A stretch of DNA of 64,000 nucleotides, from the NCBI RefSeq assembly GCF_000797445.1, contig NZ_JSWF01000017.1, positions 62,001 to 126,000 on the forward strand, read 5' to 3'. The notes below the pieces were generated by a model. That model made no database searches. It saw only the letters and a list, made by a program, of their open reading frames with translations, and was not told the origin of the DNA. This document shows positions 1 to 64,000 of this stretch, piece by piece. Position 1 is the stretch's first letter, and each line of letters begins with the position of its first letter. Source of the DNA: Lacinutrix jangbogonensis. Lineage in GTDB: Bacteria; Bacteroidota; Bacteroidia; Flavobacteriales; Flavobacteriaceae. The position numbers were made by a program, and so were the translations under genes.

Positions 1-244
1 GAAACGTTTTTAATGTATCTAATAATAAACGTGCAGGAATTGCAACACTTCCTATGCTATCGCTCTCTATATCTAATTTTGAAGACATAGTCGTTTCTAA
101 ATCACTAGCCGAAACGGTGAGTGCATTATTATCGATATCGAAAAGAAAATTATCTAAAATGGGTAAAGTATTAGAGCTGTTTATTACACCTCCTAATACT
201 TGTAATTGCTTTAGTAAATATGTGCTTGATACTATAAATTTCAT
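1..244 (-). CDS. dnaN: DNA polymerase III sliding clamp (beta subunit), N-terminal part
   Basis: This is the first 81 codons of the replication processivity clamp, cut by the window edge. The minus-strand ATG is at 242-244 and the frame is open to base 1. The protein begins MKFIVSSTYLLKQLQVLGGV and continues with SNTLPILDNFLF and LTVSASDLET, the typical beta-clamp domain I pattern of an initial strand, a helix and the 'TLPIL' and 'ATDLE'-like segments. The clamp encircles DNA and tethers the replicative polymerase. It lies downstream of the gldFG gene on the same strand with a 167-base gap, so it probably has its own promoter. The antisense frame across it has no recognisable product. Confidence 0.93.
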   Translation of the reverse strand, partial: MKFIVSSTYLLKQLQVLGGVINSSNTLPILDNFLFDIDNNALTVSASDLETTMSSKLDIESDSIGSVAIPARLLLDTLKTF

Positions 245-326
245 CTTATTTATATGGTATTATGGTCTGTGTTATCATTTTGAGCGTGCTATTTTAAATC
301 AAAAAATAACAAACCTGAGTTTAATA

Positions 327-334
327 CAAATATA
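327..334 (-). promoter_or_regulatory. candidate -7 promoter element for dnaN
   Basis: Read on the minus strand this is TATATTTG, an exact match to the Bacteroidota -7 consensus TAnnTTTG, 83 bases upstream of the dnaN start codon. A TTTG lies about 24 bases further upstream, slightly beyond the usual 17-23 spacing. This is a motif match only. Confidence 0.35.
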
Positions 335-411
335 GAGTTTAACAGTCAAAATCTGAAACAAACTTATTAACAGTTTATTCCTTTGGGATCTATAAAAAAA
401 GGAATCACTTT

Positions 412-2805
412 TTATACTTTTTTAGCGTATTTTTTCTTTCTTAAAAAGTTGAAAACAAAGCCAAACAAGCCTAAAAGCAATAAAGGTAATACAATATTTA
501 TGACTTGCCATTTTGTTTTCTCTTTTGCAATTTTTGCTTGATCTAAGAACGCTACTTTTACTTCCTTGCTACGAATGTTTATAAGTCCGTCGTCATCCAA
601 TAGATAGTTCACTGCATTAAGTAAAAATTCCTTGTTCCCATAAGTTTCTTTAGTCCATTTATCGAAGCCCAAAGTGGTCGGTCTGCCCTTATCTAAATCG
701 TTTTTAATAACGTCTCCATCGGCGATAATAATCATTTTGGTATCAGCACTTTTTGTCTTATCATTTTCAAGCTTAAGCGGTTTTACGCGATTGTTATAAA
801 CCGAAGTAAATTCACCTTCTAACAGTACAGCAAGATTCTGTCTGTCTTTAGTGAAAAGCTTTGAGTCGGGCTCTTGTAATGCAAAGCTTAAACTTATTTC
901 TTTAGGCGTACCTTCTAAACGACTTGGCTTATCACTTTTAAGTAGAATAGTTTTCTTAATATCGTTTTTAAGTGTGTCTATTTGGTTGGCAAAATCGAAC
1001 TTTACAAAGTTTATGTTGTTAGTAATTGGATGTTGAACATCGCTTAAAGCTAAAGGCGAATAAGGCCATAAAAAGTGTTGTAATTTTAAACTTTCATCTT
1101 GTCCAGTTTCTAAGGTGATTCTGCCAATGTTCTGACTCTTAACACTTGTGAGTAAAGGATTAATACGTGCTCCATATTTAAAAAAGAAGTTTGTTAAGTT
1201 TAAATCACGAGGTATTGCAACATTCTTACCTTCAGGATTAAATAAACTATCCTTTTCCATGTTTATTTTATCTATTAACCACATGCTTTTTCCACCATTC
1301 ATGGTGTATTGATCGAGAACATATTTCTCTTCTTCAGAAAAAGCTTCTGTTGGTTTTGCAGCAATTATTAAATCGTAAGTATTTAATGATTTTGATGCTT
1401 TTTGAGGGTTTGTGGCTACGCTATCCAAAGTAAAAGGAGCAATGTAATAGTATTGACCAAGGGTTTTTACAAAGTCAAATATATATTTATCGTCTAATTC
1501 AGAATTCCCTTTTAAAATGGCGATTTTTCTACGTTTAGGATTTACCAATTTACTTAAACCATCTGCAAAAGCATATTCTAAATGTTGAACGGAATTAGTA
1601 ACTGTTTCTTGCTGATTGGCATTAACTTTATATTTAACTAAAGGAATATCTACCGTTTGATTGTTATAACTCGCCAAAGCCCAAGGAATAATAACACGTT
1701 GCGATTGCGTTCCGTTTTCTTGAACACTTAATTGCATAGGTGTTAAGCCACGTTCTGTAAGCTGAGCAATATTGCGATCGCGAGTTGCTAAGTCTTCTAT
1801 AGGATTTATAAAATTGAATTTTATACTACCATTATAGGCCGAAAATTCCTCAAGTAACTGCTTTATTTCGGTTTGCAGTCTTCTATATTCTGCAGGAAAA
1901 TCGTCACCTTCTAAAAACACATCAATTAGAATTGGCGAATCAACATCTTTAACAATATTTAAAGACGCTTCATTTAATGTATAACGACTATCTGAAGTTA
2001 AATCGAAACGTTGATATAATGAAGAGCTAGTAACATTAAATACAACTAATAGTATGGGTAGAATAGCAAGATGTAGCCACTTTATAGGTTGAGAGCCTTC
2101 TGCATTAATACGTTTAACAGTAAGGAATATAAAGAAAACGGTTACACTTAAAAAGTATAGAATGTCTCGCGTATCTAAAACACCACGACTCATACTTTTA
2201 TAGTGTGAAGCCATACCAATTTGTTCTACGAAACGTCCTAAAGCATCTGCTAAACCTTCAAAACCTATATAAAAAAGGAAACATAAAAAGACAGCAATTA
2301 TAAAAGCTACAATTTGATTATCGCTTAAAGTAGAAGAGAAGATTCCAATTGAAGTATAGGCTGCTATTAAAAATAACAATCCAAAATACGAGCCTAAAGT
2401 ACTACCAACATCTAGATTACCAATAGGTTTCCCTAATTGATTAACAGTGTAAACATAGAGTAGTGTCGGTATTAGCGCTAAAACGATAAGTAAAAAGGCA
2501 CCTAAATATTTACCAAGTACAATTTGTAAATGTGATATGGGTTTGGTTAATAACAACTCTAAAGTACCTTGCTTTTTCTCGTCGCTAAAACTACGCATAG
2601 TAACTGCTGGAATTAGGAAAATAAGAATCCAAGGCGCCAATAGGAAAAATGAAGAAAGATCTGAAAAACCGTAGTCCAAAATATTAAATTCACCTTTGAA
2701 CAGCCATAAAAATAGACCATTTAATAGCAGGAATATCGCTATTACCAAATATCCAATTGGTGATGCGAAAAAGGAATTTATTTCTTTTTTTAAAAGTGCA
2801 AACAT
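412..2805 (-). CDS. gldFG: GldF-GldG fusion: gliding motility ABC transporter permease plus substrate-binding-like subunit
   Basis: This 797-residue protein covers what are two genes in Flavobacterium johnsoniae. Residues 1 to about 233 are GldF-like, an ABC-2 permease with about six membrane helices and the segment TMRSFSDEKKQGTLELLLTK. From about residue 240 it is GldG-like: one membrane segment (about 243-258), a long exported ABC-associated domain (FDLTSDSRYTLNEAS, then LLIDVFLEGD-type strands) and a C-terminal membrane anchor (about 768-788) followed by a basic tail. No stop or internal restart is visible at the junction. GldA, F and G form an ABC transporter needed for gliding in F. johnsoniae. 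The gene follows an SDR gene by 13 bases and precedes dnaN. The fold assignment is strong; the transported substrate is unknown. Confidence 0.9.
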   Translation of the reverse strand: MFALLKKEINSFFASPIGYLVIAIFLLLNGLFLWLFKGEFNILDYGFSDLSSFFLLAPWILIFLIPAVTMRSFSDEKKQGTLELLLTKPISHLQIVLGKYLGAFLLIVLALIPTLLYVYTVNQLGKPIGNLDVGSTLGSYFGLLFLIAAYTSIGIFSSTLSDNQIVAFIIAVFLCFLFYIGFEGLADALGRFVEQIGMASHYKSMSRGVLDTRDILYFLSVTVFFIFLTVKRINAEGSQPIKWLHLAILPILLVVFNVTSSSLYQRFDLTSDSRYTLNEASLNIVKDVDSPILIDVFLEGDDFPAEYRRLQTEIKQLLEEFSAYNGSIKFNFINPIEDLATRDRNIAQLTERGLTPMQLSVQENGTQSQRVIIPWALASYNNQTVDIPLVKYKVNANQQETVTNSVQHLEYAFADGLSKLVNPKRRKIAILKGNSELDDKYIFDFVKTLGQYYYIAPFTLDSVATNPQKASKSLNTYDLIIAAKPTEAFSEEEKYVLDQYTMNGGKSMWLIDKINMEKDSLFNPEGKNVAIPRDLNLTNFFFKYGARINPLLTSVKSQNIGRITLETGQDESLKLQHFLWPYSPLALSDVQHPITNNINFVKFDFANQIDTLKNDIKKTILLKSDKPSRLEGTPKEISLSFALQEPDSKLFTKDRQNLAVLLEGEFTSVYNNRVKPLKLENDKTKSADTKMIIIADGDVIKNDLDKGRPTTLGFDKWTKETYGNKEFLLNAVNYLLDDDGLINIRSKEVKVAFLDQAKIAKEKTKWQVINIVLPLLLLGLFGFVFNFLRKKKYAKKV

Positions 2806-2818
2806 TAATTATATAGTA

Positions 2819-3613
2819 TTATGTGACGCTTAATTTTGTTATCATTCTAGATAAAACTTTAGGAAAAAACCGTTTAGTATAAACGGCAAGTTTTTCCTTA
2901 AAACCAGCAATATAGACTTCTTGTCTCTTTTTTAGGATTGCTTTAGCCATTAATTTAGCAAAATAATCTGGTGCAATACCATTTTTTGTTGCTTTATCCA
3001 TAATCTGCTGTGCAGTGCCATCACCAGTTAACGCATTGATTGAGACATTAGTATTAACAAAGCCAGGACAAACTAAAGTTACAGTGATATTATCCTTATA
3101 GAGTTCAGCTCTTAAGCTATCAAAAAAACCATGTAAAGCATGTTTGCTAGCGGCATAACTAGATCTCAACGGTGTGCCTATTTTACCAACGATACTTGTG
3201 GTTACTACAACTTGACCAGATTGATTTTTAATAAAATGTGGTAGCATCAATTTTGTTAAAGCGATGGTTCCTAAATAATTAATATCTATCAAGCGTTTAT
3301 CGACAGCAATTGCAGTGTCTTTTGCTAATTCACGTTGGCTAATACCTCCATTATTAACTAAAATATCAATTTTCCCAAAAAATGAAATTGCATTATCCAC
3401 TTTTGGTTTTAAGTTATTATAATCTTCTAAATCTAAAGGGATTAATTTTACTTTTTCTGAATTTTCACAGAGCTTCTTTACCGTTTTCAAAGCCTTAAGG
3501 TTTCTTGAAGATAAAATAACGTTAGCACCTTGTTTCGAGAGTTCAATAGCTAAATGTTTTCCTATACCAGAAGAAGCACCAGTTATCCAAACAACTTTAT
3601 TAGTAAAACTCAT
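2819..3613 (-). CDS. SDR family oxidoreductase
   Basis: This 264-residue classical short-chain dehydrogenase has the cofactor motif TGASSGIG at residues 11-18, NNGG near 88-90, a catalytic Ser near 140, and Tyr153 and Lys157 in YAASK. An Asn near 112 would complete the usual tetrad. The length (about 250-270) is typical, and the N-terminal arrangement fits NAD(P)H use. The C-terminal 40 residues carry a basic, hydrophobic stretch (FKEKLAVYTKRFFPKVL) like that of DHRS7/retinol-dehydrogenase-like SDRs, suggesting a lipid-like substrate, which is inference. It sits 11 bases after the ABM gene and 13 bases before gldFG, so the three are probably co-transcribed. Confidence 0.9.
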   Translation of the reverse strand: MSFTNKVVWITGASSGIGKHLAIELSKQGANVILSSRNLKALKTVKKLCENSEKVKLIPLDLEDYNNLKPKVDNAISFFGKIDILVNNGGISQRELAKDTAIAVDKRLIDINYLGTIALTKLMLPHFIKNQSGQVVVTTSIVGKIGTPLRSSYAASKHALHGFFDSLRAELYKDNITVTLVCPGFVNTNVSINALTGDGTAQQIMDKATKNGIAPDYFAKLMAKAILKKRQEVYIAGFKEKLAVYTKRFFPKVLSRMITKLSVT

Positions 3614-3624
3614 AGTTTAATACT

Positions 3625-3924
3625 TTATGATCCCAAACTCACCAATTTATCTACACTCCAAGCTTCAGGCTTCGCATTAAACATTGGTTTTGTTTGTGCC
3701 CAAATACCTTTAAACAAATCAGAATGTCTGTAATTATTTAAATCGGCTTCGGCGTTCCAATAAGAATATGTGAAAAAGATATTTGTATTGTGTTTATCAC
3801 GATATAATTCAAGAAACTGGCAACCTTCAAAATTGCGAATCTTATCTTTTACCGTTTCAAAATTTGCAAGAAATTGTTCTATGTTTTCTTCAGCAAAACT
3901 CATTTTTACAATTCTTACAAACAT
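3625..3924 (-). CDS. antibiotic biosynthesis monooxygenase (ABM) domain protein
   Basis: This 99-residue single-domain protein matches the dimeric alpha+beta barrel ABM family. It starts MFVRIVKMSFAEENIEQFL, continues with FEGCQFLELYRDKHN and FFTYSYWNAEADLNNYRHSD, and ends in a Trp/Lys-containing strand. Relatives include quinol monooxygenases and many small proteins of unknown substrate. The domain usually acts as a dimer and needs no metal. It leads a likely three-gene transcript with the SDR and gldFG genes. A decayed dispersed repeat lies 16 bases upstream of its start. The family is clear; the reaction is not. Confidence 0.8.
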   Translation of the reverse strand: MFVRIVKMSFAEENIEQFLANFETVKDKIRNFEGCQFLELYRDKHNTNIFFTYSYWNAEADLNNYRHSDLFKGIWAQTKPMFNAKPEAWSVDKLVSLGS

Positions 3925-3939
3925 TTTTTTATTTTAGTT

Positions 3940-3968
3940 GTCAGTCTGAGTACAGTCTAAGACCTTTT
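3940..3968. repeat. dispersed repeat of the GTCACACTGAG type, decayed copy
   Basis: The segment GTCAGTCTGAGTACAGTC resembles those at 6178 (GTCACACTGAGCACAGTC) and, on the other strand, near 31517. It lies 16 bases upstream of the ABM gene start. It has no coding potential. Confidence 0.55.
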
Positions 3969-4011
3969 AATTTATTATTTTAAAGTATTTAAAATGCACT
4001 CATTACGATAT

Positions 4012-4845
4012 TTATTTCAAGAAATTAATAGAAACGGTATCTCTAAGTCTCAAGCCCATTAAATTACTCGCTCCACCAACGTTACCCGTATTACCCTTAT
4101 AAATAGCAATTTCTAAATAGTTAGACGAATTAAAAACCACCAATCCACGACCTTCGTCATTTCTTAACTCTTCAGCAGTTTTAAAATTTACAATGTCACT
4201 ATATTTTGCGTGTATTTTTTTAAACTTATGGTTTCTTGCCGACACTTCAAAAGCGCGCCCTTTTTGCACAGTTTCAAAAAACGATTTTTTTATATTGGTG
4301 ACCACATTGCCATAATTATCAACATAAATAATGCTGCCTATAATTTGTGTTTTTTCATCGTTAACATAAGGTTCTAGGTTTTTTATAGGTTTAATCGTTC
4401 TAATACTTTTGCCTATAACACCTAAAGTGCCACCACGAGCAATGTGGCAAGCCACTTTTACAAAAACATCAAGGACAGGGAAACTGGTTTCAATCTTATC
4501 GTGAATGTTAATTTCTACAATCTGTTTCGGAGAAATTTCTGCACAAATCATACTCATAATCCCATTATTAGCACACACAAAAAAATGACCATCCAATTCA
4601 ATGACAATATGTTTGTTTTCTTCGTTAATTTCAGAATCAATACCAATAATATGTATGGTGCCATCTGGAAAGCTACTATATGCATTTTGTATAATATAAG
4701 CGGCTTCAGGAATGTTAAATGGAGAAACAGAATGTGAGATATCAACAATTTTAACTTCAGGCATTTCGCTGTAAATAGCGCCTTTAGTAGCACCAGCAAA
4801 GTGATCTTTCTCACCAAAGTCTGTTGTTAGAGTGATGATTGCCAT
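4012..4845 (-). CDS. SAM hydrolase / SAM hydroxide adenosyltransferase family (DUF62)
   Basis: This 277-residue protein belongs to the family of SAM-dependent fluorinase/chlorinase homologues. Its N-terminal segment AIITLTTDFGEKDHFAGATK carries the SAM-binding 'TDFG' and the Asp region. Family-typical segments VDISHSVSPFNIPEAAYII, FVCANNGIMSM and IIYVDNYGNVVTNI follow. Non-halogenase members hydrolyse S-adenosylmethionine to adenosine and methionine using water. Length is typical (about 260-280). It is divergent from phoH with 120 bases between the starts. A minus-strand TAGATTTG at 4919-4926 could be its promoter -7 element. Halogenase activity is unlikely in this setting. Confidence 0.85.
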   Translation of the reverse strand: MAIITLTTDFGEKDHFAGATKGAIYSEMPEVKIVDISHSVSPFNIPEAAYIIQNAYSSFPDGTIHIIGIDSEINEENKHIVIELDGHFFVCANNGIMSMICAEISPKQIVEINIHDKIETSFPVLDVFVKVACHIARGGTLGVIGKSIRTIKPIKNLEPYVNDEKTQIIGSIIYVDNYGNVVTNIKKSFFETVQKGRAFEVSARNHKFKKIHAKYSDIVNFKTAEELRNDEGRGLVVFNSSNYLEIAIYKGNTGNVGGASNLMGLRLRDTVSINFLK

Positions 4846-4965
4846 TTATAATTGTTGATAGTTTTTTAATTAACTGTGTTTTATTAACGCAGCAATTTGT
4901 TAAGTTAGTAACGCGGAACAAATCTAATGAAATAGAATAAATAATTTACCTAAAACAGCTGCCAT

Positions 4966-5922
4966 TTGAACGAAATAATAATTCTACTTGAAGAAATCAC
5001 TCCAAAAGAATTTTTTGGACCAGGAAACGAAAATATTAAACTATTAAAAAAGCACTTCCCTAAATTAAAAATTGTAGCAAGAGGTAATCAAATAAAAGCC
5101 TTTGGAGAAGAAGAACTTTTAGACGCGTTTAATAGAAAACTCAAAATGTTACTCAAGCATTTTACTAAACACAAAAAATTAGACGAAAATGCCATCGAGC
5201 GCGTATTAACAAGCAGTACGAGCGACGATTATACTACCACTGCAAAAAGTGGAGAAACAATAGTTCATGGTGTAAATGGGAAATTAATAAAAGCCCAAAC
5301 TGCTAATCAGCGTAAATTGGTAGATCTCATGCGTAAAAACGATATGGTTTTTGCTATTGGTCCAGCAGGAACCGGAAAAACCTATACAGGAGTCGCATTA
5401 GCAGTAAAAGCATTAAAAAATAAAGAAGTAAAGCGTATTATTTTAACGCGACCAGCAGTAGAAGCAGGTGAGAATTTAGGTTTCCTTCCTGGAGACTTAA
5501 AGGAGAAACTTGATCCGTACATGCAACCATTATACGATGCATTACGAGACATGATTGCACCCGAAAAATTAACACAATACATCGAAAATGGAACCATTCA
5601 AATTGCACCTTTGGCTTTTATGCGTGGTCGAACTTTAGATAATGCTTTTGTTATTTTAGACGAAGGACAAAACACCACGCACGCACAAATGAAAATGTTT
5701 TTAACGCGTATGGGAAAAAACGCGAAGTTTTTACTAACAGGTGATCCAGGACAAATAGACTTGCCACGTCGTACCGTTTCTGGTCTTAAAGAAGCGCTAT
5801 TGGTTTTAAAAGATGTTGAAGGCATTGGCATGGTTTTCCTTGATGATAAAGATGTTGTGAGACATAAATTAGTTAAGGCTGTAATTGCTGCCTATAGAAA
5901 TATTGAAAATATTGAAGCATAA
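4966..5922 (+). CDS. phoH: PhoH family ATPase
   Basis: This 318-residue PhoH-type protein has a Walker A motif GPAGTGKT (residues 132-139), a Walker B segment with ILDEGQN near residue 230, and LLTGDPGQIDLP. The N-terminal part (residues 1-95) is the small RNA-binding-like domain typical of PhoH/YbeZ proteins. YbeZ-type PhoH acts with YbeY in RNA/ribosome maintenance in other bacteria. The best start is TTG at 4966, giving MNEIIILLEEITPKEFFGPG, which matches the expected beginning; no suitable ATG lies nearby. It is divergent from the DUF62 gene and followed by purC after a repeat-bearing gap. Confidence 0.93.
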   Translation: MNEIIILLEEITPKEFFGPGNENIKLLKKHFPKLKIVARGNQIKAFGEEELLDAFNRKLKMLLKHFTKHKKLDENAIERVLTSSTSDDYTTTAKSGETIVHGVNGKLIKAQTANQRKLVDLMRKNDMVFAIGPAGTGKTYTGVALAVKALKNKEVKRIILTRPAVEAGENLGFLPGDLKEKLDPYMQPLYDALRDMIAPEKLTQYIENGTIQIAPLAFMRGRTLDNAFVILDEGQNTTHAQMKMFLTRMGKNAKFLLTGDPGQIDLPRRTVSGLKEALLVLKDVEGIGMVFLDDKDVVRHKLVKAVIAAYRNIENIEA

Positions 5923-5935
5923 ATTTTTTTGGAGC

Positions 5936-6003
5936 CAGGAACCTGCTTTCGGCAGTCGCTCTCTACGAGGAGCTTCAACAAAGCCTCAATCAGGGCTAAA
6001 GCA
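5936..6003. repeat. dispersed repeat family A, copy 1
   Basis: The core at 5954-5982 matches 28 of 29 bases at 17702-17730 (AGTCGCTCTCT, then A or G, then CGAGGAGCTTCAACAAA). Flanks are partly alike (GCTTTCGGC against GCTCTCGCG). It lies just after the phoH stop. There is no open frame of note. Confidence 0.75.
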
Positions 6004-6143
6004 ACATAACTAAAAACAAAATTGATTTTAAATTGAAACGTTATTGCTAATCACTTTTTTGTGATGTGACAATTGTATTAACAAGGAACAGGTTCTCACG
6101 TCGTTTCTCTCCTTATAATGATATTAAATTTAAAATTTATCAA

Positions 6144-6151
6144 TATTTTTG
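6144..6151 (+). promoter_or_regulatory. candidate -7 promoter element for purC
   Basis: TATTTTTG followed by CAC matches TAnnTTTG, 67 bases upstream of the purC ATG. No convincing -33 TTG is seen at the usual spacing. Confidence 0.35.
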
Positions 6152-6177
6152 CACTTTCAATTTAACATAACTTATTG

Positions 6178-6206
6178 TCACACTGAGCACAGTCAAAATG
6201 CTAAGT
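6178..6206. repeat. dispersed repeat of the GTCACACTGAG type
   Basis: GTCACACTGAGCACAGTC followed by AAAATGC resembles the segment at 3940 and the inverted one at 31494-31517. It ends 12 bases before the purC start codon, so it would lie in the purC leader. Confidence 0.6.
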
Positions 6207-6218
6207 ACTAAATAACAA

Positions 6219-7169
6219 ATGAGCAACACAATAACAGATTCAAATTTCAACTTTACCGGACAAAAAAGCGTTTATAAAGGAAAAGTGAGAGCAGTATATA
6301 ATATCAACGATAAAGAATTGGTAATGGTAGCAACAGATAGGCTTAGTGCTTTTGATGTGGTAATGCCAAAAGGAATTCCGTTTAAAGGGCAAATACTAAA
6401 CCAGATTGCCACAAAATTTATGGCGCAAACGGAAGATATTGTACCAAATTGGCTAACAGCCACACCAGATCCAAATGTTGCAGTTGGTCATTTATGCACA
6501 CCATTTAAAGTTGAAATGGTTATTCGTGGTTACATGTCTGGTCATGCAGCACGAGAATACAAAGCAGGAAGACGATTACTTTGCGGAGTAGCAATGCCAG
6601 AAGGCATGAAAGAAAACGACATTTTTCCTTCGCCAATAATTACTCCGGCTACAAAAGCAGAAATGGGAGACCATGACGAGGATATTTCTCGCAAAGACAT
6701 TATTAAAAAAGGAGTAGTTAGCGAAGTAGATTATCTTGTTTTAGAAGAGTATACACGTAAACTATTTCAACGTGGAACAGAAATAGCAGCTTCTCGAGGC
6801 TTAATTTTAGTAGATACTAAATACGAATTTGGAAAAACTAAAGAAGGGAAAATTGTATTGATTGATGAAATCCACACGCCGGATTCTTCACGTTATTTCT
6901 ATGCAGATGGTTATCAAGACCGTCAAGATAGAGGTGAAGAGCAAAAACAACTTTCAAAAGAGTTTGTGCGTCAATGGTTAATTGCTAATGATTTCCAAGG
7001 CTTAGAAGGACAAACGGTTCCTTTTATGAGTGACGAATACATTACTACTGTTAGTGAACGTTATATAGAATTATACGAGAATATTATGGGAGAAAAATTT
7101 GTTAAGGCAGATGTTTCTAATATTGATAAAAGGATTGAAGACAATGTAGAAGCGTATTTAGCTAAATAA
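6219..7169 (+). CDS. purC: phosphoribosylaminoimidazole-succinocarboxamide synthase
   Basis: SAICAR synthetase is a step of de novo purine synthesis, joining aspartate to CAIR with ATP. The 316-residue length is that of the longer Bacteroidota/eukaryote-like form. Visible family segments are [60 protein letters not shown] and [16 protein letters not shown]. The last two bind metal-ATP and form the active-site strand. The ATG at 6219 gives the usual N-terminus. A strong hairpin-T terminator follows 20 bases after the stop, so the gene is probably monocistronic or the last in a transcript from phoH. Confidence 0.96.
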
Positions 7170-7188
7170 ATATCTATACTTATTAAAT

Positions 7189-7225
7189 AAAAAACCTCAC
7201 CTGTTTAAAATGGGTGAGGTTTTTT
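7189..7225 (+). terminator. rho-independent terminator of purC
   Basis: The stem is ACCTCACC (to 7201) pairing with GGGTGAGGT (from 7212), flanked by an A-run and followed by TTTTTT. It starts 20 bases after the purC stop. Confidence 0.85.
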
Positions 7226-7234
7226 ATTTGAATT

Positions 7235-7258
7235 CATCAACAGTAACTACTGTTGATG
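7235..7258. other. perfect short inverted repeat after the purC terminator
   Basis: CATCAACAGT and ACTGTTGATG flank a 4-base loop. There is no strong T-tract, so it may be a secondary hairpin or protein-binding site between purC and the protease terminator. Confidence 0.5.
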
Positions 7259-7356
7259 CTTTATTTTAGTAAGCTTTATAGCAATTGTACCAATTGCTTT
7301 TCGTGACTTATTTTTTTCTAGATATTTAGTTTTCTTTAATGCATTATGAATATTAA

Positions 7357-7389
7357 CAAAAAAGGATTCCAAAATTGGAATCCTTTTTT
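7357..7389 (-). terminator. rho-independent terminator of the M43 protease gene
   Basis: AAAAAAGGATTCC and GGAATCCTTTTTT form a near-perfect stem around AAAATT. On the minus strand it ends in a T-run 33 bases after the protease stop codon. It is symmetrical, so it may work both ways. Confidence 0.8.
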
Positions 7390-7421
7390 CTATAAAAAAA
7401 ACATATAATTTGTTAAATATT

Positions 7422-9746
7422 TTATTCAACAACAATACGTTTATTAATTATTTGTCCAGCATTTTCAATACTTAAAATATAAACAGAACTATCTAAGTTA
7501 CCTAACTGTAATGCTTTATTAAATACACCAGAATTGTTTTCAAAAGATTGCTTATTAATTAAACGACCTCTTAAATCGTAAAGACTAAAATTAATAGCAG
7601 CGTTATTTTGAGTATTAAAGGATACATTTATTTCACCTTGTGATGGATTTGGCCATAAAGATAAAGAGCTAGCTAAACTAAACTCGTCAACACTTAATGA
7701 CGTAATACCACATATTTCAATAGAGTAGTTTAAAAATGTTCCACCGTCTTCAGAAGGAAAGCCATCTGTAGCAGTTAATATCCAATCGCCTAAAGAACTT
7801 TCTCCATTAAAAGCAGATAAAGGATTAGCTGGTTGGATAGTTCCACCAACTGCTGGTGCAGAATTACTACAAACAACAGGTCCTGAAGCTTGATCATCAT
7901 AAGTTACACCAATATCATCTGTTCCATCATCACAGGCACTATTAATTAGCATAATAACCGATGTTCCATTTGGCGACGTTAACATGAGTTCTATATCTCC
8001 AGCCCAAATATGTGAGATGTTAATAGTCGAATTTAAGTCTGTAATAGACGTGTCTTGTGTAATGCTTATAGTAGAAGTAATAACATGCGCTGTATTTCCT
8101 GTACTTGGGATATTAATATTATTTTCGGTAGAATCATAGACTACACAGGCAATTGCTGCTGTTGTAAAGTTTCTTGTTCCCGAATAAGCAGAATCACCAC
8201 AACTGTTAATTGATTTTACTCTCCAAAAATATTGAGTTGAAGATGTTAATTCAGGAGTGTCGAATCCAACACTCGAAACCGTGTTAGAAGTATAATTAGC
8301 TGCAAACCCGGCATCAGTAGCCATTTCAACAGTATAACTCGTTGCGTTTGCAATGGCGTTCCAATTTAAATTTAATGTAATTGGAGTATCGGTTGCGCCA
8401 TCAGTAGGACTTATTAAAGCTGGAATAGTTGGTAGCGTACCATCAACATTTAAATCTACAGAAATAGAGTTTGTTGTAATTCCTGTACCAGTAACCGTTA
8501 TGGTATAATTTCCAGTAGCAAGACCACTTAAATTACTTAGAGTAAGTACCGTTGACCCGTCTGAACTTAATGACATTGGGTTAAACGAAGCTGTTGCTCC
8601 TCCGGGTAAATTTGTTGCAGTAAAATTAGTAGGATCTGTATTTCCTCCTGTTGAAACATAATTTAAAGTATAGGTTACAGAATCTGTTGGGTTACAAATA
8701 TTTTCTTCAGAATTGTTTGTAGTTAAAGAGAAATCTGGAGCTGCAGAACATTGTACAACATTTGGTTTAAATGTGTTTTCAATAGACATGACATAAGCTT
8801 CCGCGACTGTTGTCTGTCCTGCGCTAAACATAAACATACAAGCATCGTTTGTATAATCCATATAACTTTGAAATAATTCCTGCTCTGCTGGATTACAAGC
8901 TGGCTGACTACCTATTGCTGGACACCCACCATTTGAATTACCTTGATTTGGAGTATCGGCAATACCATCATCAGTACCACAAGAGCCAAATACATGGTCT
9001 AAGTTGTAAAAATGACCCAATTCGTGAGTTACAGTTCTACCAAGGTCGTATGGTGCACCAGGTACAATACCAGAATTAGGACAACCAGCACCAGAGCCAA
9101 AAGCACCTAAATTCATTGTTACAGAGTCTCCATTTGCAACACTTCCTGGAAAAGGAGAGAATCCTAATAGACCTCCACCAATATCTTTAACTAAGAAATT
9201 CATATAACCTCCCCAAGCAGCATCAGTAGAACCACCATTACCAAAATTATAACCAATGGTAACTGCTGGACCACCTTCAATCATATCAGGATCTAAACCT
9301 GTTGGATGATTTGTTGTAGCAATACAAAATAATAAATTTGCAGCACCTGTATTTACTCCAGGATAATTTGATGCCGCTGCAGTCCATCCTGAGATATCTG
9401 CATTAGTTCCTGTAAAATCTTCATTTAAAATATCAATTTGATTTTGAGCTAAAGCTTCTAAACAGGCTCTGTCCGATTCTTGAGCTTCAGGATAGTGAAC
9501 AGCAACTGGAATAATAATTGGGTCCATTCTACTCTTAAAGTTACCACTGAGGTTTTTATTTAGTTGCGCTTTAAATTTTGCTTGAGTCGTTTTATACTGC
9601 TTAGCATATTCTGGGTCTTTCATTTGCTCTTCCATGTATTCTAACATGCCACAAGAACGTTCTTGGGCTTCTATAGAAAAAACACACGTAACAAATGCCA
9701 TACAAAACAGTATGGATTTCTTGTTTAAAGTAGTTTTTTTGATCAT
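7422..9746 (-). CDS. secreted M43 (cytophagalysin-like) metalloprotease with P domain and T9SS tail
   Basis: This 774-residue exported protease has a signal peptide at residues 1-27 (cleavage near IEAQ). Its catalytic zinc motif HELGHFYNLDH lies at 241-251 and a downstream Met-turn SYMDYT at 294-299, matching the M43/metzincin pattern HExxHxxGxxH. A middle part with two Ig/Fn3-like beta domains (about 340-530) follows, including the tail WRVKSINSCGDSAYSG. Next comes a proprotein-convertase-like P domain (about 540-680, with SPNGTS and GDWILTATDGFPSEDGG). The C-terminal ~75 residues (LWPNPSQGEINVSF, LYDLRGRLI, SIENAGQIINKRIVVE) are a T9SS type A sorting domain. It likely acts in nutrient acquisition outside the cell. 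Confidence 0.92.
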   Translation of the reverse strand: MIKKTTLNKKSILFCMAFVTCVFSIEAQERSCGMLEYMEEQMKDPEYAKQYKTTQAKFKAQLNKNLSGNFKSRMDPIIIPVAVHYPEAQESDRACLEALAQNQIDILNEDFTGTNADISGWTAAASNYPGVNTGAANLLFCIATTNHPTGLDPDMIEGGPAVTIGYNFGNGGSTDAAWGGYMNFLVKDIGGGLLGFSPFPGSVANGDSVTMNLGAFGSGAGCPNSGIVPGAPYDLGRTVTHELGHFYNLDHVFGSCGTDDGIADTPNQGNSNGGCPAIGSQPACNPAEQELFQSYMDYTNDACMFMFSAGQTTVAEAYVMSIENTFKPNVVQCSAAPDFSLTTNNSEENICNPTDSVTYTLNYVSTGGNTDPTNFTATNLPGGATASFNPMSLSSDGSTVLTLSNLSGLATGNYTITVTGTGITTNSISVDLNVDGTLPTIPALISPTDGATDTPITLNLNWNAIANATSYTVEMATDAGFAANYTSNTVSSVGFDTPELTSSTQYFWRVKSINSCGDSAYSGTRNFTTAAIACVVYDSTENNINIPSTGNTAHVITSTISITQDTSITDLNSTINISHIWAGDIELMLTSPNGTSVIMLINSACDDGTDDIGVTYDDQASGPVVCSNSAPAVGGTIQPANPLSAFNGESSLGDWILTATDGFPSEDGGTFLNYSIEICGITSLSVDEFSLASSLSLWPNPSQGEINVSFNTQNNAAINFSLYDLRGRLINKQSFENNSGVFNKALQLGNLDSSVYILSIENAGQIINKRIVVE

Positions 9747-9926
9747 TGTAGTAGTTTTAAGATGATAAGTTTTTTGTAAAATATAAAAAAAACAGAAATA
9801 ATCATTCTTATATCTGTGTTATTTCGAGCATTTGCTAGATTTTTTGATAGGAATTTAAAATAATAATTAGTTGTTTCTATCTTTCATATTAATTCCTTTT
9901 AATATATTTATAAAAACATTTAACAT

Positions 9927-11309
9927 TTGGAAAAACTAGACCAATTTATTTCAGATTTCTCATCCTTTGTATGGGGCTTGCCATTACTAATTATATTAAT
10001 TGGTGGTGGATTGTTTCTTCTTATATATTCTAAATTTCTACCCTTTAGATATTTAGGTCATGCTATTCAAGTTTTAAGAGGTAAATTCGATGATCCGGAT
10101 GATCCTGGAGAGATAAGTCATTTTCAAGCCTTATCTACAGCCTTATCATCTACTATTGGTATGGGAAATATTGCTGGTGTTGCTTTGGCAATTTCTGTTG
10201 GCGGACCAGGAGCCATGTTTTGGATGTGGATTAGTGCAATTTTTGGTATGTCTACAAAATTTTTCACCTCTACGCTTGCAGTTATGTTTAGAGGGAAAGA
10301 TAGCAATGGTGAATTGCAAGGTGGTCCAATGTATTTTATAGTTGAAGGTTTGGGTAAACATTGGAAATGGTTAGCGATAGCGTTTAGCATTTTTGGTATG
10401 TTTGGAGCACTTCCTGTGGTAAATGTGAATCAATTAACACAAGCGATTAATGATATTATATTAATTCCTAATGGAGTAGAGGTTGGTTTAAAAAGTAACT
10501 TAATAATAGCATTCGTTTTAGTGGTTCTAACTTCGATTATTATTTTTGGAGGTCTAAATAGAATAAGTAAAACGGCTTCTAAATTGGTGCCATCGATGGT
10601 GCTTTTATATTTTGGATTAGTGCTTTTTATTCTTATTTCTAATTACCAATTGGTTCCAAAATATTTTGTATTAATTTTTACTGATGCTTTTAGTGCTGGT
10701 TTTTATAAAGGTGATGCATTTTTAGGCGGAATTTTAGGCGCATTAATTTTATTAGGTATTCGTCGAGGTGCTTTTTCTAACGAAGCAGGTATTGGTACAG
10801 CGCCAATGGCGCATGGAGCAGCAAAAACTAATGAACCAGTTCGCGAGGGCTTGGTTGCTATGTTAGGTCCTATAATAGACACCTTAATTGTGTGTACACT
10901 AACAGCTCTAGCTATTCTGGTAACTGGCGTGTGGGAAACCACATCTGATAATGGAGTAAGTTTAACGGCTTCAGCTTTTAAAGAAACGATGCCAGAGTAT
11001 GGACATTATTTATTAATGATTTGTGTTTTTGTATTTAGTATTTCATCATTATTCTCTTATTCGTACTATGGTACTAAATGTTTATCTTTTTTAATTGGAG
11101 CAGATAAAAAACATTATTATAATTACTTTTATATATTCAGTATCATTTTAGCTGCAACGACATCGTTTGATATGATGATTAACTTTATAGATGGCATTTT
11201 TGCGCTCATGGCAATTCCAACAATGATTGGTGCACTCTTGTTAGCGCCAAAAGTGGTTATAGAAATTAAGAGTTATATAAATAGAATGAAAACAGCTAAA
11301 AGGAAATAG
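9927..11309 (+). CDS. sodium/alanine symporter (AGCS family)
   Basis: This 460-residue integral membrane carrier has about 10-11 helices. AGCS-family segments include LSSTIGMGNIAGVALAISVG, GPMYFIVEG and RRGAFSNEAGIGTAPMAHGA. The family couples sodium entry to uptake of alanine or glycine. The start is a TTG at 9927 (MEKLDQFISDF), the only start placing the hydrophobic region correctly after about 15 residues. It precedes the acetyl-CoA synthetase gene by 17 bases, so the two probably share a transcript. Substrate choice between alanine and glycine cannot be read from the sequence. Confidence 0.92.
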   Translation: MEKLDQFISDFSSFVWGLPLLIILIGGGLFLLIYSKFLPFRYLGHAIQVLRGKFDDPDDPGEISHFQALSTALSSTIGMGNIAGVALAISVGGPGAMFWMWISAIFGMSTKFFTSTLAVMFRGKDSNGELQGGPMYFIVEGLGKHWKWLAIAFSIFGMFGALPVVNVNQLTQAINDIILIPNGVEVGLKSNLIIAFVLVVLTSIIIFGGLNRISKTASKLVPSMVLLYFGLVLFILISNYQLVPKYFVLIFTDAFSAGFYKGDAFLGGILGALILLGIRRGAFSNEAGIGTAPMAHGAAKTNEPVREGLVAMLGPIIDTLIVCTLTALAILVTGVWETTSDNGVSLTASAFKETMPEYGHYLLMICVFVFSISSLFSYSYYGTKCLSFLIGADKKHYYNYFYIFSIILAATTSFDMMINFIDGIFALMAIPTMIGALLLAPKVVIEIKSYINRMKTAKRK

Positions 11310-11326
11310 CCAAAAACCAAAAAGAT

Positions 11327-13234
11327 ATGAGTAACTACCACATAAAGCACTTAGAGGAATACTATCAGGTATATCGTAAATCAGTAAATAACCCAGAACG
11401 TTTTTGGGAAGAAATCGCCGAAGAACATTTTTTATGGCGAAAAAAATGGGATAAAGTTTTAGAATGGGATTTTAAAAAACCAGAAGTAAAATGGTTCCAA
11501 GGAGCAGAACTTAACATTTCAGAAAACTGTATCGATAGACATTTAGCAACAAGAGCAAATAAAACCGCTATTCTTTTTGAGCCTAACAATCCAGATGATG
11601 ATGCAGAGCATATTACCTACAAACAATTATATCATCGTGTTAATCAGTTTGCAAATGTTTTAAAAGCGCAAGGTGTAAAAAAAGGTGATCGCGTTTGTAT
11701 TTATGTGCCAATGATTCCAGAATTGGCAATTGCAACTTTAGCTTGTGCTAGAATTGGAGCCATTCATTCTGTGGTATTCGCAGGTTTTTCGGCTACAGCT
11801 TTAGCGACAAGAATAAATGATAGTGATTGTAAAATTGTTATTACAAGTGATGGTTCTTATCGTGGTGCAAAAACAATAGATTTAAAAGGCATTGTAGACG
11901 AAGCTTTAGAGCGTTGTGAAGGCGTTGAAACGGTTTTAGTAGCAAAGCGAATACACTCAAATATTACAATGAAAGTAGGTCGTGATAAGTGGTTACAACC
12001 ATTATTAGACGTAGCTTCAAATCAATGTGAAGCAGAAGTAATGCAAGCTGAAGATCCGCTTTTTATATTATATACTTCTGGTTCTACAGGAAAACCAAAA
12101 GGAATGGTGCATACAACTGCTGGCTATATGGTTTATACCGCGTATACTTTTAAAAATGCATTTCAGTATAGAGAAAACGATGTATATTGGTGTACTGCAG
12201 ATATTGGATGGATTACAGGACATTCGTATATTGTTTATGGTCCCTTATGTAATGGCGCAACGACAGTTATGTTCGAAGGCGTGCCAAGTTATCCGGATTA
12301 TGGTCGTTTTTGGGACATTGTAGATAAGCATAAAGTCAATCAGTTTTATACTGCACCAACCGCTATTCGTGCTTTAGCAAAACAAGGTGTAGAGATGGTA
12401 GAAAAATACGATTTATCCTCACTTAAAGTTTTAGGAAGCGTTGGCGAACCCATTAATGAAGAAGCATGGCATTGGTATAACGAAAATATTGGTAAGAAAA
12501 AGAGTCCGATTATAGATTCATGGTGGCAAACAGAAACAGGAGGTATAATGATTACGCCAATTCCTTACGTTACACCAACAAAACCAACCTATGCAACACT
12601 ACCATTTATAGGTGTTCAGCCTTGTATAATGGACGAACATGGAAAAGAATTAAAAGGCAATCAAGTAGAAGGGCGCTTATGTATAAAGTTTCCTTGGCCA
12701 AGTATTGCAAGAACTATTTGGGGAAACCACCAGCGTTATAAAGAGACCTATTTTTCAACTTTTGAAAACATGTATTTTACAGGAGATGGAGCACTTAGAG
12801 ATGAGGTTGGCTATTATAGAATAACAGGTCGTGTAGACGATGTTATTATTGTTTCAGGACATAATTTAGGTACCGCTCCAATAGAAGATGCTATAAACGA
12901 ACATCCAGCAGTTGCAGAAAGTGCTATTGTAGGTTTTCCGCATGACGTAAAAGGAAGTGCACTGTATGGTTATGTTACATTAAAAGATTCAGGAGAAAGT
13001 AGAAACCAAGAAAATCTACGTAAAGAAATTAATCAACTCATTTCCGATCGTATTGGACCAATAGCAAAGCTTAATAAAATTCAATTTACAGATGGTTTAC
13101 CAAAAACACGAAGCGGAAAAATTATGCGTCGTATTCTGCGTAAAATAGCAGAAAAAGACACAAGTAATTTAGGTGATATTAGTACGCTTTTAAACCCTGA
13201 ATGTGTGCAAGATATAATGGATAATGTGTTATAG
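11327..13234 (+). CDS. acs: acetate--CoA ligase (acetyl-CoA synthetase)
   Basis: This 635-residue AMP-forming acyl-CoA synthetase of the adenylate-forming superfamily has an N-terminal ACS domain (LEEYYQVYRKSVNNPERFWEE). The P-loop YTSGSTGKPKG is near residues 250-260, followed by WWQTETGG, YFTGDGA, GRVDDVIIVSGHN and the regulatory lysine segment TRSGKIMRR near the C-terminus. It converts acetate, ATP and CoA to acetyl-CoA. The length (about 630-660) and the WWQTETGG motif favour acetate over longer acyl groups. It lies 17 bases after the alanine symporter gene. A short hairpin (GTAAT/ATTAC) lies after the stop but without a clear T-tract. Confidence 0.96.
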   Translation: MSNYHIKHLEEYYQVYRKSVNNPERFWEEIAEEHFLWRKKWDKVLEWDFKKPEVKWFQGAELNISENCIDRHLATRANKTAILFEPNNPDDDAEHITYKQLYHRVNQFANVLKAQGVKKGDRVCIYVPMIPELAIATLACARIGAIHSVVFAGFSATALATRINDSDCKIVITSDGSYRGAKTIDLKGIVDEALERCEGVETVLVAKRIHSNITMKVGRDKWLQPLLDVASNQCEAEVMQAEDPLFILYTSGSTGKPKGMVHTTAGYMVYTAYTFKNAFQYRENDVYWCTADIGWITGHSYIVYGPLCNGATTVMFEGVPSYPDYGRFWDIVDKHKVNQFYTAPTAIRALAKQGVEMVEKYDLSSLKVLGSVGEPINEEAWHWYNENIGKKKSPIIDSWWQTETGGIMITPIPYVTPTKPTYATLPFIGVQPCIMDEHGKELKGNQVEGRLCIKFPWPSIARTIWGNHQRYKETYFSTFENMYFTGDGALRDEVGYYRITGRVDDVIIVSGHNLGTAPIEDAINEHPAVAESAIVGFPHDVKGSALYGYVTLKDSGESRNQENLRKEINQLISDRIGPIAKLNKIQFTDGLPKTRSGKIMRRILRKIAEKDTSNLGDISTLLNPECVQDIMDNVL

Positions 13235-13357
13235 TCTGTAATACACATTACATTTTTGGTTAATAGGGTAAGCAATACTGTCGTTAGTCGCATTTAAGTA
13301 TTTACAAAACTATTACTGTTTACTTTTACTCTAAATAAAATTAAAAATTCATTTTCT

Positions 13358-15067
13358 ATGAAAAAATCAATATTTATAGCATTAGCCTTACTTTTTAACT
13401 TTCAAGTTAAAGCACAAGATTCCAAAATATCAACGGAAGTAAAAGAGTACATTCAATCTAGAGTCGATAACCAAATGAATGTTGGTATTGTTGTAGGTTA
13501 TATAAATGGAGATACTATAGAGTATTATAGCTTGGGTAAAACTGCAATGGAAAATGGAGTAGCAGTAAATGAAGCATCGGTTTTTGAGATTGGTTCAATT
13601 TCAAAAACATTTACAGCTACACTATTAGCTTTAAAAGTGAATAGTGGAGAAATGAATTTAGATGATCCTATTTCGAAATATTTACCTAAAGCTGTAAAAG
13701 GACCAACGCGTAATGGAAAGGAAATAACATTAAAACATTTAGCAACACATACTTCTGGACTACCAAAGTTACCAGATAATTTAGAGTCTAGAAACCCTAA
13801 AAATCCTTATGTAGATTATACTTATAAAGACCTTTATAATTATATTTCTAATCATGAATTAAAGGTAGATATTGGTTCAGTAAGCGAGTATTCAAATGTT
13901 GGTATGGGACTACTTGGTCATATTTTAGAATTACAAAGTGGTAAAACTTATGAAGAGTTAGTCATCGAGTATATTGCTAATCCGTTACAAATGAATGATA
14001 CGAGATTGGTTTTTAATGAAGCAATGAAAAACCGTTTAGCCAAAGGACACGAGGGACTTTTAGAAACAGAAAACTGGGATATTATTACACTTGGTGGAGC
14101 AGGAGGAATCCGTTCTACAGCTAGCGATATGGTAAAATATATACAAGCTAATATTAATAGCGAATCAATTGATTCTAAATTACATAATGCAATGTCGTTA
14201 GCACATAAATCTGCATATAAAAATGAAGAACAAAGAACAGAAATGGCATTAGCTTGGCATATTGAGAATGGTAAGTTTTTATTGCATAATGGTGCAACTG
14301 GTGGTTATAGCGCAATGATTGCTTTAGAGAAGTCCGGAAAAAGAGGCGTTATTGTATTAACAAATAGTAACCAAAGTATTGATCCAATCGGGATTAAAAT
14401 AATGATGCCTACGTATCCTTTAAAACCTATTTTGCCTTCTATCGCAAAAGTATTGGAAAAGGAGATAATCGATAATGGTGTTGAAAAAGCGATAGTCTTT
14501 TATAAAAGTATTAAAACTGAAAAACCAAACGATTATAATTTTCAAGTTGAAGAATTAAACGCTTTAGGCTACAAGTTTTTAGCTGAAGGTAAAAAAGAAA
14601 TTGCTTTAGCCTTGTTTAAGTTAAATGTTGCTGAGTTTCCAAACGAGTCTAATCCTTACGATTCTTTAGGAGAAGCTTATTTTGAAATTAGAAACCAAGA
14701 GTTAGCAGTTAAAAACTATAAGAAATCATTAGAACTAAATCCTGGTAACGATAATGCTCGAGACTTTTTAAAACGTTTAAATGTTGAGGTAAAAGAAGTT
14801 GTAGTTTCTAAAGAAATGTTACTTAGCTATACAGGTAAATACGAATTAGCGCCAACGTTTAAAATTGTTATAACAACTAAAGAAGGGCGTTTGTTTGCTC
14901 AAGCTACAGGTCAACCACAATTTGAACTCTTTCCTTCAGATTATAATAAATTCTATCTCAAAGTGGTTGAAGCCAGAGTCCAGTTTTATGCAAATGATAA
15001 AGGTAATATTGAAAGTATGACTTTGTTTCAAAATGGAGAAGTAATACCTGGAAAAAAAGTAGAATAA
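13358..15067 (+). CDS. exported serine hydrolase, beta-lactamase class C family, with TPR domain
   Basis: This 569-residue protein has a signal peptide (residues 1-20, cleaved near VKAQ). The class C beta-lactamase/penicillin-binding fold carries the SxxK motif Ser80-Ile-Ser-Lys83 and a YSN motif around residue 175, and HNGATGG in place of KTG. A TPR-like segment (about residues 395-460, NPYDSLGEAYFEI, KNYKKSLELNPGN) and a small beta domain at the C-terminus (SYTGKYEL) follow. Such proteins are usually peptidases or esterases of unknown substrate and rarely true lactamases. It is followed 38 bases later by a Crp-type regulator in the same orientation. Confidence 0.85.
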   Translation: MKKSIFIALALLFNFQVKAQDSKISTEVKEYIQSRVDNQMNVGIVVGYINGDTIEYYSLGKTAMENGVAVNEASVFEIGSISKTFTATLLALKVNSGEMNLDDPISKYLPKAVKGPTRNGKEITLKHLATHTSGLPKLPDNLESRNPKNPYVDYTYKDLYNYISNHELKVDIGSVSEYSNVGMGLLGHILELQSGKTYEELVIEYIANPLQMNDTRLVFNEAMKNRLAKGHEGLLETENWDIITLGGAGGIRSTASDMVKYIQANINSESIDSKLHNAMSLAHKSAYKNEEQRTEMALAWHIENGKFLLHNGATGGYSAMIALEKSGKRGVIVLTNSNQSIDPIGIKIMMPTYPLKPILPSIAKVLEKEIIDNGVEKAIVFYKSIKTEKPNDYNFQVEELNALGYKFLAEGKKEIALALFKLNVAEFPNESNPYDSLGEAYFEIRNQELAVKNYKKSLELNPGNDNARDFLKRLNVEVKEVVVSKEMLLSYTGKYELAPTFKIVITTKEGRLFAQATGQPQFELFPSDYNKFYLKVVEARVQFYANDKGNIESMTLFQNGEVIPGKKVE

Positions 15068-15105
15068 CTAATTTAATTCGCGACCTTTACAATGTAATTG
15101 CGAAT

Positions 15106-15678
15106 ATGATAAACATAAGAGAATACATAGAGCAAACCGTTGCCATTAGTGATAAAGATTGGCAACTGTTTTCGTCTAAATTAGAAAACAGGGTTTTCAA
15201 GAAAAAAAGCAAATTGCTTGAGGTTGGAGAAATCGAAAATCATATTTCTTTTATAGAAAATGGTATTGCTCGTTTTTTAATCCCAAAAGAAGAGGAAGAA
15301 AAAGACTTAACCTTTGGTTTCTGTTTTAAAAACGAATTTGTAAGTGCATACGATTCCTTTTTAACAAGAAAACCATCTTTATATCAATTACAAGCGCTAA
15401 CAGATATTTCCATCTGGAGTATTTCTTACGACGATTTACAAGAAGTATATCAAAAAAGTTTTGCAGGTAATGTTATTGGCAGGATGTCTTCAGAACGTTT
15501 ATTTCTAATAAAATCCAAACGCGAGCAATCGCTGCTAAACGAAACAGCCGAAGAGCGTTACCTTAAGCTATTTACAGAACGACCAAAACTAATAAAAGAA
15601 ATTCCTTTAAAATATATAGCCTCTTATATTGGTGTAACTCCACAAGCATTAAGCCGGATTAGAAAACGAATTTCTTAA
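15106..15678 (+). CDS. Crp/Fnr-type transcriptional regulator
   Basis: This 190-residue protein has a cyclic-nucleotide-binding-like beta-roll (residues 15-115, with LLEVGEIENHISFIENGIAR and TFGFCFKNEFVSAYDSFL) and a C-terminal helix-turn-helix (IPLKYIASYIGVTPQALSRIR). Members in Flavobacteriaceae usually lack clear cAMP ligands, and the phosphate-loop residues here are not conserved in the Crp pattern. It may control the neighbouring serine hydrolase, desaturase or alcohol dehydrogenase genes, which is inference. A pair of inverted hexamers ATTCGC (15076-15081) and GCGAAT (15100-15105) directly precedes the start codon and could be an autoregulatory site. Confidence 0.88.
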   Translation: MINIREYIEQTVAISDKDWQLFSSKLENRVFKKKSKLLEVGEIENHISFIENGIARFLIPKEEEEKDLTFGFCFKNEFVSAYDSFLTRKPSLYQLQALTDISIWSISYDDLQEVYQKSFAGNVIGRMSSERLFLIKSKREQSLLNETAEERYLKLFTERPKLIKEIPLKYIASYIGVTPQALSRIRKRIS

Positions 15679-15736
15679 CTTAGGTTCATTGTAATTAGCA
15701 TAACATATTCAGACCTTTACTAAAAAAGTAATAGTT

Positions 15737-16471
15737 ATGAATATTCTTATATTTATCGTCGTTTTATGGTACACAGGTTTGTTTTTTCAAACCTTCTTTT
15801 TACACCGTTATGCAGCTCACCAAACGTTTACCATGTCTAAAGTAACAGAGCGTATATGCTTTTTCTTAACCTGGGTATTTCAAGGTTCTAATTATTTAAG
15901 CGCTTATGGTTATGGTGTTATGCATAGAATGCACCATGCCTATGCAGACACAGAGAAAGATCCACATTCACCTAAGTACGATGTTAACCTATTTGCAATG
16001 ATGTGGCGCACAAAAAACATCTATCAAGATATTAATAAAAAACGAATTGCAGTAGCAGATAAGTTTACCAAAAATGTTCCGCAATGGGAAGCATTCGATA
16101 AGTTTGCGAGTTCAAAGTACTCTAGATTAGGCTGGGCTGCAGCTTATGTCGTATTTTTTATTGTATTTGCAACAGCTTGGTGGCATTGGTTATTTTTACC
16201 AGTAGCCTTTTTTATGGCTCCAATTCATGGCGTAATAATTAACTGGTTTGCGCACATTTATGGTTATAGAAACTTTAAAGTTAAAGACACCTCTAAAAAC
16301 CTATTACCATTCGATTTTTTAATGATGGGAGAAAGTTACCATAACAATCATCACACCCATTCCAGTAGAGCTAATTTTGGAGTAAAATGGCATGAGATAG
16401 ATTTCACGTATTTAATTATGGTGGTTTTAGATAAGTTGAGAATTATTAAATTAAAGAAATCTGTTGTATAA
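15737..16471 (+). CDS. acyl-CoA / fatty acid desaturase
   Basis: This 244-residue membrane protein carries the three histidine boxes of the stearoyl-CoA desaturase type: HRYAAH (box 1), HRMHH (box 2) and HNNHH (box 3, in ESYHNNHHTHSS). Hydrophobic segments at residues 1-20, about 38-58, 132-152 and 150-172 would hold it in the inner membrane. These enzymes use di-iron and oxygen to place a cis double bond in acyl chains, helping keep membranes fluid in the cold. The length is shorter than animal SCDs and typical of bacteria. It lies 58 bases after the Crp-type gene. Confidence 0.92.
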   Translation: MNILIFIVVLWYTGLFFQTFFLHRYAAHQTFTMSKVTERICFFLTWVFQGSNYLSAYGYGVMHRMHHAYADTEKDPHSPKYDVNLFAMMWRTKNIYQDINKKRIAVADKFTKNVPQWEAFDKFASSKYSRLGWAAAYVVFFIVFATAWWHWLFLPVAFFMAPIHGVIINWFAHIYGYRNFKVKDTSKNLLPFDFLMMGESYHNNHHTHSSRANFGVKWHEIDFTYLIMVVLDKLRIIKLKKSVV

Positions 16472-16571
16472 AGTAGATTGAATAATACTTGTTTTTTATC
16501 AAAATCTCTGGTATAAAAGCCCTTGATTTCTTACCTTTATAAAAGTTAGTTAATCTAAAAAATATAAAGTT

Positions 16572-17579
16572 ATGACAAAAGTAAACGCCTATTCAGCAAA
16601 CGAACCAGCTGGAAAATTAGAAGCCTTTCAATTCCAATTACCAAACATAGGTAACGAAGAAGTAGATATAAAAGTCCATTATTGTGGTGTATGCCATAGC
16701 GATTTAAGTATGATTAATAACGAATGGGGAATGACACAATATCCCTTAGTTCCTGGTCATGAAATTGTTGGAGAAGTACAAGCAATAGGAAGCGAAGTAA
16801 AAGGCTTAAAAGTCGGCGATAAAGTTGGTATGGGTTGGTACAGTGCATCCTGTATGCATTGTAACCAATGTATGGATGGTAAACAACATTTATGCGGCAC
16901 CGCAGAAGGAACAATAATTGGGCGCCACGGTGGCTTTGCAGATACTGTTCGTGGGCATTGGTCTTGGACAACATTACTACCAGACGGCATCGATATGGCA
17001 AAAGCGGGTCCATTATTTTGTGGTGGCATCACTGTATTTAACCCAATTGTATTATCAGGAGTTCAACCTACAGATAAAGTCGGTGTTATTGGTATTGGTG
17101 GTTTAGGTCATATGGCAGTAAAATTTCTTAAAGCTTGGGGATGCGAGGTTACAGCCTTTAGCTCAAACCCAGATAAAGAAGCCGAAATCTTAAAAATGGG
17201 AGCACATAAAGTCATCAACTCTAGAGATCCAGAAGCCTTAGAAAGTATTGCAGGAAGTTTAGACTTTATTTTAAATACCACTAATGTAAAATTAGACTGG
17301 AACTCGTTTATAACAACATTAGCACCACAAGGAAAACTTCATACCGTTGGCGCAGTATTAGAACCAATGGAAATTCCAGCATTTAGTTTAATAGCAGGAG
17401 AGAAGTCGGTTGGCGGAAGCCCATTAGGAAGCATCGCTTTAACACGAAAAATGCTAGAATTTTGTGTACGTCATGACATTTACCCAACTGTAGAAGAGTT
17501 TAAAATGGAAAACGTAAACGAAGCGCTTAAACACTTGCATGATGGTAAAGCGCGATTTAGAGTTGTTTTGAAGGCTTAA
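16572..17579 (+). CDS. zinc-dependent NAD(P) alcohol dehydrogenase
   Basis: This 335-residue medium-chain dehydrogenase has catalytic zinc ligands in CGVCHSD and GHE. Four structural-zinc cysteines lie in CMHCNQC and QHLC, and the cofactor site is GIGGLGHMA (near residues 175-185). The arrangement is that of the cinnamyl alcohol dehydrogenase/AdhC-YahK subgroup, which mostly reduces aldehydes with NADPH. It is 100 bases after the desaturase gene, in the same orientation. A TACCTTTA about 40 bases upstream is near a -7 motif but differs at the last base. The true substrate is unknown. Confidence 0.92.
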   Translation: MTKVNAYSANEPAGKLEAFQFQLPNIGNEEVDIKVHYCGVCHSDLSMINNEWGMTQYPLVPGHEIVGEVQAIGSEVKGLKVGDKVGMGWYSASCMHCNQCMDGKQHLCGTAEGTIIGRHGGFADTVRGHWSWTTLLPDGIDMAKAGPLFCGGITVFNPIVLSGVQPTDKVGVIGIGGLGHMAVKFLKAWGCEVTAFSSNPDKEAEILKMGAHKVINSRDPEALESIAGSLDFILNTTNVKLDWNSFITTLAPQGKLHTVGAVLEPMEIPAFSLIAGEKSVGGSPLGSIALTRKMLEFCVRHDIYPTVEEFKMENVNEALKHLHDGKARFRVVLKA

Positions 17580-17654
17580 CAATTCCTTCTTTTTGTCACT
17601 TCTAGTGATTTGCGAAGCATGAGTAAATTGTATCGAGAAGAATAATAATTATTT

Positions 17655-17747
17655 GGGCATTACCTTTAGCTTAAAAAAGGGCAAAACGTCAGGCTCTCGC
17701 GAGTCGCTCTCTGCGAGGAGCTTCAACAAACGCTCCACCCTTAATGC
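17655..17747. repeat. dispersed repeat family A, copy 2
   Basis: The core 17702-17730 equals 5954-5982 with one mismatch. The whole unit is bounded by GCATTA (17657-17662) and TAATGC (17742-17747), an inverted pair. An internal CTCGCGAG palindrome lies at 17695-17702. It has no open frame, which suggests a REP- or MITE-like element. Confidence 0.7.
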
Positions 17748-17751
17748 AAAA

Positions 17752-17790
17752 CAAAAAACGTAACCTGAAAAAGGCTGCGTTTTTTTGTTT
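17752..17790 (+). terminator. candidate terminator downstream of the alcohol dehydrogenase
   Basis: AAAAAACG and CGTTTTTT pair with an interior CCT/AGG pairing, ending in a run of seven T. It is about 170 bases beyond the alcohol dehydrogenase stop, beyond the repeat element. Confidence 0.5.
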
Positions 17791-18037
17791 CTATGATAAC
17801 AACCATTGCAAGGTGTTTTAAAAACTGTAGCAAATTCAAAATAGTCACAATTTTATATTTAATAAAATTAAAATGAATGAGTCACCCCTATTGTAAAAAA
17901 GAGAAACTGTTAAATTCAGTCTCAATTAAAAATTGTGCCCTACATTAACAGTTTGTGGAGGTTTACTTTTTCAGCGCACCTCAAAACAAAAGTAACCTTA
18001 TATTTTAAAAAATGCAAAAACTAAACAAAAATAGAAC

Positions 18038-18102
18038 TGTCATTACGAGGAACGAAGCAATCTCTTGTTTGTAAATCCTTTGCTTCATGAGGCTGCTTCG
18101 TT
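18038..18102. repeat. dispersed repeat of the GTCATTACGAGG type with inverted arms
   Basis: GTCATTACGAGGAACGAAGC is followed by an inverted pair AACGAAGCA (18051-18059) and TGCTTCGTT (18094-18102). The sequence type is familiar as a scattered intergenic repeat in Flavobacteriaceae (recalled, not searched). Confidence 0.5.
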
Positions 18103-18185
18103 TATATATAAAACTTCATTTCTTTATACTTTCAACAACTAAAAAAACTTCTGCAACCCATGCCAAACAACAAAGCCTATTTTAT

Positions 18186-19127
18186 TTAATTCCACTCTAG
18201 TTTTTTACGTTCAGACCAGTATAATTCTGGAGTAGTTTTAAAAGAATTTAAAAGCATTATTTCATTTTTAGAAAGCGAAAATATATTCATTTTCAAATTT
18301 TGTTTCAATTGTTCAGAGTTACTTGCTCCGCTTAAAACAAGACTTGTAGGAATTGTTTGTTCACAATAGTTTAGAGCAATGGCATCTATACCAACGTTAT
18401 AGTTTTTAGCCAAATGGTCTAAAGCGGTATATATATTATTATAATGTGAGTAGTTTTTATTTCTAAACAATCTGCCGTTAGCCAAAGCCTCTTTAATAAT
18501 TATCCTTTTATTTCGCGAAATGAGTTGGTTTGTAATAGCACTTAAGCTTTGATCCAATATATTGTAAGTCACTTGAAACGCATCAAACAATTGTTTGCCA
18601 TCTATTGAAATAGCTAAAGCTTTTTTTATAACTTCTATTTGATTTTTACCAGTAGTGGTGAGACCAATTTCAATGTTATATTCCTTTTTTAAAAAAGCCA
18701 AACGTTCTAAAACTGCTTTGTTTTCAAGAACGCCTGTTTCTAATGTTACAGAATGTATTTGATAGACTTTTAAATGTGGTAAAAACCGTTTTGAGTGTTC
18801 CCATTGTGCATTTAACTTCTCTAAGCTATGCTCTTTTATTTCATGAATCTTTGCATTGGTATCAAAATTTGCAACATAGGTGTATCCCCATTTTGTTGCG
18901 ATTTCAATGCTTGAATCGGTTTTTGTGCTTAGCCATTCTAATAGTAAATCTTCAGCCAAACCATAACCTGGAGCTGTATCAAAATACCGCACACCTAATT
19001 GATAAGCATTTTCTAAAACAGCAAAACTTTGTTTTCTAAAAGCGTTTAAATCAAGTTTTGAACGCTCTTGACGTACATTTATATAGTGCGGTCTGCCTAA
19101 AGCGGCTGTACCTAATCCTAATGACAT
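18186..19127 (-). CDS. aldo/keto reductase
   Basis: This 313-residue TIM-barrel oxidoreductase shows the AKR tetrad: Asp and Tyr in YFDTAPGYG, Lys in ATKWGY, and His in YQIHSV. The ending (FSLSKNEIMLLNSF) is consistent with NADPH-binding members, although the usual SGAS loop is read as LSGASNSEQL. These enzymes reduce aldehydes and ketones with NADPH. It starts 40 bases downstream of the selO stop in the same direction, so they may be co-transcribed. The specific substrate cannot be told. Confidence 0.88.
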   Translation of the reverse strand: MSLGLGTAALGRPHYINVRQERSKLDLNAFRKQSFAVLENAYQLGVRYFDTAPGYGLAEDLLLEWLSTKTDSSIEIATKWGYTYVANFDTNAKIHEIKEHSLEKLNAQWEHSKRFLPHLKVYQIHSVTLETGVLENKAVLERLAFLKKEYNIEIGLTTTGKNQIEVIKKALAISIDGKQLFDAFQVTYNILDQSLSAITNQLISRNKRIIIKEALANGRLFRNKNYSHYNNIYTALDHLAKNYNVGIDAIALNYCEQTIPTSLVLSGASNSEQLKQNLKMNIFSLSKNEIMLLNSFKTTPELYWSERKKLEWN

Positions 19128-19167
19128 ATTTTTAAATTTTGATATTATTTATCGAAAAAAGTAAGTA

Positions 19168-20730
19168 CTAAGAACTACAAGATAGCATAGAACAGCCAAC
19201 TTTATGTCTTGCCCAATCTGGTCGTTTAGCAAACCATTTTTCATTCTCTGGTTGCTCATCGTATGGTTTTTTAAGGAGTTGAAACAAGTCATCTATTAAT
19301 TTGTAATCACCTTTATCTGCATCATCTATTGCTAATTGTGCCATATAATTACGCAATACATATTTAGGATTCACTGTATTCATTTTTTCTTTTCGGTCTT
19401 GAAAAGACAGCGTTTCTTTTTTTAAACGTTCGGTATAGCTTTCAAACCAAGCATTCCATTGTTTTCTTATAGTACCAGATAATTCATTTGGCATATAAAA
19501 AGCATCTTTTACAGTTTCTAATCCATCCAAAGAATTTTCAGCAGAAAAAGCACTTAAGCTTCTAAAGAAAATTGTCATGTCTGTTTCTGTTAACTGCAAA
19601 AGGTCTTCTAAACTAAAAATTAATTTAGCATCGCTAGAGTCTTCAGTTAACAAACCAAGCTTGGTTCTCATCATTTCTATATACTGGGTTTTTGCTTTTT
19701 CAGAGTACGCTTTCAAACTATTTTGTAACCCTTCAGCATCTTCAATTAAAGGATATAAAGCATTCGCTAATTGGTACAAGTTCCAATGCCCAATATCTAA
19801 TTGTGCTCCAAAACGATAGCGTTTAAACTGGCTATCTGTTGTATTTGGCGTCCAATCGTGGTCGTAACCTTCCAGCCAGCCATAAGGCCCATAATCTATA
19901 GTTTGCCCAAGAATAGAGAGATTATCTGTGTTCATAACACCATGCACAAAACCAACACGTTGCCAGTGGATAATCATGTCTAAAGTACGGGCTGAAACCG
20001 CTTCAAAAAACTGTAAATAGGTAGACTTCGAAGGCATTCCTAAATACGTAAAATGATGTTTTATGGTATAATCCACTAAGGTTTTTAAGGTCTCTTTATC
20101 CTCTCTTGCTGGAAATATTTGGAAACTTCCAAAGCGCAGAAAACTTGGAGCTACTCGACAAACAATTGCGCCTTTTTCGTAAGCAGAGTTACCGTTGTAT
20201 AACACATCTCTCAACACGTTATCACCAGATAAAGCTAAGGATAAAGCTCTTGTAGTTGGCACTCCTAAATGATACATGGCTTCACTACATAAATATTCGC
20301 GAACAGAAGAGCGTAATACAGCCAAACCATCCGCTGTGCGAGAATAAGGTGTTTCGCCAGCGCCTTTTAATTGAATTGCCCAATGTTTGTTCTCATGTTC
20401 TATTTCAGCTAAATTAATAGCGCGACCATCGCCTAATTGTCCTGCCCAATTACCAAATTGATGTCCACCATAACACATCGCATAAGGCTTGGTGTTTGGT
20501 AAAACAGTATTGCCTGTAAAGATGTTTAGAAAGTCTTTACTTTTAGCATCCTCCTCGGTTAAACCCAAACTATGAAGCATTTCTGGAGAGACATGTAATA
20601 ATTCTGGTTTTTTAGTTTGCTTTGGTGTAACATAAGAAAAACAAGCTTCTTTAACTTGTCGTCTTGAGTTTTCAAGAATTGAATCTGCTGGTAATTCTGT
20701 ATTAAATCTATCTTTTATGTTTAGTTGCAT
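19168..20730 (-). CDS. selO: protein adenylyltransferase SelO (YdiU family)
   Basis: This 520-residue pseudokinase-fold enzyme transfers AMP, rather than phosphate, to Ser/Thr/Tyr of target proteins. Conserved segments include YGGHQFGNWAGQLGDGRA, WAIQLKGAGETPYSRTADG, RSSVREYLCSEAM, GFVHGVMNTDNLSI and the metal-binding IDYGPYG. In some eukaryotes the third residue from the C-terminus is selenocysteine. Here the end reads GCSMLSCSS, with Cys at that position, as in most bacteria. The family is linked to redox stress. It lies between the aldo/keto reductase and a broken hydrolase gene. Confidence 0.95.
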   Translation of the reverse strand: MQLNIKDRFNTELPADSILENSRRQVKEACFSYVTPKQTKKPELLHVSPEMLHSLGLTEEDAKSKDFLNIFTGNTVLPNTKPYAMCYGGHQFGNWAGQLGDGRAINLAEIEHENKHWAIQLKGAGETPYSRTADGLAVLRSSVREYLCSEAMYHLGVPTTRALSLALSGDNVLRDVLYNGNSAYEKGAIVCRVAPSFLRFGSFQIFPAREDKETLKTLVDYTIKHHFTYLGMPSKSTYLQFFEAVSARTLDMIIHWQRVGFVHGVMNTDNLSILGQTIDYGPYGWLEGYDHDWTPNTTDSQFKRYRFGAQLDIGHWNLYQLANALYPLIEDAEGLQNSLKAYSEKAKTQYIEMMRTKLGLLTEDSSDAKLIFSLEDLLQLTETDMTIFFRSLSAFSAENSLDGLETVKDAFYMPNELSGTIRKQWNAWFESYTERLKKETLSFQDRKEKMNTVNPKYVLRNYMAQLAIDDADKGDYKLIDDLFQLLKKPYDEQPENEKWFAKRPDWARHKVGCSMLSCSS

Positions 20731-20758
20731 TATCTTGTTGTCTTTAGAGCTTTAAAAG

Positions 20759-21591
20759 CTATTTATTCTCACTTATAAATGTTACTATTTCGTCATACCT
20801 TTTAGTCCAAGGATAAATGTAATGAGACATCATTGGGACATGTTTTTTATTCAAAAAAATCTGTTTAATTTCTGGTTGAAAGGGTTTGAGTGCTTCAACA
20901 AATGTAGCACTTTGTGTAATTATCGATGGATATGTTTTTTCGCCTACATAGACTAAAAAAGGTGGTGTGGTGTCATCTATAAAGTAAATTGGAGACGCAT
21001 CTTTCCAGTTTTCAGGATTTGTAGTCCAGGTAACATCGTAATGGTATTTACTGGTAGGTGGATTTTTATCCAAGTAGCTTTTCATATCTAATGCCGCAGC
21101 ATCATTTAAAATCACACCTTTTATAACCGTTTTGTCTTTTAGATATTTAGGATTCGTTGTTATTAGCGCAATTAAATGACCTCCAGCACTGTGTCCCATT
21201 AAATAAATTTGTTCAGGGTCACCTTTATAGTTCTCAATATTATCTATAGTCCATTGCACAGCCTGTGAAATTTCTTTAGCCATGGCATCATAACTACCAT
21301 TTGGGCTTAAGCTATAATCAGGAATTACAGTAACTACATCATTTTTAGCAAAATTTCGTCCTAAAAAGCCATAGATTTTTTATCACCCTCGCTCCAGTAA
21401 CCACCATGTACAAAAATAACAACAGGATTTTTAGTCGCTTTAGTGTGTCTAGGTTCAAAAACGTTTAGTGTTGGTTGTATTTCGGCTAGTGTTTCTGCCT
21501 TGGTTAAATAGGGAACATCTTTTATTTTCCGAGACGCGCAATTAAATAGTAACAGAGAAATTAACGCTAGATAGGTTAGTTTTAAATGCAT
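20759..21591 (-). pseudogene. alpha/beta hydrolase lipoprotein, interrupted by a -1 frameshift
   Basis: The start at 21591 gives a lipoprotein signal (lipobox ...LLLFNC) and then FVHGGYWSEGDKKSMAF, where the frame stops at 21361-21363. Adding one T in the five-T run next to it (five A on the plus strand, 21363-21367) restores LGRNFAKNDVVTVIPDYSL, which joins the downstream frame to give a 277-residue protein. This carries the oxyanion HGG, the nucleophile elbow GHSAGGH and the late Asp/His region KHVPMMSHY of esterase/BD-FAE-like hydrolases. Homopolymer position means either sequencing error or a true frameshift. If intact it would be a periplasmic or surface esterase. Confidence 0.85.
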
Positions 21592-21767
21592 TCCTTTTTT
21601 AATGCTAAGTTAAGAATTAGTGTGGCTAAATTAGTCTTTAGATTTAGATTATTGATGTCCCTAAAATTGCAACTAATTATTTGCAAATTACTTTTTTTAG
21701 TTTCAATAAAGATGTTGTATTTGTCACTCTCTATGGATTAATTACAATAAAACAAATATAGTTACTA

Positions 21768-22052
21768 CTAATCGTAATTAATTCGCTCTCGAATAGTACC
21801 ATCTTGCCTATGGATAATTACATCGGCTTTACGTTTTTTAGCGATTCTTTTTGCTTTGTTAATAGCAGTGCTTTGTTTACGGTGTTTAGAGGTAATACGT
21901 TTATTACCTTCGCGACGTACAGCCCAATCTTCTTGGTATGGTACAACATGTTGGTGCCAAGTTCTTTTTTTGTTACGCGAGCTTTTAAAAAAAGCTTCAA
22001 AAAGGTCGTTTAAAATTTGTATCCAAGATTTTAGTTTGCTGTTTTCTGGCAT
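21768..22052 (-). CDS. DUF2188 domain protein
   Basis: This 94-residue basic protein has a C-terminal half (VVPYQEDWAVRREGNKRITS, then SKHRKQSTAINKAKRIAKKR and ADVIIHRQDGTIRERINY) that fits the DUF2188 domain of repeated beta-strand and helix. The N-terminal 30 residues are more variable. The function is unknown; small stand-alone copies are common in bacteria. It is divergent from a coiled-coil hypothetical gene, with 132 bases between the starts. Confidence 0.75.
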   Translation of the reverse strand: MPENSKLKSWIQILNDLFEAFFKSSRNKKRTWHQHVVPYQEDWAVRREGNKRITSKHRKQSTAINKAKRIAKKRKADVIIHRQDGTIRERINYD

Positions 22053-22118
22053 CGTGAAATTAATTGTAAATCGAAGATAGCATTTTTTGTTAAAATAGAT
22101 TATTCATACATTCTTATT

Positions 22119-22150
22119 GTTTTAAGGTATTCAATAATGTTTTACATTTG
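22119..22150 (+). promoter_or_regulatory. candidate promoter of the 22185 gene
   Basis: TTG at 22119-22121 and TACATTTG at 22143-22150 match the Bacteroidota -33 TTG and -7 TAnnTTTG pattern with a spacing of 21. It lies 35 bases upstream of the ATG at 22185. Confidence 0.5.
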
Positions 22151-22184
22151 CTAAGTCTCCTCAAAAATAAAAAATTATAAAGAT

Positions 22185-22784
22185 ATGAGTACAAAAAAAG
22201 TTGTAGATTATATAATAGTATCAAGACTAGAAGAGCATTCTTCGTTTTTACAGCGTATAAGCGATGGTATTACAACTCTAGAATCCAAAATTATTGAGAG
22301 TGAAAATTTTTTAGAACAAGAAAGGAAACAAATAGAATTTCATGAAGCAGTAAAAATAGAGTTTAAAAAGTTAAAGCTATTTAAAGTTGATGAAACTTAC
22401 GATACTAATGAATCGTTTAGTATGAATAATTGGATAGGTGGTTTAAGGTATAAACATCCTTTAGCGCCTTACAATCCATGGAAAAAAGAAAAAACTATTA
22501 ATTTAACTGATATTAAAAACATACAAATTAATTATGATGATATTGACCAAAAATTAAAAGATCAAATTGCACTTGATAAAAAAAATAACGAAGAATTAAT
22601 AACTTTAAAATCTAAGTTAAATGAATTAAAAAACAACCCAGATCCAATTTTAAACAAGGCTGCAAGGTCAAGTTTTGAAAATGAGATATTTGAATTATTA
22701 GGAAGAGGATATGTTTTACAAGGTGGTGTATCTTCAAGTCTAGGTCATTTATGTCAAGCAATGATTAAATATGAAGATGAGTAA
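22185..22784 (+). CDS. hypothetical coiled-coil protein
   Basis: This 199-residue protein, not recognised, has charged heptad-like segments at residues 15-60 (LEEHSSFLQRISDGITTLES...) and 115-150 (IDQKLKDQIALDKKNNEELI). Between them a Trp- and Pro-containing part (MNNWIGGLRYKHPLAPYNPW) lies around residues 80-105. It ends in a Gly-rich segment (GRGYVLQGGVSSSLGHLCQA). No signal peptide or membrane helix is seen, so it is probably cytosolic. A TTG/TACATTTG promoter is upstream. It precedes a 34-residue basic protein by 82 bases. Confidence 0.75.
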   Translation: MSTKKVVDYIIVSRLEEHSSFLQRISDGITTLESKIIESENFLEQERKQIEFHEAVKIEFKKLKLFKVDETYDTNESFSMNNWIGGLRYKHPLAPYNPWKKEKTINLTDIKNIQINYDDIDQKLKDQIALDKKNNEELITLKSKLNELKNNPDPILNKAARSSFENEIFELLGRGYVLQGGVSSSLGHLCQAMIKYEDE

Positions 22785-22866
22785 GAAACACATAGAATTA
22801 TTAGTAATCAAAAAAATACTATATTTATACTATCAAATTTAAAAATTAATCTAAACACATAAAGTC

Positions 22867-22971
22867 ATGGCAAAATCTAAAGATTCTAAAAAAAATGTAA
22901 AAAAAGAGGCAGCATTAACACCAAAAGAAAAAAAGGCTGCAAAACTAGCTAAAAAATCAGCTAGACAATAA
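22867..22971 (+). CDS. 34-residue lysine/alanine-rich small protein
   Basis: The frame ATG at 22867 to TAA at 22971 encodes MAKSKDSKKNVKKEAALTPK followed by EKKAAKLAKKSARQ. About 14 of 34 residues are basic. A clear terminator follows 7 bases after the stop, which supports a real transcribed gene. Such short basic proteins occur in flavobacteria (recalled) and could bind nucleic acid; no function is known. Confidence 0.65.
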   Translation: MAKSKDSKKNVKKEAALTPKEKKAAKLAKKSARQ

Positions 22972-22978
22972 TACATTT

Positions 22979-23002
22979 AAAACCACTCTTTCGAGTGGTT
23001 TT
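22979..23002 (+). terminator. terminator after the 34-residue gene
   Basis: AAAACCACTC and GAGTGGTTTT form a perfect 10-bp stem with a 4-base loop TTTC, followed by AT-rich sequence. Confidence 0.8.
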
Positions 23003-23049
23003 ATATTTTAAAGCTATAACCTTTAAAAATAATGAAGCAACACTAAAAT

Positions 23050-23814
23050 ATGATAGATATAAAATTGGCAGTACTTATAGATGGTGATAATATCCCATCT
23101 GCTAACGTAAAAGAGATGATGGAGGAGATTGCTAAATATGGCAACCCAACTATAAAGCGTATTTATGGCGATTGGACGAAACCAAATTTGAATAAATGGA
23201 AAAACTTGTTGTTGGAAAATGCGATAACACCAATCCAGCAATATGGTTATACTACAGGTAAAAATGCAACAGATTCTGCTATGATTATAGATGCGATGGA
23301 TATTTTATATTCTGAAAAAGTAGATGGCTTTTGTTTAGTGTCTAGCGATAGCGATTTTACGCGTTTGGCAACACGATTGCGTGAAGCAGGTATGGCTGTA
23401 TATGGTATTGGTGAAAAGAAAACACCTAATCCTTTTATTGTGGCCTGCGATAAGTTTATTTATATCGAGATTTTAAAACATCAAGCTTCAGGAAACGAAT
23501 TGGAATCTGCAGATAAAACAACAGTTACTAAAAACGACTACGATAAAATTACACAAAAAGAAATTCGATTTATAGCAGCAACAATAGATGATGTTGCAGA
23601 CGATGATGGTTGGGCATTTTTAGGAGACGTTGGAAGTTTACTACAAAAGAAACAACCTAATTTTGATTCTAGAAATTATGGTTTTCAAAAGCTAACACCT
23701 TTAATTAAATCGATATCAAACTTTGAGATAGAAAGACGAGAGGACTCTAGAGGACGCTTAAAACTTATTTATGTTAAGATTAAAGAAGTGAAATCTAAAG
23801 GTAAAAAGAGATAA
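23050..23814 (+). CDS. NYN-domain nuclease-like protein with OST-HTH/LOTUS domain
   Basis: This 254-residue protein has a PIN-like NYN domain (residues 1-140) with acidic residues in VLIDGDNIP, TDSAMIIDAMDIL and LVSSDSDFTRLATRL, the family's metal-binding positions. A C-terminal winged-helix OST-HTH/LOTUS domain (about 165-250, with GWAFLGDVGSLLQKKQPNFD) follows. NYN proteins are thought to cleave or process RNA, and the LOTUS domain probably recognises RNA. The ATG at 23050 comes 48 bases after a terminator, so it needs its own promoter. The target RNA is unknown. Confidence 0.9.
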   Translation: MIDIKLAVLIDGDNIPSANVKEMMEEIAKYGNPTIKRIYGDWTKPNLNKWKNLLLENAITPIQQYGYTTGKNATDSAMIIDAMDILYSEKVDGFCLVSSDSDFTRLATRLREAGMAVYGIGEKKTPNPFIVACDKFIYIEILKHQASGNELESADKTTVTKNDYDKITQKEIRFIAATIDDVADDDGWAFLGDVGSLLQKKQPNFDSRNYGFQKLTPLIKSISNFEIERREDSRGRLKLIYVKIKEVKSKGKKR

Positions 23815-23860
23815 GTTGATTTTATTATCTTTAAGTCATTAATTAAATACTATATCCCTA

Positions 23861-24928
23861 ATGAAAAAGGCATTTTTAATCCTTAGTTTACTATTATTTT
23901 TTGGTTGTAAAAATGAACATAACCATAATCACGAGTCAGATACGGTTAATACTTCCGCAGAAAACTATCTAAAACCACAGGACAAAGACCAATTTCTTGG
24001 CGGTATTAAAATGATACCTATAACAACACCAAAAGGTACTTTTAAGGTGTGGACTAAACGTGTAGGTAATAATCCAACAATGAAAGTGTTGTTGTTGCAT
24101 GGTGGACCAGGAATGACGCATGAGATTTACGAGTGTTTTGATGGGTATTTTCCGCAGGAAAACATAGAATATTATTATTACGATCAGTTAGGTTCTTATT
24201 ACAGCGACCAACCAAAAGATTTAAGCCTTTGGGATTTAGATCGTTTTGTAGAAGAAGTAGAACAGGTGCGTATTGCTTTAGGTTTGAATAAAGATAATTT
24301 TTACCTCTATGGACAAAGTTGGGGAGGTATATTAGGCATGCAATATGCTTTAAAATATCAAGGGAATATGAAAGGTTTGATTATTTCTAATATGGTGGCT
24401 TCAATTCCAGATTATCAAAAATATTCTGATACCGTTTTAGCACCAAAATTAGATCCAGAAGTTTTAAAAGAGATTATGAGCTTTGAAGATAAAGAAGATT
24501 ATACCAATCCAAGATACATGGAGTTAATTGTAAATAACTACTACACAGAACATGTTATTAGAATGCCTGTTGAAGATTGGCCAGAGCCAATTAATAGAGC
24601 CTTTAAACATTTAAATCCGGAAGTTTATATTACTATGCAAGGCCCAAGTGAATTTGGAATAAAAGGCGATGCGACGCTTAAAAATTGGGATGTAAAAGAC
24701 AGGCTAAAAGAGCTTACAGTACCAACGTTAACTATTGGAGCAACTCACGATACAATGGATCCAAAACATATGGAATGGATAAGCACAGAAGTTAAAAATG
24801 GTGATTTTTTACTGTGTCCAAATGGAAGTCATTTATCACAGTTTGACGACCAGAAAGTGTTTTTTAAAGGTTTAATAGACTTTATTAAAAGTGTTGATGA
24901 TGGCAGTTTTTATTCCGTAAATAATTAG
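23861..24928 (+). CDS. proline iminopeptidase-family alpha/beta hydrolase, lipoprotein
   Basis: This 355-residue hydrolase has a lipoprotein signal with Cys near residue 16 (LLFFGCKN), followed by a His-rich linker (NHNHES). HGGPGMTH forms the oxyanion part, the nucleophile is in GQSWGG, and a late Asp and His lie near GATHDTMDP and GSHLSQFDD. The match is to the proline iminopeptidase (S33) family that releases N-terminal proline. It is likely periplasmic and membrane-anchored. It is 46 bases after the NYN gene, but no shared function is evident. Confidence 0.85.
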   Translation: MKKAFLILSLLLFFGCKNEHNHNHESDTVNTSAENYLKPQDKDQFLGGIKMIPITTPKGTFKVWTKRVGNNPTMKVLLLHGGPGMTHEIYECFDGYFPQENIEYYYYDQLGSYYSDQPKDLSLWDLDRFVEEVEQVRIALGLNKDNFYLYGQSWGGILGMQYALKYQGNMKGLIISNMVASIPDYQKYSDTVLAPKLDPEVLKEIMSFEDKEDYTNPRYMELIVNNYYTEHVIRMPVEDWPEPINRAFKHLNPEVYITMQGPSEFGIKGDATLKNWDVKDRLKELTVPTLTIGATHDTMDPKHMEWISTEVKNGDFLLCPNGSHLSQFDDQKVFFKGLIDFIKSVDDGSFYSVNN

Positions 24929-25090
24929 TTATCAAATATTTAGTAAAATTTATTTTCATGAATGTTGTATAGAGCGTTTTTTAACTTGTTTTTAATGATT
25001 TCTAGAAACTAAATTTCTTGCTTCAGCATCGTTGAACTGGATGTTTATTACTTCTGTGAACATTAATAAAAAAAATACAAACTAATATTT

Positions 25091-25618
25091 ATGCAATTCG
25101 ATAACTATAGAATAAATCTTTTAAATGCTAGTGAAAGTGAAGCATTATTCAAATTAATAGACGATAATCGTCCACGTTTAGAAGATTACTTCGCGGGAAC
25201 AGTATCTAAAACAAAAACACTTGCAGACACCGTTTTATATTGTAATGCGATAGAACAACGCATTGCACAAAAAAGCTATTTTCCTTTTATGATTACAGAT
25301 ATGAAAACCAATCTATTTGTAGCATTAGTTGATGTAAAAAATATTGATTGGAATGTCCCTAAAGCTGAGCTTGGTTCTTTTATTGATATAGCATACGAAG
25401 GAAAAGGCATCGTTACAAAAGCGACGGGTTTAGTTGTAAACCATATTATAGAAACCTATAAATTTAAAAAGCTACTTTGTCGTGCAAATAGTAGAAACAT
25501 AGGAAGTATAAGTGTTATTCTAAAAAGTGGATTTGAATTAGAAGGCACTATTAGAAATGACTATAGAACCACTAAAGGCGAAATTGTTGATTTAAACTAT
25601 TACGGAAGAGTCTTTTAA
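25091..25618 (+). CDS. GNAT family N-acetyltransferase (RimJ/RimL type)
   Basis: This 175-residue acetyltransferase has strands and a CoA-binding pattern around DIAYEGKGIVTKATGLVV. The late Asn-containing part (CRANSRNIGSISVILKSGFE) and a C-terminal LEGTIRNDYRTTKGEIVDLN strand are as in RimJ/RimL proteins that acetylate N-terminal residues or small amines. Length is typical (about 170-185). It faces the MFS gene convergently with one base between stops. The exact acceptor is unknown. Confidence 0.88.
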   Translation: MQFDNYRINLLNASESEALFKLIDDNRPRLEDYFAGTVSKTKTLADTVLYCNAIEQRIAQKSYFPFMITDMKTNLFVALVDVKNIDWNVPKAELGSFIDIAYEGKGIVTKATGLVVNHIIETYKFKKLLCRANSRNIGSISVILKSGFELEGTIRNDYRTTKGEIVDLNYYGRVF

Positions 25619-25619
25619 T

Positions 25620-26819
25620 TTAGGCTACGATTCTTTTCTTTTTAAGAAACACAAAAATCACAAACGATAAAGATCCAAAAACGCTAAACCCAATAAATAG
25701 AGGTAAAGCGGTTGTCGTTACAAAGCTACCAATATAATTAGCAATGGGTACAGCCATCATTGTAGATACAAAACCTGTAATTGCGGCTCCAATGCCCGCA
25801 ATATGTCCAATAGGTTCCATAGTAATGGCTCTAATATTTCCAAAAATAAAGCCAATAGTAAAAAACTGAATAGCCATAAAAACCAGTAATATTGTTAGTG
25901 TAGGATTAGGAGTGTTCCAGAATAATATAACATATAGTAATGCATTAGCACTAAATACTAGTATAGCTAAAAAAGATAATTTCCACATGCCTAAACGCAT
26001 CACTAGATTACCATTTAGAAAAGTGGCGAGTCCTACACCAATAGCTAATCCGGCAAAAACATATGGGAACTCGTCTATTAAACCATATTGTAATTCAAAA
26101 ATGGTTTGCGCGGCACTTAAATACACAATAAAAGCGCCCGAAATAAAACCTGAAATAATGGTAAAGCCCAAAGATATTTTATATTTCAATAATTCTTTTA
26201 GACCCTCTATAAATACATGCCTACTAAACTTAATTTTATACTCCGGTTTTAGCGTTTCAGGTTGCCTTTTCCAAAACCAAAGGCATACAAAAATTGCAAT
26301 AATAAGTTGTGCATAAAAGATACCTTTCCAATCGTAATGAATTAAAATAAACTTACCCATGACAGGTGCAACAACAGGAACAAGAATAAAAATAGTGGTT
26401 ATAAAAGACATTATTTTTGCCATATAATCACCTTTATAAGTATCCCTAATTATAGTAATAGCAATAGTTCTTGCTGCTGCCAAACCAATACCTTGGAGAA
26501 TACGACCAAAGATCATCCATTCCATAGTTGGTGAAAGCACACATATTATACTAGCAATAACAAAAATTGTAAAACCAATATATACAATAGGTTTTCTTCC
26601 AAAACTATCAGATAAAGGTCCAAAGACAAGCTGCCCAATTCCTAAACCTAAAAAGATCATGGTAATTAGTAGTTTATTATCATTAGAATGTACGCTATTA
26701 AGCTCTGCACTAATTGTTGAAATTGCTGGTAATAACGCATCAATAGCTAAGGCTACAATTGCCATTAAAGAGGCCATTAAAACAATAAATTCTAACTTTA
26801 CAGGTTGGTTTTCTTGCAT
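25620..26819 (-). CDS. MFS multidrug efflux transporter (Bcr/CflA family)
   Basis: This 399-residue major facilitator has about 12 membrane helices and the conserved loop GPLSDSFGRKP between helices 2 and 3, near residues 67-76. It also has the Bcr/CflA-style AARTIAITIIRDTYKG at helix 4. Proton-driven efflux of chloramphenicol or bicyclomycin is known in this family; the substrate here is not known. The gene is divergent from the DUF1572 gene (120-base gap). It is convergent with the GNAT gene. Confidence 0.9.
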   Translation of the reverse strand: MQENQPVKLEFIVLMASLMAIVALAIDALLPAISTISAELNSVHSNDNKLLITMIFLGLGIGQLVFGPLSDSFGRKPIVYIGFTIFVIASIICVLSPTMEWMIFGRILQGIGLAAARTIAITIIRDTYKGDYMAKIMSFITTIFILVPVVAPVMGKFILIHYDWKGIFYAQLIIAIFVCLWFWKRQPETLKPEYKIKFSRHVFIEGLKELLKYKISLGFTIISGFISGAFIVYLSAAQTIFELQYGLIDEFPYVFAGLAIGVGLATFLNGNLVMRLGMWKLSFLAILVFSANALLYVILFWNTPNPTLTILLVFMAIQFFTIGFIFGNIRAITMEPIGHIAGIGAAITGFVSTMMAVPIANYIGSFVTTTALPLFIGFSVFGSLSFVIFVFLKKKRIVA

Positions 26820-26938
26820 CTTGCAAAAATACAGTAATAGCAGAGAGAAAGTCTGTATATTTTTGAATTAACAAAACATTAATTTTAAAGGTAAAATGAA
26901 TACTATTTCAACGTATCTTAGTCTTAAAAAAAATAAAA

Positions 26939-27382
26939 ATGCTAACAGAAACACTAATCAAACTCTTTAAAAGAGATTTAGAAAAACTCAAAACCGAAAT
27001 AAATTTATACCAGAACGAGTCGAGTTTATGGTTAACTACAGCTAACGTTTCTAATTCAGCTGGAAATTTATGCTTGCATATTGTAGGTAATTTAAATCAT
27101 TTTATTGGATCAGAATTAGGGAACACAAGTTACGTGAGACAACGGGATTTAGAGTTTTCATTAAAAAATATTCCAAGAACAGAATTATTGAGTGCAATAA
27201 ATGCCGCAATTAGTGTTGTTGAAAAATCATTATCGCAGCTTAAAGAAGAGGATTTACACAAAGAATATAGACGACGCGTTTCTGAAGAGACTATGACAAT
27301 TGAGTTTTTCTTGGTACATTTAACAATGCATTTAACCTATCATTTAGGACAAATAAATTACCATAGGCGCTTGCTAGAATAG
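26939..27382 (+). CDS. DinB-like protein, DUF1572 type
   Basis: This 147-residue four-helix bundle protein of the DinB/YfiT superfamily has family metal-ligand histidines suggested by CLHIVGNLNHFIG, near residues 48-60, and HLTMHLTYHLGQINYH near 125-140. Many members bind a metal and use a thiol cofactor for transfers, but this subgroup (DUF1572) is uncharacterised. The start codon follows a poor -7-like TATCTTAG. The downstream ABC exporter starts 21 bases after its stop and has its own TATCTTTG. Confidence 0.8.
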   Translation: MLTETLIKLFKRDLEKLKTEINLYQNESSLWLTTANVSNSAGNLCLHIVGNLNHFIGSELGNTSYVRQRDLEFSLKNIPRTELLSAINAAISVVEKSLSQLKEEDLHKEYRRRVSEETMTIEFFLVHLTMHLTYHLGQINYHRRLLE

Positions 27383-27390
27383 TATCTTTG
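27383..27390 (+). promoter_or_regulatory. candidate -7 element of the ABC exporter gene
   Basis: TATCTTTG exactly fits TAnnTTTG and lies 13 bases upstream of the ABC gene start, directly after the DUF1572 stop. No -33 TTG is seen at the usual distance. Confidence 0.35.
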
Positions 27391-27403
27391 AACAAAAAAA
27401 AGA

Positions 27404-29170
27404 ATGCAACATTTTAAAGAGACTTCTAAAGCTAAAACCACACCTAAAATAACTTTAAAACAAGCCTTTATAACTATAATTTGGCCAAGACGGAATTTAG
27501 TTTTCCTAGGTTTATTATTAATAATCATTCGTAGTTTGTCCGGTTTTGTTTTACCACTTCAAAGTAAGGTATTGTTAGATGAGGTTGTGCCAAATAAAGA
27601 TTTTAGTCAACTTTACAACTTAATAGGAATCGTTATTGCGGCCATCTTAGTGCAAGCGATAACTTCCTTTTTATTAACTAAAGTATTGAGTATCCAAGCA
27701 CAATACTTAATTAGCGAATTACGGGCCCAAGTACAAAAGAAAGTACTGTCTTTGCCTATTAGTTTTTTCGACAACACTAAATCAGGCGCTTTAGTATCGC
27801 GTATTATGAGTGATGTTGAAGGTGTTAGAAATCTTATTGGAACCGGTTTAGTACAATTGGTTGGTGGATCATTTACGGCAATTTTAACTTTAATTATTTT
27901 ATTAAGAATGAATGTTTGGATGACACTTTCAACGTTTGTGCCATTATCTATTTTTGGAATTGTAGCTTTAAAAGCCTTTAAGTACATTCGACCAATTTTT
28001 AGAGCTAGAGGAAAAATAAATGCTGAAGTAAAAGGCAGGTTAACTGAAACGTTAGCAGGCGTTCGCGTAATTAAAGCCTTTAATGCTGAAGAACAAGAAA
28101 GTAAAATTTTTGAAGAAGGAGTTGATAACATTTTTCAGAATGTTAAAAAAAGCATGACGGCAACTGCAATAATGACCAGTTCATCAACCTTTTTAATTGG
28201 TTTGGCAACAACAGGAGTTATGGGTATTGGTGGTTACTATATGATGCAAGGTACAATGACTTATGGTGATTTTTTACAGTTCACTTTCCTTTTGGCTTTT
28301 ATGGTTGCTCCAATCGTTCAAATGAGTAATATTGGAAGTCAGTTAACCGAAGCTTTAGCAGGATTAGATAGAACGGAAGAGCTTATGAATATGGCCGCCG
28401 AAGACGATGATGAAAACCGAACAGTTGCACTTGAAAACTTTAAAGGAGAAATAGAATTTAAAGATGTTTCTTTTGAATATGAAGACGGCAAACCTGTATT
28501 ACAGCATATCGATTTTAAAGCAGCATCAGGCTCTGTAATTGCATTGGTTGGTAGTTCTGGTTCTGGGAAATCTACCATTGCTGGTTTATCTGCAACGTTT
28601 TTAAACCCTAATTCTGGACTAATAACTATTGATGGCGAAGATTTATCTAAAGTAAAACTAAAAAGCTTTAGAAAACACCTAGGAGTAGTATTACAAGACG
28701 AATTTCTATTTGAAGGTACTATTCGTGAAAACATAATGTTTCCAAGACCAAATGCGACAGAAGCACAATTACAAGCAGCAGTAAAAGCCGCTTATGTAAA
28801 TGAATTTACAGACCGATTTGATGACGGTTTAGAAACTTTAATTGGAGAAAGAGGAGTGAAGCTATCTGGAGGACAAAGACAGCGCATTGCTATTGCAAGA
28901 GCTATTTTAGCAGATCCTAAAATTATTATTTTAGATGAAGCAACGTCGAATCTTGATACAGAAAGTGAAGCCTTAATACAAAAGAGTTTAGCCGAACTAA
29001 CTAAAAATAGAACGACTATTGTTATTGCACACAGATTAAGTACGATTCGTAGAGCAGACCAGATATTGGTTATCGAGGCTGGTAAAATTGCAGAACGTGG
29101 TACTCATGACGAGTTGATAGCTTCACAAGGACGCTATTACGATTTATATACGTATCAAGCTAAAATATAG
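27404..29170 (+). CDS. ABC transporter, fused permease and ATPase (MsbA/MDR type)
   Basis: This 588-residue half-transporter has about six N-terminal membrane helices (residues 25-320). A nucleotide-binding domain follows, with Walker A GSSGSGKS (about 380-388), the signature LSGGQRQRIAIARAI, Walker B IIILDEA and a switch His in IVIAHRLSTIRRAD. It works as a dimer exporting lipids, drugs or peptides. There is no partner gene beside it, so it probably homodimerises. The gene follows DUF1572 closely and may share a transcript in part. Confidence 0.94.
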   Translation: MQHFKETSKAKTTPKITLKQAFITIIWPRRNLVFLGLLLIIIRSLSGFVLPLQSKVLLDEVVPNKDFSQLYNLIGIVIAAILVQAITSFLLTKVLSIQAQYLISELRAQVQKKVLSLPISFFDNTKSGALVSRIMSDVEGVRNLIGTGLVQLVGGSFTAILTLIILLRMNVWMTLSTFVPLSIFGIVALKAFKYIRPIFRARGKINAEVKGRLTETLAGVRVIKAFNAEEQESKIFEEGVDNIFQNVKKSMTATAIMTSSSTFLIGLATTGVMGIGGYYMMQGTMTYGDFLQFTFLLAFMVAPIVQMSNIGSQLTEALAGLDRTEELMNMAAEDDDENRTVALENFKGEIEFKDVSFEYEDGKPVLQHIDFKAASGSVIALVGSSGSGKSTIAGLSATFLNPNSGLITIDGEDLSKVKLKSFRKHLGVVLQDEFLFEGTIRENIMFPRPNATEAQLQAAVKAAYVNEFTDRFDDGLETLIGERGVKLSGGQRQRIAIARAILADPKIIILDEATSNLDTESEALIQKSLAELTKNRTTIVIAHRLSTIRRADQILVIEAGKIAERGTHDELIASQGRYYDLYTYQAKI

Positions 29171-29274
29171 TAATGTTAAATCTAAGCTATATAAAATTTA
29201 CAATTTCATAACTGTTAGATAAAATTATAGTAACTATTCTGTTCAATAAAAGGAATCTCTTTGTCAAAAAAACA

Positions 29275-29901
29275 ATGGAGTTATTTTTAGTGGCATTTGG
29301 TGCCTTATTCTCAATCATGAACCCTCTAGGAACAGTGCCTGTTTTTGTTGGTTTAACTCAAGAACACAGTAAAAAAGAACGAGCAGTTACCGCTTTTTGG
29401 ACAGCGATAGATGTGCTTGTTATTTTGCTATTGTCATTCTTTGCAGGTAAATACATTTTGTCCTTTTTTGGTATTAGTTTAAATGCTTTAAAAATTGCTG
29501 GAGGATTAATTATAGCTTCTTCTGGTTTTGCTCTATTAACAGGCAAGTTTAGAGAGCATAAAGGTATGAAACGTAAAAAAGTACAAGAAGATATTCAGAA
29601 TCGTGAAGCTATAAGTTTAACACCATTAGCAATACCTATGCTTGCTGGGCCAGGAACTATTTCATTGTTAATTGCTTACAATCAAGAATTTCAAATGATT
29701 TCAGAAATTATGACAATACTTGGTGCCATGTTTTTAGCAGCTTTCACCATTTATTTGATTTTAAAAAGCGCTCATTTAATAGTGAAATTCTTAGGAGCTT
29801 CAGGTATTAATGCACTTTCAAGAATTATTGGTTTTATTGTTATTGCCATAGGCGTGGAGTATATTATTGTTTCTATAACATCAATATTTAGAAATCTGTA
29901 A
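29275..29901 (+). CDS. MarC family membrane protein
   Basis: This 208-residue protein has about six membrane helices. It begins MELFLVAFGALFSIMNPLGT, and the second half contains TPLAIPMLAGPGTISLLI and IGFIVIAIGVEYII, as in the MarC/UPF0056 family. These were once linked to multiple antibiotic resistance and are now thought to be transporters, with the amino acid or small-molecule substrate uncertain. The gene is convergent with the carboxyltransferase gene 36 bases away, and no strong terminator is seen in the gap. Confidence 0.88.
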   Translation: MELFLVAFGALFSIMNPLGTVPVFVGLTQEHSKKERAVTAFWTAIDVLVILLLSFFAGKYILSFFGISLNALKIAGGLIIASSGFALLTGKFREHKGMKRKKVQEDIQNREAISLTPLAIPMLAGPGTISLLIAYNQEFQMISEIMTILGAMFLAAFTIYLILKSAHLIVKFLGASGINALSRIIGFIVIAIGVEYIIVSITSIFRNL

Positions 29902-29937
29902 TACTTTTATATGCTGCACTATTTTTTTATTCAATAA

Positions 29938-31479
29938 TTACAAAGGAATATTCCCATGTTTTCTATTAGGTAGAACCTCTTCTTTGTTTTCGAGCATTGC
30001 AAATGCTTTAATAAGCTTTCGTCTTGTGGTTTCAGGAAGGATAACTTCATCTATAAAACCACGTTCTGCGGCTTTGTAAGGATTAGCAAATAACTCAGCA
30101 TATTCAGCTTCTTTTTCTAGTAGTTTTTCTTCAGGATTGTCTGCTGTTGTGATTTCTTTTCTAAAAATAATTTCACTGGCACCTTTGGCTCCCATAACTG
30201 CAATTTCTGCACTAGGCCAAGCGTAATTTAAGTCTGCTCCAATATGTTTAGAGTTCATAACATCATAAGCTCCACCATAAGCTTTTCTCGTAATAACAGT
30301 CACTTTTGGAACTGTAGCTTCACTTAATGCATATAGTAATTTTGCACCATGAACAATAATGCCGTTCCATTCTTGATCGGTTCCTGGTAAAAATCCTGGA
30401 ACATCAACCAGCACTAATAATGGAATATTAAAAGCGTCACAAAAACGTGTAAAACGTGCAGCTTTACGTGAACTATTTACATCTAAAACACCTGCTAAAA
30501 ACAGTGGTTGATTCGCAACAATACCAACACTTTTACCTGCAATTCTAGCAAAACCTACTAAGATGTTTTCTGCGTAATTTTTATGAATCTCAAAGAAGCT
30601 GTCTTCATCAATAATCCCTTTTATTACCGCATGCATATCATAAGGCTTATTCGCATTTTCAGGGATAATTGACGCTAATTCCGTTCTAGTTTCTTCTCCC
30701 AATGTAAACTCTAAATCTTTAGGTTTCTCTACATTGCTTTGTGGTAAATAGCTTAGTAAACGTTTAATATCTTCTAAGCATTCTATATCATTAGGAGAGG
30801 TGATATGTGCTACTCCAGATTTTGTAGAGTGTGTGCTCGCGCCTCCTAATTCTTCACTGGTTACTTCTTCATTAGTTACCGTTTTTACAACATTTGGACC
30901 AGTAACAAACATGTAACTGGTGTCTTCAACCATCATAGTAAAATCTGTCATTGCAGGCGAATAGACAGCACCTCCAGCACATGGTCCCATAATTGCTGAA
31001 ATCTGAGGAATCACTCCTGAAGCCTTCACATTTCTATGAAAAATATCTGCATAACCACCTAATGACCGCACACCTTCTTGTATTCTTGCGCCTCCAGAAT
31101 CGTTTAGACCTATTAAAGGTGCTCCAACTTTTAAGGATAAATCCATGATTTTACAAATCTTCTCAGCGTGAGTTTCTGACAAAGCACCACCAAAAACCGT
31201 AAAATCCTGAGCAAACACGTACACCAATCGACCATTAATAGTTCCGTAACCCGTAATAACGCCATCACCAGGAAACAGTTGGTCTTGCATTCCAAAATCT
31301 ACAGTTCTATGTGTTACTAATGCACCAATTTCTTCAAAAGATCCTTCATCCATTAAATAAGCGACGCGCTCACTTGCTGTTAATTTTTTCTTTTGGTGTT
31401 GTTTGTCTATTCTAGCTTGTCCGCCTCCTAGTTTAGATTGTGCTAGTTTGTCTTGTAATATTTTTATTTTGGATTCCAT
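29938..31479 (-). CDS. acyl-CoA carboxylase beta (carboxyltransferase) subunit, probably propionyl-CoA
   Basis: This 513-residue crotonase-fold carboxyltransferase has the segment [14 protein letters not shown] and the conserved pair GGYADIF and [13 protein letters not shown]. The late [13 protein letters not shown] and [12 protein letters not shown] contact biotin and acyl-CoA. It belongs to the PccB/AccD type used for propionyl- or other acyl-CoA. It is the last gene of the carrier, biotin carboxylase, carboxyltransferase order, with the biotin carboxylase 59 bases upstream. Carboxylating propionyl-CoA to methylmalonyl-CoA is the likely role, but acetyl-CoA is possible. Confidence 0.93.
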
Positions 31480-31493
31480 AGTTTTCTATTAAT

Positions 31494-31517
31494 ACACTTC
31501 GACAAGCTCAGTGTGAC
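31494..31517. repeat. dispersed repeat of the GTCACACTGAG type, inverted copy
   Basis: On the minus strand it reads GTCACACTGAGCTTGTCGAA, like the copies near 3940 and 6178. It lies between the biotin carboxylase stop and the carboxyltransferase start, 14 bases from that start. Confidence 0.6.
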
Positions 31518-31538
31518 ATCTGTAATATAATTGTAATT

Positions 31539-32987
31539 CTAGTTGTTAGGGATTCTAAGTAGCTTTTGATCTTCTAAATATTGTTTTGCAGCTAAAAGGG
31601 CAGCTATTTTAGCTTCTCGTTCTGTTTCTTGTTTTAAAGCTTCGGGCGAATAGTAATTTTTTACAAAATGTGTATCAAAGTCACCAGATTTAAACGCCTC
31701 ATGTTCAAAAACAAACGTGCCAAATGGCAAAGTGGTTTGTATGCCTTTTACGTGGTAATTAGAAATGGCTTTAAGCATGAGTGCTATGGCTTCCTCTCGT
31801 GTTTTACCGTAAGTAATTAATTTAGCGAGCATGGGATCGTAATAAATTGGCACATCCATGCCTTCCTCAATACCGTTATCTACTCGAATACCTTCTCCTT
31901 CTGGTGTTTTATAAACGTCTAGATGGCCAACACTAGGTAAGAAGTTGTTTAAAGGGTCTTCTGCATAAACACGTAATTCTAAAGCATGACCGTTAATTTT
32001 AAGATCTTCTTGTTTTATATCTAAGGCTTCACCAAGCGCAACTTTAATTTGCAATTCTACTAAATCTACTCCTGAAATTATCTCACTTACAGGATGCTCA
32101 ACTTGTAACCGTGTATTCATTTCTAAAAAATAGAAATTTTTGTTTTCATCTAATAAAAATTCAACAGTTCCAGCGCCAACATAATCACAAGCTATTGCGA
32201 CTTTAATAGCTGCTTGTCCCATTTTTTCACGTAATTCTGGCGTTAAAATAACACTAGGAGCTTCTTCAACTACTTTTTGATGACGCCTTTGAATACTACA
32301 TTCGCGTTCAAAAAGATGAATAACATTACCATGAGTGTCTGCCATTATTTGAATTTCGATATGTCTTGGTGATCCAACATATTTTTCGATAAATACAGAG
32401 CCATCACCAAAAGCATTGACTGCTTCGCTAATGGCACGATTCATTTGCGATTCGAATTCGTTTTCGTTTTCAACAATACGCATACCTTTTCCGCCACCAC
32501 CGGCTGATGCTTTAATTAATATTGGAAAGCCAATACCTTTAGCTATTTTTTTAGCTTCTGGTATGTCTGTAATCGCTTGATCCGTTCCTGGCACCATTGG
32601 TATATTGTAGGCCTTTACAGCGTCTTTAGCTGCAAGTTTACTTCCCATAACTCTAATAGCATGAGATTTAGGGCCAATAAATGCGATGTTGTTTTTTTCG
32701 CATAGTTCAGCAAAATCTGCGTTTTCACTTAAAAAGCCATAACCAGGATGAATGCCATCTACGTTTAAACTTTTAGCGACTTCAATAATTTTATCTCCCA
32801 ATAAATAAGATTGATTAGAAGGTGCTTCACCTATTAAAACCGCTTCATCAGCATATTTTACGTGTGTTGCATTTCTGTCTACTGTTGAATATACGGCAAC
32901 CGTTTTAATACCCATTTTATGAGCTGTACGCATCACTCTTATTGCGATTTCGCCACGATTAGCGACTAGTATTTTTTTCATTTCCAT
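31539..32987 (-). CDS. accC: biotin carboxylase subunit of acyl-CoA carboxylase
   Basis: This 482-residue ATP-grasp enzyme carboxylates the biotin carried by the small partner. It begins with KKILVANRGEIAIRVMRTAH, and its ATP-binding glycine loop is KASAGGGGKGMR. HLFERECSIQRRHQKVVEEAP and EMNTRLQVEHPVSE follow, with the conserved lysine and arginine sites of the family. Length (about 450-490) fits the stand-alone subunit. It is 59 bases upstream of the carboxyltransferase and 31 bases after the carrier gene, so the three form one operon. The C-terminal ~30 residues are variable. Confidence 0.94.
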   Translation of the reverse strand: MEMKKILVANRGEIAIRVMRTAHKMGIKTVAVYSTVDRNATHVKYADEAVLIGEAPSNQSYLLGDKIIEVAKSLNVDGIHPGYGFLSENADFAELCEKNNIAFIGPKSHAIRVMGSKLAAKDAVKAYNIPMVPGTDQAITDIPEAKKIAKGIGFPILIKASAGGGGKGMRIVENENEFESQMNRAISEAVNAFGDGSVFIEKYVGSPRHIEIQIMADTHGNVIHLFERECSIQRRHQKVVEEAPSVILTPELREKMGQAAIKVAIACDYVGAGTVEFLLDENKNFYFLEMNTRLQVEHPVSEIISGVDLVELQIKVALGEALDIKQEDLKINGHALELRVYAEDPLNNFLPSVGHLDVYKTPEGEGIRVDNGIEEGMDVPIYYDPMLAKLITYGKTREEAIALMLKAISNYHVKGIQTTLPFGTFVFEHEAFKSGDFDTHFVKNYYSPEALKQETEREAKIAALLAAKQYLEDQKLLRIPNN

Positions 32988-33018
32988 TCTAACCTTCCCA
33001 AAAGGAAGGAATTTTTAT

Positions 33019-33504
33019 TTATTCAAATGCGATTAGCAAGTCACCTTTGTCAACCGTGTTTCCTTTTGTTCCAGAAATAGATTTAATAATTCCTTCTCGA
33101 GGTGATAAAATGCTATTTTCCATTTTCATAGCTTCTAATATTAAAAGAGGCGTGTCAACACTAATTTTTTCACCTACTTTCACCATAATGTCCAAAATTA
33201 AACCAGGCATTGGCGCTTTGATATCGCTAATAACTTTAGAAGCACCAACTTCGAATCCCAAAGCTTTAATTAATACATCTAAATCATTCTCAATAATAAC
33301 AGAATAGCTGTTATTATTGACTTTTACTTCATATGTTTTTGTATTGAAATCTGCTTCAGTAATTTCTGTTTTGTACGCCTTATTATCCTGCAGCACATGA
33401 AATTTTGAATCAGAAACTTTAATACTATCTAAAGTAGAAGCTTCTTCACTTGAAATATTAAATACGGTAGCATTATTAACTTTTATCTTGAAATTTTCAT
33501 TCAT
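33019..33504 (-). CDS. biotin carboxyl carrier protein-type subunit
   Basis: This 161-residue protein ends in a biotinyl domain (about residues 90-161) with the classic EAMKMEN site, where the Lys is biotinylated, and with PMPGLILDIMVKVGE. The first 85 residues form an N-terminal strand-rich domain (NFKIKVNNATVFNIS...) found in acyl-CoA carboxylase carriers of Bacteroidota. The gene leads the carboxylase operon and is followed by the biotin carboxylase 31 bases on. No strong promoter motif is visible directly upstream. Confidence 0.92.
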   Translation of the reverse strand: MNENFKIKVNNATVFNISSEEASTLDSIKVSDSKFHVLQDNKAYKTEITEADFNTKTYEVKVNNNSYSVIIENDLDVLIKALGFEVGASKVISDIKAPMPGLILDIMVKVGEKISVDTPLLILEAMKMENSILSPREGIIKSISGTKGNTVDKGDLLIAFE

Positions 33505-33818
33505 AATTATTCAATTTAAATGAGAGTAAATATATAAACCTTAAGTTGGATTATTATTAAATATTTACTAATTTTTTATAGACCTCATTTTTTCTTCATT
33601 AGAGTTGTTGGTCTTAAGAAATTAGTTTTTTAATGTGACTGTTTATTGCTTGTTTTAAATATTAATGTCACAACTTATATTCTCTTTTATAATAGGGTTT
33701 GAGTTCGTGATAATATTTGAATTTATATTGAAGTAACACTTTGTTTAAACAATGTAACTTATTGTTATTTAAATTAATAAGTTTTAAGACTATGTTTTTT
33801 TATTTTAAATATTTGTTA
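33505..33818. other. 314-base intergenic region
   Basis: AT-rich, with no gene seen. It contains a short hairpin AACTTATT/AATAAGTT near 33748-33775 and a spaced GTGAC/GTCAC pair near 33635-33668. The upstream control of the carrier operon must lie here, but I see no clear consensus. Confidence 0.5.
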
Positions 33819-34499
33819 TCAATTAACATCTTTAAAACGAGAATTGTTTTGGTGTCTTTTTATCGCTTTTCGCGACAATACAATTCCAATAATTAATGAT
33901 ACAAAAGCGCCTACCCAAATGCCTGGAATAAAGTCGATAAACAGGAAGAAGTCGTAAGCACCATGAAATAAAATAGCGAATCCTAATCCTGTTAAATTTA
34001 GAAGCATTCTGTTGTTCGAGAATTTTGCTTTTCCCATAAAATAGCCCATTAATATTCCAAAAGTAGCATGCGCAGGAATTGCTGTAAAAGCTCTAAGTAA
34101 TGCGGTTCCTGCACCACTCTCTAAAACATAGAATATGTTTTCTGTTGCTGCAAAACCCATAGAAACCATTACTGCATATACAATACCATCAAATTGTTCG
34201 TTGAAGGCTTTGTTTCTTTGTGCGAATAGTAAAACAATTAAATACTTGCTTAATTCTTCAGAAAAACCAACCACAAAAAAAGCTTGAATAAATTGTTGAA
34301 AGACACTTAAACTGTCGGTTAGTGGTAGAGCTAAATTAAACAGGCCATAAAGCACCGTTGTAATGATAATGCTTACAATTGCACCCAATAAAAAGGAAAT
34401 TATTAAAAGGCGTTTAGGTTCTTTTTCATATTTATCTTTTAAATAAATGTAGAAAATAACAACGGCAACAGGAGCTAGAGCGAATAGGATTAAATTCAT
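33819..34499 (-). CDS. PrsW-family intramembrane metalloprotease
   Basis: This 226-residue membrane protein has about seven helices. It carries PrsW signatures: EELSK in GFSEELSKYLIVLL (the EExxK motif near residue 82), HATFG near residue 141 and HGAYDF near residue 177. In Bacillus, PrsW cuts an anti-sigma factor under envelope stress; bacterial relatives are diverse. Its target here is unknown. It lies upstream of the intergenic gap before the carboxylase operon and downstream of the NUDIX gene (220-base gap). Confidence 0.9.
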   Translation of the reverse strand: MNLILFALAPVAVVIFYIYLKDKYEKEPKRLLIISFLLGAIVSIIITTVLYGLFNLALPLTDSLSVFQQFIQAFFVVGFSEELSKYLIVLLFAQRNKAFNEQFDGIVYAVMVSMGFAATENIFYVLESGAGTALLRAFTAIPAHATFGILMGYFMGKAKFSNNRMLLNLTGLGFAILFHGAYDFFLFIDFIPGIWVGAFVSLIIGIVLSRKAIKRHQNNSRFKDVN

Positions 34500-34719
34500 T
34501 AAGCTAATGTAATAAATAAAGAGATAACCCTAACCTGTCTTTTGAAGGAATGAAGTACAAATATTTAGGATTATCGTGAAAAAAATATTGAGATATGATC
34601 ACGCTTTTCTTTTAATAGAAACGCTTAGAATGAAAGTATTACTATGAGTTAGATTAAAATTTGTTTTTACGATTTTGTAAAGGTTACATAAATATGTTTT
34701 GCTTCATATACATAATAAT

Positions 34720-35271
34720 TTAAGTTACTTTTTCTAAAATAGCCTCAATAACCTTATTGTAGTAGTCTTTGTTGCTGGCCACAAAATGATCATTATTTTC
34801 AGAATTATCTAATAGTTCGTGAAAATCATACATGTTCACTAGCTTTAGAGCTTCTACTTCTTCTTTTTGAGGGATGAGTTGATTTATATCTACTATCAAT
34901 TCAGCTATAAAAGTATGATGAAATTCGTTGTCAGTAATACCGTTAGGATACGATTGAAAACATTCGAATACACCAATTTTATGGAGTTCATCTTCAGTAA
35001 CCTCTAAACCAATTTCTTCTTCAATTTCTCTAACGGCTCCAGATTTAATAGTTTCTCCAGCATCTATATGTCCTGCAACGCTTACATCCCAAAGTAGTGG
35101 GTAAATAGCTTTTGTAGCTGCGCGCTGTTGTAATAGAATTTCACCTTCTGCGGTATAAAACCAAATATGGGCTGTGTTATGATAATAACCTTTACTGTGT
35201 ATTATAGATTTAGCAGCAGTTTTACCTGTTGGTTTTCCAGTTTTGGTGACAATGTCTATGTATTCTTCCAT
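34720..35271 (-). CDS. NUDIX hydrolase
   Basis: This 183-residue protein has a complete Nudix box GHIDAGETIKSGAVREIEEE, followed by IGL. The family pattern GxnExnREuxEEuGu hydrolyses nucleoside diphosphates linked to another group and uses divalent metal at the glutamates. The N-terminal segment (YIDIVTKTGKPTGKTAAKS) and the aromatic AHIWFYTAEGEILLQQRAA resemble the isopentenyl-diphosphate isomerase-like subgroup. The true substrate is unknown. The gene sits between PrsW and the broken methyltransferase. Confidence 0.88.
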   Translation of the reverse strand: MEEYIDIVTKTGKPTGKTAAKSIIHSKGYYHNTAHIWFYTAEGEILLQQRAATKAIYPLLWDVSVAGHIDAGETIKSGAVREIEEEIGLEVTEDELHKIGVFECFQSYPNGITDNEFHHTFIAELIVDINQLIPQKEEVEALKLVNMYDFHELLDNSENNDHFVASNKDYYNKVIEAILEKVT

Positions 35272-35340
35272 AGTGTTAATGTAAAAATATGTAATGCTAT
35301 TTATAATTTGGTTAAAATTTGAAAAGATTGTTTTATAAAG

Positions 35341-36105
35341 TTATTTATACAAAGTACAGTAAAAATCTAAAGTTGCTTTTGAATATAATTTGAGCGCATA
35401 ATCCTCTAATGTTATACTATTTACTAACTTTGGATTTTGTTTTAATAGTTTCTTCCTATTTAATCTATTGCTTATCTCATAAGGCAATTTAAGAAGTATT
35501 GATGGCAATATATTTTGAATTTTTAAAATATCTAATCTTAATATGTGTTCAACAGATTGTTTGTTTTTTTAATAATAGGCGTCCGTTTTTTTATTACCTT
35601 CAATAGTATAGTTTGCAAATGTGTTTTTAATTAAATTAGTAATTTCAGTAAAATTATATTCTTTATAATGCCAAGGATTTCGGGCTATAGTTTTTGTAGC
35701 ATTTGGTGTTGTAATGTAGGCTTTGCCATTTGGTTTTAAAATACGATAGATCTCTTTAATAAAGCATTTTACATCTTTTATGTGTTCTATAACTTGAAAT
35801 GAAATAATAACATCAAAACTATTGTCTTTTAAATTAGATAAAGGAGGGATATTTTGACATAATATATTTGTTGTTGGGTGCTTTTTTTTAATGTTATTTA
35901 AAACTTTTTTAGATTTATCAATAACAGTTAAATAGTTAATGTTTTTATTTATTAGACTAATTCCATAACCTTCTCCACAACCAATTTCAAGAACATCTCC
36001 ATAAGTCTTGTTAGTAGTTATGCTGTAGGCTTTCAAAGTTCTTTGAAATAATGCGTTGTCTGATTTTATATGAGAAGAAGTTATTTTAGTTGAATATGAG
36101 ATCAT
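35341..36105 (-). pseudogene. class I SAM-dependent methyltransferase interrupted by an in-frame stop
   Basis: The intact part (178 residues, 36105 to 35572) has SAM-binding motif I DVLEIGCGEGYG and later DVIISFQVIEHI and ILKPNGKAYITTPN. At 35569-35571 a TAA stop follows DAYY. The same reading frame continues with KNKQSVEHILRLDIL, then LPYEISNRLNRKKLLKQN, and reaches a normal stop at 35341. This looks like one 254-residue gene with a substitution (for example GAA to TAA). The C-terminal part resembles flavobacterial SAM methyltransferases that continue after DAYYE (recalled, not searched). It sits 11 bases after DUF2723, probably in one transcript. Confidence 0.85.
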
Positions 36106-36116
36106 TAATTAAAATA

Positions 36117-39100
36117 TTAGTAAGGCCAGTTTTTCTTTTGCCATAGTATGTATTCTGTTTCAAAAGTATTAAAACGGTTTTGGTATTCGTTTTTTGTTAT
36201 TTCGTCACCAGGAAATTGAGCTATCATTTGTAAATACATTTGTTTTAGTTTTTCGGCATGTCTTACATTAATAATGGGATGTGGTGGATTAAAAGAGGTT
36301 ATCCAGGTTAATTCTTCCCATATATTAGTCATCGCTAAAGCACATATTTCTTCAGATTTTTTTTGTAATCCAGCTCTCTTATAAAGTTTTCCCAAAGCAT
36401 AAGCATATTGCTTATAAGCAATTGTTTTATTAGGGAAAAGCGTAAACGATTTATCAACAACTGCAATGGCTTGTTTTGTTTTACCTTCTTCTAATAATGC
36501 TTGTGCTAAATAATAATAATTACGTCTTAAAATATCTTGAACATAAACTCTGTTTTCTTGTTTTATAAATTTTGTTTCATCATTTAACCCCTTAAATTGT
36601 AGTGTATCCATTAAGTAAGGGTACATCATTTTTGTATTTACAATTTTTGGATTTGCCAACGCGTCTTTTCTTTGAATAGGAATTAATTGTTCTACCATTC
36701 CATTTTGAACAAAGTAGTTTTGCAATCCTAAGTAATGACTGTCTTTACTATTTATAGCAAAACATATTGGTCTATCATGTATGTTATTTGTAATCACGTT
36801 AAATAGTACAATGTCATTTAATCCATAGAATTTTTTAGGGTAATCCCATTTTATTTCTGAAGTATAGAAAGCATTTAATTCATGAGCAACTAGACTCTTC
36901 TTTTTTATTTTTAAAGTGTCTATTGGAATGGAAAAAGTTGTTGAAGGCATATAATGTTTTAGCTTTCCGTTCCAGTTAATTTTGGTGTTACTATCTTTAA
37001 AAAAATCGAATAATAGAGGCAGTATTGCGGCTTTATTTGTTTCTCGTTGCAATGGTATTAACTTGTCTACACCATTGATGTAGAAATCGTTTTCTAAAGT
37101 GAATTTAATAGGTTTAGAGGTGTTTATTTTTTGCTTTAGTTTTTCTATATGTTTGTCTAAATTCATTTGATCAAAATTTAGTACTCTAACATCTGTTCTA
37201 TACTTTTCTACTTCTTGTAAATACCATAGCGGAAACGTCATATTATCACCATTAGTAATAAGTATTGCTTGCTCTGGACAGGCATCTAAATAGCCTTTTG
37301 CAAAATCACGAGGAAAAGTATCGTAACTGCGTTGATGATCATCCCATCCTTTAGCTAGGAGTTGCAGTGGAGCGCCAATAAAAACAAGAATAGAAGCAAC
37401 AATTAAACTTATTTTACTTGACGCTATACATTTTAACGCATTATAAAATAAGTTAATAGACAAGCCAATCCAAAGTGAAAAAATAACAAAAGAACCAATA
37501 AAAATATAATCACGCTCTCTAATCATAATACTAGAAGGCGTAGGATTAATGTATAAAGTAATACCTAAGCCAAAGGCTAAAAAGAGAAATAGTGTTGTTA
37601 AAAGATAGTGTTTATGTCTTATAAGTGACACTAAGCCTAAAAGACCTAAAATAAAAGGGATAAAATAATACGTGTTTCTACTTTTATCGTTTTTATAACG
37701 TTCTGGTGTATTAGAATAGTCGCCAACTCTAGATTTATCAATAAAGTTTATTCCGCTTACCCAATTCCCGTCTTTTATATAGCCAACACCATGATTATTG
37801 TTTTGCTTTCCAATAAAATTCCAATAGAGGTAGCGCAGATTTAGCCATGACACTTGGTAATCCATAAAAAAGCTAAAGTTCTCTTTATAGGTTGGTTTAT
37901 AAATTGTTTTGGTTTCACCATTAACAGGATAATCAATAGGTTCTCCTTTAATTGTAGTCCAAGATTTGTATTTGCTTTCATTTCTAGCATCATATAATCT
38001 AGGAAATACCATTGAAAACTCTTCAGCATAATTTACAAGCATTGCGTCACCATTATCCACAGTAACATACTTTTGTTTACTAGGATTAAAAGTTAATGTT
38101 GGTTTCCCTTTAGAGAAAGAATTGTCTTTGTCTAAAGGCGCATTGTAGGTGTACCCATTTAAAAGCGGAATACTCCCAATTCCAAATTGATCACCTTTAA
38201 TATAGTGAAGCATTCTATTGCTAGTACTCACTCCATTTGCAATTAATGTATTTGCATTAGCTCTTTGTAATGGCATGATATAAACGCTAAATCCTATTAA
38301 AAAAAACAGAAGCGCTAGAGTAATGTGTTGTAATGTGTATTTCCTTTTTTTGTGAGTTATCCAGAGTATAGACGAGAAGAATATAACGAGTAAGAGTAAC
38401 ATGATTATTACACCAATATTCACCTTTAATTTTAAAGTATTTACTAACCAAATATCTATAAAAGAAGTGATTTTTATAAGGCCTTGAATTGCAAAAAAGT
38501 AAATGCTAAAAAATAGAACACATCCAATAATTAATGAGATCACTATGTTTTTTATACTTAGCCCGAATTTTTTATAAGTAAACAATAGTGATAACGGAAT
38601 AATTATAGAAATTAATATAAGGTGTGTTCCAGAAGCAATCCCTAATAATAACGCAAATAATAAAAGTAGCTTTATCTCTTTTTGCTTATTGATAGTGCCT
38701 TCCCATTTTAACATAACGTAAAACATAATAATCAGTAATGCAAATGAAAGCGTATAGACTTCGGCTTCTGTCGCTGCTACCCAAAAACTACTTGAAAAAG
38801 CTAGGGTTAAAGCGCTAGTTACACCAGTAAAATAGGGTAGGTAAGTGGTTTCGAAACGCGATTTATGTACCTGTATTTTTGTTGTAATATAATACGTTGT
38901 TTTAAAGAGAAACGTTACTGCAAGAGCTCCAAAAAAACCAGAAATTAAATTAGAAATAAAAGCTGCTTTTGTAGCAGTAAAAAATTGTAAAATCACACTA
39001 CAAAGCATCGTGTAAAAAGGAGAACCAGGAGGATGAGTTGCTTGTAAATTATGGCTGCTTGAAATAAATTCTGGACCATCCCAAAATGGAATCGTTCTAG

Positions 39101-39173
39101 AGGCAGAAATAGCGTAGATAATAAAAACAAGCATAAAAAGAATTAAGCTTACAATTCTTTCACTCTTTATCAT
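36117..39173 (-). CDS. DUF2723 (protein O-mannosyltransferase-like) membrane protein
   Basis: This 1018-residue polytopic membrane protein has an N-terminal region (about residues 1-560) with about a dozen helices. It contains the DUF2723 signature TIPFWDGPEFISSSHNLQA followed by THPPGSPFY, whose acidic and His residues are like those of PMT-fold glycosyltransferases. A periplasmic domain follows. The C-terminal ~120 residues carry TPR-like helices (YYYLAQALLEEGKTKQAIAV). Family members likely transfer a sugar from a lipid carrier, but the substrate is unknown. It precedes the broken methyltransferase by 11 bases and follows the BNR gene. Confidence 0.85.
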   Translation of the reverse strand: MIKSERIVSLILFMLVFIIYAISASRTIPFWDGPEFISSSHNLQATHPPGSPFYTMLCSVILQFFTATKAAFISNLISGFFGALAVTFLFKTTYYITTKIQVHKSRFETTYLPYFTGVTSALTLAFSSSFWVAATEAEVYTLSFALLIIMFYVMLKWEGTINKQKEIKLLLLFALLLGIASGTHLILISIIIPLSLLFTYKKFGLSIKNIVISLIIGCVLFFSIYFFAIQGLIKITSFIDIWLVNTLKLKVNIGVIIMLLLLVIFFSSILWITHKKRKYTLQHITLALLFFLIGFSVYIMPLQRANANTLIANGVSTSNRMLHYIKGDQFGIGSIPLLNGYTYNAPLDKDNSFSKGKPTLTFNPSKQKYVTVDNGDAMLVNYAEEFSMVFPRLYDARNESKYKSWTTIKGEPIDYPVNGETKTIYKPTYKENFSFFMDYQVSWLNLRYLYWNFIGKQNNNHGVGYIKDGNWVSGINFIDKSRVGDYSNTPERYKNDKSRNTYYFIPFILGLLGLVSLIRHKHYLLTTLFLFLAFGLGITLYINPTPSSIMIRERDYIFIGSFVIFSLWIGLSINLFYNALKCIASSKISLIVASILVFIGAPLQLLAKGWDDHQRSYDTFPRDFAKGYLDACPEQAILITNGDNMTFPLWYLQEVEKYRTDVRVLNFDQMNLDKHIEKLKQKINTSKPIKFTLENDFYINGVDKLIPLQRETNKAAILPLLFDFFKDSNTKINWNGKLKHYMPSTTFSIPIDTLKIKKKSLVAHELNAFYTSEIKWDYPKKFYGLNDIVLFNVITNNIHDRPICFAINSKDSHYLGLQNYFVQNGMVEQLIPIQRKDALANPKIVNTKMMYPYLMDTLQFKGLNDETKFIKQENRVYVQDILRRNYYYLAQALLEEGKTKQAIAVVDKSFTLFPNKTIAYKQYAYALGKLYKRAGLQKKSEEICALAMTNIWEELTWITSFNPPHPIINVRHAEKLKQMYLQMIAQFPGDEITKNEYQNRFNTFETEYILWQKKNWPY

Positions 39174-39235
39174 CTTTATAACTTGGTTTTATTAATTTCT
39201 AGCAAGATAATAGAAATAATAATTAAAAATAAATA

Positions 39236-41314
39236 TTAGTTTTCTATTAAATCAACTATTTCTTTGCTGCCTAAAAGTATAATTCCTGTGTTACCAATAT
39301 CCCAATGCACGTTTTGGTATTTCTTGTTAATTATTATTTTAATTAAAGATTGCCAAGATTCTAATAATCTAGCCTTCTCATCTCTTGGTAGCATTCCATT
39401 ATTAATCCCTTTTGCGATTGTGTATACCGAAAGTGCATTAATAAAGAATTTATCAGGGTTTGTATACTCTTTTTCTTTTTTTAACTCATCATCTAAAGAC
39501 CTTTTGTATAAATCAAAAATGTCTTTAGTGGCATAATTATCGTCTTCGTTTATTAAGGTTAACAGTTTAGATAAAGTAACAGTTTTAATAGCATCGTTAA
39601 TTTTATTTATGCTTTCAATATTTAATGCGTTAAGTTTATTTAAAAAAGGTCTGTCATTTTTTGTGTTAAAATGCCAAATGAGATCTTCTACAGCAAGTGT
39701 TTCGAATTCTTCCTCTTCTTCTTCGTATTGGATTATATTATCCAATTCATTTTTGTAACGGTTATCATTAGTTAAATCCCAAAAGGCTTTTATACCATCG
39801 CAAAAAACGCCATATTTATAATCTGTTTTTTTTATGTTTTCTGAAGGGTTTTCTAGTTGCCAATCCAGTAGTTCTCTGGTAAGAAGAATAATATTTTTAC
39901 TAGAAAGGGTATTATCGATTTCTGGATACTCAGCATCTATTTTTATTGCAGATTGATACCTATCTTTAAATGCTATTTGTGTTTTTTTATCTTGAGCACT
40001 AAGCGAATAGCTAATGTATTTTGTGTTTTGAACCCAAAGGACTTGAGGACTGGTTTCTTTTTTAGCATTTTTTATAGCGAAAGGTCTAATATTATTTTTA
40101 GTAGAATTACTAGTTATTTTTTCTATAGCCCAAGATTTTCCTTCATTGTTTGTAATCCATTTTTCAATTTCAAAAATGCCTTTTCTTTTTACAGAGAGAT
40201 ATAATGTGTTTGGAGATTCATGATCTATAGTAATACCACCAGAGTAATTAGGTTCTAATTCTTCACTTCCTTCTGGAGTTTCAGGAAACCAATTACCAGA
40301 GTTTACCAAATTGTAATTAATCCACTCATTGTTTTTCCAAATAGCATAACAATAAATATGGTTCTCTGAATCAGGAAATTTTACATAAACAAGAATTGGG
40401 TCTCCATTTTTGTTCTGTGCAATATCCCAATTCCAAACGGTATTGTTTTCGGAAGTTTGTTTGTAAATAACATCTAAATCTTGCTGTTGTATTGGTAATT
40501 GAGCAACAGTCTTTATTTTCTTACCATTGGCTTTATAAAACGCACCATTTTCATAATACATGTAATACAATGCATTTGAAACTTCTTTAGTTGGGTGTCC
40601 ATCTGTAAACGTAAAATGAATTTTAGAAACACCGTCTGAATACACTTTAGTATACGGAACACGCATAGCATTAACTTCTTCTGGCATAAATAGAATTTTT
40701 CCAGAGCTCCAGGTGTTTCCATTATCGCTTGAAGTTGCATAAGTAGGTTTTAAATCTACACCTCGCCAAAAAAGAAAAATTTTATCATTTTCGGCACTTA
40801 ATTGAATAGGGTTTGTGTAAGTATGGTTTAAATTTTTTGCGTTTTTGTATACGTCTTTATCATTTAAATATAATTCTTTAACGGGTCTCCAATCTTCTAT
40901 ACTTTCTGGTGTATTAGATTTCAACATATAGAGCGGTTTTTCGCCTTGCAAATGCGAGCTAAAGAACATTATTAAATATCCATTTTTATCAATTAATATT
41001 GATGGATTGTTGTGGTCGTCTATTTCAAGATTATCAAAAATAACTTTAGAGTTCAATGCTTTTGTAGTGTGGTCGAAATAAGCAACATGTATGTCTCCAT
41101 AATTATCTACCCAACCAGTATAGGTTCTTTTATGTTCGCCTTCAAAATAAACTGCTCTTGGGTCTGTAAACCAACTCCAAATGCCATTAAACGTTATGGA
41201 TTGATAGTTTTTTGAGTGTACAGTTTTACTAGCCTCATTTATATTAGAAACGTTTTGTGCGTCAACAAAAAAAATGTTTGCTAAAAGGAATAGGAATAAG
41301 ACTCTAAAGTTCAT
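39236..41314 (-). CDS. secreted BNR-repeat protein with a C-terminal helical domain
   Basis: This 692-residue exported protein has a signal peptide (residues 1-19, ending near FVDAQ). Its first ~460 residues form a BNR-type beta-propeller (BNR_4-like: DPRAVYFEGEHKRTYTGWVD, DDHNNPSILIDKNGYLIMFF, TSSDNGNTW), as in sialidase-like and polysaccharide-binding or lyase proteins. From about residue 480 the sequence is helical (LLTRELLDWQLENPSE, KYGVFCDGIKAFWDLTNDNR). That part recalls a GH88/GH105-like (alpha/alpha)6 barrel, although catalytic residues are not clear. It also has an acidic EEEEEEF run. No T9SS tail is seen. It may act on marine polysaccharide. Confidence 0.75.
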   Translation of the reverse strand: MNFRVLFLFLLANIFFVDAQNVSNINEASKTVHSKNYQSITFNGIWSWFTDPRAVYFEGEHKRTYTGWVDNYGDIHVAYFDHTTKALNSKVIFDNLEIDDHNNPSILIDKNGYLIMFFSSHLQGEKPLYMLKSNTPESIEDWRPVKELYLNDKDVYKNAKNLNHTYTNPIQLSAENDKIFLFWRGVDLKPTYATSSDNGNTWSSGKILFMPEEVNAMRVPYTKVYSDGVSKIHFTFTDGHPTKEVSNALYYMYYENGAFYKANGKKIKTVAQLPIQQQDLDVIYKQTSENNTVWNWDIAQNKNGDPILVYVKFPDSENHIYCYAIWKNNEWINYNLVNSGNWFPETPEGSEELEPNYSGGITIDHESPNTLYLSVKRKGIFEIEKWITNNEGKSWAIEKITSNSTKNNIRPFAIKNAKKETSPQVLWVQNTKYISYSLSAQDKKTQIAFKDRYQSAIKIDAEYPEIDNTLSSKNIILLTRELLDWQLENPSENIKKTDYKYGVFCDGIKAFWDLTNDNRYKNELDNIIQYEEEEEEFETLAVEDLIWHFNTKNDRPFLNKLNALNIESINKINDAIKTVTLSKLLTLINEDDNYATKDIFDLYKRSLDDELKKEKEYTNPDKFFINALSVYTIAKGINNGMLPRDEKARLLESWQSLIKIIINKKYQNVHWDIGNTGIILLGSKEIVDLIEN

Positions 41315-41333
41315 AAATATTAATTCTAATAGA

Positions 41334-41367
41334 AATCATTACCAAATAAAAACATGTGGTAATGATT
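41334..41367. promoter_or_regulatory. inverted repeat in the leader of the BNR gene
   Basis: AATCATTACC (41334-41343) and GGTAATGATT (41358-41367) are perfect 10-bp arms around a 14-base loop, 20 bases upstream of the BNR start codon at 41314. It could be an operator or a leader hairpin. Confidence 0.55.
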
Positions 41368-41516
41368 ACATTTATAAAGAGTTAGAGCTCTTAGATTTGT
41401 ATTTTGTAATTTAATATGCATTGTGATTTTTTTTTCAAAAAAAAGAATTTTTTTATAGAATTATGTTTTTTATCGATTATCTGTTTTATTTTATCGTTAT
41501 AGTAAAATTATTTTAC

Positions 41517-41555
41517 AATTAAGTTAACTTAAGTTAACTTAATTTATTAAATTTG
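41517..41555 (+). promoter_or_regulatory. 28-bp perfect palindrome plus -7 motif upstream of the adhesin locus
   Basis: Bases 41517-41544 form a perfect palindrome: AATTAAGTTAACTT followed by its reverse complement, built of two GTTAAC sites. TAAATTTG (TAnnTTTG) follows at 41548-41555. The palindrome would cover the -33 region, as an operator or activator site would. It lies 169 bases upstream of 41713 in the 398-base divergent gap (41315-41712) between the BNR gene and this locus. Confidence 0.6.
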
Positions 41556-41712
41556 TTTTGCTGTTAGTCTATTACCAACACTTTGGCTTATTATTTTTAA
41601 ATTAATTCAGCCAAATTAAATATTTAAATTTAGTATTAAAGGTTTTTTTTAGTCATTGTTTTATGCTAATCATTAAACGTTAAAACCATTTAAATTTTTA
41701 CAAATTTAATAA

Positions 41713-42276
41713 ATGAATTACAAGTCTGTAAATATCGTTTTATTTCTTTTTTTAGCCATTAGCCTATCTACTTATGCTCAAAAAGGCAGCAATAGGATTG
41801 ATAAAGAGTTTCCAACACCAATTTCATTTCCATTCGATTTTTTAGGAAACTATTCTGGTAATTTAAGAGTGTCTAATGCTACAGGTACACTAGCAAACCA
41901 CCCTACAGAATTTTCAATTAAAGAAACAGAGACTAAAGGTGAATTTGTTTATAGCATCTCTTATTTTATAGGTAAAGAAAAACAGGCAATTAACTACCAA
42001 CTCAGAACTATTGATCAAGACAAAGGATTTTATGCTATAAAAGACGATTCTGGCATGGAATTTACAGCCATACAAATAGAGAATATTTTATATTCAACAG
42101 TAGAAATAGACAACACTATTTTATTTACAACATTACATTTTACAAACGACGAAAAAGTACGTTTAAATATTTTCCTTTCGGAAAAAGTAACTGTAAATAA
42201 GAAAAATAAAAATCAAGCAAAATCTGCTAATATTGTTTTAATGCAAAAAGCAGTTTTTAGTAAAGTATACAATTAA
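41713..42276 (+). CDS. small exported hypothetical protein
   Basis: This 187-residue protein has a clear signal peptide (MNYKSVNIVLFLFLAISLST, cleaved near YAQ). A mostly beta-strand region follows (YSGNLRVSNATGTLANHPTE, FYAIKDDSGMEFTAIQIEN) and then a basic Lys/Asn-rich end (NKKNKNQAKSAN). No family is recognised. It starts 29 bases before the large repeat protein gene, so both are almost certainly co-transcribed and may function together at the surface. The length and signal suggest a periplasmic or surface accessory protein. Confidence 0.75.
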   Translation: MNYKSVNIVLFLFLAISLSTYAQKGSNRIDKEFPTPISFPFDFLGNYSGNLRVSNATGTLANHPTEFSIKETETKGEFVYSISYFIGKEKQAINYQLRTIDQDKGFYAIKDDSGMEFTAIQIENILYSTVEIDNTILFTTLHFTNDEKVRLNIFLSEKVTVNKKNKNQAKSANIVLMQKAVFSKVYN

Positions 42277-42305
42277 CACTAAACACTAAATTAAACCACA
42301 CCATT

Positions 42306-45300
42306 ATGAAGAAATTTTATCTTTTATTATGTGCAGTATTACTTTCCGTAGTAAGCATGCAAGCACAAACCCTTAACGAAACCCAAGGAATTAATGGAGT
42401 GGATATTTCATCTGGAGTGAATATTACCTCAGGAGATTTCAATACTTTTTATGGCGATAGTACAGGAAGTTTTATAACTTCTGGCTCAAGAATGGTACTC
42501 ATGGGTTACGCTGCTGGTCGTAGTATGACCACGTCAAGTGAGTTAATAGCCATTGGTTACCTTGCAGGATACTCTAATACCTCAGGTTTCGATAACACAT
42601 TTATAGGTTATGAAGCAGGACGTTTAAATACGTCTGGTGGCGATAACACCTTTATAGGTGCGGAATCTGGAGAAATGAACACTACTGGTTATGATAACAC
42701 GTTCGTTGGAGAGGAATCTGGAACGAATAACACCACAGGTTATGAAAATACATTCATTGGAGAAGATGCAGGTTTTAGTAATACTACAGGTTATAAACAA
42801 ACTTTTATTGGTAATGAAGTAGGAATATCATCAGACGTTGGTTACAGAAATACAGGTGTTGGTAGTGAGTCTATGAGTGATGTAGACGAAGGTCACCATA
42901 ATACAGGTCTAGGAGATTCTGCAGCTATAGATATTGGAGATGGTATTTATAATACTATGGTTGGAGCAGCAGCAGGTGTTGCAACAGAATATGGAGATTA
43001 TAACACCTTTATTGGTGCACAAGCCGGTTGGGATAACAACCGTACAAACAATACAACAAACGCAAACCACAATACGTATTTAGGGTTCTCTGCGGGTTTT
43101 ACAAACAGAGAAGGACAATATAATGTAGGTATTGGGTCGTTAGCAGATTTTGATAACAACAACAGATCTAACGCTCTCTTTATTGGATATGATCTTACTG
43201 TAGGTAACAACAACATTCTTGGAATTGGTAACAGAGCCTTTGCAGATGGACAATACTCGGTTTCTTTAGGACACGATCATGATATAAGAGGACAAAACTC
43301 TATTATGATGGGTTATTTAGGAAACATGCAAGCCTTAGCCGATTATTCAGTTGGTATTGGAGATAGAGTCGATATTGAAGAAAATGACGTGGTAGGTATT
43401 GGTAATTTAGTAGATGTTGACAATCAACAAGCGGTTGCTATAGGTTCTAATACGGTAGCGCAAAATGATGGTGCCATTGTAATTGGTTATGCAGCTACTT
43501 CAACAGATCCAACCGCTTTAGATCCTACAAATAATATTGCTATTGGACATTCAGTAAATGTACAAGGTACAAATGCTGTTGCTATTGGTAATGCTGCAAC
43601 AGCTTCAAATGATAATACAATGGTATTAGGTGGAGTTACAAATCCACTAAGTGTTGGTATTGGTACAGATACACCAAACGCAAAAGCATCTTTAGACTTA
43701 ACAGGAACAACCAAAGGGTTACAACTAAACCGTATGCTAACAGCAGAACGTACTGCATTTGGAACGACTTTAGCAGTTGTTGATGAAGGAATGGTTGTTT
43801 ATGATAACGAATTAGATAATATGTACTATTGGGATGGAACAGCTTGGCAAACAAGTTCAAATACCGATGGACAAGCACTTTCAGTAGCAGCAAATGTATT
43901 AAGTATAACAGGCGATGCTGGTACAGTAGATTTATCTGGATATTTAGATAATACTGATACACAAGCACTTTCAGTAGCAGCAAACGTATTAAGTATAACG
44001 GGCGATGCAGGAACAGTAGATTTATCTAGTTATTTAGATAATACAGATACACAAACCTTAGCATTAGATGGTTCAAATAACTTAAGTATTGCAGGTGGAA
44101 ACAGTGTTGATTTATCTGGTTTATCAGATGGAACAGGAACAGACTCTCAAACTTTAGCATTAGACGGTTCAAATAACTTAAGTATTGCAGGCGGAAACAG
44201 TATAGATTTATCAGGATTAGCCGATGGAACAGGAACAGATTCACAAACTTTAGCCTTAGATGGTTCAAATAACTTAAGTATTGCAGGCGGAAACAGTGTA
44301 GATTTATCTGGTTTATCAGATGGCACAGGAACAGATTCTCAAACTTTAGTATTAGACGGTTCTAACAACTTAAGTATTGCAGGTGGAAACAGTGTAGATT
44401 TATCTGGTTTAGCCGATGGCACAGGAACAGATAGTCAAGCACTTTCAGTAGCAGCAAATGTATTAAGTATCACAGGAGATGCAGGAACAGTAGATTTATC
44501 TAGTTATTTAGATAATACAGATACACAAACCTTAGCTTTAGACGGTTCTAACAACTTAAGTATTGCAGGCGGAAACAGTGTAGATTTATCTGGTTTATCA
44601 GATGGAACAGGAACAGATTCTCAAACATTAGCATTAGACGGTTCTAACAACTTAAGTATTGCGGGTGGAAACAGTGTTGATTTATCTGGTTTAGCCGATG
44701 GTACAGGAACAGATAGTCAAGCGCTTTCTGTAGCAGCAAATGTATTAAGTATCACAGGTGATGCAGGAACAGTAGATTTATCTAGTTATTTAGATAATAC
44801 AGATACACAAACCTTAGCTTTAGACGGTTCAAACAACTTAAGTATTGCAGGCGGAAACAGTGTAGATTTATCTGGTTTAGCAGATGGTACAGGAACAGAT
44901 TCTCAAACCTTAGCTTTAGATGGTTCAAGCAACTTAAGTATTGCAGGCGGAAACAGTGTAGATTTATCTGGTTTAGCAGATGGTACAGGAACAGATTCTC
45001 AAACTTTAGCATTAGACGGTTCTAACAACTTAAGTATTGCAGGTGGGAACAGTGTAGATTTATCTGGTTTAGCAGATGGTACAGGAACAGATTCTCAAAC
45101 TTTAGCATTAGACGGTTCTAACAACTTAAGTATTGCAGGTGGAAACAGTGTAGATTTATCTGGTTTAGTAGATGGTACAGGAACAGATAACCAAAACTTA
45201 GCTTCTGCAACATTAAGTGGAAATACATTAACTGTAGCTATTGAAAGTGGAACTTCTGTAAACGTAGATTTATCTCCAATCTTAGCAACATTAGAAGCTG

Positions 45301-45674
45301 AAAACACAGCGCAACAATTACAAATTGATGATTTACTAGCAAGAATGGATGCACGTGAATTATGTGGATGTAATACCTTAACAGCTGTAGAACATAATCA
45401 TGATGCTGAATCTAGAGGCCCTATTTTATACCAAAATATTCCAAACCCTTATAACGGAACAACATCTATTAAATATTTTGTACCAACAGATAATAAGAAT
45501 GCTGCCATCGTATTTAGTAACAATGCAGGACAAGTTATAGATAACGTTGAACTTAAAAACTTAGGTGAGCAAGAAATATATTTTAATAGTGAGTCTCTTT
45601 CTAGTGGTTTATATTACTATACTTTATATGTTAATGGTAGTAGAATAGATACTAAAAAAATGATTGTAGATTAA
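42306..45674 (+). CDS. YadA-head-like adhesin with stalk repeats and T9SS C-terminal domain
   Basis: This 1122-residue protein has a signal peptide (1-21). Residues about 40-460 are degenerate repeats such as NTFIGYEAG and AVAIGNAATA, like the left-handed beta-roll head of trimeric autotransporter adhesins (AIG..A pattern). A junction (ASLDLTGTTKGLQLNRMLTA, MYYWDGTAWQ) follows. Residues 523-962 are fourteen tandem repeats, four of 30 residues (QALSVAANVLSITGDAGTVD...) and ten of 32 (QTLALDGSNNLSIAGGNSVD...). Next is a short coiled-coil segment, and the last ~75 residues (NIPNPYNGTTSIKYFVPTDN to KKMIVD) are a T9SS type A tail. It lacks the usual type V beta-barrel anchor. It is likely a surface adhesin fibre. 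Confidence 0.88.
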   Translation: MKKFYLLLCAVLLSVVSMQAQTLNETQGINGVDISSGVNITSGDFNTFYGDSTGSFITSGSRMVLMGYAAGRSMTTSSELIAIGYLAGYSNTSGFDNTFIGYEAGRLNTSGGDNTFIGAESGEMNTTGYDNTFVGEESGTNNTTGYENTFIGEDAGFSNTTGYKQTFIGNEVGISSDVGYRNTGVGSESMSDVDEGHHNTGLGDSAAIDIGDGIYNTMVGAAAGVATEYGDYNTFIGAQAGWDNNRTNNTTNANHNTYLGFSAGFTNREGQYNVGIGSLADFDNNNRSNALFIGYDLTVGNNNILGIGNRAFADGQYSVSLGHDHDIRGQNSIMMGYLGNMQALADYSVGIGDRVDIEENDVVGIGNLVDVDNQQAVAIGSNTVAQNDGAIVIGYAATSTDPTALDPTNNIAIGHSVNVQGTNAVAIGNAATASNDNTMVLGGVTNPLSVGIGTDTPNAKASLDLTGTTKGLQLNRMLTAERTAFGTTLAVVDEGMVVYDNELDNMYYWDGTAWQTSSNTDGQALSVAANVLSITGDAGTVDLSGYLDNTDTQALSVAANVLSITGDAGTVDLSSYLDNTDTQTLALDGSNNLSIAGGNSVDLSGLSDGTGTDSQTLALDGSNNLSIAGGNSIDLSGLADGTGTDSQTLALDGSNNLSIAGGNSVDLSGLSDGTGTDSQTLVLDGSNNLSIAGGNSVDLSGLADGTGTDSQALSVAANVLSITGDAGTVDLSSYLDNTDTQTLALDGSNNLSIAGGNSVDLSGLSDGTGTDSQTLALDGSNNLSIAGGNSVDLSGLADGTGTDSQALSVAANVLSITGDAGTVDLSSYLDNTDTQTLALDGSNNLSIAGGNSVDLSGLADGTGTDSQTLALDGSSNLSIAGGNSVDLSGLADGTGTDSQTLALDGSNNLSIAGGNSVDLSGLADGTGTDSQTLALDGSNNLSIAGGNSVDLSGLVDGTGTDNQNLASATLSGNTLTVAIESGTSVNVDLSPILATLEAENTAQQLQIDDLLARMDARELCGCNTLTAVEHNHDAESRGPILYQNIPNPYNGTTSIKYFVPTDNKNAAIVFSNNAGQVIDNVELKNLGEQEIYFNSESLSSGLYYYTLYVNGSRIDTKKMIVD
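43872..45191 (+). repeat. tandem coding repeats of 90 and 96 bases
   Basis: Exactly 1320 bases: four 90-base A units and ten 96-base B units in the order AABBBBABBABBBB, coding residues 523-962 of the adhesin. Units differ mostly by silent changes, so copies probably arose by recent duplication or recombination. This region is prone to length variation and to misassembly. Confidence 0.9.
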
Positions 45675-45696
45675 TTTAATTTTTAAATCAAAATAT

Positions 45697-45725
45697 AAAA
45701 AGCTACACTTAATGTGTGGCTTTTT
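45697..45725 (+). terminator. terminator after the adhesin gene
   Basis: AAAAAGCTACAC and GTGTGGCTTTTT pair with one mismatch around TTAAT, ending in five T. It is 23 bases beyond the adhesin stop. Confidence 0.75.
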
Positions 45726-45763
45726 GTATTTTACAAAGGTTATAAATTCAATAATAAATAGTA

Positions 45764-46762
45764 ATGAAAACTGTTAACGTAGATAAACTAAATTTAGCAT
45801 TATTGCTATTCAGTTTCGTTTTGGCTTGTTTTCTACCATTTGAGTTATTTCTATTTGGTTATGCTGTTTTAGGACCTTTACATTATCTAACAGAAACAAA
45901 CTGGATAAGAGATAAAAATTACTTTGTAGTTAATCCCAATTGGAAATTTTTAGTACTAACAGCAGCTATAATATATTCACTACCGTTTGTTTTTAATCTC
46001 TCTTTTTTTTTCCAATTTAATGAGTATTCTATTATACAATTCTTAACCGTTGGGTTAGTGAAATACACTAATGGTTTATTGTTTTTTATTCTAATTTCTG
46101 CAATCCTTTCTGTATTCTATAAAACCTATAAAGCACTATTAATTAGTTTTTTAGTTACTTTGTTTGTTTCTTTTTGGATCTATAATACAACAACCTACGC
46201 GTTGCTTTTTGGTCTATTATTACCTACTATTATTCATGTATATTTATTTACCATATTGTTTATGCTTTATGGTGTAAAAAAGAACACAAATACATTTGGA
46301 ATTATTAATATTATACTCATTATAGCATTACCGTTGTCCTTACTCTTTTTAGATACAGATCTCTTTAATTATAGTTTCTCTCAAACGGTAAAAGATAATT
46401 ATGTAAATAATAGATTTCACTCACTAAATGCAAATCTTGCAAAGTTATTTGGTGTTTATGCAGATTTAAAATTTTTCTTTTATGAAAAAGTAGATTTAAA
46501 AATTCAAATATTTATAACATTTGCATACATCTACCATTATTTAAATTGGTTTTCTAAAACCACAATTATTGGTTGGCACAAACAGCTAACAGCAAAAAAA
46601 GGCATAGTTATAACATCAATTTGGGTGCTAATAGTATGTAGTTATCTGTACAGCTATAGATTAGGATTAATTCTATCTATATTTCTAAGTATTATACATG
46701 TTATGCTGGAATTTCCTCTTAATGTTATTACAATAAAAAGTTTATTTACTAGAAAAAAATAA
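45764..46762 (+). CDS. multi-pass membrane protein with conserved-looking histidines
   Basis: This 332-residue protein has about eight or nine hydrophobic helices. It is not recognised, but histidines sit at membrane-face positions: LGPLHYLTET, LPTIIHVY, YIYHYLNW (near 255-262), TTIIGWHK and IIHVMLEFPLN. That spacing recalls metal-binding membrane enzymes (for example desaturase- or Brp/Blh-like folds) but no diagnostic box is present. It starts 90 bases after the adhesin stop, beyond a terminator, so co-transcription is uncertain. It is followed by a bidirectional terminator before the M42 gene. Confidence 0.7.
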   Translation: MKTVNVDKLNLALLLFSFVLACFLPFELFLFGYAVLGPLHYLTETNWIRDKNYFVVNPNWKFLVLTAAIIYSLPFVFNLSFFFQFNEYSIIQFLTVGLVKYTNGLLFFILISAILSVFYKTYKALLISFLVTLFVSFWIYNTTTYALLFGLLLPTIIHVYLFTILFMLYGVKKNTNTFGIINIILIIALPLSLLFLDTDLFNYSFSQTVKDNYVNNRFHSLNANLAKLFGVYADLKFFFYEKVDLKIQIFITFAYIYHYLNWFSKTTIIGWHKQLTAKKGIVITSIWVLIVCSYLYSYRLGLILSIFLSIIHVMLEFPLNVITIKSLFTRKK

Positions 46763-46811
46763 AGTAGTTGTTTGAAAAGGATATTAAAAAATTAAACACA
46801 AACAAAACGCT

Positions 46812-46842
46812 ATAAAAAAAGCCTCAATTAAGAGGCTTTTTT
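46812..46842. terminator. bidirectional terminator
   Basis: A-run, GCCTC (46821-46825) pairing with GAGGC (46832-46836), then six T. It lies between the convergent membrane-protein and M42 genes and ends both transcripts. Confidence 0.85.
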
Positions 46843-46868
46843 AGTTTTATGTAAATGTTGTTTTGTGT

Positions 46869-47957
46869 CTATTTAAAATAGCTAAACGTTTCACCATCTT
46901 CAATTTTTAATAGCGTTTCGTAAATTAGTTTAATTACATTTTCTACATCATCTCTGTGCACTGTTTCTACTGTTGTATGCATATAACGTAGAGGCAAGGA
47001 GATTAATGCAGAAGCAACACCACCATTACTATAAGCAAAAGCATCTGTATCTGTTCCTGTTGCTCTTGATAATGCAGCACGTTGAAAAGGAATTTTCTTT
47101 TCTTCGGCCGTATCTGTAATTAAATCACGCAATTTTTGTTGTACAGCAGGAGCATAAGCAATAACTGGACCTTTTCCAATTTCAGCTTCACCTTGTACTT
47201 TCATATCAATCATTGGAGTAGTGGTGTCATGTGTTACATCGGTAACAATTGCTACGTTTGGTTTAATTGTATGTGTAATCATTTCCGCACCACGTAAACC
47301 AATTTCTTCTTGTACAGAATTGGTAATATAAAGTCCAAATGGTAATGTTTTCTTATTCTCTTTAAGTAAACGCGCGACTTCGGCAATCATAAATCCGCCC
47401 ATTCTGTTATCTAATGCACGACAAACAAAATTGTTTTTATTTAAAATATGAAATTCATCTGGATACGTAATAACGCAACCAATATGTACACCCAATTCTT
47501 TAACTTCTTCTTTGGTTTTACAACCACAATCTATAAAAATATTGTCTGGTTTTGGAGCTTTCTCATTAGCCCTGTTTCTAGTATGTATTGCTGGCCAACC
47601 AAAAACACCTTTTACAATCCCTTTTTTAGTATGAATATTCACTATTTTACTAGGTGCAATTTGGTGATCACTACCACCATTTCTTACCACGTAAATTAAA
47701 CCTTTATCGTCTATATAGTTAACATACCAAGAGATTTCATCTGCATGACCTTCTATAACTACTTTGTATTTAGCCTCTGGATTTATTACACCAACAGCAG
47801 TACCATAAGTATCTGTAAAAAACTCATCGACATATGGTTTTAAGTAATCCATCCATATTTTTTGCCCATCCCATTCGTAACCTGTAGGTGAAGCGTTGTT
47901 TAAATATTTCTCTAAAAAGTCCATAGACTTTTTGTTAAGTATGCTCTTTTTTGCCAT
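46869..47957 (-). CDS. M42 family metallopeptidase (glutamyl aminopeptidase/endoglucanase M type)
   Basis: This 362-residue zinc aminopeptidase shows family segments EGHADEISWYVN (metal-binding His and Asp), CRALDNRMGG, VQEEIGLRGAEM, ATGTDTDAF and PLRYMHTTVET. M42 enzymes form large tetrahedral cytosolic complexes that trim peptides. Length is typical (about 350). It is divergent from the DUF4294 gene with 103 bases between starts. The start at 47957 gives MAKKSILNKKSMDFLEKYLN. Confidence 0.94.
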   Translation of the reverse strand: MAKKSILNKKSMDFLEKYLNNASPTGYEWDGQKIWMDYLKPYVDEFFTDTYGTAVGVINPEAKYKVVIEGHADEISWYVNYIDDKGLIYVVRNGGSDHQIAPSKIVNIHTKKGIVKGVFGWPAIHTRNRANEKAPKPDNIFIDCGCKTKEEVKELGVHIGCVITYPDEFHILNKNNFVCRALDNRMGGFMIAEVARLLKENKKTLPFGLYITNSVQEEIGLRGAEMITHTIKPNVAIVTDVTHDTTTPMIDMKVQGEAEIGKGPVIAYAPAVQQKLRDLITDTAEEKKIPFQRAALSRATGTDTDAFAYSNGGVASALISLPLRYMHTTVETVHRDDVENVIKLIYETLLKIEDGETFSYFK

Positions 47958-47999
47958 TGTTTTCTAATTTTTCACTAAAATAACAATATTCGCATTTAA

Positions 48000-48033
48000 T
48001 TGGTAGTTAACAATAGTATAATTATTAATTTTG
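48000..48033 (+). promoter_or_regulatory. candidate promoter of the DUF4294 gene
   Basis: TTG at 48000-48002 and TAATTTTG at 48026-48033, spacing 23, fit the -33/-7 pattern. It lies upstream of the 48061 ATG. Confidence 0.4.
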
Positions 48034-48060
48034 TAGCAGAAGCTTAAACTTTTTTTTGGA

Positions 48061-48780
48061 ATGGTTTTAGTAGCACTTATTTATATGAAGTATATTTTAC
48101 CACTTTTAATGGTATTTCCGATACTTATTTTCGGACAAACCTTTGAGATAGATCAAGATTCAACGCAAGTGGAATACATGATTATTGAAGGTGATTCTAT
48201 TCCGCGTGAAGCCATCAACCTTGATGAGGTGTTGCTTTTACATAAATTAAAATTCGATAGTAAAGAAAATAGAAGGCGTTATTATATTTTAAGACGAAAA
48301 ACAATAAAAGTCTATCCTTATGCAAAAATGGCTGCAGAAAGGTTAGACTCGTTAACCAAGCAATTGTTAACTTTAGATTCTAAAAGAAAGAAAAAAAGAT
48401 ATGCCAAGAAAGTTCAAAAATATATTGAAAGTGAGTTTTCTGTTGAATTAAAAAAAATGACGAGAACCGAGGGACAGATTCTTATTAAACTCATTCACAG
48501 ACAAACAGGAAAAACTACATTCTCATTAATTAAAGAGCTTAGAAATGGTTGGAGAGCCTTTTGGTTTAATAGTACAGCCAGTTTGTTCGATATTTCTTTA
48601 AAAAGAGAATTCGATCCGAAAAATGTTAAAGAAGATTATCTAATTGAAGATATCCTTCAACGTAATTTTCAAATTGGGATATTAAAAGAACAGAAATCGG
48701 CTTTAGATATAGATTTTTTTGACCTTACCAACAAATGGTTAAACGACGAAAAAAAGCAATTAGTACCAAACAAAAACTAA
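48061..48780 (+). CDS. DUF4294 exported protein
   Basis: This 239-residue protein has a signal peptide and a central basic helical region (RRRYYILRRKTIKVYPYAKM, then AAERLDSLTKQLLTLDSKRK) that fits DUF4294, a family largely restricted to Bacteroidota and without a known role. The start at 48061 gives a long leader (MVLVALIYMKYI). The ATG at 48085 (MKYILPLLMVFPILIFGQ) makes a more typical signal peptide and is a good alternative. The downstream hemolysin III gene starts 9 bases after its stop. Confidence 0.85.
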   Translation: MVLVALIYMKYILPLLMVFPILIFGQTFEIDQDSTQVEYMIIEGDSIPREAINLDEVLLLHKLKFDSKENRRRYYILRRKTIKVYPYAKMAAERLDSLTKQLLTLDSKRKKKRYAKKVQKYIESEFSVELKKMTRTEGQILIKLIHRQTGKTTFSLIKELRNGWRAFWFNSTASLFDISLKREFDPKNVKEDYLIEDILQRNFQIGILKEQKSALDIDFFDLTNKWLNDEKKQLVPNKN

Positions 48781-48788
48781 AACCTTAA

Positions 48789-49415
48789 ATGCGTATACAA
48801 ACACAACACGAAGAGCACTGGAACGCTATCACTCACCTTATTGGAGCTGTTTTAGGTGTTGTAGGTTTAATAGTCCTGGTGCTTAAAGATACCGAAAAAA
48901 CATCTTACAGTTTATTTAGTGTTATTATTTACGGACTGTCTATAGTCATCCTTTTTTCTGCTTCTACAGCGTATCATTACATAAAAAAGGAAAAGTATAA
49001 ACACACCTTTAGAATTATAGATCATATAAGTATCTATTTTCTTATTGCAGGAACATACACGCCAGTTTTACTGGTGACTTTAGAGCAGAGTTTAGGTTGG
49101 GTTTTGTTTGCTGTTGTTTGGGGAATTGCAGCTTTTGGTGTGGTTTTAAAAATTTTATTTACGGGTAAGTTTGAAACTTTTTCTACACTACTATACCTTG
49201 TAATGGGTTGGCTAGTTGTATTCGATTTTTCGAAGTTATCGGAGCTAATGGATACTAATGGTATTTATTTATTAGCTGCTGGTGGTTTTGCTTATACTGT
49301 AGGTATTGTTTTTTATGCTGTAGATAAAATCCCTTATAATCATGTTATTTGGCACTTATTTGTACTTGCAGGAGCTGTTTTTCACTTTTTTATGGTTTAT
49401 GGTTATGTTGTATAG
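48789..49415 (+). CDS. hemolysin III / PAQR family membrane protein
   Basis: This 208-residue protein with seven hydrophobic helices has the PAQR-like zinc-site residues in SASTAYHY (near residue 60) and the paired histidines in YNHVIWHLFVLAGAVFHFF (near 180-200). It begins with HEEHWNAITHLIGA, the family's N-terminal mark. The bacterial members are called hemolysin III, but a lysis role is doubtful and membrane lipid sensing is suggested for eukaryotic relatives. It is probably translated in tandem with DUF4294. Confidence 0.9.
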   Translation: MRIQTQHEEHWNAITHLIGAVLGVVGLIVLVLKDTEKTSYSLFSVIIYGLSIVILFSASTAYHYIKKEKYKHTFRIIDHISIYFLIAGTYTPVLLVTLEQSLGWVLFAVVWGIAAFGVVLKILFTGKFETFSTLLYLVMGWLVVFDFSKLSELMDTNGIYLLAAGGFAYTVGIVFYAVDKIPYNHVIWHLFVLAGAVFHFFMVYGYVV

Positions 49416-49464
49416 CGTGTACTATTTTACGCTCTAGTTACACTTAGTATGTTTTTCTGTTTTT

Positions 49465-49493
49465 GATAAAAAAGATATCCAATCTTTTTTATC
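49465..49493 (+). terminator. terminator after hemolysin III
   Basis: GATAAAAAAGAT and ATCTTTTTTATC form a perfect 12-bp stem around ATCCA, 49 bases after the hemolysin III stop. Confidence 0.7.
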
Positions 49494-49523
49494 AGAAACC
49501 CTTATATCTAAAAGATTATAGAC

Positions 49524-49869
49524 TTATTTGTCATCAATATATTTAATTTTTAAGACATCAAAACCAAAGTCAAAAATTCTAGTATCCAATTTCGAGTAAA
49601 TGATAGAATTAATTGGAGTTTCTATTTCTCGGGTAGTACTGGAATTAACTTTAATAAGCTCTTTCTCAATTGAGTATTTTATTAAATGATTAGTCGATCT
49701 TCTTATAATAATTATACTTATTAGAATCTACAGTGCAAAATTAAAGATAAATACCATAAAATTATTTTAACATATATGAGCCATCTTTTATTATATATAT
49801 TACTAAAAAAAGAAGCAGTATAATTGGAATTAAAAACGTGTTAATTAATATCCTATTCTTTAAACTCAT
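49524..49869 (-). pseudogene. decayed small gene, possible membrane-anchored protein
   Basis: On the minus strand an ATG at 49867-49869 gives MSLKNRILINTFLIPIILLL and a further hydrophobic stretch, and stops after 35 codons. Downstream, in other frames, coding-like sequence continues (CTVDSNKYNYYKKID, then HLIKYSIEKELIKVNSSTTR and IFDFGFDVLKIKYIDDK) to a stop at 49524. Two frame breaks would be needed to join these parts. No known family is recognised. It may be a gene relic, and the rest of the 508-base gap (49416-49923) has only the terminator hairpin. Confidence 0.35.
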
Positions 49870-49923
49870 TTTTTATAATTAAGTACAATGTGTTATAAGA
49901 AATAACTCTTACTAATTATAGGT

Positions 49924-50148
49924 TTATTCTATAATCTCGTAGTCAATACTTAGTTTTCGAAAAGCTCTTAAAGCAGAACCGGAGTTTTTATCTTCTACCT
50001 CAATATCTACAGCGTCTCCTTCTAAGAGTATATCTGTAAGTTCATTAGCCAAAGATCCACCAACGCTAGACGAAACCTCTGCAATACATTTGGCTATCGC
50101 TCTTCTATCTGGTCTCTGTGCATCACAGGACAATAAGTTTAATTTCAT
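49924..50148 (-). CDS. small protein, 74 residues, unknown
   Basis: This protein has the sequence pattern MKLNLLSCDAQRPDRRAIAK, SSVGGSLANELTDILLEGDA and VEDKNSGSALRAFRKLSIDY. It has an alternating helix-strand layout with the end ALRAFRKLSIDYEII, which slightly recalls the ribosomal L7/L12 C-terminal fold, but that is a guess. No signal or membrane helix is seen. It is bordered by a 9-bp-arm hairpin on its upstream side and a relic gene downstream. Function unknown. Confidence 0.55.
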   Translation of the reverse strand: MKLNLLSCDAQRPDRRAIAKCIAEVSSSVGGSLANELTDILLEGDAVDIEVEDKNSGSALRAFRKLSIDYEIIE

Positions 50149-50211
50149 AATGATTATTTATTGATGTAAGATACTAAAGTTGTGATAAGTCTCTGTTATA
50201 CTTATATGATT

Positions 50212-50235
50212 ATTCTTTTAGCTCTTTAAAAGAAT
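50212..50235. other. inverted repeat, 9-bp arms
   Basis: ATTCTTTTA (50212-50220) and TAAAAGAAT (50227-50235) form a perfect hairpin with a 6-base loop. It lies upstream of the 74-residue gene and could be a terminator or leader structure. The 407-base gap (50149-50555) has this hairpin and that at 50387; no gene was seen. Confidence 0.5.
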
Positions 50236-50386
50236 TTGTTTTTACTGTTACCTAGCATTTATTTACGTTAGCTAGAGTAGTTAAATATTTTTTAGGTGAA
50301 TTCAATATTGGAAATTTCGTTTACCGGTTGGTATAAGAGCAGTAGCAGATTAAAAAGCACTAGGTTTCGGATTGAAATATACTTTA

Positions 50387-50436
50387 ATAAAAGCAATAGC
50401 GGTTTGATTAAGCACCTAAACCGCTATTGCTTTTAT
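50387..50436 (-). terminator. 19-bp perfect hairpin after the GH18 gene
   Basis: ATAAAAGCAATAGCGGTTT (50387-50405) pairs fully with AAACCGCTATTGCTTTTAT (50418-50436) around a 12-base loop. The minus strand leaves it with TTTTATTAAA, so it may terminate the GH18 transcript. The length and AACCGCTATTG sequence also resemble an integrated intergenic repeat. Confidence 0.6.
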
Positions 50437-50555
50437 ATGTTGTTGTATGCCGTTTTTATTCTATTCTTTTACTTCTTTTTGTCTAAAAATAGGTTTCCTT
50501 TTTAAAGCTTGAACTAGTGTTGTGGTTGCAAGAAGTCCGTACAACAGAGAAATAA

Positions 50556-51884
50556 TTATTGCTGCTTTTGTGTTTTTATATTTGTGGCAAATTTATCTTC
50601 TATTACGTCCCATAAATCAGTGTAACCATCATCATACCCTAAAGCCCAAATTCCAACTCCCTTTAACTTTTTACTCATGGCGAAGTCGTACTTCTTGCCT
50701 AATGTATAATCATCATCGAACCAAATTTCTTGTGTTGTCTCATCATCAAATGTTAAACTATAATAATTTGTCATGCTTTTATCATCTCTGTAGGCATTAA
50801 CTTTCACTTCGTCATTATCAATATATTTTTTTCTAATTTCACTGTAAGTTAATGGTTTTTCATAGGTACTTCTATTGTAAACAGCACTACCATTTTGCTC
50901 AAGCTCTCCTTTCCATAAGCTTCCATAATAAGGAAGTGCCAAAATTGTTTTTTCAGGCTTAATTCCTTCATTCAAATAATATGCTACGGTCGTTGAAAGA
51001 CTCAACGAAGAATTTTCTGCAGACCTTAAAGGAGCAACTGCACCTTGAGCTTTCTCACCGATATGGTAGTCGTAACCCATTATTACAAATAAATCAGTAT
51101 AATTTTGGAGTTCTTTAACCTCAAAAATATCTCGACTATTAGAGGTAGGCAAAGTCATCGATAAATAAAACGTTTTGCCTTCTTTTGAATAAATATTATC
51201 AAAACTTTCTCTAAAATATCGAACAAATCTGTTTAATTGTTCTCTTTTAAAGTAAGAGATGCCTTCAAAATTTAAATCAACTCCGTCTGCATTTCTATCT
51301 AAAAGAAGTCCGGTTAAGGTTTTAACAAGAACATCCCATCTATCTTTATTCTCCAAAAATTTAGTATTATTTTCAAAACCGTGAGAAGAAACCGTTAATA
51401 ACACACGAGTGTTTTTGGCTCTTGCAGAATCAATCATGGCGGTTGTTTTCCATTCTTCAATTTGTTCTGGGTTTGTATATCCTCCAGTAGCTGGGTCTAT
51501 TTTATATGACAAATAAGAGATGGTAGAAAGCAGCTCAAAAGGATAATTTTTCCATTTATTACCCATCCAATATGGATGCCACCCAAAGACTTCCTTATTT
51601 AGTTTTATCGTTTTGTAGTTTTTATCCTTAACAGAATAAACATCTTGTATTGAATCTATAGATTCTGTTTTGTCGTCTGATTGATTTGCTAATTTTTCAT
51701 CATTCAATCCCACACTCTTTTTAATTTTTTCTATTCCTCCCTTTGCATCTCTAAATTCTGTTTGAACTTTTCTAACACTACTTTTAAGTGTTATGCCTTC
51801 TTGGTGTGAAGTTACAAACATTATTATGGCACCTAATACTATCATTAGTAAGATACCTAGTACTATAAATTTTCTATTCATCAT
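50556..51884 (-). CDS. glycoside hydrolase family 18-like protein, membrane-anchored
   Basis: This 442-residue protein has an N-terminal signal-anchor (residues 5-26) and a TIM-barrel GH18 core from about residue 100. The motif DGVDLNFE (family DxxDxDxE; the third Asp is Asn here) holds the catalytic Glu. The nearby YDYHIGEKA and LPYYGSLWKG support the assignment, and FAMSKKLKGVGIWALGYDDG closes the barrel. YaaH-type and chitinase-like members hydrolyse GlcNAc polymers. The N-terminal linker (residues 30-95) is charged. It may act in the periplasm on peptidoglycan or chitin pieces. Confidence 0.85.
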   Translation of the reverse strand: MMNRKFIVLGILLMIVLGAIIMFVTSHQEGITLKSSVRKVQTEFRDAKGGIEKIKKSVGLNDEKLANQSDDKTESIDSIQDVYSVKDKNYKTIKLNKEVFGWHPYWMGNKWKNYPFELLSTISYLSYKIDPATGGYTNPEQIEEWKTTAMIDSARAKNTRVLLTVSSHGFENNTKFLENKDRWDVLVKTLTGLLLDRNADGVDLNFEGISYFKREQLNRFVRYFRESFDNIYSKEGKTFYLSMTLPTSNSRDIFEVKELQNYTDLFVIMGYDYHIGEKAQGAVAPLRSAENSSLSLSTTVAYYLNEGIKPEKTILALPYYGSLWKGELEQNGSAVYNRSTYEKPLTYSEIRKKYIDNDEVKVNAYRDDKSMTNYYSLTFDDETTQEIWFDDDYTLGKKYDFAMSKKLKGVGIWALGYDDGYTDLWDVIEDKFATNIKTQKQQ

Positions 51885-52576
51885 TTAATATTAATATATT
51901 CTTTAAAAGCTACAATGTATTTCATAATTTTATTTTTAATCTTGATTGTACCTACTGCAACTACATTATAACTTACAAGATATGATATAAAGTGGAGTTA
52001 TTAGTGAGATAAACTTCTGCTTTTTTAATATTTTTTTAATAAAATTATCACTTTTATCAAACTCAAAATTTGATGTATAGTTGTAGCTTATTACGTCCAA
52101 ACTTTGATTTTTTTTAAATGACATACAATGTTTCATTGATATGAAATCGTTTTAATGTTTTATAACAGACATTAAACGAAGTTAGCTCATATTTTTTGGA
52201 AAGTCAAGTTTTTCAACCTATCAAAAAAGGGTGTTTTAAATTTTATTATACACGTAAATTAAACAGCTTTTATTATTGATTGCTATTTTGTAAAACTGTC
52301 ACATTTTTTTAATTAAATATTACTTTAACTGACATAGTTGCTGATTTTATTTTTCATGATTTCATTCTTTTTAAAAAGGTTCTAAAGTACTTGTTTACTG
52401 TTATACAAGCACTATAGCCTATTTTGTTTCTTAACAACGTGTTTATTTATAGGTTTGTAAAGCTTCATATTAGTTTTTTGGCTTGATTTTGGCTAATAGC
52501 TTTCTGATAAGTTTAAACTAAAATAGTTTTGAATAATAATTATCCAAAACGCAATTTTAAAATTAAAGAATAGAGT
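51885..52576. other. 692-base intergenic region
   Basis: AT-rich gap between the divergent GH18 and FKBP genes. No convincing gene or RNA was seen on either strand. A TAGTTTTG (52524-52531), exact to the -7 consensus, lies 46 bases before the FKBP start. A short ACTTGT/ACAAG inverted pair lies near 52390-52410. The size would allow a small RNA or distant control sites, but nothing specific supports this. Confidence 0.5.
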
Positions 52577-53023
52577 ATGAGTCAAGTAAAAGAGAACAGC
52601 ACAGTAAAAGTAAATTATACAGGTAAATTATCTGATGGAAAGATTTTTGATACATCTGAAGGTGAAGCGCCAATAGAATTTGTTTTAGGAGAAGGAAGAT
52701 TAATTCCTGGTTTTGAAAAAGGTTTAATTGATATGAAATTAAACGAAAAGAAGACCATTACAATTCCTAAAGAGGAAGCGTACGGAGACGTTAATAAAGA
52801 TTTACTTCATGAAGTAAATAAAGCTGAGCTTCCGCAAGATATGGCTCCAGAAGTTGGAATGGGACTTGTTTCTAAAGCTCCTGATGGTAGAGAAATGAAT
52901 TTAATGGTTGTTGAAGTAAAAGAAGAAAGCATTGTTGTAGATGGCAATCATCCTTTAGCTGGTAAAGACCTTATTTTTGATCTTGAAGTGTTAGAAATTA
53001 AAGAAACTGTAATTGCTGAATAA
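52577..53023 (+). CDS. FKBP-type peptidyl-prolyl isomerase (SlyD-like)
   Basis: This 148-residue protein has the FKBP N-terminal strand (VKVNYTGKLSDGKIFDTSEG), EFVLGEGRLIPGFEKGLIDM and ITIPKEEAYG. An inserted flap-like region (NKDLLHEVNKAELPQDMAPE) is as in SlyD/FkpB, followed by HPLAGKDLIFDLEVLEI. It catalyses proline isomerisation and aids folding. It lacks the His-rich SlyD tail. No signal peptide is seen, so it is cytosolic. It is followed by a strong terminator. Confidence 0.92.
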   Translation: MSQVKENSTVKVNYTGKLSDGKIFDTSEGEAPIEFVLGEGRLIPGFEKGLIDMKLNEKKTITIPKEEAYGDVNKDLLHEVNKAELPQDMAPEVGMGLVSKAPDGREMNLMVVEVKEESIVVDGNHPLAGKDLIFDLEVLEIKETVIAE

Positions 53024-53049
53024 AGTAATTATAAATTTTAAATAATATC

Positions 53050-53084
53050 AATAGCCTTTGTTAAACGTTTTAACAAAGGCTATT
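53050..53084 (+). terminator. terminator of the FKBP gene
   Basis: AATAGCCTTTGTTAAA and TTTAACAAAGGCTATT form a 16-bp stem around ACGT-like centre bases, ending in TTTTG. It begins 27 bases after the FKBP stop. Confidence 0.8.
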
Positions 53085-53120
53085 TTGTGTACAGGTTTTT
53101 TTCATAATTGTGAGATGAAA

Positions 53121-53168
53121 ATAGAGGATAATACTCAGGCATTGCAGTGCCTGAGTATTATCCTCTAT
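53121..53168. terminator. long perfect hairpin between convergent genes
   Basis: A 21-bp perfect stem (from ATAGAGGATAATACTCAGG to CCTGAGTATTATCCTCTAT) closes a 6-base loop TTGCAG (53142-53147). It lies between FKBP and GlcG genes, 19 bases after the GlcG stop. The T-tract is weak, so it may be a terminator for the minus-strand gene or an RNA-stability element. Confidence 0.6.
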
Positions 53169-53187
53169 AAATAAAATCAAGTTTTTA

Positions 53188-53586
53188 CTAGATTGCCATT
53201 GCTCCAACTTCTGCTACTGCATGATCATTTTCAACAGAACTTCCGCTTACTCCAATAGCACCAATAACCTCTCCAGCTGCATTTTTAATTGGTACACCTC
53301 CTGGAAAAGTAATAAGTCCATTGTTAGAATGTTCAATGTTAAATAAGGGCTGACCTGGTTGAGATAATTCACCAATTATTCCAGTATTCATATCAAAATA
53401 TCGCGCTGTTTTTGCTTTTTTTATAGAGATGTCAAGAGAACCTAACCAAGCTCCATCCATACGTGCAAATGCTAATAAGTTTGCGCCTGCATCTACAATT
53501 GCAATGTTCATTTTAGTATCTATTGTCGTAGATTTTTGTTTTGCTGCTACGATTGCTTTTTCTGCTTGTGCTAATGTAATATTCAT
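53188..53586 (-). CDS. GlcG/HbpS family protein (heme-binding type)
   Basis: This 132-residue protein of the GlcG/HbpS domain (DUF336) has the pattern [60 protein letters not shown] and [16 protein letters not shown]. HbpS of Streptomyces binds heme and senses redox stress. GlcG sits near glycolate genes in other bacteria. The neighbouring AraC-type regulator (128 bases upstream, same strand) could control it. Function here is unknown. Confidence 0.88.
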
Positions 53587-53713
53587 AATGTTTTAGTTTT
53601 GTATTGTTTAATTTGATGCAAATATACGGTGATAGTTAAAGGATTGCGTTACTATAACAGTTCAATAACTTATGAAAAAAGGTCAAGTTTGTGAACGAAG
53701 ATAAGATTGATAA

Positions 53714-54553
53714 TCATGAAGCGGTTTCGCTGGGACTAAAGCCAAATTTATTTTTAAAGGCTATACTGAAATTTGACAAGTTGTTATAACCAAAATCTAA
53801 GTAAATATCTGAAGGTTTTAAATTCCCTTTCTCTAAAGTCTCTTTTGCTTTTTGAAGTCGTTTATCTTGTAACCATTTTCCAGGTGACACTTTGTACTCT
53901 TTAATGAAATGACGTTTAAAAGTAGATAAACTCATATTACATAAGAATGAAATTTCTTCTAATTTTAAGTTAGAGTGTATTTTGCTTTCTACAATTTTTT
54001 TAAAAGGTGAGGTTTCATTAATTATTAAAGAATATAGATATAATTCAAATTTTATTCCATATTTCTGTAGAAGATAAAGCATCAATTCTTCAAACTTTAC
54101 GGAAAGTAAATTCTCCATAAAAGCCATAGGTGCTTCACTAATTGTTGATAATGAATTTAGGTAAGAAGTAATATATGAGTCATTTCTTATTATAAAATAA
54201 GGTGTTTCCTCAATTACTGTTTGATTGTTTTCTGTGTGTTTTTCTAGAAATTCCTTTAGTTTTTTTTCAGAAAAAAAGAAGAGCTTACAAAAATAAATAG
54301 CTTCTGCATCTAGTAATTCAGTCCAAAGCCAATTTCCTCTTTTTAGCAACAACGATTGGTCTTTATTTACAGCAACAGTTGTACCTGCAAAGTGTACTTG
54401 TTTTTTTCCAACTTGTAGAAAACTGAACATATTCATACCTAAATTGACTTTGCTTTTTACAACATCGTTAGTCATTTTAAAATCGTAAACAAACAAATCA
54501 ATAGTATTCTGTTTATTTGTAAGGTAGATTTCAGGTATGTTTTCTATTGGCAT
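53714..54553 (-). CDS. AraC family transcriptional regulator
   Basis: This 279-residue regulator has a C-terminal double helix-turn-helix (about residues 185-279, KLEEISFLCNMSLSTFKRHF and SDIYLDFGYNNLSNFSIAFK). The N-terminal part resembles ligand-sensing beta-barrel domains but no ligand is recognised. It lies between the GlcG gene and the arylsulfotransferase gene in the same orientation and may control either. Confidence 0.9.
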   Translation of the reverse strand: MPIENIPEIYLTNKQNTIDLFVYDFKMTNDVVKSKVNLGMNMFSFLQVGKKQVHFAGTTVAVNKDQSLLLKRGNWLWTELLDAEAIYFCKLFFFSEKKLKEFLEKHTENNQTVIEETPYFIIRNDSYITSYLNSLSTISEAPMAFMENLLSVKFEELMLYLLQKYGIKFELYLYSLIINETSPFKKIVESKIHSNLKLEEISFLCNMSLSTFKRHFIKEYKVSPGKWLQDKRLQKAKETLEKGNLKPSDIYLDFGYNNLSNFSIAFKNKFGFSPSETAS

Positions 54554-54618
54554 TTTGGATTTTTAGGGTTTAAAACAAATGTCTTCAATGTTTATTTTAA
54601 GCAAAAAAAAGCATCTAT

Positions 54619-55908
54619 CTAATCTATCAAATTATAGTTGCTCAATTCAGGAGCATTTAGTTCGTAATTATAGCCTCTCCAAAATTCACTTCCAAAACCA
54701 TTATATTTCCAGACAATTTCTTTTTCTGGTGTTACTTCCCAAAAACCATAATCGCCTTCACAAATTAGCGTATTACCGTTTTTAAGTCTCACAGCTCCAG
54801 AAATTATTCTATTGTAAAGGTTTTCATCGGTAAAGCTCCAAACAATAGTAGGCTCGTTATCCGTGTTTGCTGTTAGGTTAAAAGTTTCTGGAATATCTAA
54901 TTCGTATACAATAGACTGTTCTGTGCTTAAACCATTGACATAAACGAGCATGTTTCCTTTTCCTAATACATCATTTTCTAATAGGTTAGGAAAGTGATTG
55001 TGATCAAAAAGGACATCTCCAAAAGTATTACCATAAGCTAAAGGGTTACCAAAACGGTATAATAAATCACCTCCTTTGTTATAGTTACCTCCAGAATGAG
55101 AAGTAGATTCTGCCATAGTGGTACTATGATCGATAACCCAAATTTCGCTAAAAACATTTATACTAAGGAAAATAATATCTCTATCGTTATCGTAATCCAT
55201 TCCGTTTCCATGCATGAGATCACCACTTTGAAGCGGAGCGTAGTTAATATGAATTAATTGTGGATTATCTGCAACTACACCATAATTAGGTAAGTCTATT
55301 TCTTGGTCTTGTATAATGTGTTCCCAACTTCTCCATTGCCAAACAATAGTATTTGTATCTGGATTGACTTCAATTAATTTTTCTGGATAGATATGAGAAC
55401 TACCAAAAGCACCGTTGTTTTCAGCTTCAACTTCGTCAATTTTCTCCCAAACTAATATAAGGATGTTACCATTTGGTAACATTTCTACATCATGATGAGA
55501 AATCTCATCTTCACTACTAGTTATATATTCCCAAGCAATAGAGTTATCTGGGTTAATTAAGCGAACAACACCACCATATCCACCAAAAGAAATGGCAGCA
55601 TTCTCATCTTTAAAAATCCCTAACAATTGTCCGTTAGGTAAAATTTCTAAGTCATTACCCAATAGGCTTTCAAATGTCCACTCGTATTTTTTATGGCCTT
55701 GTTTATCTATTAAAAACGCTGAATTAGATCCTTTAATAATAGCTAATGTAAGATGGTCATCAATCTTATCTGCAATATAAATTTCAATATTATCTGTAAG
55801 CTCTAAGGTCTCTGTTTGGTCATTGTTTAAAGCAATATTGTCATCATTTTTACAACTCATGGCTATAAAAATGAATGCAACAGTAAATAGTGTAAAGGAT
55901 TTTTTCAT
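54619..55908 (-). CDS. arylsulfotransferase (ASST)-family lipoprotein
   Basis: This 429-residue protein has a lipoprotein signal (Cys near residue 19 in IAMSCKND). The ASST-type beta-propeller is seen with HDVEMLPNGNILILVWE, HGNGMDYD and LFDHNHFPNLLEN, where histidines match positions used in the family for sulfate transfer. Bacterial ASST enzymes transfer sulfate between phenolic compounds in the periplasm. The gene starts 38 bases downstream of the DUF4268 gene's stop and its product lacks a disulfide partner gene nearby. True substrate unknown. Confidence 0.85.
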   Translation of the reverse strand: MKKSFTLFTVAFIFIAMSCKNDDNIALNNDQTETLELTDNIEIYIADKIDDHLTLAIIKGSNSAFLIDKQGHKKYEWTFESLLGNDLEILPNGQLLGIFKDENAAISFGGYGGVVRLINPDNSIAWEYITSSEDEISHHDVEMLPNGNILILVWEKIDEVEAENNGAFGSSHIYPEKLIEVNPDTNTIVWQWRSWEHIIQDQEIDLPNYGVVADNPQLIHINYAPLQSGDLMHGNGMDYDNDRDIIFLSINVFSEIWVIDHSTTMAESTSHSGGNYNKGGDLLYRFGNPLAYGNTFGDVLFDHNHFPNLLENDVLGKGNMLVYVNGLSTEQSIVYELDIPETFNLTANTDNEPTIVWSFTDENLYNRIISGAVRLKNGNTLICEGDYGFWEVTPEKEIVWKYNGFGSEFWRGYNYELNAPELSNYNLID

Positions 55909-55946
55909 AATTTAAAATTTATGGTTTTGTAAATTACATTTAACTA

Positions 55947-56378
55947 CTATTGAGCCTTTAAGAAATCTTCATATTCATAATAAAAAGATTCAAAAGCAGC
56001 CATTTTCTCATTAAAGAACACCATAACTTCTTGCCAAGTGTTTTTATTGTGGATGGATACTTTGTAGCCTAAAGGTACGTAGACTCTTGAAATTTCTTTT
56101 CCGTTATCGAGAAAATACTCTTCTTCAAAAATAGCATCAGGTAAATATTCTGTTGTTAGTATGGTTTTTACTTGCTGTAGTTTCTCCCAATAATTAATAC
56201 GGTTTTCTAAATCATCTTCTAAATCTAAACTAACGTGAGCAGATTTATTATCGAAATGAAATTTAAAGCTGAACCCTTTTATTTTGGTATTATAAAGAAT
56301 CCATTTTGTAGGAAAGGATTTTCCAAAACTGGTCCAGAATAATTGTTTTATTTGTCTTGATTCTTCTTTTGAAAACAC
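55947..56378 (-). CDS. DUF4268 domain protein
   Basis: This 143-residue protein begins MFSKEESRQIKQLFWTSFGK and carries the DUF4268 pattern GFSFKFHFDNKSAHVSLDLE and YLPDAIFEEEYFLDNGKEIS. The family is uncharacterised and sometimes near nuclease or restriction genes. No such gene is seen here. No signal or membrane helix. A dispersed repeat lies upstream of its start. Confidence 0.8.
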   Translation of the reverse strand: MFSKEESRQIKQLFWTSFGKSFPTKWILYNTKIKGFSFKFHFDNKSAHVSLDLEDDLENRINYWEKLQQVKTILTTEYLPDAIFEEEYFLDNGKEISRVYVPLGYKVSIHNKNTWQEVMVFFNEKMAAFESFYYEYEDFLKAQ

Positions 56379-56451
56379 GATTTCAAGTTTATGGTTAAAA
56401 GTGAATAATTAATAGTTACTGCACTCAAGTCTTTCTTATTTACGTTTGTTC

Positions 56452-56527
56452 TGTCATTTCTGCAAAAGCAGGAATCTATAAGAGCCTAAATAGTATAAAA
56501 AGGACTCCTGCCTCGGCAGGAATGACA
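56452..56527. repeat. dispersed repeat with inverted GTCATTYCTGC ends
   Basis: TGTCATTTCTGC near 56452 and GCAGGAATGACA (56516-56527) form an imperfect 12-bp inverted pair with an internal GCAGGAATC. The type GTCATTCCTGCGAAAGCAGG is a common flavobacterial intergenic repeat (recalled). It sits between the ZIP and DUF4268 genes. Confidence 0.6.
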
Positions 56528-56530
56528 AGT

Positions 56531-57205
56531 CTATATAAAATAAGCAATAACAACAGCGCTAATAATAGTTAGCAATTTAGTGATATTAAATGTGTGACCT
56601 TCATTGCTTTCAAATAAAATGGTAGTAGAAATATGTAAAAATATTCCAATAACTATAGCTGAAATTTGAGTATAATACATTTCGAAAAAGCTAAAGTTAG
56701 CAGATAAAAAGACGCCTAAAGGCGTCATTAATGCGAATAGGAATAAAAAGGCTAGCACTTTTCGCTTCGGCATTTTTGAAGCCAAAAAGAATGTCGATAA
56801 GATGATTGCAATTGGAAGTTTATGGATAATAATTCCGTAGATTAAGTTGGTGTGTCCATCTATTGGAATCCCTTCTAAAACACTATGAATACTTAAACTA
56901 ATAAACAAAAGCCAAGGGAAAACAGTTGCGTTTTTATTAATATGTACATGACCATGTTCTGCACCTTTAGAGAAAAATTCTAAAATAATTTGTAATAAAA
57001 TACCAACCATTATAAACAAACCAACAGTTTCATAATTACTAGTATAAACTTCTGGTAGAAAATGAAAAACGGTTATAGATAATAGAAAAGCACCACTAAA
57101 AGCAAGAAGTAATTTTAAGTACTTTGGTTGTTTTGGCTTTAGTACAAAAACGACTAAATAACCTAAAACAACAGATAATATTGGTAGTGTAATATTTAAA
57201 AGCAT
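56531..57205 (-). CDS. ZIP family metal transporter
   Basis: This 224-residue membrane protein with about seven to eight helices has metal-site helix residues HSVLEGIPIDG and HKLPIAIILS, the ZIP pattern HxxxEG and HxxP. A His-rich loop (GHVHIN) precedes them. It imports zinc, iron or other divalent ions. It starts 3 bases from the methyltransferase stop, so both lie in one transcript. Confidence 0.9.
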   Translation of the reverse strand: MLLNITLPILSVVLGYLVVFVLKPKQPKYLKLLLAFSGAFLLSITVFHFLPEVYTSNYETVGLFIMVGILLQIILEFFSKGAEHGHVHINKNATVFPWLLFISLSIHSVLEGIPIDGHTNLIYGIIIHKLPIAIILSTFFLASKMPKRKVLAFLFLFALMTPLGVFLSANFSFFEMYYTQISAIVIGIFLHISTTILFESNEGHTFNITKLLTIISAVVIAYFI

Positions 57206-57208
57206 AGT

Positions 57209-57940
57209 TTACTTAAAAATAAGGATTAAACGTTCGGATGTTTTTTTATGGTACTTATTCAATTTATAATCTCCAAAAACATCTAATAAATGTACACCAG
57301 CTTTTTCAAAGAGCACTTCAAAATCTTTTAAAGTTAAAGCGCGAACACGTTCTTGGAATTCAAATTCTTTACCTTCTGCAGTAAAAGTAATGTCTTTCGT
57401 AATATATCCGTTTTCTAAACGACGTTTTTGATGAAAGTCTATGCCTTCTACTGTTTTTATGTTTTCTTCAACTAAATTATCAATAATGAATTCACTATTT
57501 AAAAAGTCAATGACACCAAAACCATAGGCGTTTAAACCTGCTTTAATAGCTTTTATAGTCTTGAGATTATCTTCTTCATTTTCAAAATAACCAAAGCTAG
57601 TAAACAGGTTAAAAACGGCATCAAATTGTTCGTGATAAGGTTTGCACATATCGTGGACATTAAAATGTAAACTCTCGTTTTCAAACTGTTTTGCATGTGT
57701 TATGCTGTTTTGAGATAAATCTACTCCTGTCACATCAAAACCTATTTTATTTAAATAAACAGCGTGTCTCCCTTTACCACAAGCAAGATCTAGAATCTTT
57801 CCGTGTTCAGGAATGTTTAAATAGTTGGTTAGATTAAACATGAAGTTTTCACCTTCATTATAATCTCTATCTTTATATAAAATATGGTAAAATGGCGTAT
57901 TAAACCATGAAGCATACCAAGTTGTGTCGTCTTTTATCAT
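57209..57940 (-). CDS. class I SAM-dependent methyltransferase
   Basis: This 243-residue enzyme has the SAM-binding motif LDLACGKGRHAVYLNKIGFD, the Asp-containing VTGVDLSQNS, and FDAVFNLFTSFGYFENEED. The N-terminal part (YASWFNTPFYHILYKDRDYNE) is a mark of a common Bacteroidota subgroup with small-molecule or unknown substrates. It lies 3 bases upstream of the ZIP gene and is divergent from the THUMP methyltransferase (58-base gap). Confidence 0.9.
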   Translation of the reverse strand: MIKDDTTWYASWFNTPFYHILYKDRDYNEGENFMFNLTNYLNIPEHGKILDLACGKGRHAVYLNKIGFDVTGVDLSQNSITHAKQFENESLHFNVHDMCKPYHEQFDAVFNLFTSFGYFENEEDNLKTIKAIKAGLNAYGFGVIDFLNSEFIIDNLVEENIKTVEGIDFHQKRRLENGYITKDITFTAEGKEFEFQERVRALTLKDFEVLFEKAGVHLLDVFGDYKLNKYHKKTSERLILIFK

Positions 57941-57970
57941 CTATAAATTCTATCAAGAACAAAAATAGAG

Positions 57971-57978
57971 TATTTTTG
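57971..57978 (+). promoter_or_regulatory. candidate -7 element of the THUMP methyltransferase
   Basis: TATTTTTG followed by CATTC matches TAnnTTTG, 20 bases upstream of the start codon at 57999. No -33 TTG at the right distance is seen. Confidence 0.4.
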
Positions 57979-57998
57979 CATTCAATTGGACGAAAATA

Positions 57999-59159
57999 AT
58001 GGAAGATAATTTCAAAATGGTAGCCAAAACCTTATTTGGTTTTGAAGAGATATTAGCAAAAGAATTAACACAACTTGGTGCTATGGAAGTAAAACAAGGT
58101 GTTAGAAATGTTAGTTTTTCTGGTGATAAAGGCTTTATGTATAAGGCTAATTTAGGTATTAGAACTGCTATTAAAATTTTAAAACCTATAAAAACGTTTC
58201 GTGTTAATAATGAAAAGGATTTATACACTAATGTGTATAAAATGGATTGGTCTAAGCACATGAAATCTTCTGGAACATTAGCTATAAGTGCCACTGTCCA
58301 TTCTACAGTTTTTACACATTCGCAATACACAGCTCTAAAAGTAAAGGATGCGATTGTAGACAAGTTTAGAGACGAAACCGGAGAAAGACCAAATGTAGAT
58401 TTGCGTTTTCCAGACTTAAAGGTTAACGTACATATAGACCGTTCAATTTGTACTATTTCGTTAGATACTTCAGGAGAATCTTTACATAAACGTGGTTATA
58501 AAACAGCAACCAATATAGCACCAATAAACGAAGTTTTGGCCGCAGGTTTAATTATGCTTTCTGGTTGGGATGGACAGTCCGATTTCATGGATCCAATGTG
58601 TGGTAGTGGAACTATTTTGGCAGAAGCTGCAATGATAGCCTGCAATATTCCACCAAATTTAATGCGTAAAGAATTCGCTTTCGAACGCTGGAATGATTGG
58701 GATGTTGAACTTTTTGAGAAAATTGAAGAATCTCTATTAAATAAAACCAGAGATTTCCACCATAAAATGATTGGTTACGATAAATCGCCAAGTGCAGTTA
58801 CCAAAGCGCAAGACAATATAAAAAATGCTAATTTAGACGAGTTTATAACTATTAAACATGAAGATTTCTTTAAAACGCAACGCGCAGGAGAGGAGAAGTT
58901 ACACATGGTTTTTAATCCGCCTTATGGTGAGCGTTTAGATATTGAAATGGAGAGTTTTTACAAGGAGATTGGAGATACTTTAAAGCAAGGTTATCCAAAT
59001 ACAGATGCCTGGTTTATTACTTCTAACTTAGAAGCTATAAAACATGTAGGACTTAGACCATCGCGTAAAATAAAATTGATGAATGCGAAGTTAGAATCTC
59101 GTTTATTAAAATATGTAATGTATGCAGGAAGTAAGAAAGGTAAGTATATGGATAATTAA
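57999..59159 (+). CDS. THUMP-domain class I rRNA/tRNA methyltransferase
   Basis: This 386-residue protein has an N-terminal THUMP RNA-binding domain (about residues 45-160), then a methyltransferase domain with FMDPMCGSGTILAEAAMIAC and the catalytic NPPYGERL near residue 305. These are the marks of the RlmL/YpsC N2-guanine methyltransferase group that modify 23S rRNA. Length fits a single-domain RlmL-like enzyme (no RlmK part). It is followed after 6 bases by the sulfatase-fold gene. Confidence 0.92.
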   Translation: MEDNFKMVAKTLFGFEEILAKELTQLGAMEVKQGVRNVSFSGDKGFMYKANLGIRTAIKILKPIKTFRVNNEKDLYTNVYKMDWSKHMKSSGTLAISATVHSTVFTHSQYTALKVKDAIVDKFRDETGERPNVDLRFPDLKVNVHIDRSICTISLDTSGESLHKRGYKTATNIAPINEVLAAGLIMLSGWDGQSDFMDPMCGSGTILAEAAMIACNIPPNLMRKEFAFERWNDWDVELFEKIEESLLNKTRDFHHKMIGYDKSPSAVTKAQDNIKNANLDEFITIKHEDFFKTQRAGEEKLHMVFNPPYGERLDIEMESFYKEIGDTLKQGYPNTDAWFITSNLEAIKHVGLRPSRKIKLMNAKLESRLLKYVMYAGSKKGKYMDN

Positions 59160-59165
59160 TTTACT

Positions 59166-60803
59166 GTGATAAAAGACTTAAAAGCTAATTTAAAACCAAT
59201 ATTAAAGTTAACTCTAATTATGAGTTTTCCATTGTTGGTAATAGCTCTTGTAGGATTTTTTTTAATTCCAGAAACCAATCTCTACTTTAGAGAGTTAGGA
59301 GCACTGTTTTTGCATACAGCTATATTTGTTGGGATTATGTTGTTTTTTAATACGTTTAAACTAAGGAAGGTATTTTTACTAATTTTTCAATTCTTATTAT
59401 CTTTTTTGGTAGCTTTTAAGCTGTTTTTTTATTATACTTTTGAAGCGAAACCATCAGCTTCTGGGGTTTTTGTAATTTTTGAAACTAATGCCGCTGAAGC
59501 TTCAGAATTCTTTTCTAGTTATTTTGATTTTACTATTGGTGCTATAATTAGTGTTAGTTTTTTAGTATTCTTTATTCTTATTTTACAATTAGTTTTTAAA
59601 CAAAAACAGTTTCAGTTTTTGCGTTTTAAAAACATTTCATTAATATTTAAAGTGGTAACTATTTTATTAATTGTTGCTAGCGCTTATTTTCTTAGACGTT
59701 CTTTTAGAGATCAGAGTCTTTTTATTATATCCCATTCTATTCAAGAATATAATATAGCAAAAAACTATTATAAAGAACATTTAGCAAAACAAGAGAACCA
59801 GTCTATTAAAATAAATTCTAAAAATGAAAAACCTCAAGTAGGAATTGTAATTATTGGAGAATCGACTTCAAGATGGCACATGCAATTGTACAATTACAAT
59901 AGAGAAACTAATCCTATTCTTTCTAAAATGAAAGATGAGTTGTTTATTTTTAATGATGTAATTGCACCAGAAGTGATGACTATAAAATCACTTGAAAAAT
60001 CCTTAACACTTTCGGACCATAATAATCCTAAAGCAGAAAATAATTTTTCTATCGTGCAATTGGCAAATGCCGCTGGATTCGAAACCTTTTGGATTTCTAA
60101 TCAACAGCCAGTAGGTTTTACAGAGAGTACACCAACTATTATTGCAACTGCTGCAAAGCATAAACAGTTTTTAGCAACAGATAGTTATTTTTATTCAATC
60201 TATGATGAAGCGTTAATTCCTGAAATTAGAAATGCTATAAAAACAGAAAGTAAACGTAAATTAATATTTGTACATTTAATTGGAACACATAGATTATACC
60301 CGAAACGTTATACCAAAGAGTTTGATTATTTTGAAGGTGTAAATGAACGCACAAAGTATAAGACGGCATATTCTAAAGCTAAAGTAAATGAATATGATAA
60401 TGCTGTTAGGTACAATGATTTTGTTGTTAGTGAAATTATAAAGTTAACAAAAGCAGAAAATGAAAACAGTTTTGTTGTGTATTTTTCTGATCATGGAGAT
60501 GATGTTTTTGATACTCAAGATTTTGTTGGGCATCATGGACATAAAGGTTCTAAGCCAATGTTTGATGTTCCTTTTTTAGCTTGGTTTTCTGATGATTATT
60601 TAAATAATAATAAAAGAATAGATACTTTAAATAATTACGAAAATAGAAAGTATAATGCAGAAGATTTCATCTATAGCTTTTCTGATATTATTAATCTAGA
60701 TTTTGAAGGTTTCGATGCTACAAGAAGTATCTTTAGTTCTAGCTTTAAAGAACGTAAACGGTTAATAAAGGAGCGTTTAGATTACGATACTTGGGAGGAA
60801 TAA
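59166..60803 (+). CDS. phosphoethanolamine transferase-like inner-membrane protein (EptA type)
   Basis: This 545-residue protein has five N-terminal membrane helices (to about residue 180) and a periplasmic sulfatase-fold domain. The nucleophile Thr lies in IIGESTSRWHMQLYNY, and the metal site includes FSDHGDDV and HHGHKGSKP. EptA-like enzymes move phosphoethanolamine from lipid to lipid A or other envelope sugars. The start is GTG at 59166, 6 bases after the methyltransferase stop; the following ATG positions are within helix 1. The acceptor here is unknown. The acyltransferase gene follows in the same orientation, 23 bases on. Confidence 0.9.
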   Translation: MIKDLKANLKPILKLTLIMSFPLLVIALVGFFLIPETNLYFRELGALFLHTAIFVGIMLFFNTFKLRKVFLLIFQFLLSFLVAFKLFFYYTFEAKPSASGVFVIFETNAAEASEFFSSYFDFTIGAIISVSFLVFFILILQLVFKQKQFQFLRFKNISLIFKVVTILLIVASAYFLRRSFRDQSLFIISHSIQEYNIAKNYYKEHLAKQENQSIKINSKNEKPQVGIVIIGESTSRWHMQLYNYNRETNPILSKMKDELFIFNDVIAPEVMTIKSLEKSLTLSDHNNPKAENNFSIVQLANAAGFETFWISNQQPVGFTESTPTIIATAAKHKQFLATDSYFYSIYDEALIPEIRNAIKTESKRKLIFVHLIGTHRLYPKRYTKEFDYFEGVNERTKYKTAYSKAKVNEYDNAVRYNDFVVSEIIKLTKAENENSFVVYFSDHGDDVFDTQDFVGHHGHKGSKPMFDVPFLAWFSDDYLNNNKRIDTLNNYENRKYNAEDFIYSFSDIINLDFEGFDATRSIFSSSFKERKRLIKERLDYDTWEE

Positions 60804-60826
60804 TGATATTATTTTAAAAACAAAAT

Positions 60827-61915
60827 ATGCTATCAAAAACGGATTCAACTTTACTTAAAGGAATAGCTATTCTATTTGTATTTACTCATAATTTTTTACA
60901 TTGGATAGCTCCAATGTTAGGAGAGAATGAATTTTTTTACCGAGAAGCTCCTGCTAATAATTTTATAAATGGATTACTTAAGGACCCTTTAAATACACCG
61001 CGATATATATCTATTTACATCGCACCTTTTATAGCATTGCATTTGTTTATTTTCTTAAGTGGTTATGGGTTAACTAGTGCATACATTAATAAAAAAATTA
61101 ATTTTAAAAGCTTTATTGTAAAACGATTATCAAAATTGTATCCTGTTTTTACAATAGCTTTAATTGGATTGTTTGTATATAAATATGTTATTTTTAGAGC
61201 TGAATTCACACAAATTACTGCTATTGATTTCTTTTTAAGATATACACTTCTTGCTAATTTTATTCCAGGAAAACTATTTGTATTAAACGGACCTTTTTGG
61301 TTTTATTCTTTAATTGTCCAATTGTATTTTTGTTTTCCTGTACTTATTTACTTGCTTAAAAAAAGAACTCGTAATGTAATAGTTGTAGCACTATTAGCAC
61401 TTGTTTTAATCTTTTGTTTAAACGACTATTTTTCATATATGAATTTTAGTTTATACTCAATTTTTATTGGCCATTTACCAATATTTATTTTTGGGATGCT
61501 TTATTCTCAATATGCAGAGGTTATTAATAAACAATTTAGATGGTTAGTGCCTTTAGCGCTATTGCTTTTCGTATTAGGGCTTTATAATATGTATTTTTGG
61601 TATTTATCTTACACAACATTTATAATCCTTGTTTTGGCATTATTTAATTTCTTAAAAAAATATAAGGCACCTAAATACATTAATCAATTTTTATTATTCT
61701 CAGGAGGTTTGTCGTATTATATCTTTGCAGTACATGGCTTTTTAAGAACTCCATGGGTTCGTTTAGCCAATAAAGCGGATAATGATATATTTCATTATTT
61801 ATACTTATTAGTTTTTACTATAATTATATACTTGGTAGCAATGATGACAAGAGAAATAGAACGTTACTATTTTAGGCTGTTAGCTAAATATAAACGCTCA
61901 AAAAATAAAGACTAA
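60827..61915 (+). CDS. acyltransferase family 3 (OafA/YrhL type) membrane protein
   Basis: This 362-residue protein has about ten helices and starts with KGIAILFVFTHNFLHW, where a catalytic-region His lies in the family. An Arg-Lys-Leu helix (YINKKINFKSFIVKRLSKLY) follows, then a late small loop AVHGFLRTP. OafA-type enzymes add acetyl or other acyl groups to LPS sugars or peptidoglycan. With the upstream EptA-like gene it suggests decoration of the envelope. It ends by overlapping a convergent DinB-like gene by 4 bases. Confidence 0.9.
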   Translation: MLSKTDSTLLKGIAILFVFTHNFLHWIAPMLGENEFFYREAPANNFINGLLKDPLNTPRYISIYIAPFIALHLFIFLSGYGLTSAYINKKINFKSFIVKRLSKLYPVFTIALIGLFVYKYVIFRAEFTQITAIDFFLRYTLLANFIPGKLFVLNGPFWFYSLIVQLYFCFPVLIYLLKKRTRNVIVVALLALVLIFCLNDYFSYMNFSLYSIFIGHLPIFIFGMLYSQYAEVINKQFRWLVPLALLLFVLGLYNMYFWYLSYTTFIILVLALFNFLKKYKAPKYINQFLLFSGGLSYYIFAVHGFLRTPWVRLANKADNDIFHYLYLLVFTIIIYLVAMMTREIERYYFRLLAKYKRSKNKD

Positions 61916-62436
61916 TACTTCTCCTTTAAAGTCTCTAGATGGTGATTTACATGATAACTAGTCCACATTACAATTTCTCTAACAGGTATTTTACCCATTA
62001 AAGGATGTGGTAATATGTAAGTATCAAGGTCGTTGTCTTTCCACTTTTTTGTTTTGTATTGGAGCTTTTTGCTTTCCGTTTGAATGCGGTCTAATAGGTA
62101 GTTTTTTTCTTTTAACCTTGGAGGTTTTATGTTTTTTGAAGGTCCAAAAGTGATACCATTAGCTTCTATTAATCGTTCTTTATATCTATTGGTAACTGTT
62201 TCAAAATCGCGAACAGGTCTATTCGCTTTTCCAAATTTTAGTTGTAATATAAACTTTGGTAAACTTAATGCATTATTAAGGGTTTTAATACTTTGTAATA
62301 AATGTAAAGCATGCTGTCCAGTAGTCCATTTTTTTTCTGGTCCAGTTTCCCATTTTTCTTGGTCTTGAGATTCTAGAAACTCGTAGAGATTATTGTTAAT
62401 AGTTTCTAACTGCTCAACAATAGTATCCTTATCCAT
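61912..62436 (-). CDS. DinB-like protein (DUF1569 type)
   Basis: This 174-residue four-helix bundle has a DinB/YfiT-type arrangement with TTGQHALHLLQSI near residue 45 and a late WTSYHVNHHLETL near residues 155-168, typical metal-ligand histidines. Function in this subgroup is unknown. Its start overlaps the stop of DUF6048 by one base (TAATG), a sign of translational coupling. Its stop overlaps the acyltransferase end by 4 bases. Confidence 0.85.
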   Translation of the reverse strand: MDKDTIVEQLETINNNLYEFLESQDQEKWETGPEKKWTTGQHALHLLQSIKTLNNALSLPKFILQLKFGKANRPVRDFETVTNRYKERLIEANGITFGPSKNIKPPRLKEKNYLLDRIQTESKKLQYKTKKWKDNDLDTYILPHPLMGKIPVREIVMWTSYHVNHHLETLKEKY

Positions 62437-63158
62437 TATTTGTCTTTTTTAAATAAAGGTATAAGGTAAGAAATAGTGTAGCCATATCCTACACCAAATT
62501 TTTTGCTATCATAAGTTTTATTAAAACCCGGAATGTAGTGGTTCTCTAAATTATCTGGGCTTTTTTCAGATAATGTGCGTTTTAATTGTGCATTAATTCC
62601 AATATATAGGTTATTAAAAACTTCCGCTTTAATACCTAAAATGAACTCTAACCAAGTAGAGGACAAACCATCAAATTCTTCACTTTCAGTATTTGTAAAT
62701 TGTGGCTGCCAAAATTGGTCTTGACTGTAAACCGTATAACTATCTAATGTTTGGGAAAAGGTGCTAAAACCAGTTCTAAAACCACTATAGATCATGTTAT
62801 TCATGCCTAACCAGTTGGTATACATATTATAATCTATTCCAATTTTCACATAACTTCCATTTGCAGTTGTGTTTATAAAATCGGTACTCGTCGTCTTTTT
62901 TTCTGTGCCAAATTCTCCAGCTATGTAAAGTTTTTTTGTTATCCTGAAATCGCCATTAACTTCAAAACCTGTATACTCATCGTCTGCAAATGTTCTAATA
63001 AGTTTTCCAAAGTCTGTTCCTAAACGCAGGCCATATTCTTGTATGTATTTTATAGAATCGACAGCTTTAATCTCTTTTTCTTCTTGTGCACCAATAAGCA
63101 TGCAACAAAGCAGAAAAAAGCCACTAGTGACGTATTGTAAAGTGTATTTCATCTTCAT
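62436..63158 (-). CDS. DUF6048 outer-membrane-like protein
   Basis: This 240-residue protein has a signal peptide (residues 1-24, cleaved near IGAQ). Its beta-strand repeats resemble an eight-strand outer-membrane barrel (YGLRLGTDFGKLIRTFADDE, NGDFRITKKLYIAGEFGTE, FGVGYGYTISYLIPLF). It matches the Bacteroidota family DUF6048. Its first 35 bases overlap the end of the DUF6452 gene. The in-frame ATG at 63152 (MKYTLQYV) is an alternative start. The role is unknown, perhaps an envelope component. Confidence 0.8.
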   Translation of the reverse strand: MKMKYTLQYVTSGFFLLCCMLIGAQEEKEIKAVDSIKYIQEYGLRLGTDFGKLIRTFADDEYTGFEVNGDFRITKKLYIAGEFGTEKKTTSTDFINTTANGSYVKIGIDYNMYTNWLGMNNMIYSGFRTGFSTFSQTLDSYTVYSQDQFWQPQFTNTESEEFDGLSSTWLEFILGIKAEVFNNLYIGINAQLKRTLSEKSPDNLENHYIPGFNKTYDSKKFGVGYGYTISYLIPLFKKDK

Positions 63159-63633
63159 TTATTACTGATTGGTTATCGTTTTCTGATGGTGCAAAATCCA
63201 TCCAATTATCGGTATCTGGTTCTATAATTATTTCTACATTCTCGAAGATTATTTTGTAACCACAAGCGCGAGAAACATAAACTTCTTTTGTTCCGTATTG
63301 TATTGTTATTACATCTGGATTACCACTAATTGTTCCATTAGTATCAACATAATCTCTATACACACGATACTTGGTTTCATTAGCATCTGTTCTTAGAGGT
63401 AAAATCATTTGATCTTCCGTTACAATATCATAACCCTCTAAAACACGAGTAGCATCATCAAAATCTTCAACACGCAGTTTTGTAACATTTTTAGGGTTAT
63501 CTGTAAGTGTAACATCTCTAAATTCTACAATCATTCTTGGAGTAGTAGGAGTGTCTTCATCACAAATATCGTCTCGTTCGCAGCTAAATGCAATACAAAA
63601 AAAGAGTAGAAGTAAGGTTATTATTTTTTTCAT
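63124..63633 (-). CDS. DUF6452 lipoprotein
   Basis: This 169-residue protein has a lipoprotein signal (MKKIITLLLLFFCIAFSCER, with Cys near 18). A beta-rich domain follows (PRMIVEFRDVTLTDN, LPLRTDANETKYRVY, YVSRACGYKIIFENV), with a Cys in SRACGY. It matches DUF6452. It lies 39 bases after the rlmD stop and overlaps DUF6048, so these genes are probably translated together. Confidence 0.8.
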   Translation of the reverse strand: MKKIITLLLLFFCIAFSCERDDICDEDTPTTPRMIVEFRDVTLTDNPKNVTKLRVEDFDDATRVLEGYDIVTEDQMILPLRTDANETKYRVYRDYVDTNGTISGNPDVITIQYGTKEVYVSRACGYKIIFENVEIIIEPDTDNWMDFAPSENDNQSVINEDEIHFTIRH

Positions 63634-63672
63634 TTATGCTGAATTTATTTCAGTATATTTATTTTAAATTAT

Positions 63673-64000
63673 CTATCGCTTTTCTAAAAGCACAATGTTT
63701 TCGACATGGTGCGTTTGCGGAAACATATCTACAGCTTGTGTTTTAGTTACTTTATAAATAGCATCCATTAATTGTAAATCTCTAGCCTGTGTAGCGCTAT
63801 TGCAACTTACATAAACTATTTTATTTGGAGCAACGTTTAATATTTGTTTAACGACATCTTTATGCATTCCATCTCTTGGAGGATCTGTAATAATAACGTC
63901 TGGTTGGCCATGCGTATTAATAAATTGTTCGTTAAAGACGTTTTTCATGTCACCAACATAAAATTCTACATTATCTATACCGTTAAATTTCGCGTTTTCT
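63673..64000 (-). CDS. rlmD: 23S rRNA (uracil-5-)-methyltransferase RlmD, C-terminal part
   Basis: The minus-strand frame continues past the window edge and ends at 63673. It shows VIITDPPRDGMHKDVVKQIL, the conserved catalytic Cys in KIVYVSCNSATQARDL, and the late DMFPQTHHVENIVLLEKR. These are the C-terminal marks of the RlmD/TrmA family that makes 5-methyluridine in rRNA using SAM. The first part of the gene lies beyond 64000, so the start cannot be seen; the internal ATG at 63946-63948 is not the start. Confidence 0.92.
   Translation of the reverse strand, partial: ENAKFNGIDNVEFYVGDMKNVFNEQFINTHGQPDVIITDPPRDGMHKDVVKQILNVAPNKIVYVSCNSATQARDLQLMDAIYKVTKTQAVDMFPQTHHVENIVLLEKR

Follow-up and report, generated by a model that had tools for sequence, protein, structure and literature searches.

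The window analysed here is a stretch of 64,000 nucleotides from Lacinutrix jangbogonensis (Flavobacteriaceae). Within it, a single open reading frame starting with ATG (42306-45674, forward strand) encodes the whole of a candidate fibre protein of 1122 amino acids. Its parts, in order, are a signal peptide, a two-part repeat head, a linker, 14 stalk repeats followed by a variant one, a single helix and, at the end, a T9SS type A tail:

42306..42365, + strand: Sec signal peptide, residues 1-20, placed by eye with the boundary between SMQA and QTLNE
42438..43175, + strand: head part 1, residues 45-290, 17-residue repeats NTFIGxxAGxxNTTGYx, from periodicity and PHROG matches
43176..43655, + strand: head part 2, residues 291-450, 14-residue YadA-type repeats AVAIGxxA, from PF05658 and the period of 14
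43644..43865, + strand: linker, residues 447-520, VGIGTDTPN..KGLQLNRM..ERT..VYD..YYWDGTAW, common to relatives
43866..45185, + strand: stalk, residues 521-960, 14 repeats of 30 or 32 amino acids, from periodicity and a listing of the repeats
45186..45290, + strand: fifteenth, variant repeat, residues 961-995, which opens the conserved C-terminal cassette, from the cassette alignment
45273..45365, + strand: coiled-coil helix, residues 990-1020, with RMDARE near its end, from the model, alignment and motif counts
45363..45371, + strand: CxC motif, Cys1020 and Cys1022, from the sequence
45441..45668, + strand: T9SS type A C-terminal sorting domain, residues 1046-1121, from PF18962, TIGR04183 and the model

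The original prediction had described a repeat head, fourteen stalk repeats, a short coiled coil and a T9SS type A tail. Periodicity, Pfam and TIGR matches and structure modelling bear out this layout, and the architecture is real in the window protein.

By matches to protein families other than PHROGs, the gene neighbourhood suggests neither a prophage nor a dedicated partner. Families matched among the neighbours are a TMEM260-like O-mannosyl-transferase, BNR_4, peptidase M42, DUF4294 and HlyIII; the gene directly downstream matched no family, and the nearest upstream gene, of 187 amino acids, had no Pfam or NCBIfam match. This upstream gene was considered as an operon partner and rejected, having no homologue beside the relatives compared. 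Promoter searches gave 19 hits where 21.0 were expected, and terminator searches none where 1.9 were expected.

The first part of the head has a pronounced 17-residue period (46% identity at lag 17 over residues 45-245, against a maximum of 18% in 200 shuffles). Searched as the piece 21-313, it matched no Pfam family; its PHROG matches, with E-values from 2e-23 to 7e-15, are to tail spikes and virion structural proteins. The 14-residue period of the second part is far weaker, with 20.5% identity over residues 291-450 against a shuffle maximum of 18.5%. YadA_head (PF05658, cut-off 25 bits) matched the whole window protein with 31.5 bits, best at residues 421-442, and the piece 306-465 alone with 34.1 bits; single YadA_head stretches in a six-frame search scored 24.2 and 20.7 bits, below the cut-off. 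The head had been predicted to be YadA-like as a whole, a description that suits the second part, with its 14-residue repeats and Pfam match, and not the first, with its 17-residue repeats and likeness to tail spikes. The original prediction also took the head to be left-handed beta-roll-like; modelled as a single chain from a three-row alignment, it is all beta (mean pLDDT 66, pTM 0.62), which does not confirm that fold. A single-chain solenoid is also compatible with a trimer of solenoids.

The linker of about 74 residues also occurs in relatives with different heads or different tails and has weak matches to phage tail families in PHROG. Over residues 521-990 the stalk period is strong, with 59% identity at lag 32 against a shuffle maximum of 17%. 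A single-chain model of residues 441-1122, built from a four-row alignment, reached a pLDDT of 53 and a pTM of 0.39; here the stalk has a pLDDT of about 50 and mostly three strands per repeat, at low confidence. Such low confidence fits a chain that folds only as a trimer, and equally any poorly sampled sequence. A triple beta-spiral, which the stalk may resemble, was considered and not adopted. Sequence searches of solved structures gave no convincing match, the best E-values being 0.06 for the protein, 0.09 for the head profile, 0.43 for the cassette profile and 0.72 for the stalk profile. By a rough motif count, head-bearing members of the cassette group carry from about 2 to about 22 stalk repeats.

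The sorting domain at residues 1046-1121 is marginal by score, at 28.6 bits for PF18962 (Por_Secre_tail, cut-off 27) and 23.1 bits for TIGR04183 (cut-off 23); in a 300-residue piece the same tail scored 26.7 bits, just below the PF18962 cut-off. Tails of relatives score similarly (31.4 bits in L149, 24.2 in L148, 27.5 in L156, 29.8 in L162 and 21.1 in L039), and in the model the tail is a six-strand domain with a pLDDT of 67 to 84 by block of ten. Type A tails match 85 times in the genome, fragments included, and by E-value the window protein ranks 75th among these. The three T9SS components looked for are all encoded in it: SprA (2720 bits), the T9SS sortase PorU (1337 bits) and PorV (445 bits). 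With both families over their cut-offs and this machinery in the genome, the predicted type A tail stands, and the window protein is likely a T9SS substrate.

What is new here is the segment directly before this tail, where the relatives share a cassette with the motif RhxxhE-x-C-x-C. Passages of PMC5940361 present RhxxhE as a motif for coiled-coil trimerization. The model of the window protein shows its coiled coil as a single helix over residues 990-1020, at a pLDDT of 55 to 74 in blocks of ten. Across the 14 proteins of an alignment, A1, the segment R-h-x-x-h-E-x-C-x-C keeps its Arg, its Glu and both its Cys without exception. The window protein reads RMDARELCGC at this place, and its Arg at the d position departs from RhxxhE. 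We counted 28 distinct cassette proteins. All but one, the Aquimarina protein L039, carry CxC (27); 25 carry R....E.C.C, and 22 keep the strict RhxxhE-x-CxC, in which a and d are hydrophobic. The window protein belongs to the six that lack this strict form. Cys1020 and Cys1022 are the only cysteines of the window protein outside its signal peptide, and in 16 of the 28 proteins, the window protein included, CxC provides the only cysteines counted in the mature chain; nine or ten of the others have more cysteines or are fragmentary, and L039 has none. The cassette proteins were gathered with profile A1, all 14 rows of which carry CxC, so that later finds are biased towards CxC, though the DNA patterns used in the search lay in the tail only.

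As controls we took 134 other T9SS-tailed open reading frames: CxC is missing from the 120 residues preceding the tail in all of them, RhxxhE occurs in 12, and no frame has both. Head-bearing proteins with a T9SS tail carry RhxxhE in the 100 residues before it in 14 of 19 cases, against a mean of 0.23 in shuffles, and the reversed motif EhxxhR in none of the 19. The last 60 residues of head-bearing proteins without the tail contain RhxxhE in 16 of 47 and the reversed motif in 2 of 47, RAKYAE being excluded; RAKYAE matches lie outside the coiled coil and were removed from the 47-protein count but are in the 48-protein count. EhxxhK (16/48) and KhxxhE (8/48) are also frequent in these tail-less relatives, and charged heptads therefore account for part of the RhxxhE signal.

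The window protein matched at an E-value of 1e-10 or better in 52 of 199 genomes of the family, in some by the stalk alone. The closest relative, in genome G179 (L004/L149), is 80% identical over residues 6-584. With profile A1 and at least 133 bits, 21 of 397 family genomes have the cassette, at 26 sites in all; neither of the other two genomes listed for the genus has it, and its distribution is therefore patchy. The named cassette loci are from Flavobacteriaceae, for example L037 of Xanthomarina gelatinilytica. Half of the 28 cassette proteins (14) have a repeat head, called from six or more matches of a head pattern; the N-termini of the other 14 are different. Mapping the head onto the cassette tree takes three changes of this label, at least two of them forced by well-supported branches.

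The head is likewise found with several ends, and close head relatives (L008, L014 and L017) end without a T9SS tail. We collected 71 head-bearing open reading frames, dropped four that were cut by contig ends and removed one duplicate (L224, identical to L031). Of the remaining 66, 13 end in a T9SS tail with the CxC cassette, one in a T9SS tail without CxC (L039), five in S74 plus a T9SS tail, 14 in S74 without the tail and 33 in neither. In sum, 19 of the 66 combine head repeats with a T9SS tail. This set is uneven: cassette regions were fetched on purpose, which enriches cassette proteins, and the family search contributed only ten classed head loci outside the cassette set, many head matches without a locus being left out. 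A search across the phylum gave 40 newly fetched open reading frames, 26 with neither end, 11 with S74 and three with S74 plus a T9SS tail. Together with the window protein and two cassette proteins of genome G320, the T9SS tail is present in 6 of 43, which is the fairer frequency. The counts vary with method: S74 is found in 19/66 by regular expression and in 26/67 by Pfam, and T9SS tails in 19/66 by our own profile and, by Pfam, in 17/67 at an E-value of 0.01 and 15 at 0.0005. At the latter threshold the 67 C-terminal pieces matched six Pfam families, including S74 (26 pieces) and Por_Secre_tail (15); YadA_anchor was found in none of the 67. The S74 chaperone (PF13884) has no match in the window protein. 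To judge from these sequences, the head is part of a tail-fibre-like pool of modules with exchangeable ends and not evidently a type V protein minus its barrel.

The original prediction also held that the protein has no type V barrel of its own, and here the searches agree. YadA_anchor (PF03895) is absent among the Pfam matches of the window protein at E-values up to 10 and from all 149 Flavobacteriaceae genomes searched, while the Escherichia coli positive control was detected. A sample of 395 genomes of the phylum has 13 with the anchor, none from Flavobacteriaceae and 12 from a single other family, and the 29 head-bearing and 13 anchor-bearing genomes do not overlap. For contrast we took two YadA-anchor proteins from a different family in the phylum: one has the anchor by Pfam (2e-11), the other matched no family at an E-value of 0.001, and neither has YadA_head, so this contrast says little about heads. 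The further proposal, that T9SS replaces the type V barrel, fits the window protein but is probably not its history, because the head belongs to a pool in which S74, coiled-coil and T9SS ends are exchanged and the anchor is missing from all 67 C-termini scanned. The likeness to type V proteins is best read as analogy; it does not establish descent.

We slightly favour the view that the window protein is exported as a T9SS type A cargo and builds a homotrimeric fibre on the cell surface. The proposed homotrimer is well motivated, if indirectly, by the conservation of RhxxhE in the relatives, and the likeness of head part 1 to phage tail spikes, which are trimers, also speaks for it; the case is weaker for the window copy, because RMDARE puts an Arg at a core position. 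Counting against the view as a whole are this departure and that of five more of the 28 cassette proteins, the lack of CxC in L039, the low-confidence models of stalk and head, the charged heptads of tail-less relatives, the tail that barely passes its cut-offs and the 12 of 134 controls with RhxxhE. From the trimer and its disulfides and the order of assembly to surface location and adhesion, the scheme that follows is what we infer, adhesion from the architecture only.

According to passages of PMC10994853, the sorting domain of a type A cargo is bound by PorV within SprA, and the cargo exits tail-first through a lateral opening. On this basis, Sec would carry the protein into the periplasm, where the C-terminal domain would bring it to PorV and SprA for tail-first exit. 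PorU would then cleave off the tail and the protein would be anchored or released, steps that a T9SS review presents, in the parts consulted, as general for the system (PMC5445135). The helix, with its trimerization motif and CxC, would be the first segment outside apart from the tail itself. Since helix and CxC adjoin the tail, and the tail leaves first, the helix may set the register of the three chains. The CxC may lock them by disulfides, and the stalk and then the head would fold from base to tip, leaving the beta-repeat head as the distal and probably binding part. Alternatively, a finished trimer with three sorting domains could be exported; this would be favoured by a statement of the same review (PMC5445135), by which the folding of most cargos takes place in the periplasm, ahead of export.

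A different role for the CxC is a lesser but serious possibility, and one compatible with a trimer: instead of locking chains together, the pair may bind metal, act in redox chemistry or form a disulfide within one chain. A pair directly after a coiled coil would set up to six thiols around the threefold axis, and phage spike tips bind metal at comparable places; against such roles, the only residues near CxC that never vary in A1 are Arg55 and Glu60 of the trimerization motif.

It is rather unlikely that the protein is a monomeric, T9SS-secreted repeat protein, with a single-chain beta-solenoid head, a stalk of single-chain beta units and the helix as a spacer. Such a protein would fit the all-beta model of the head as one chain, the departure of the window copy from the motif consensus and the single cargo chain with one sorting domain that passages of PMC10994853 place in the translocon, within the SprA pore. 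It sits poorly with the conservation of RhxxhE-x-CxC in the cassette and its absence from the 134 controls, with the RhxxhE that ends many tail-less relatives and with a stalk that did not fold confidently as a single chain.

That the protein is instead a prophage or domesticated tail-fibre protein, and not one of the cell surface, is very improbable: head part 1 resembles PHROG tail-spike and virion proteins, 38 of 50,697 phage records match (with 28-37% identity among the best 20 of the 38) and S74 chaperones occur in relatives, but the window protein has a signal peptide and a T9SS tail, five of six scanned neighbours belong to cellular families (by matches to families other than PHROGs) and the cassette profile is found in just five viral contigs, at 27-40% identity and in four by the tail alone. 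The viral contigs gave no match to the head; among plasmids, two Hymenobacter records match and are annotated as tail fiber domain-containing protein.

A homotrimeric fibre exported by T9SS would have consequences beyond this protein. We put forward, as a tentative and at present doubtful generalization, that T9SS exports and assembles homotrimeric fibres, with the Flavobacteriaceae cassette of RhxxhE trimerization helix, CxC disulfide ring and type A sorting domain as a plug-in base for exchanged heads and for stalks that differ widely in length, on a route independent of type V; three chains would exit by their tails and zip up outside the cell. An obligate trimer as cargo, if confirmed, forces a choice: either it is exported already folded, with its three sorting domains, or the chains leave one by one and assemble outside, and the cassette, with two cysteines and a defined helix, is a compact substrate for testing the mode of export directly. 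It would also mean a second route to trimeric surface fibres in Flavobacteriaceae, where the YadA anchor was not found (0/149). Among the titles and abstract openings listed by searches of open-licence PMC papers, none describes a trimeric T9SS cargo. Two papers were set aside as precedents: in the portions consulted, a Riemerella paper has 'trimeric' only in its references, and in a Flavobacterium collinsii paper 'Yada' is only the name of an author.

Among known systems, the T9SS type A cargos RemA, RemZ and the gingipains share with the window protein a Sec signal, a type A sorting domain and a genome with SprA, PorV and PorU; the difference lies in the passenger, which in the window protein looks like a trimeric fibre. 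With phage tail spikes and S74 tail-fibre proteins the protein shares the repeats of head part 1 and the linker, and some relatives join the head to S74, five of the 66 having both S74 and a T9SS tail, whereas the window protein lacks S74 and carries secretion signals at both ends. The order of parts is that of type Vc proteins such as YadA: a signal peptide, an N-terminal head with 14-residue YadA_head repeats, a stalk and, nearer the C-terminus, a coiled coil. In trimeric autotransporters, folding probably runs from the anchor to the tip, the direction proposed here for the window protein from its base. Unlike YadA, the window protein ends in a T9SS sorting domain in place of a YadA_anchor barrel, opens its head with 17-residue phage-like repeats, has a stalk of a beta-type repeat and a coiled coil of only about 31 residues, and bears the CxC cassette.

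Besides the fibre gene (42306-45674, plus strand), three further genes of the window were noted, at the following positions:

41713-42276, plus strand: protein of 187 aa, apparently carrying a signal peptide
36117-39173, minus strand: TMEM260-like protein O-mannosyl-transferase, by family match
7422-9746, minus strand: T9SS-tailed ORF of 774 aa, with its tail at 7428-7658 (48.5 bits)

A gap of 29 bases separates the 187-aa gene from the fibre gene downstream of it. The product of the 187-aa gene has no family match in Pfam or NCBIfam, and no homologue was found adjoining relatives of the fibre gene in the set of relatives compared. Some 3 kb separate the TMEM260-like gene from the fibre gene, whose product is rich in threonine and serine, and this transferase might conceivably O-glycosylate the fibre protein.

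Genes with the cassette, the conserved C-terminal segment directly before the T9SS tail, also occur in tandem (L166 and L167 in G033 and G259; L161 in G135), either as a shorter headless copy adjoining a long head-bearing one or as a head-bearing pair side by side. Four other relatives (L008, L014, L017 and L002) have the head or linker of the fibre protein and end in a shared domain containing VSVPYALRAKYAEN and in a coiled coil, with neither a T9SS tail nor a YadA anchor. Across the phylum sample of 395 genomes, the anchor is nearly restricted to one family, f18, which holds 12 of the 13 anchor-positive genomes.

The S74 tail-fibre chaperone and a T9SS tail are combined within one head-bearing protein in five of the 66 classed ORFs (loci L049, L072, L226 and L228), where S74 is positioned ahead of the secretion signal; in phages, this domain cleaves itself off after trimerization.
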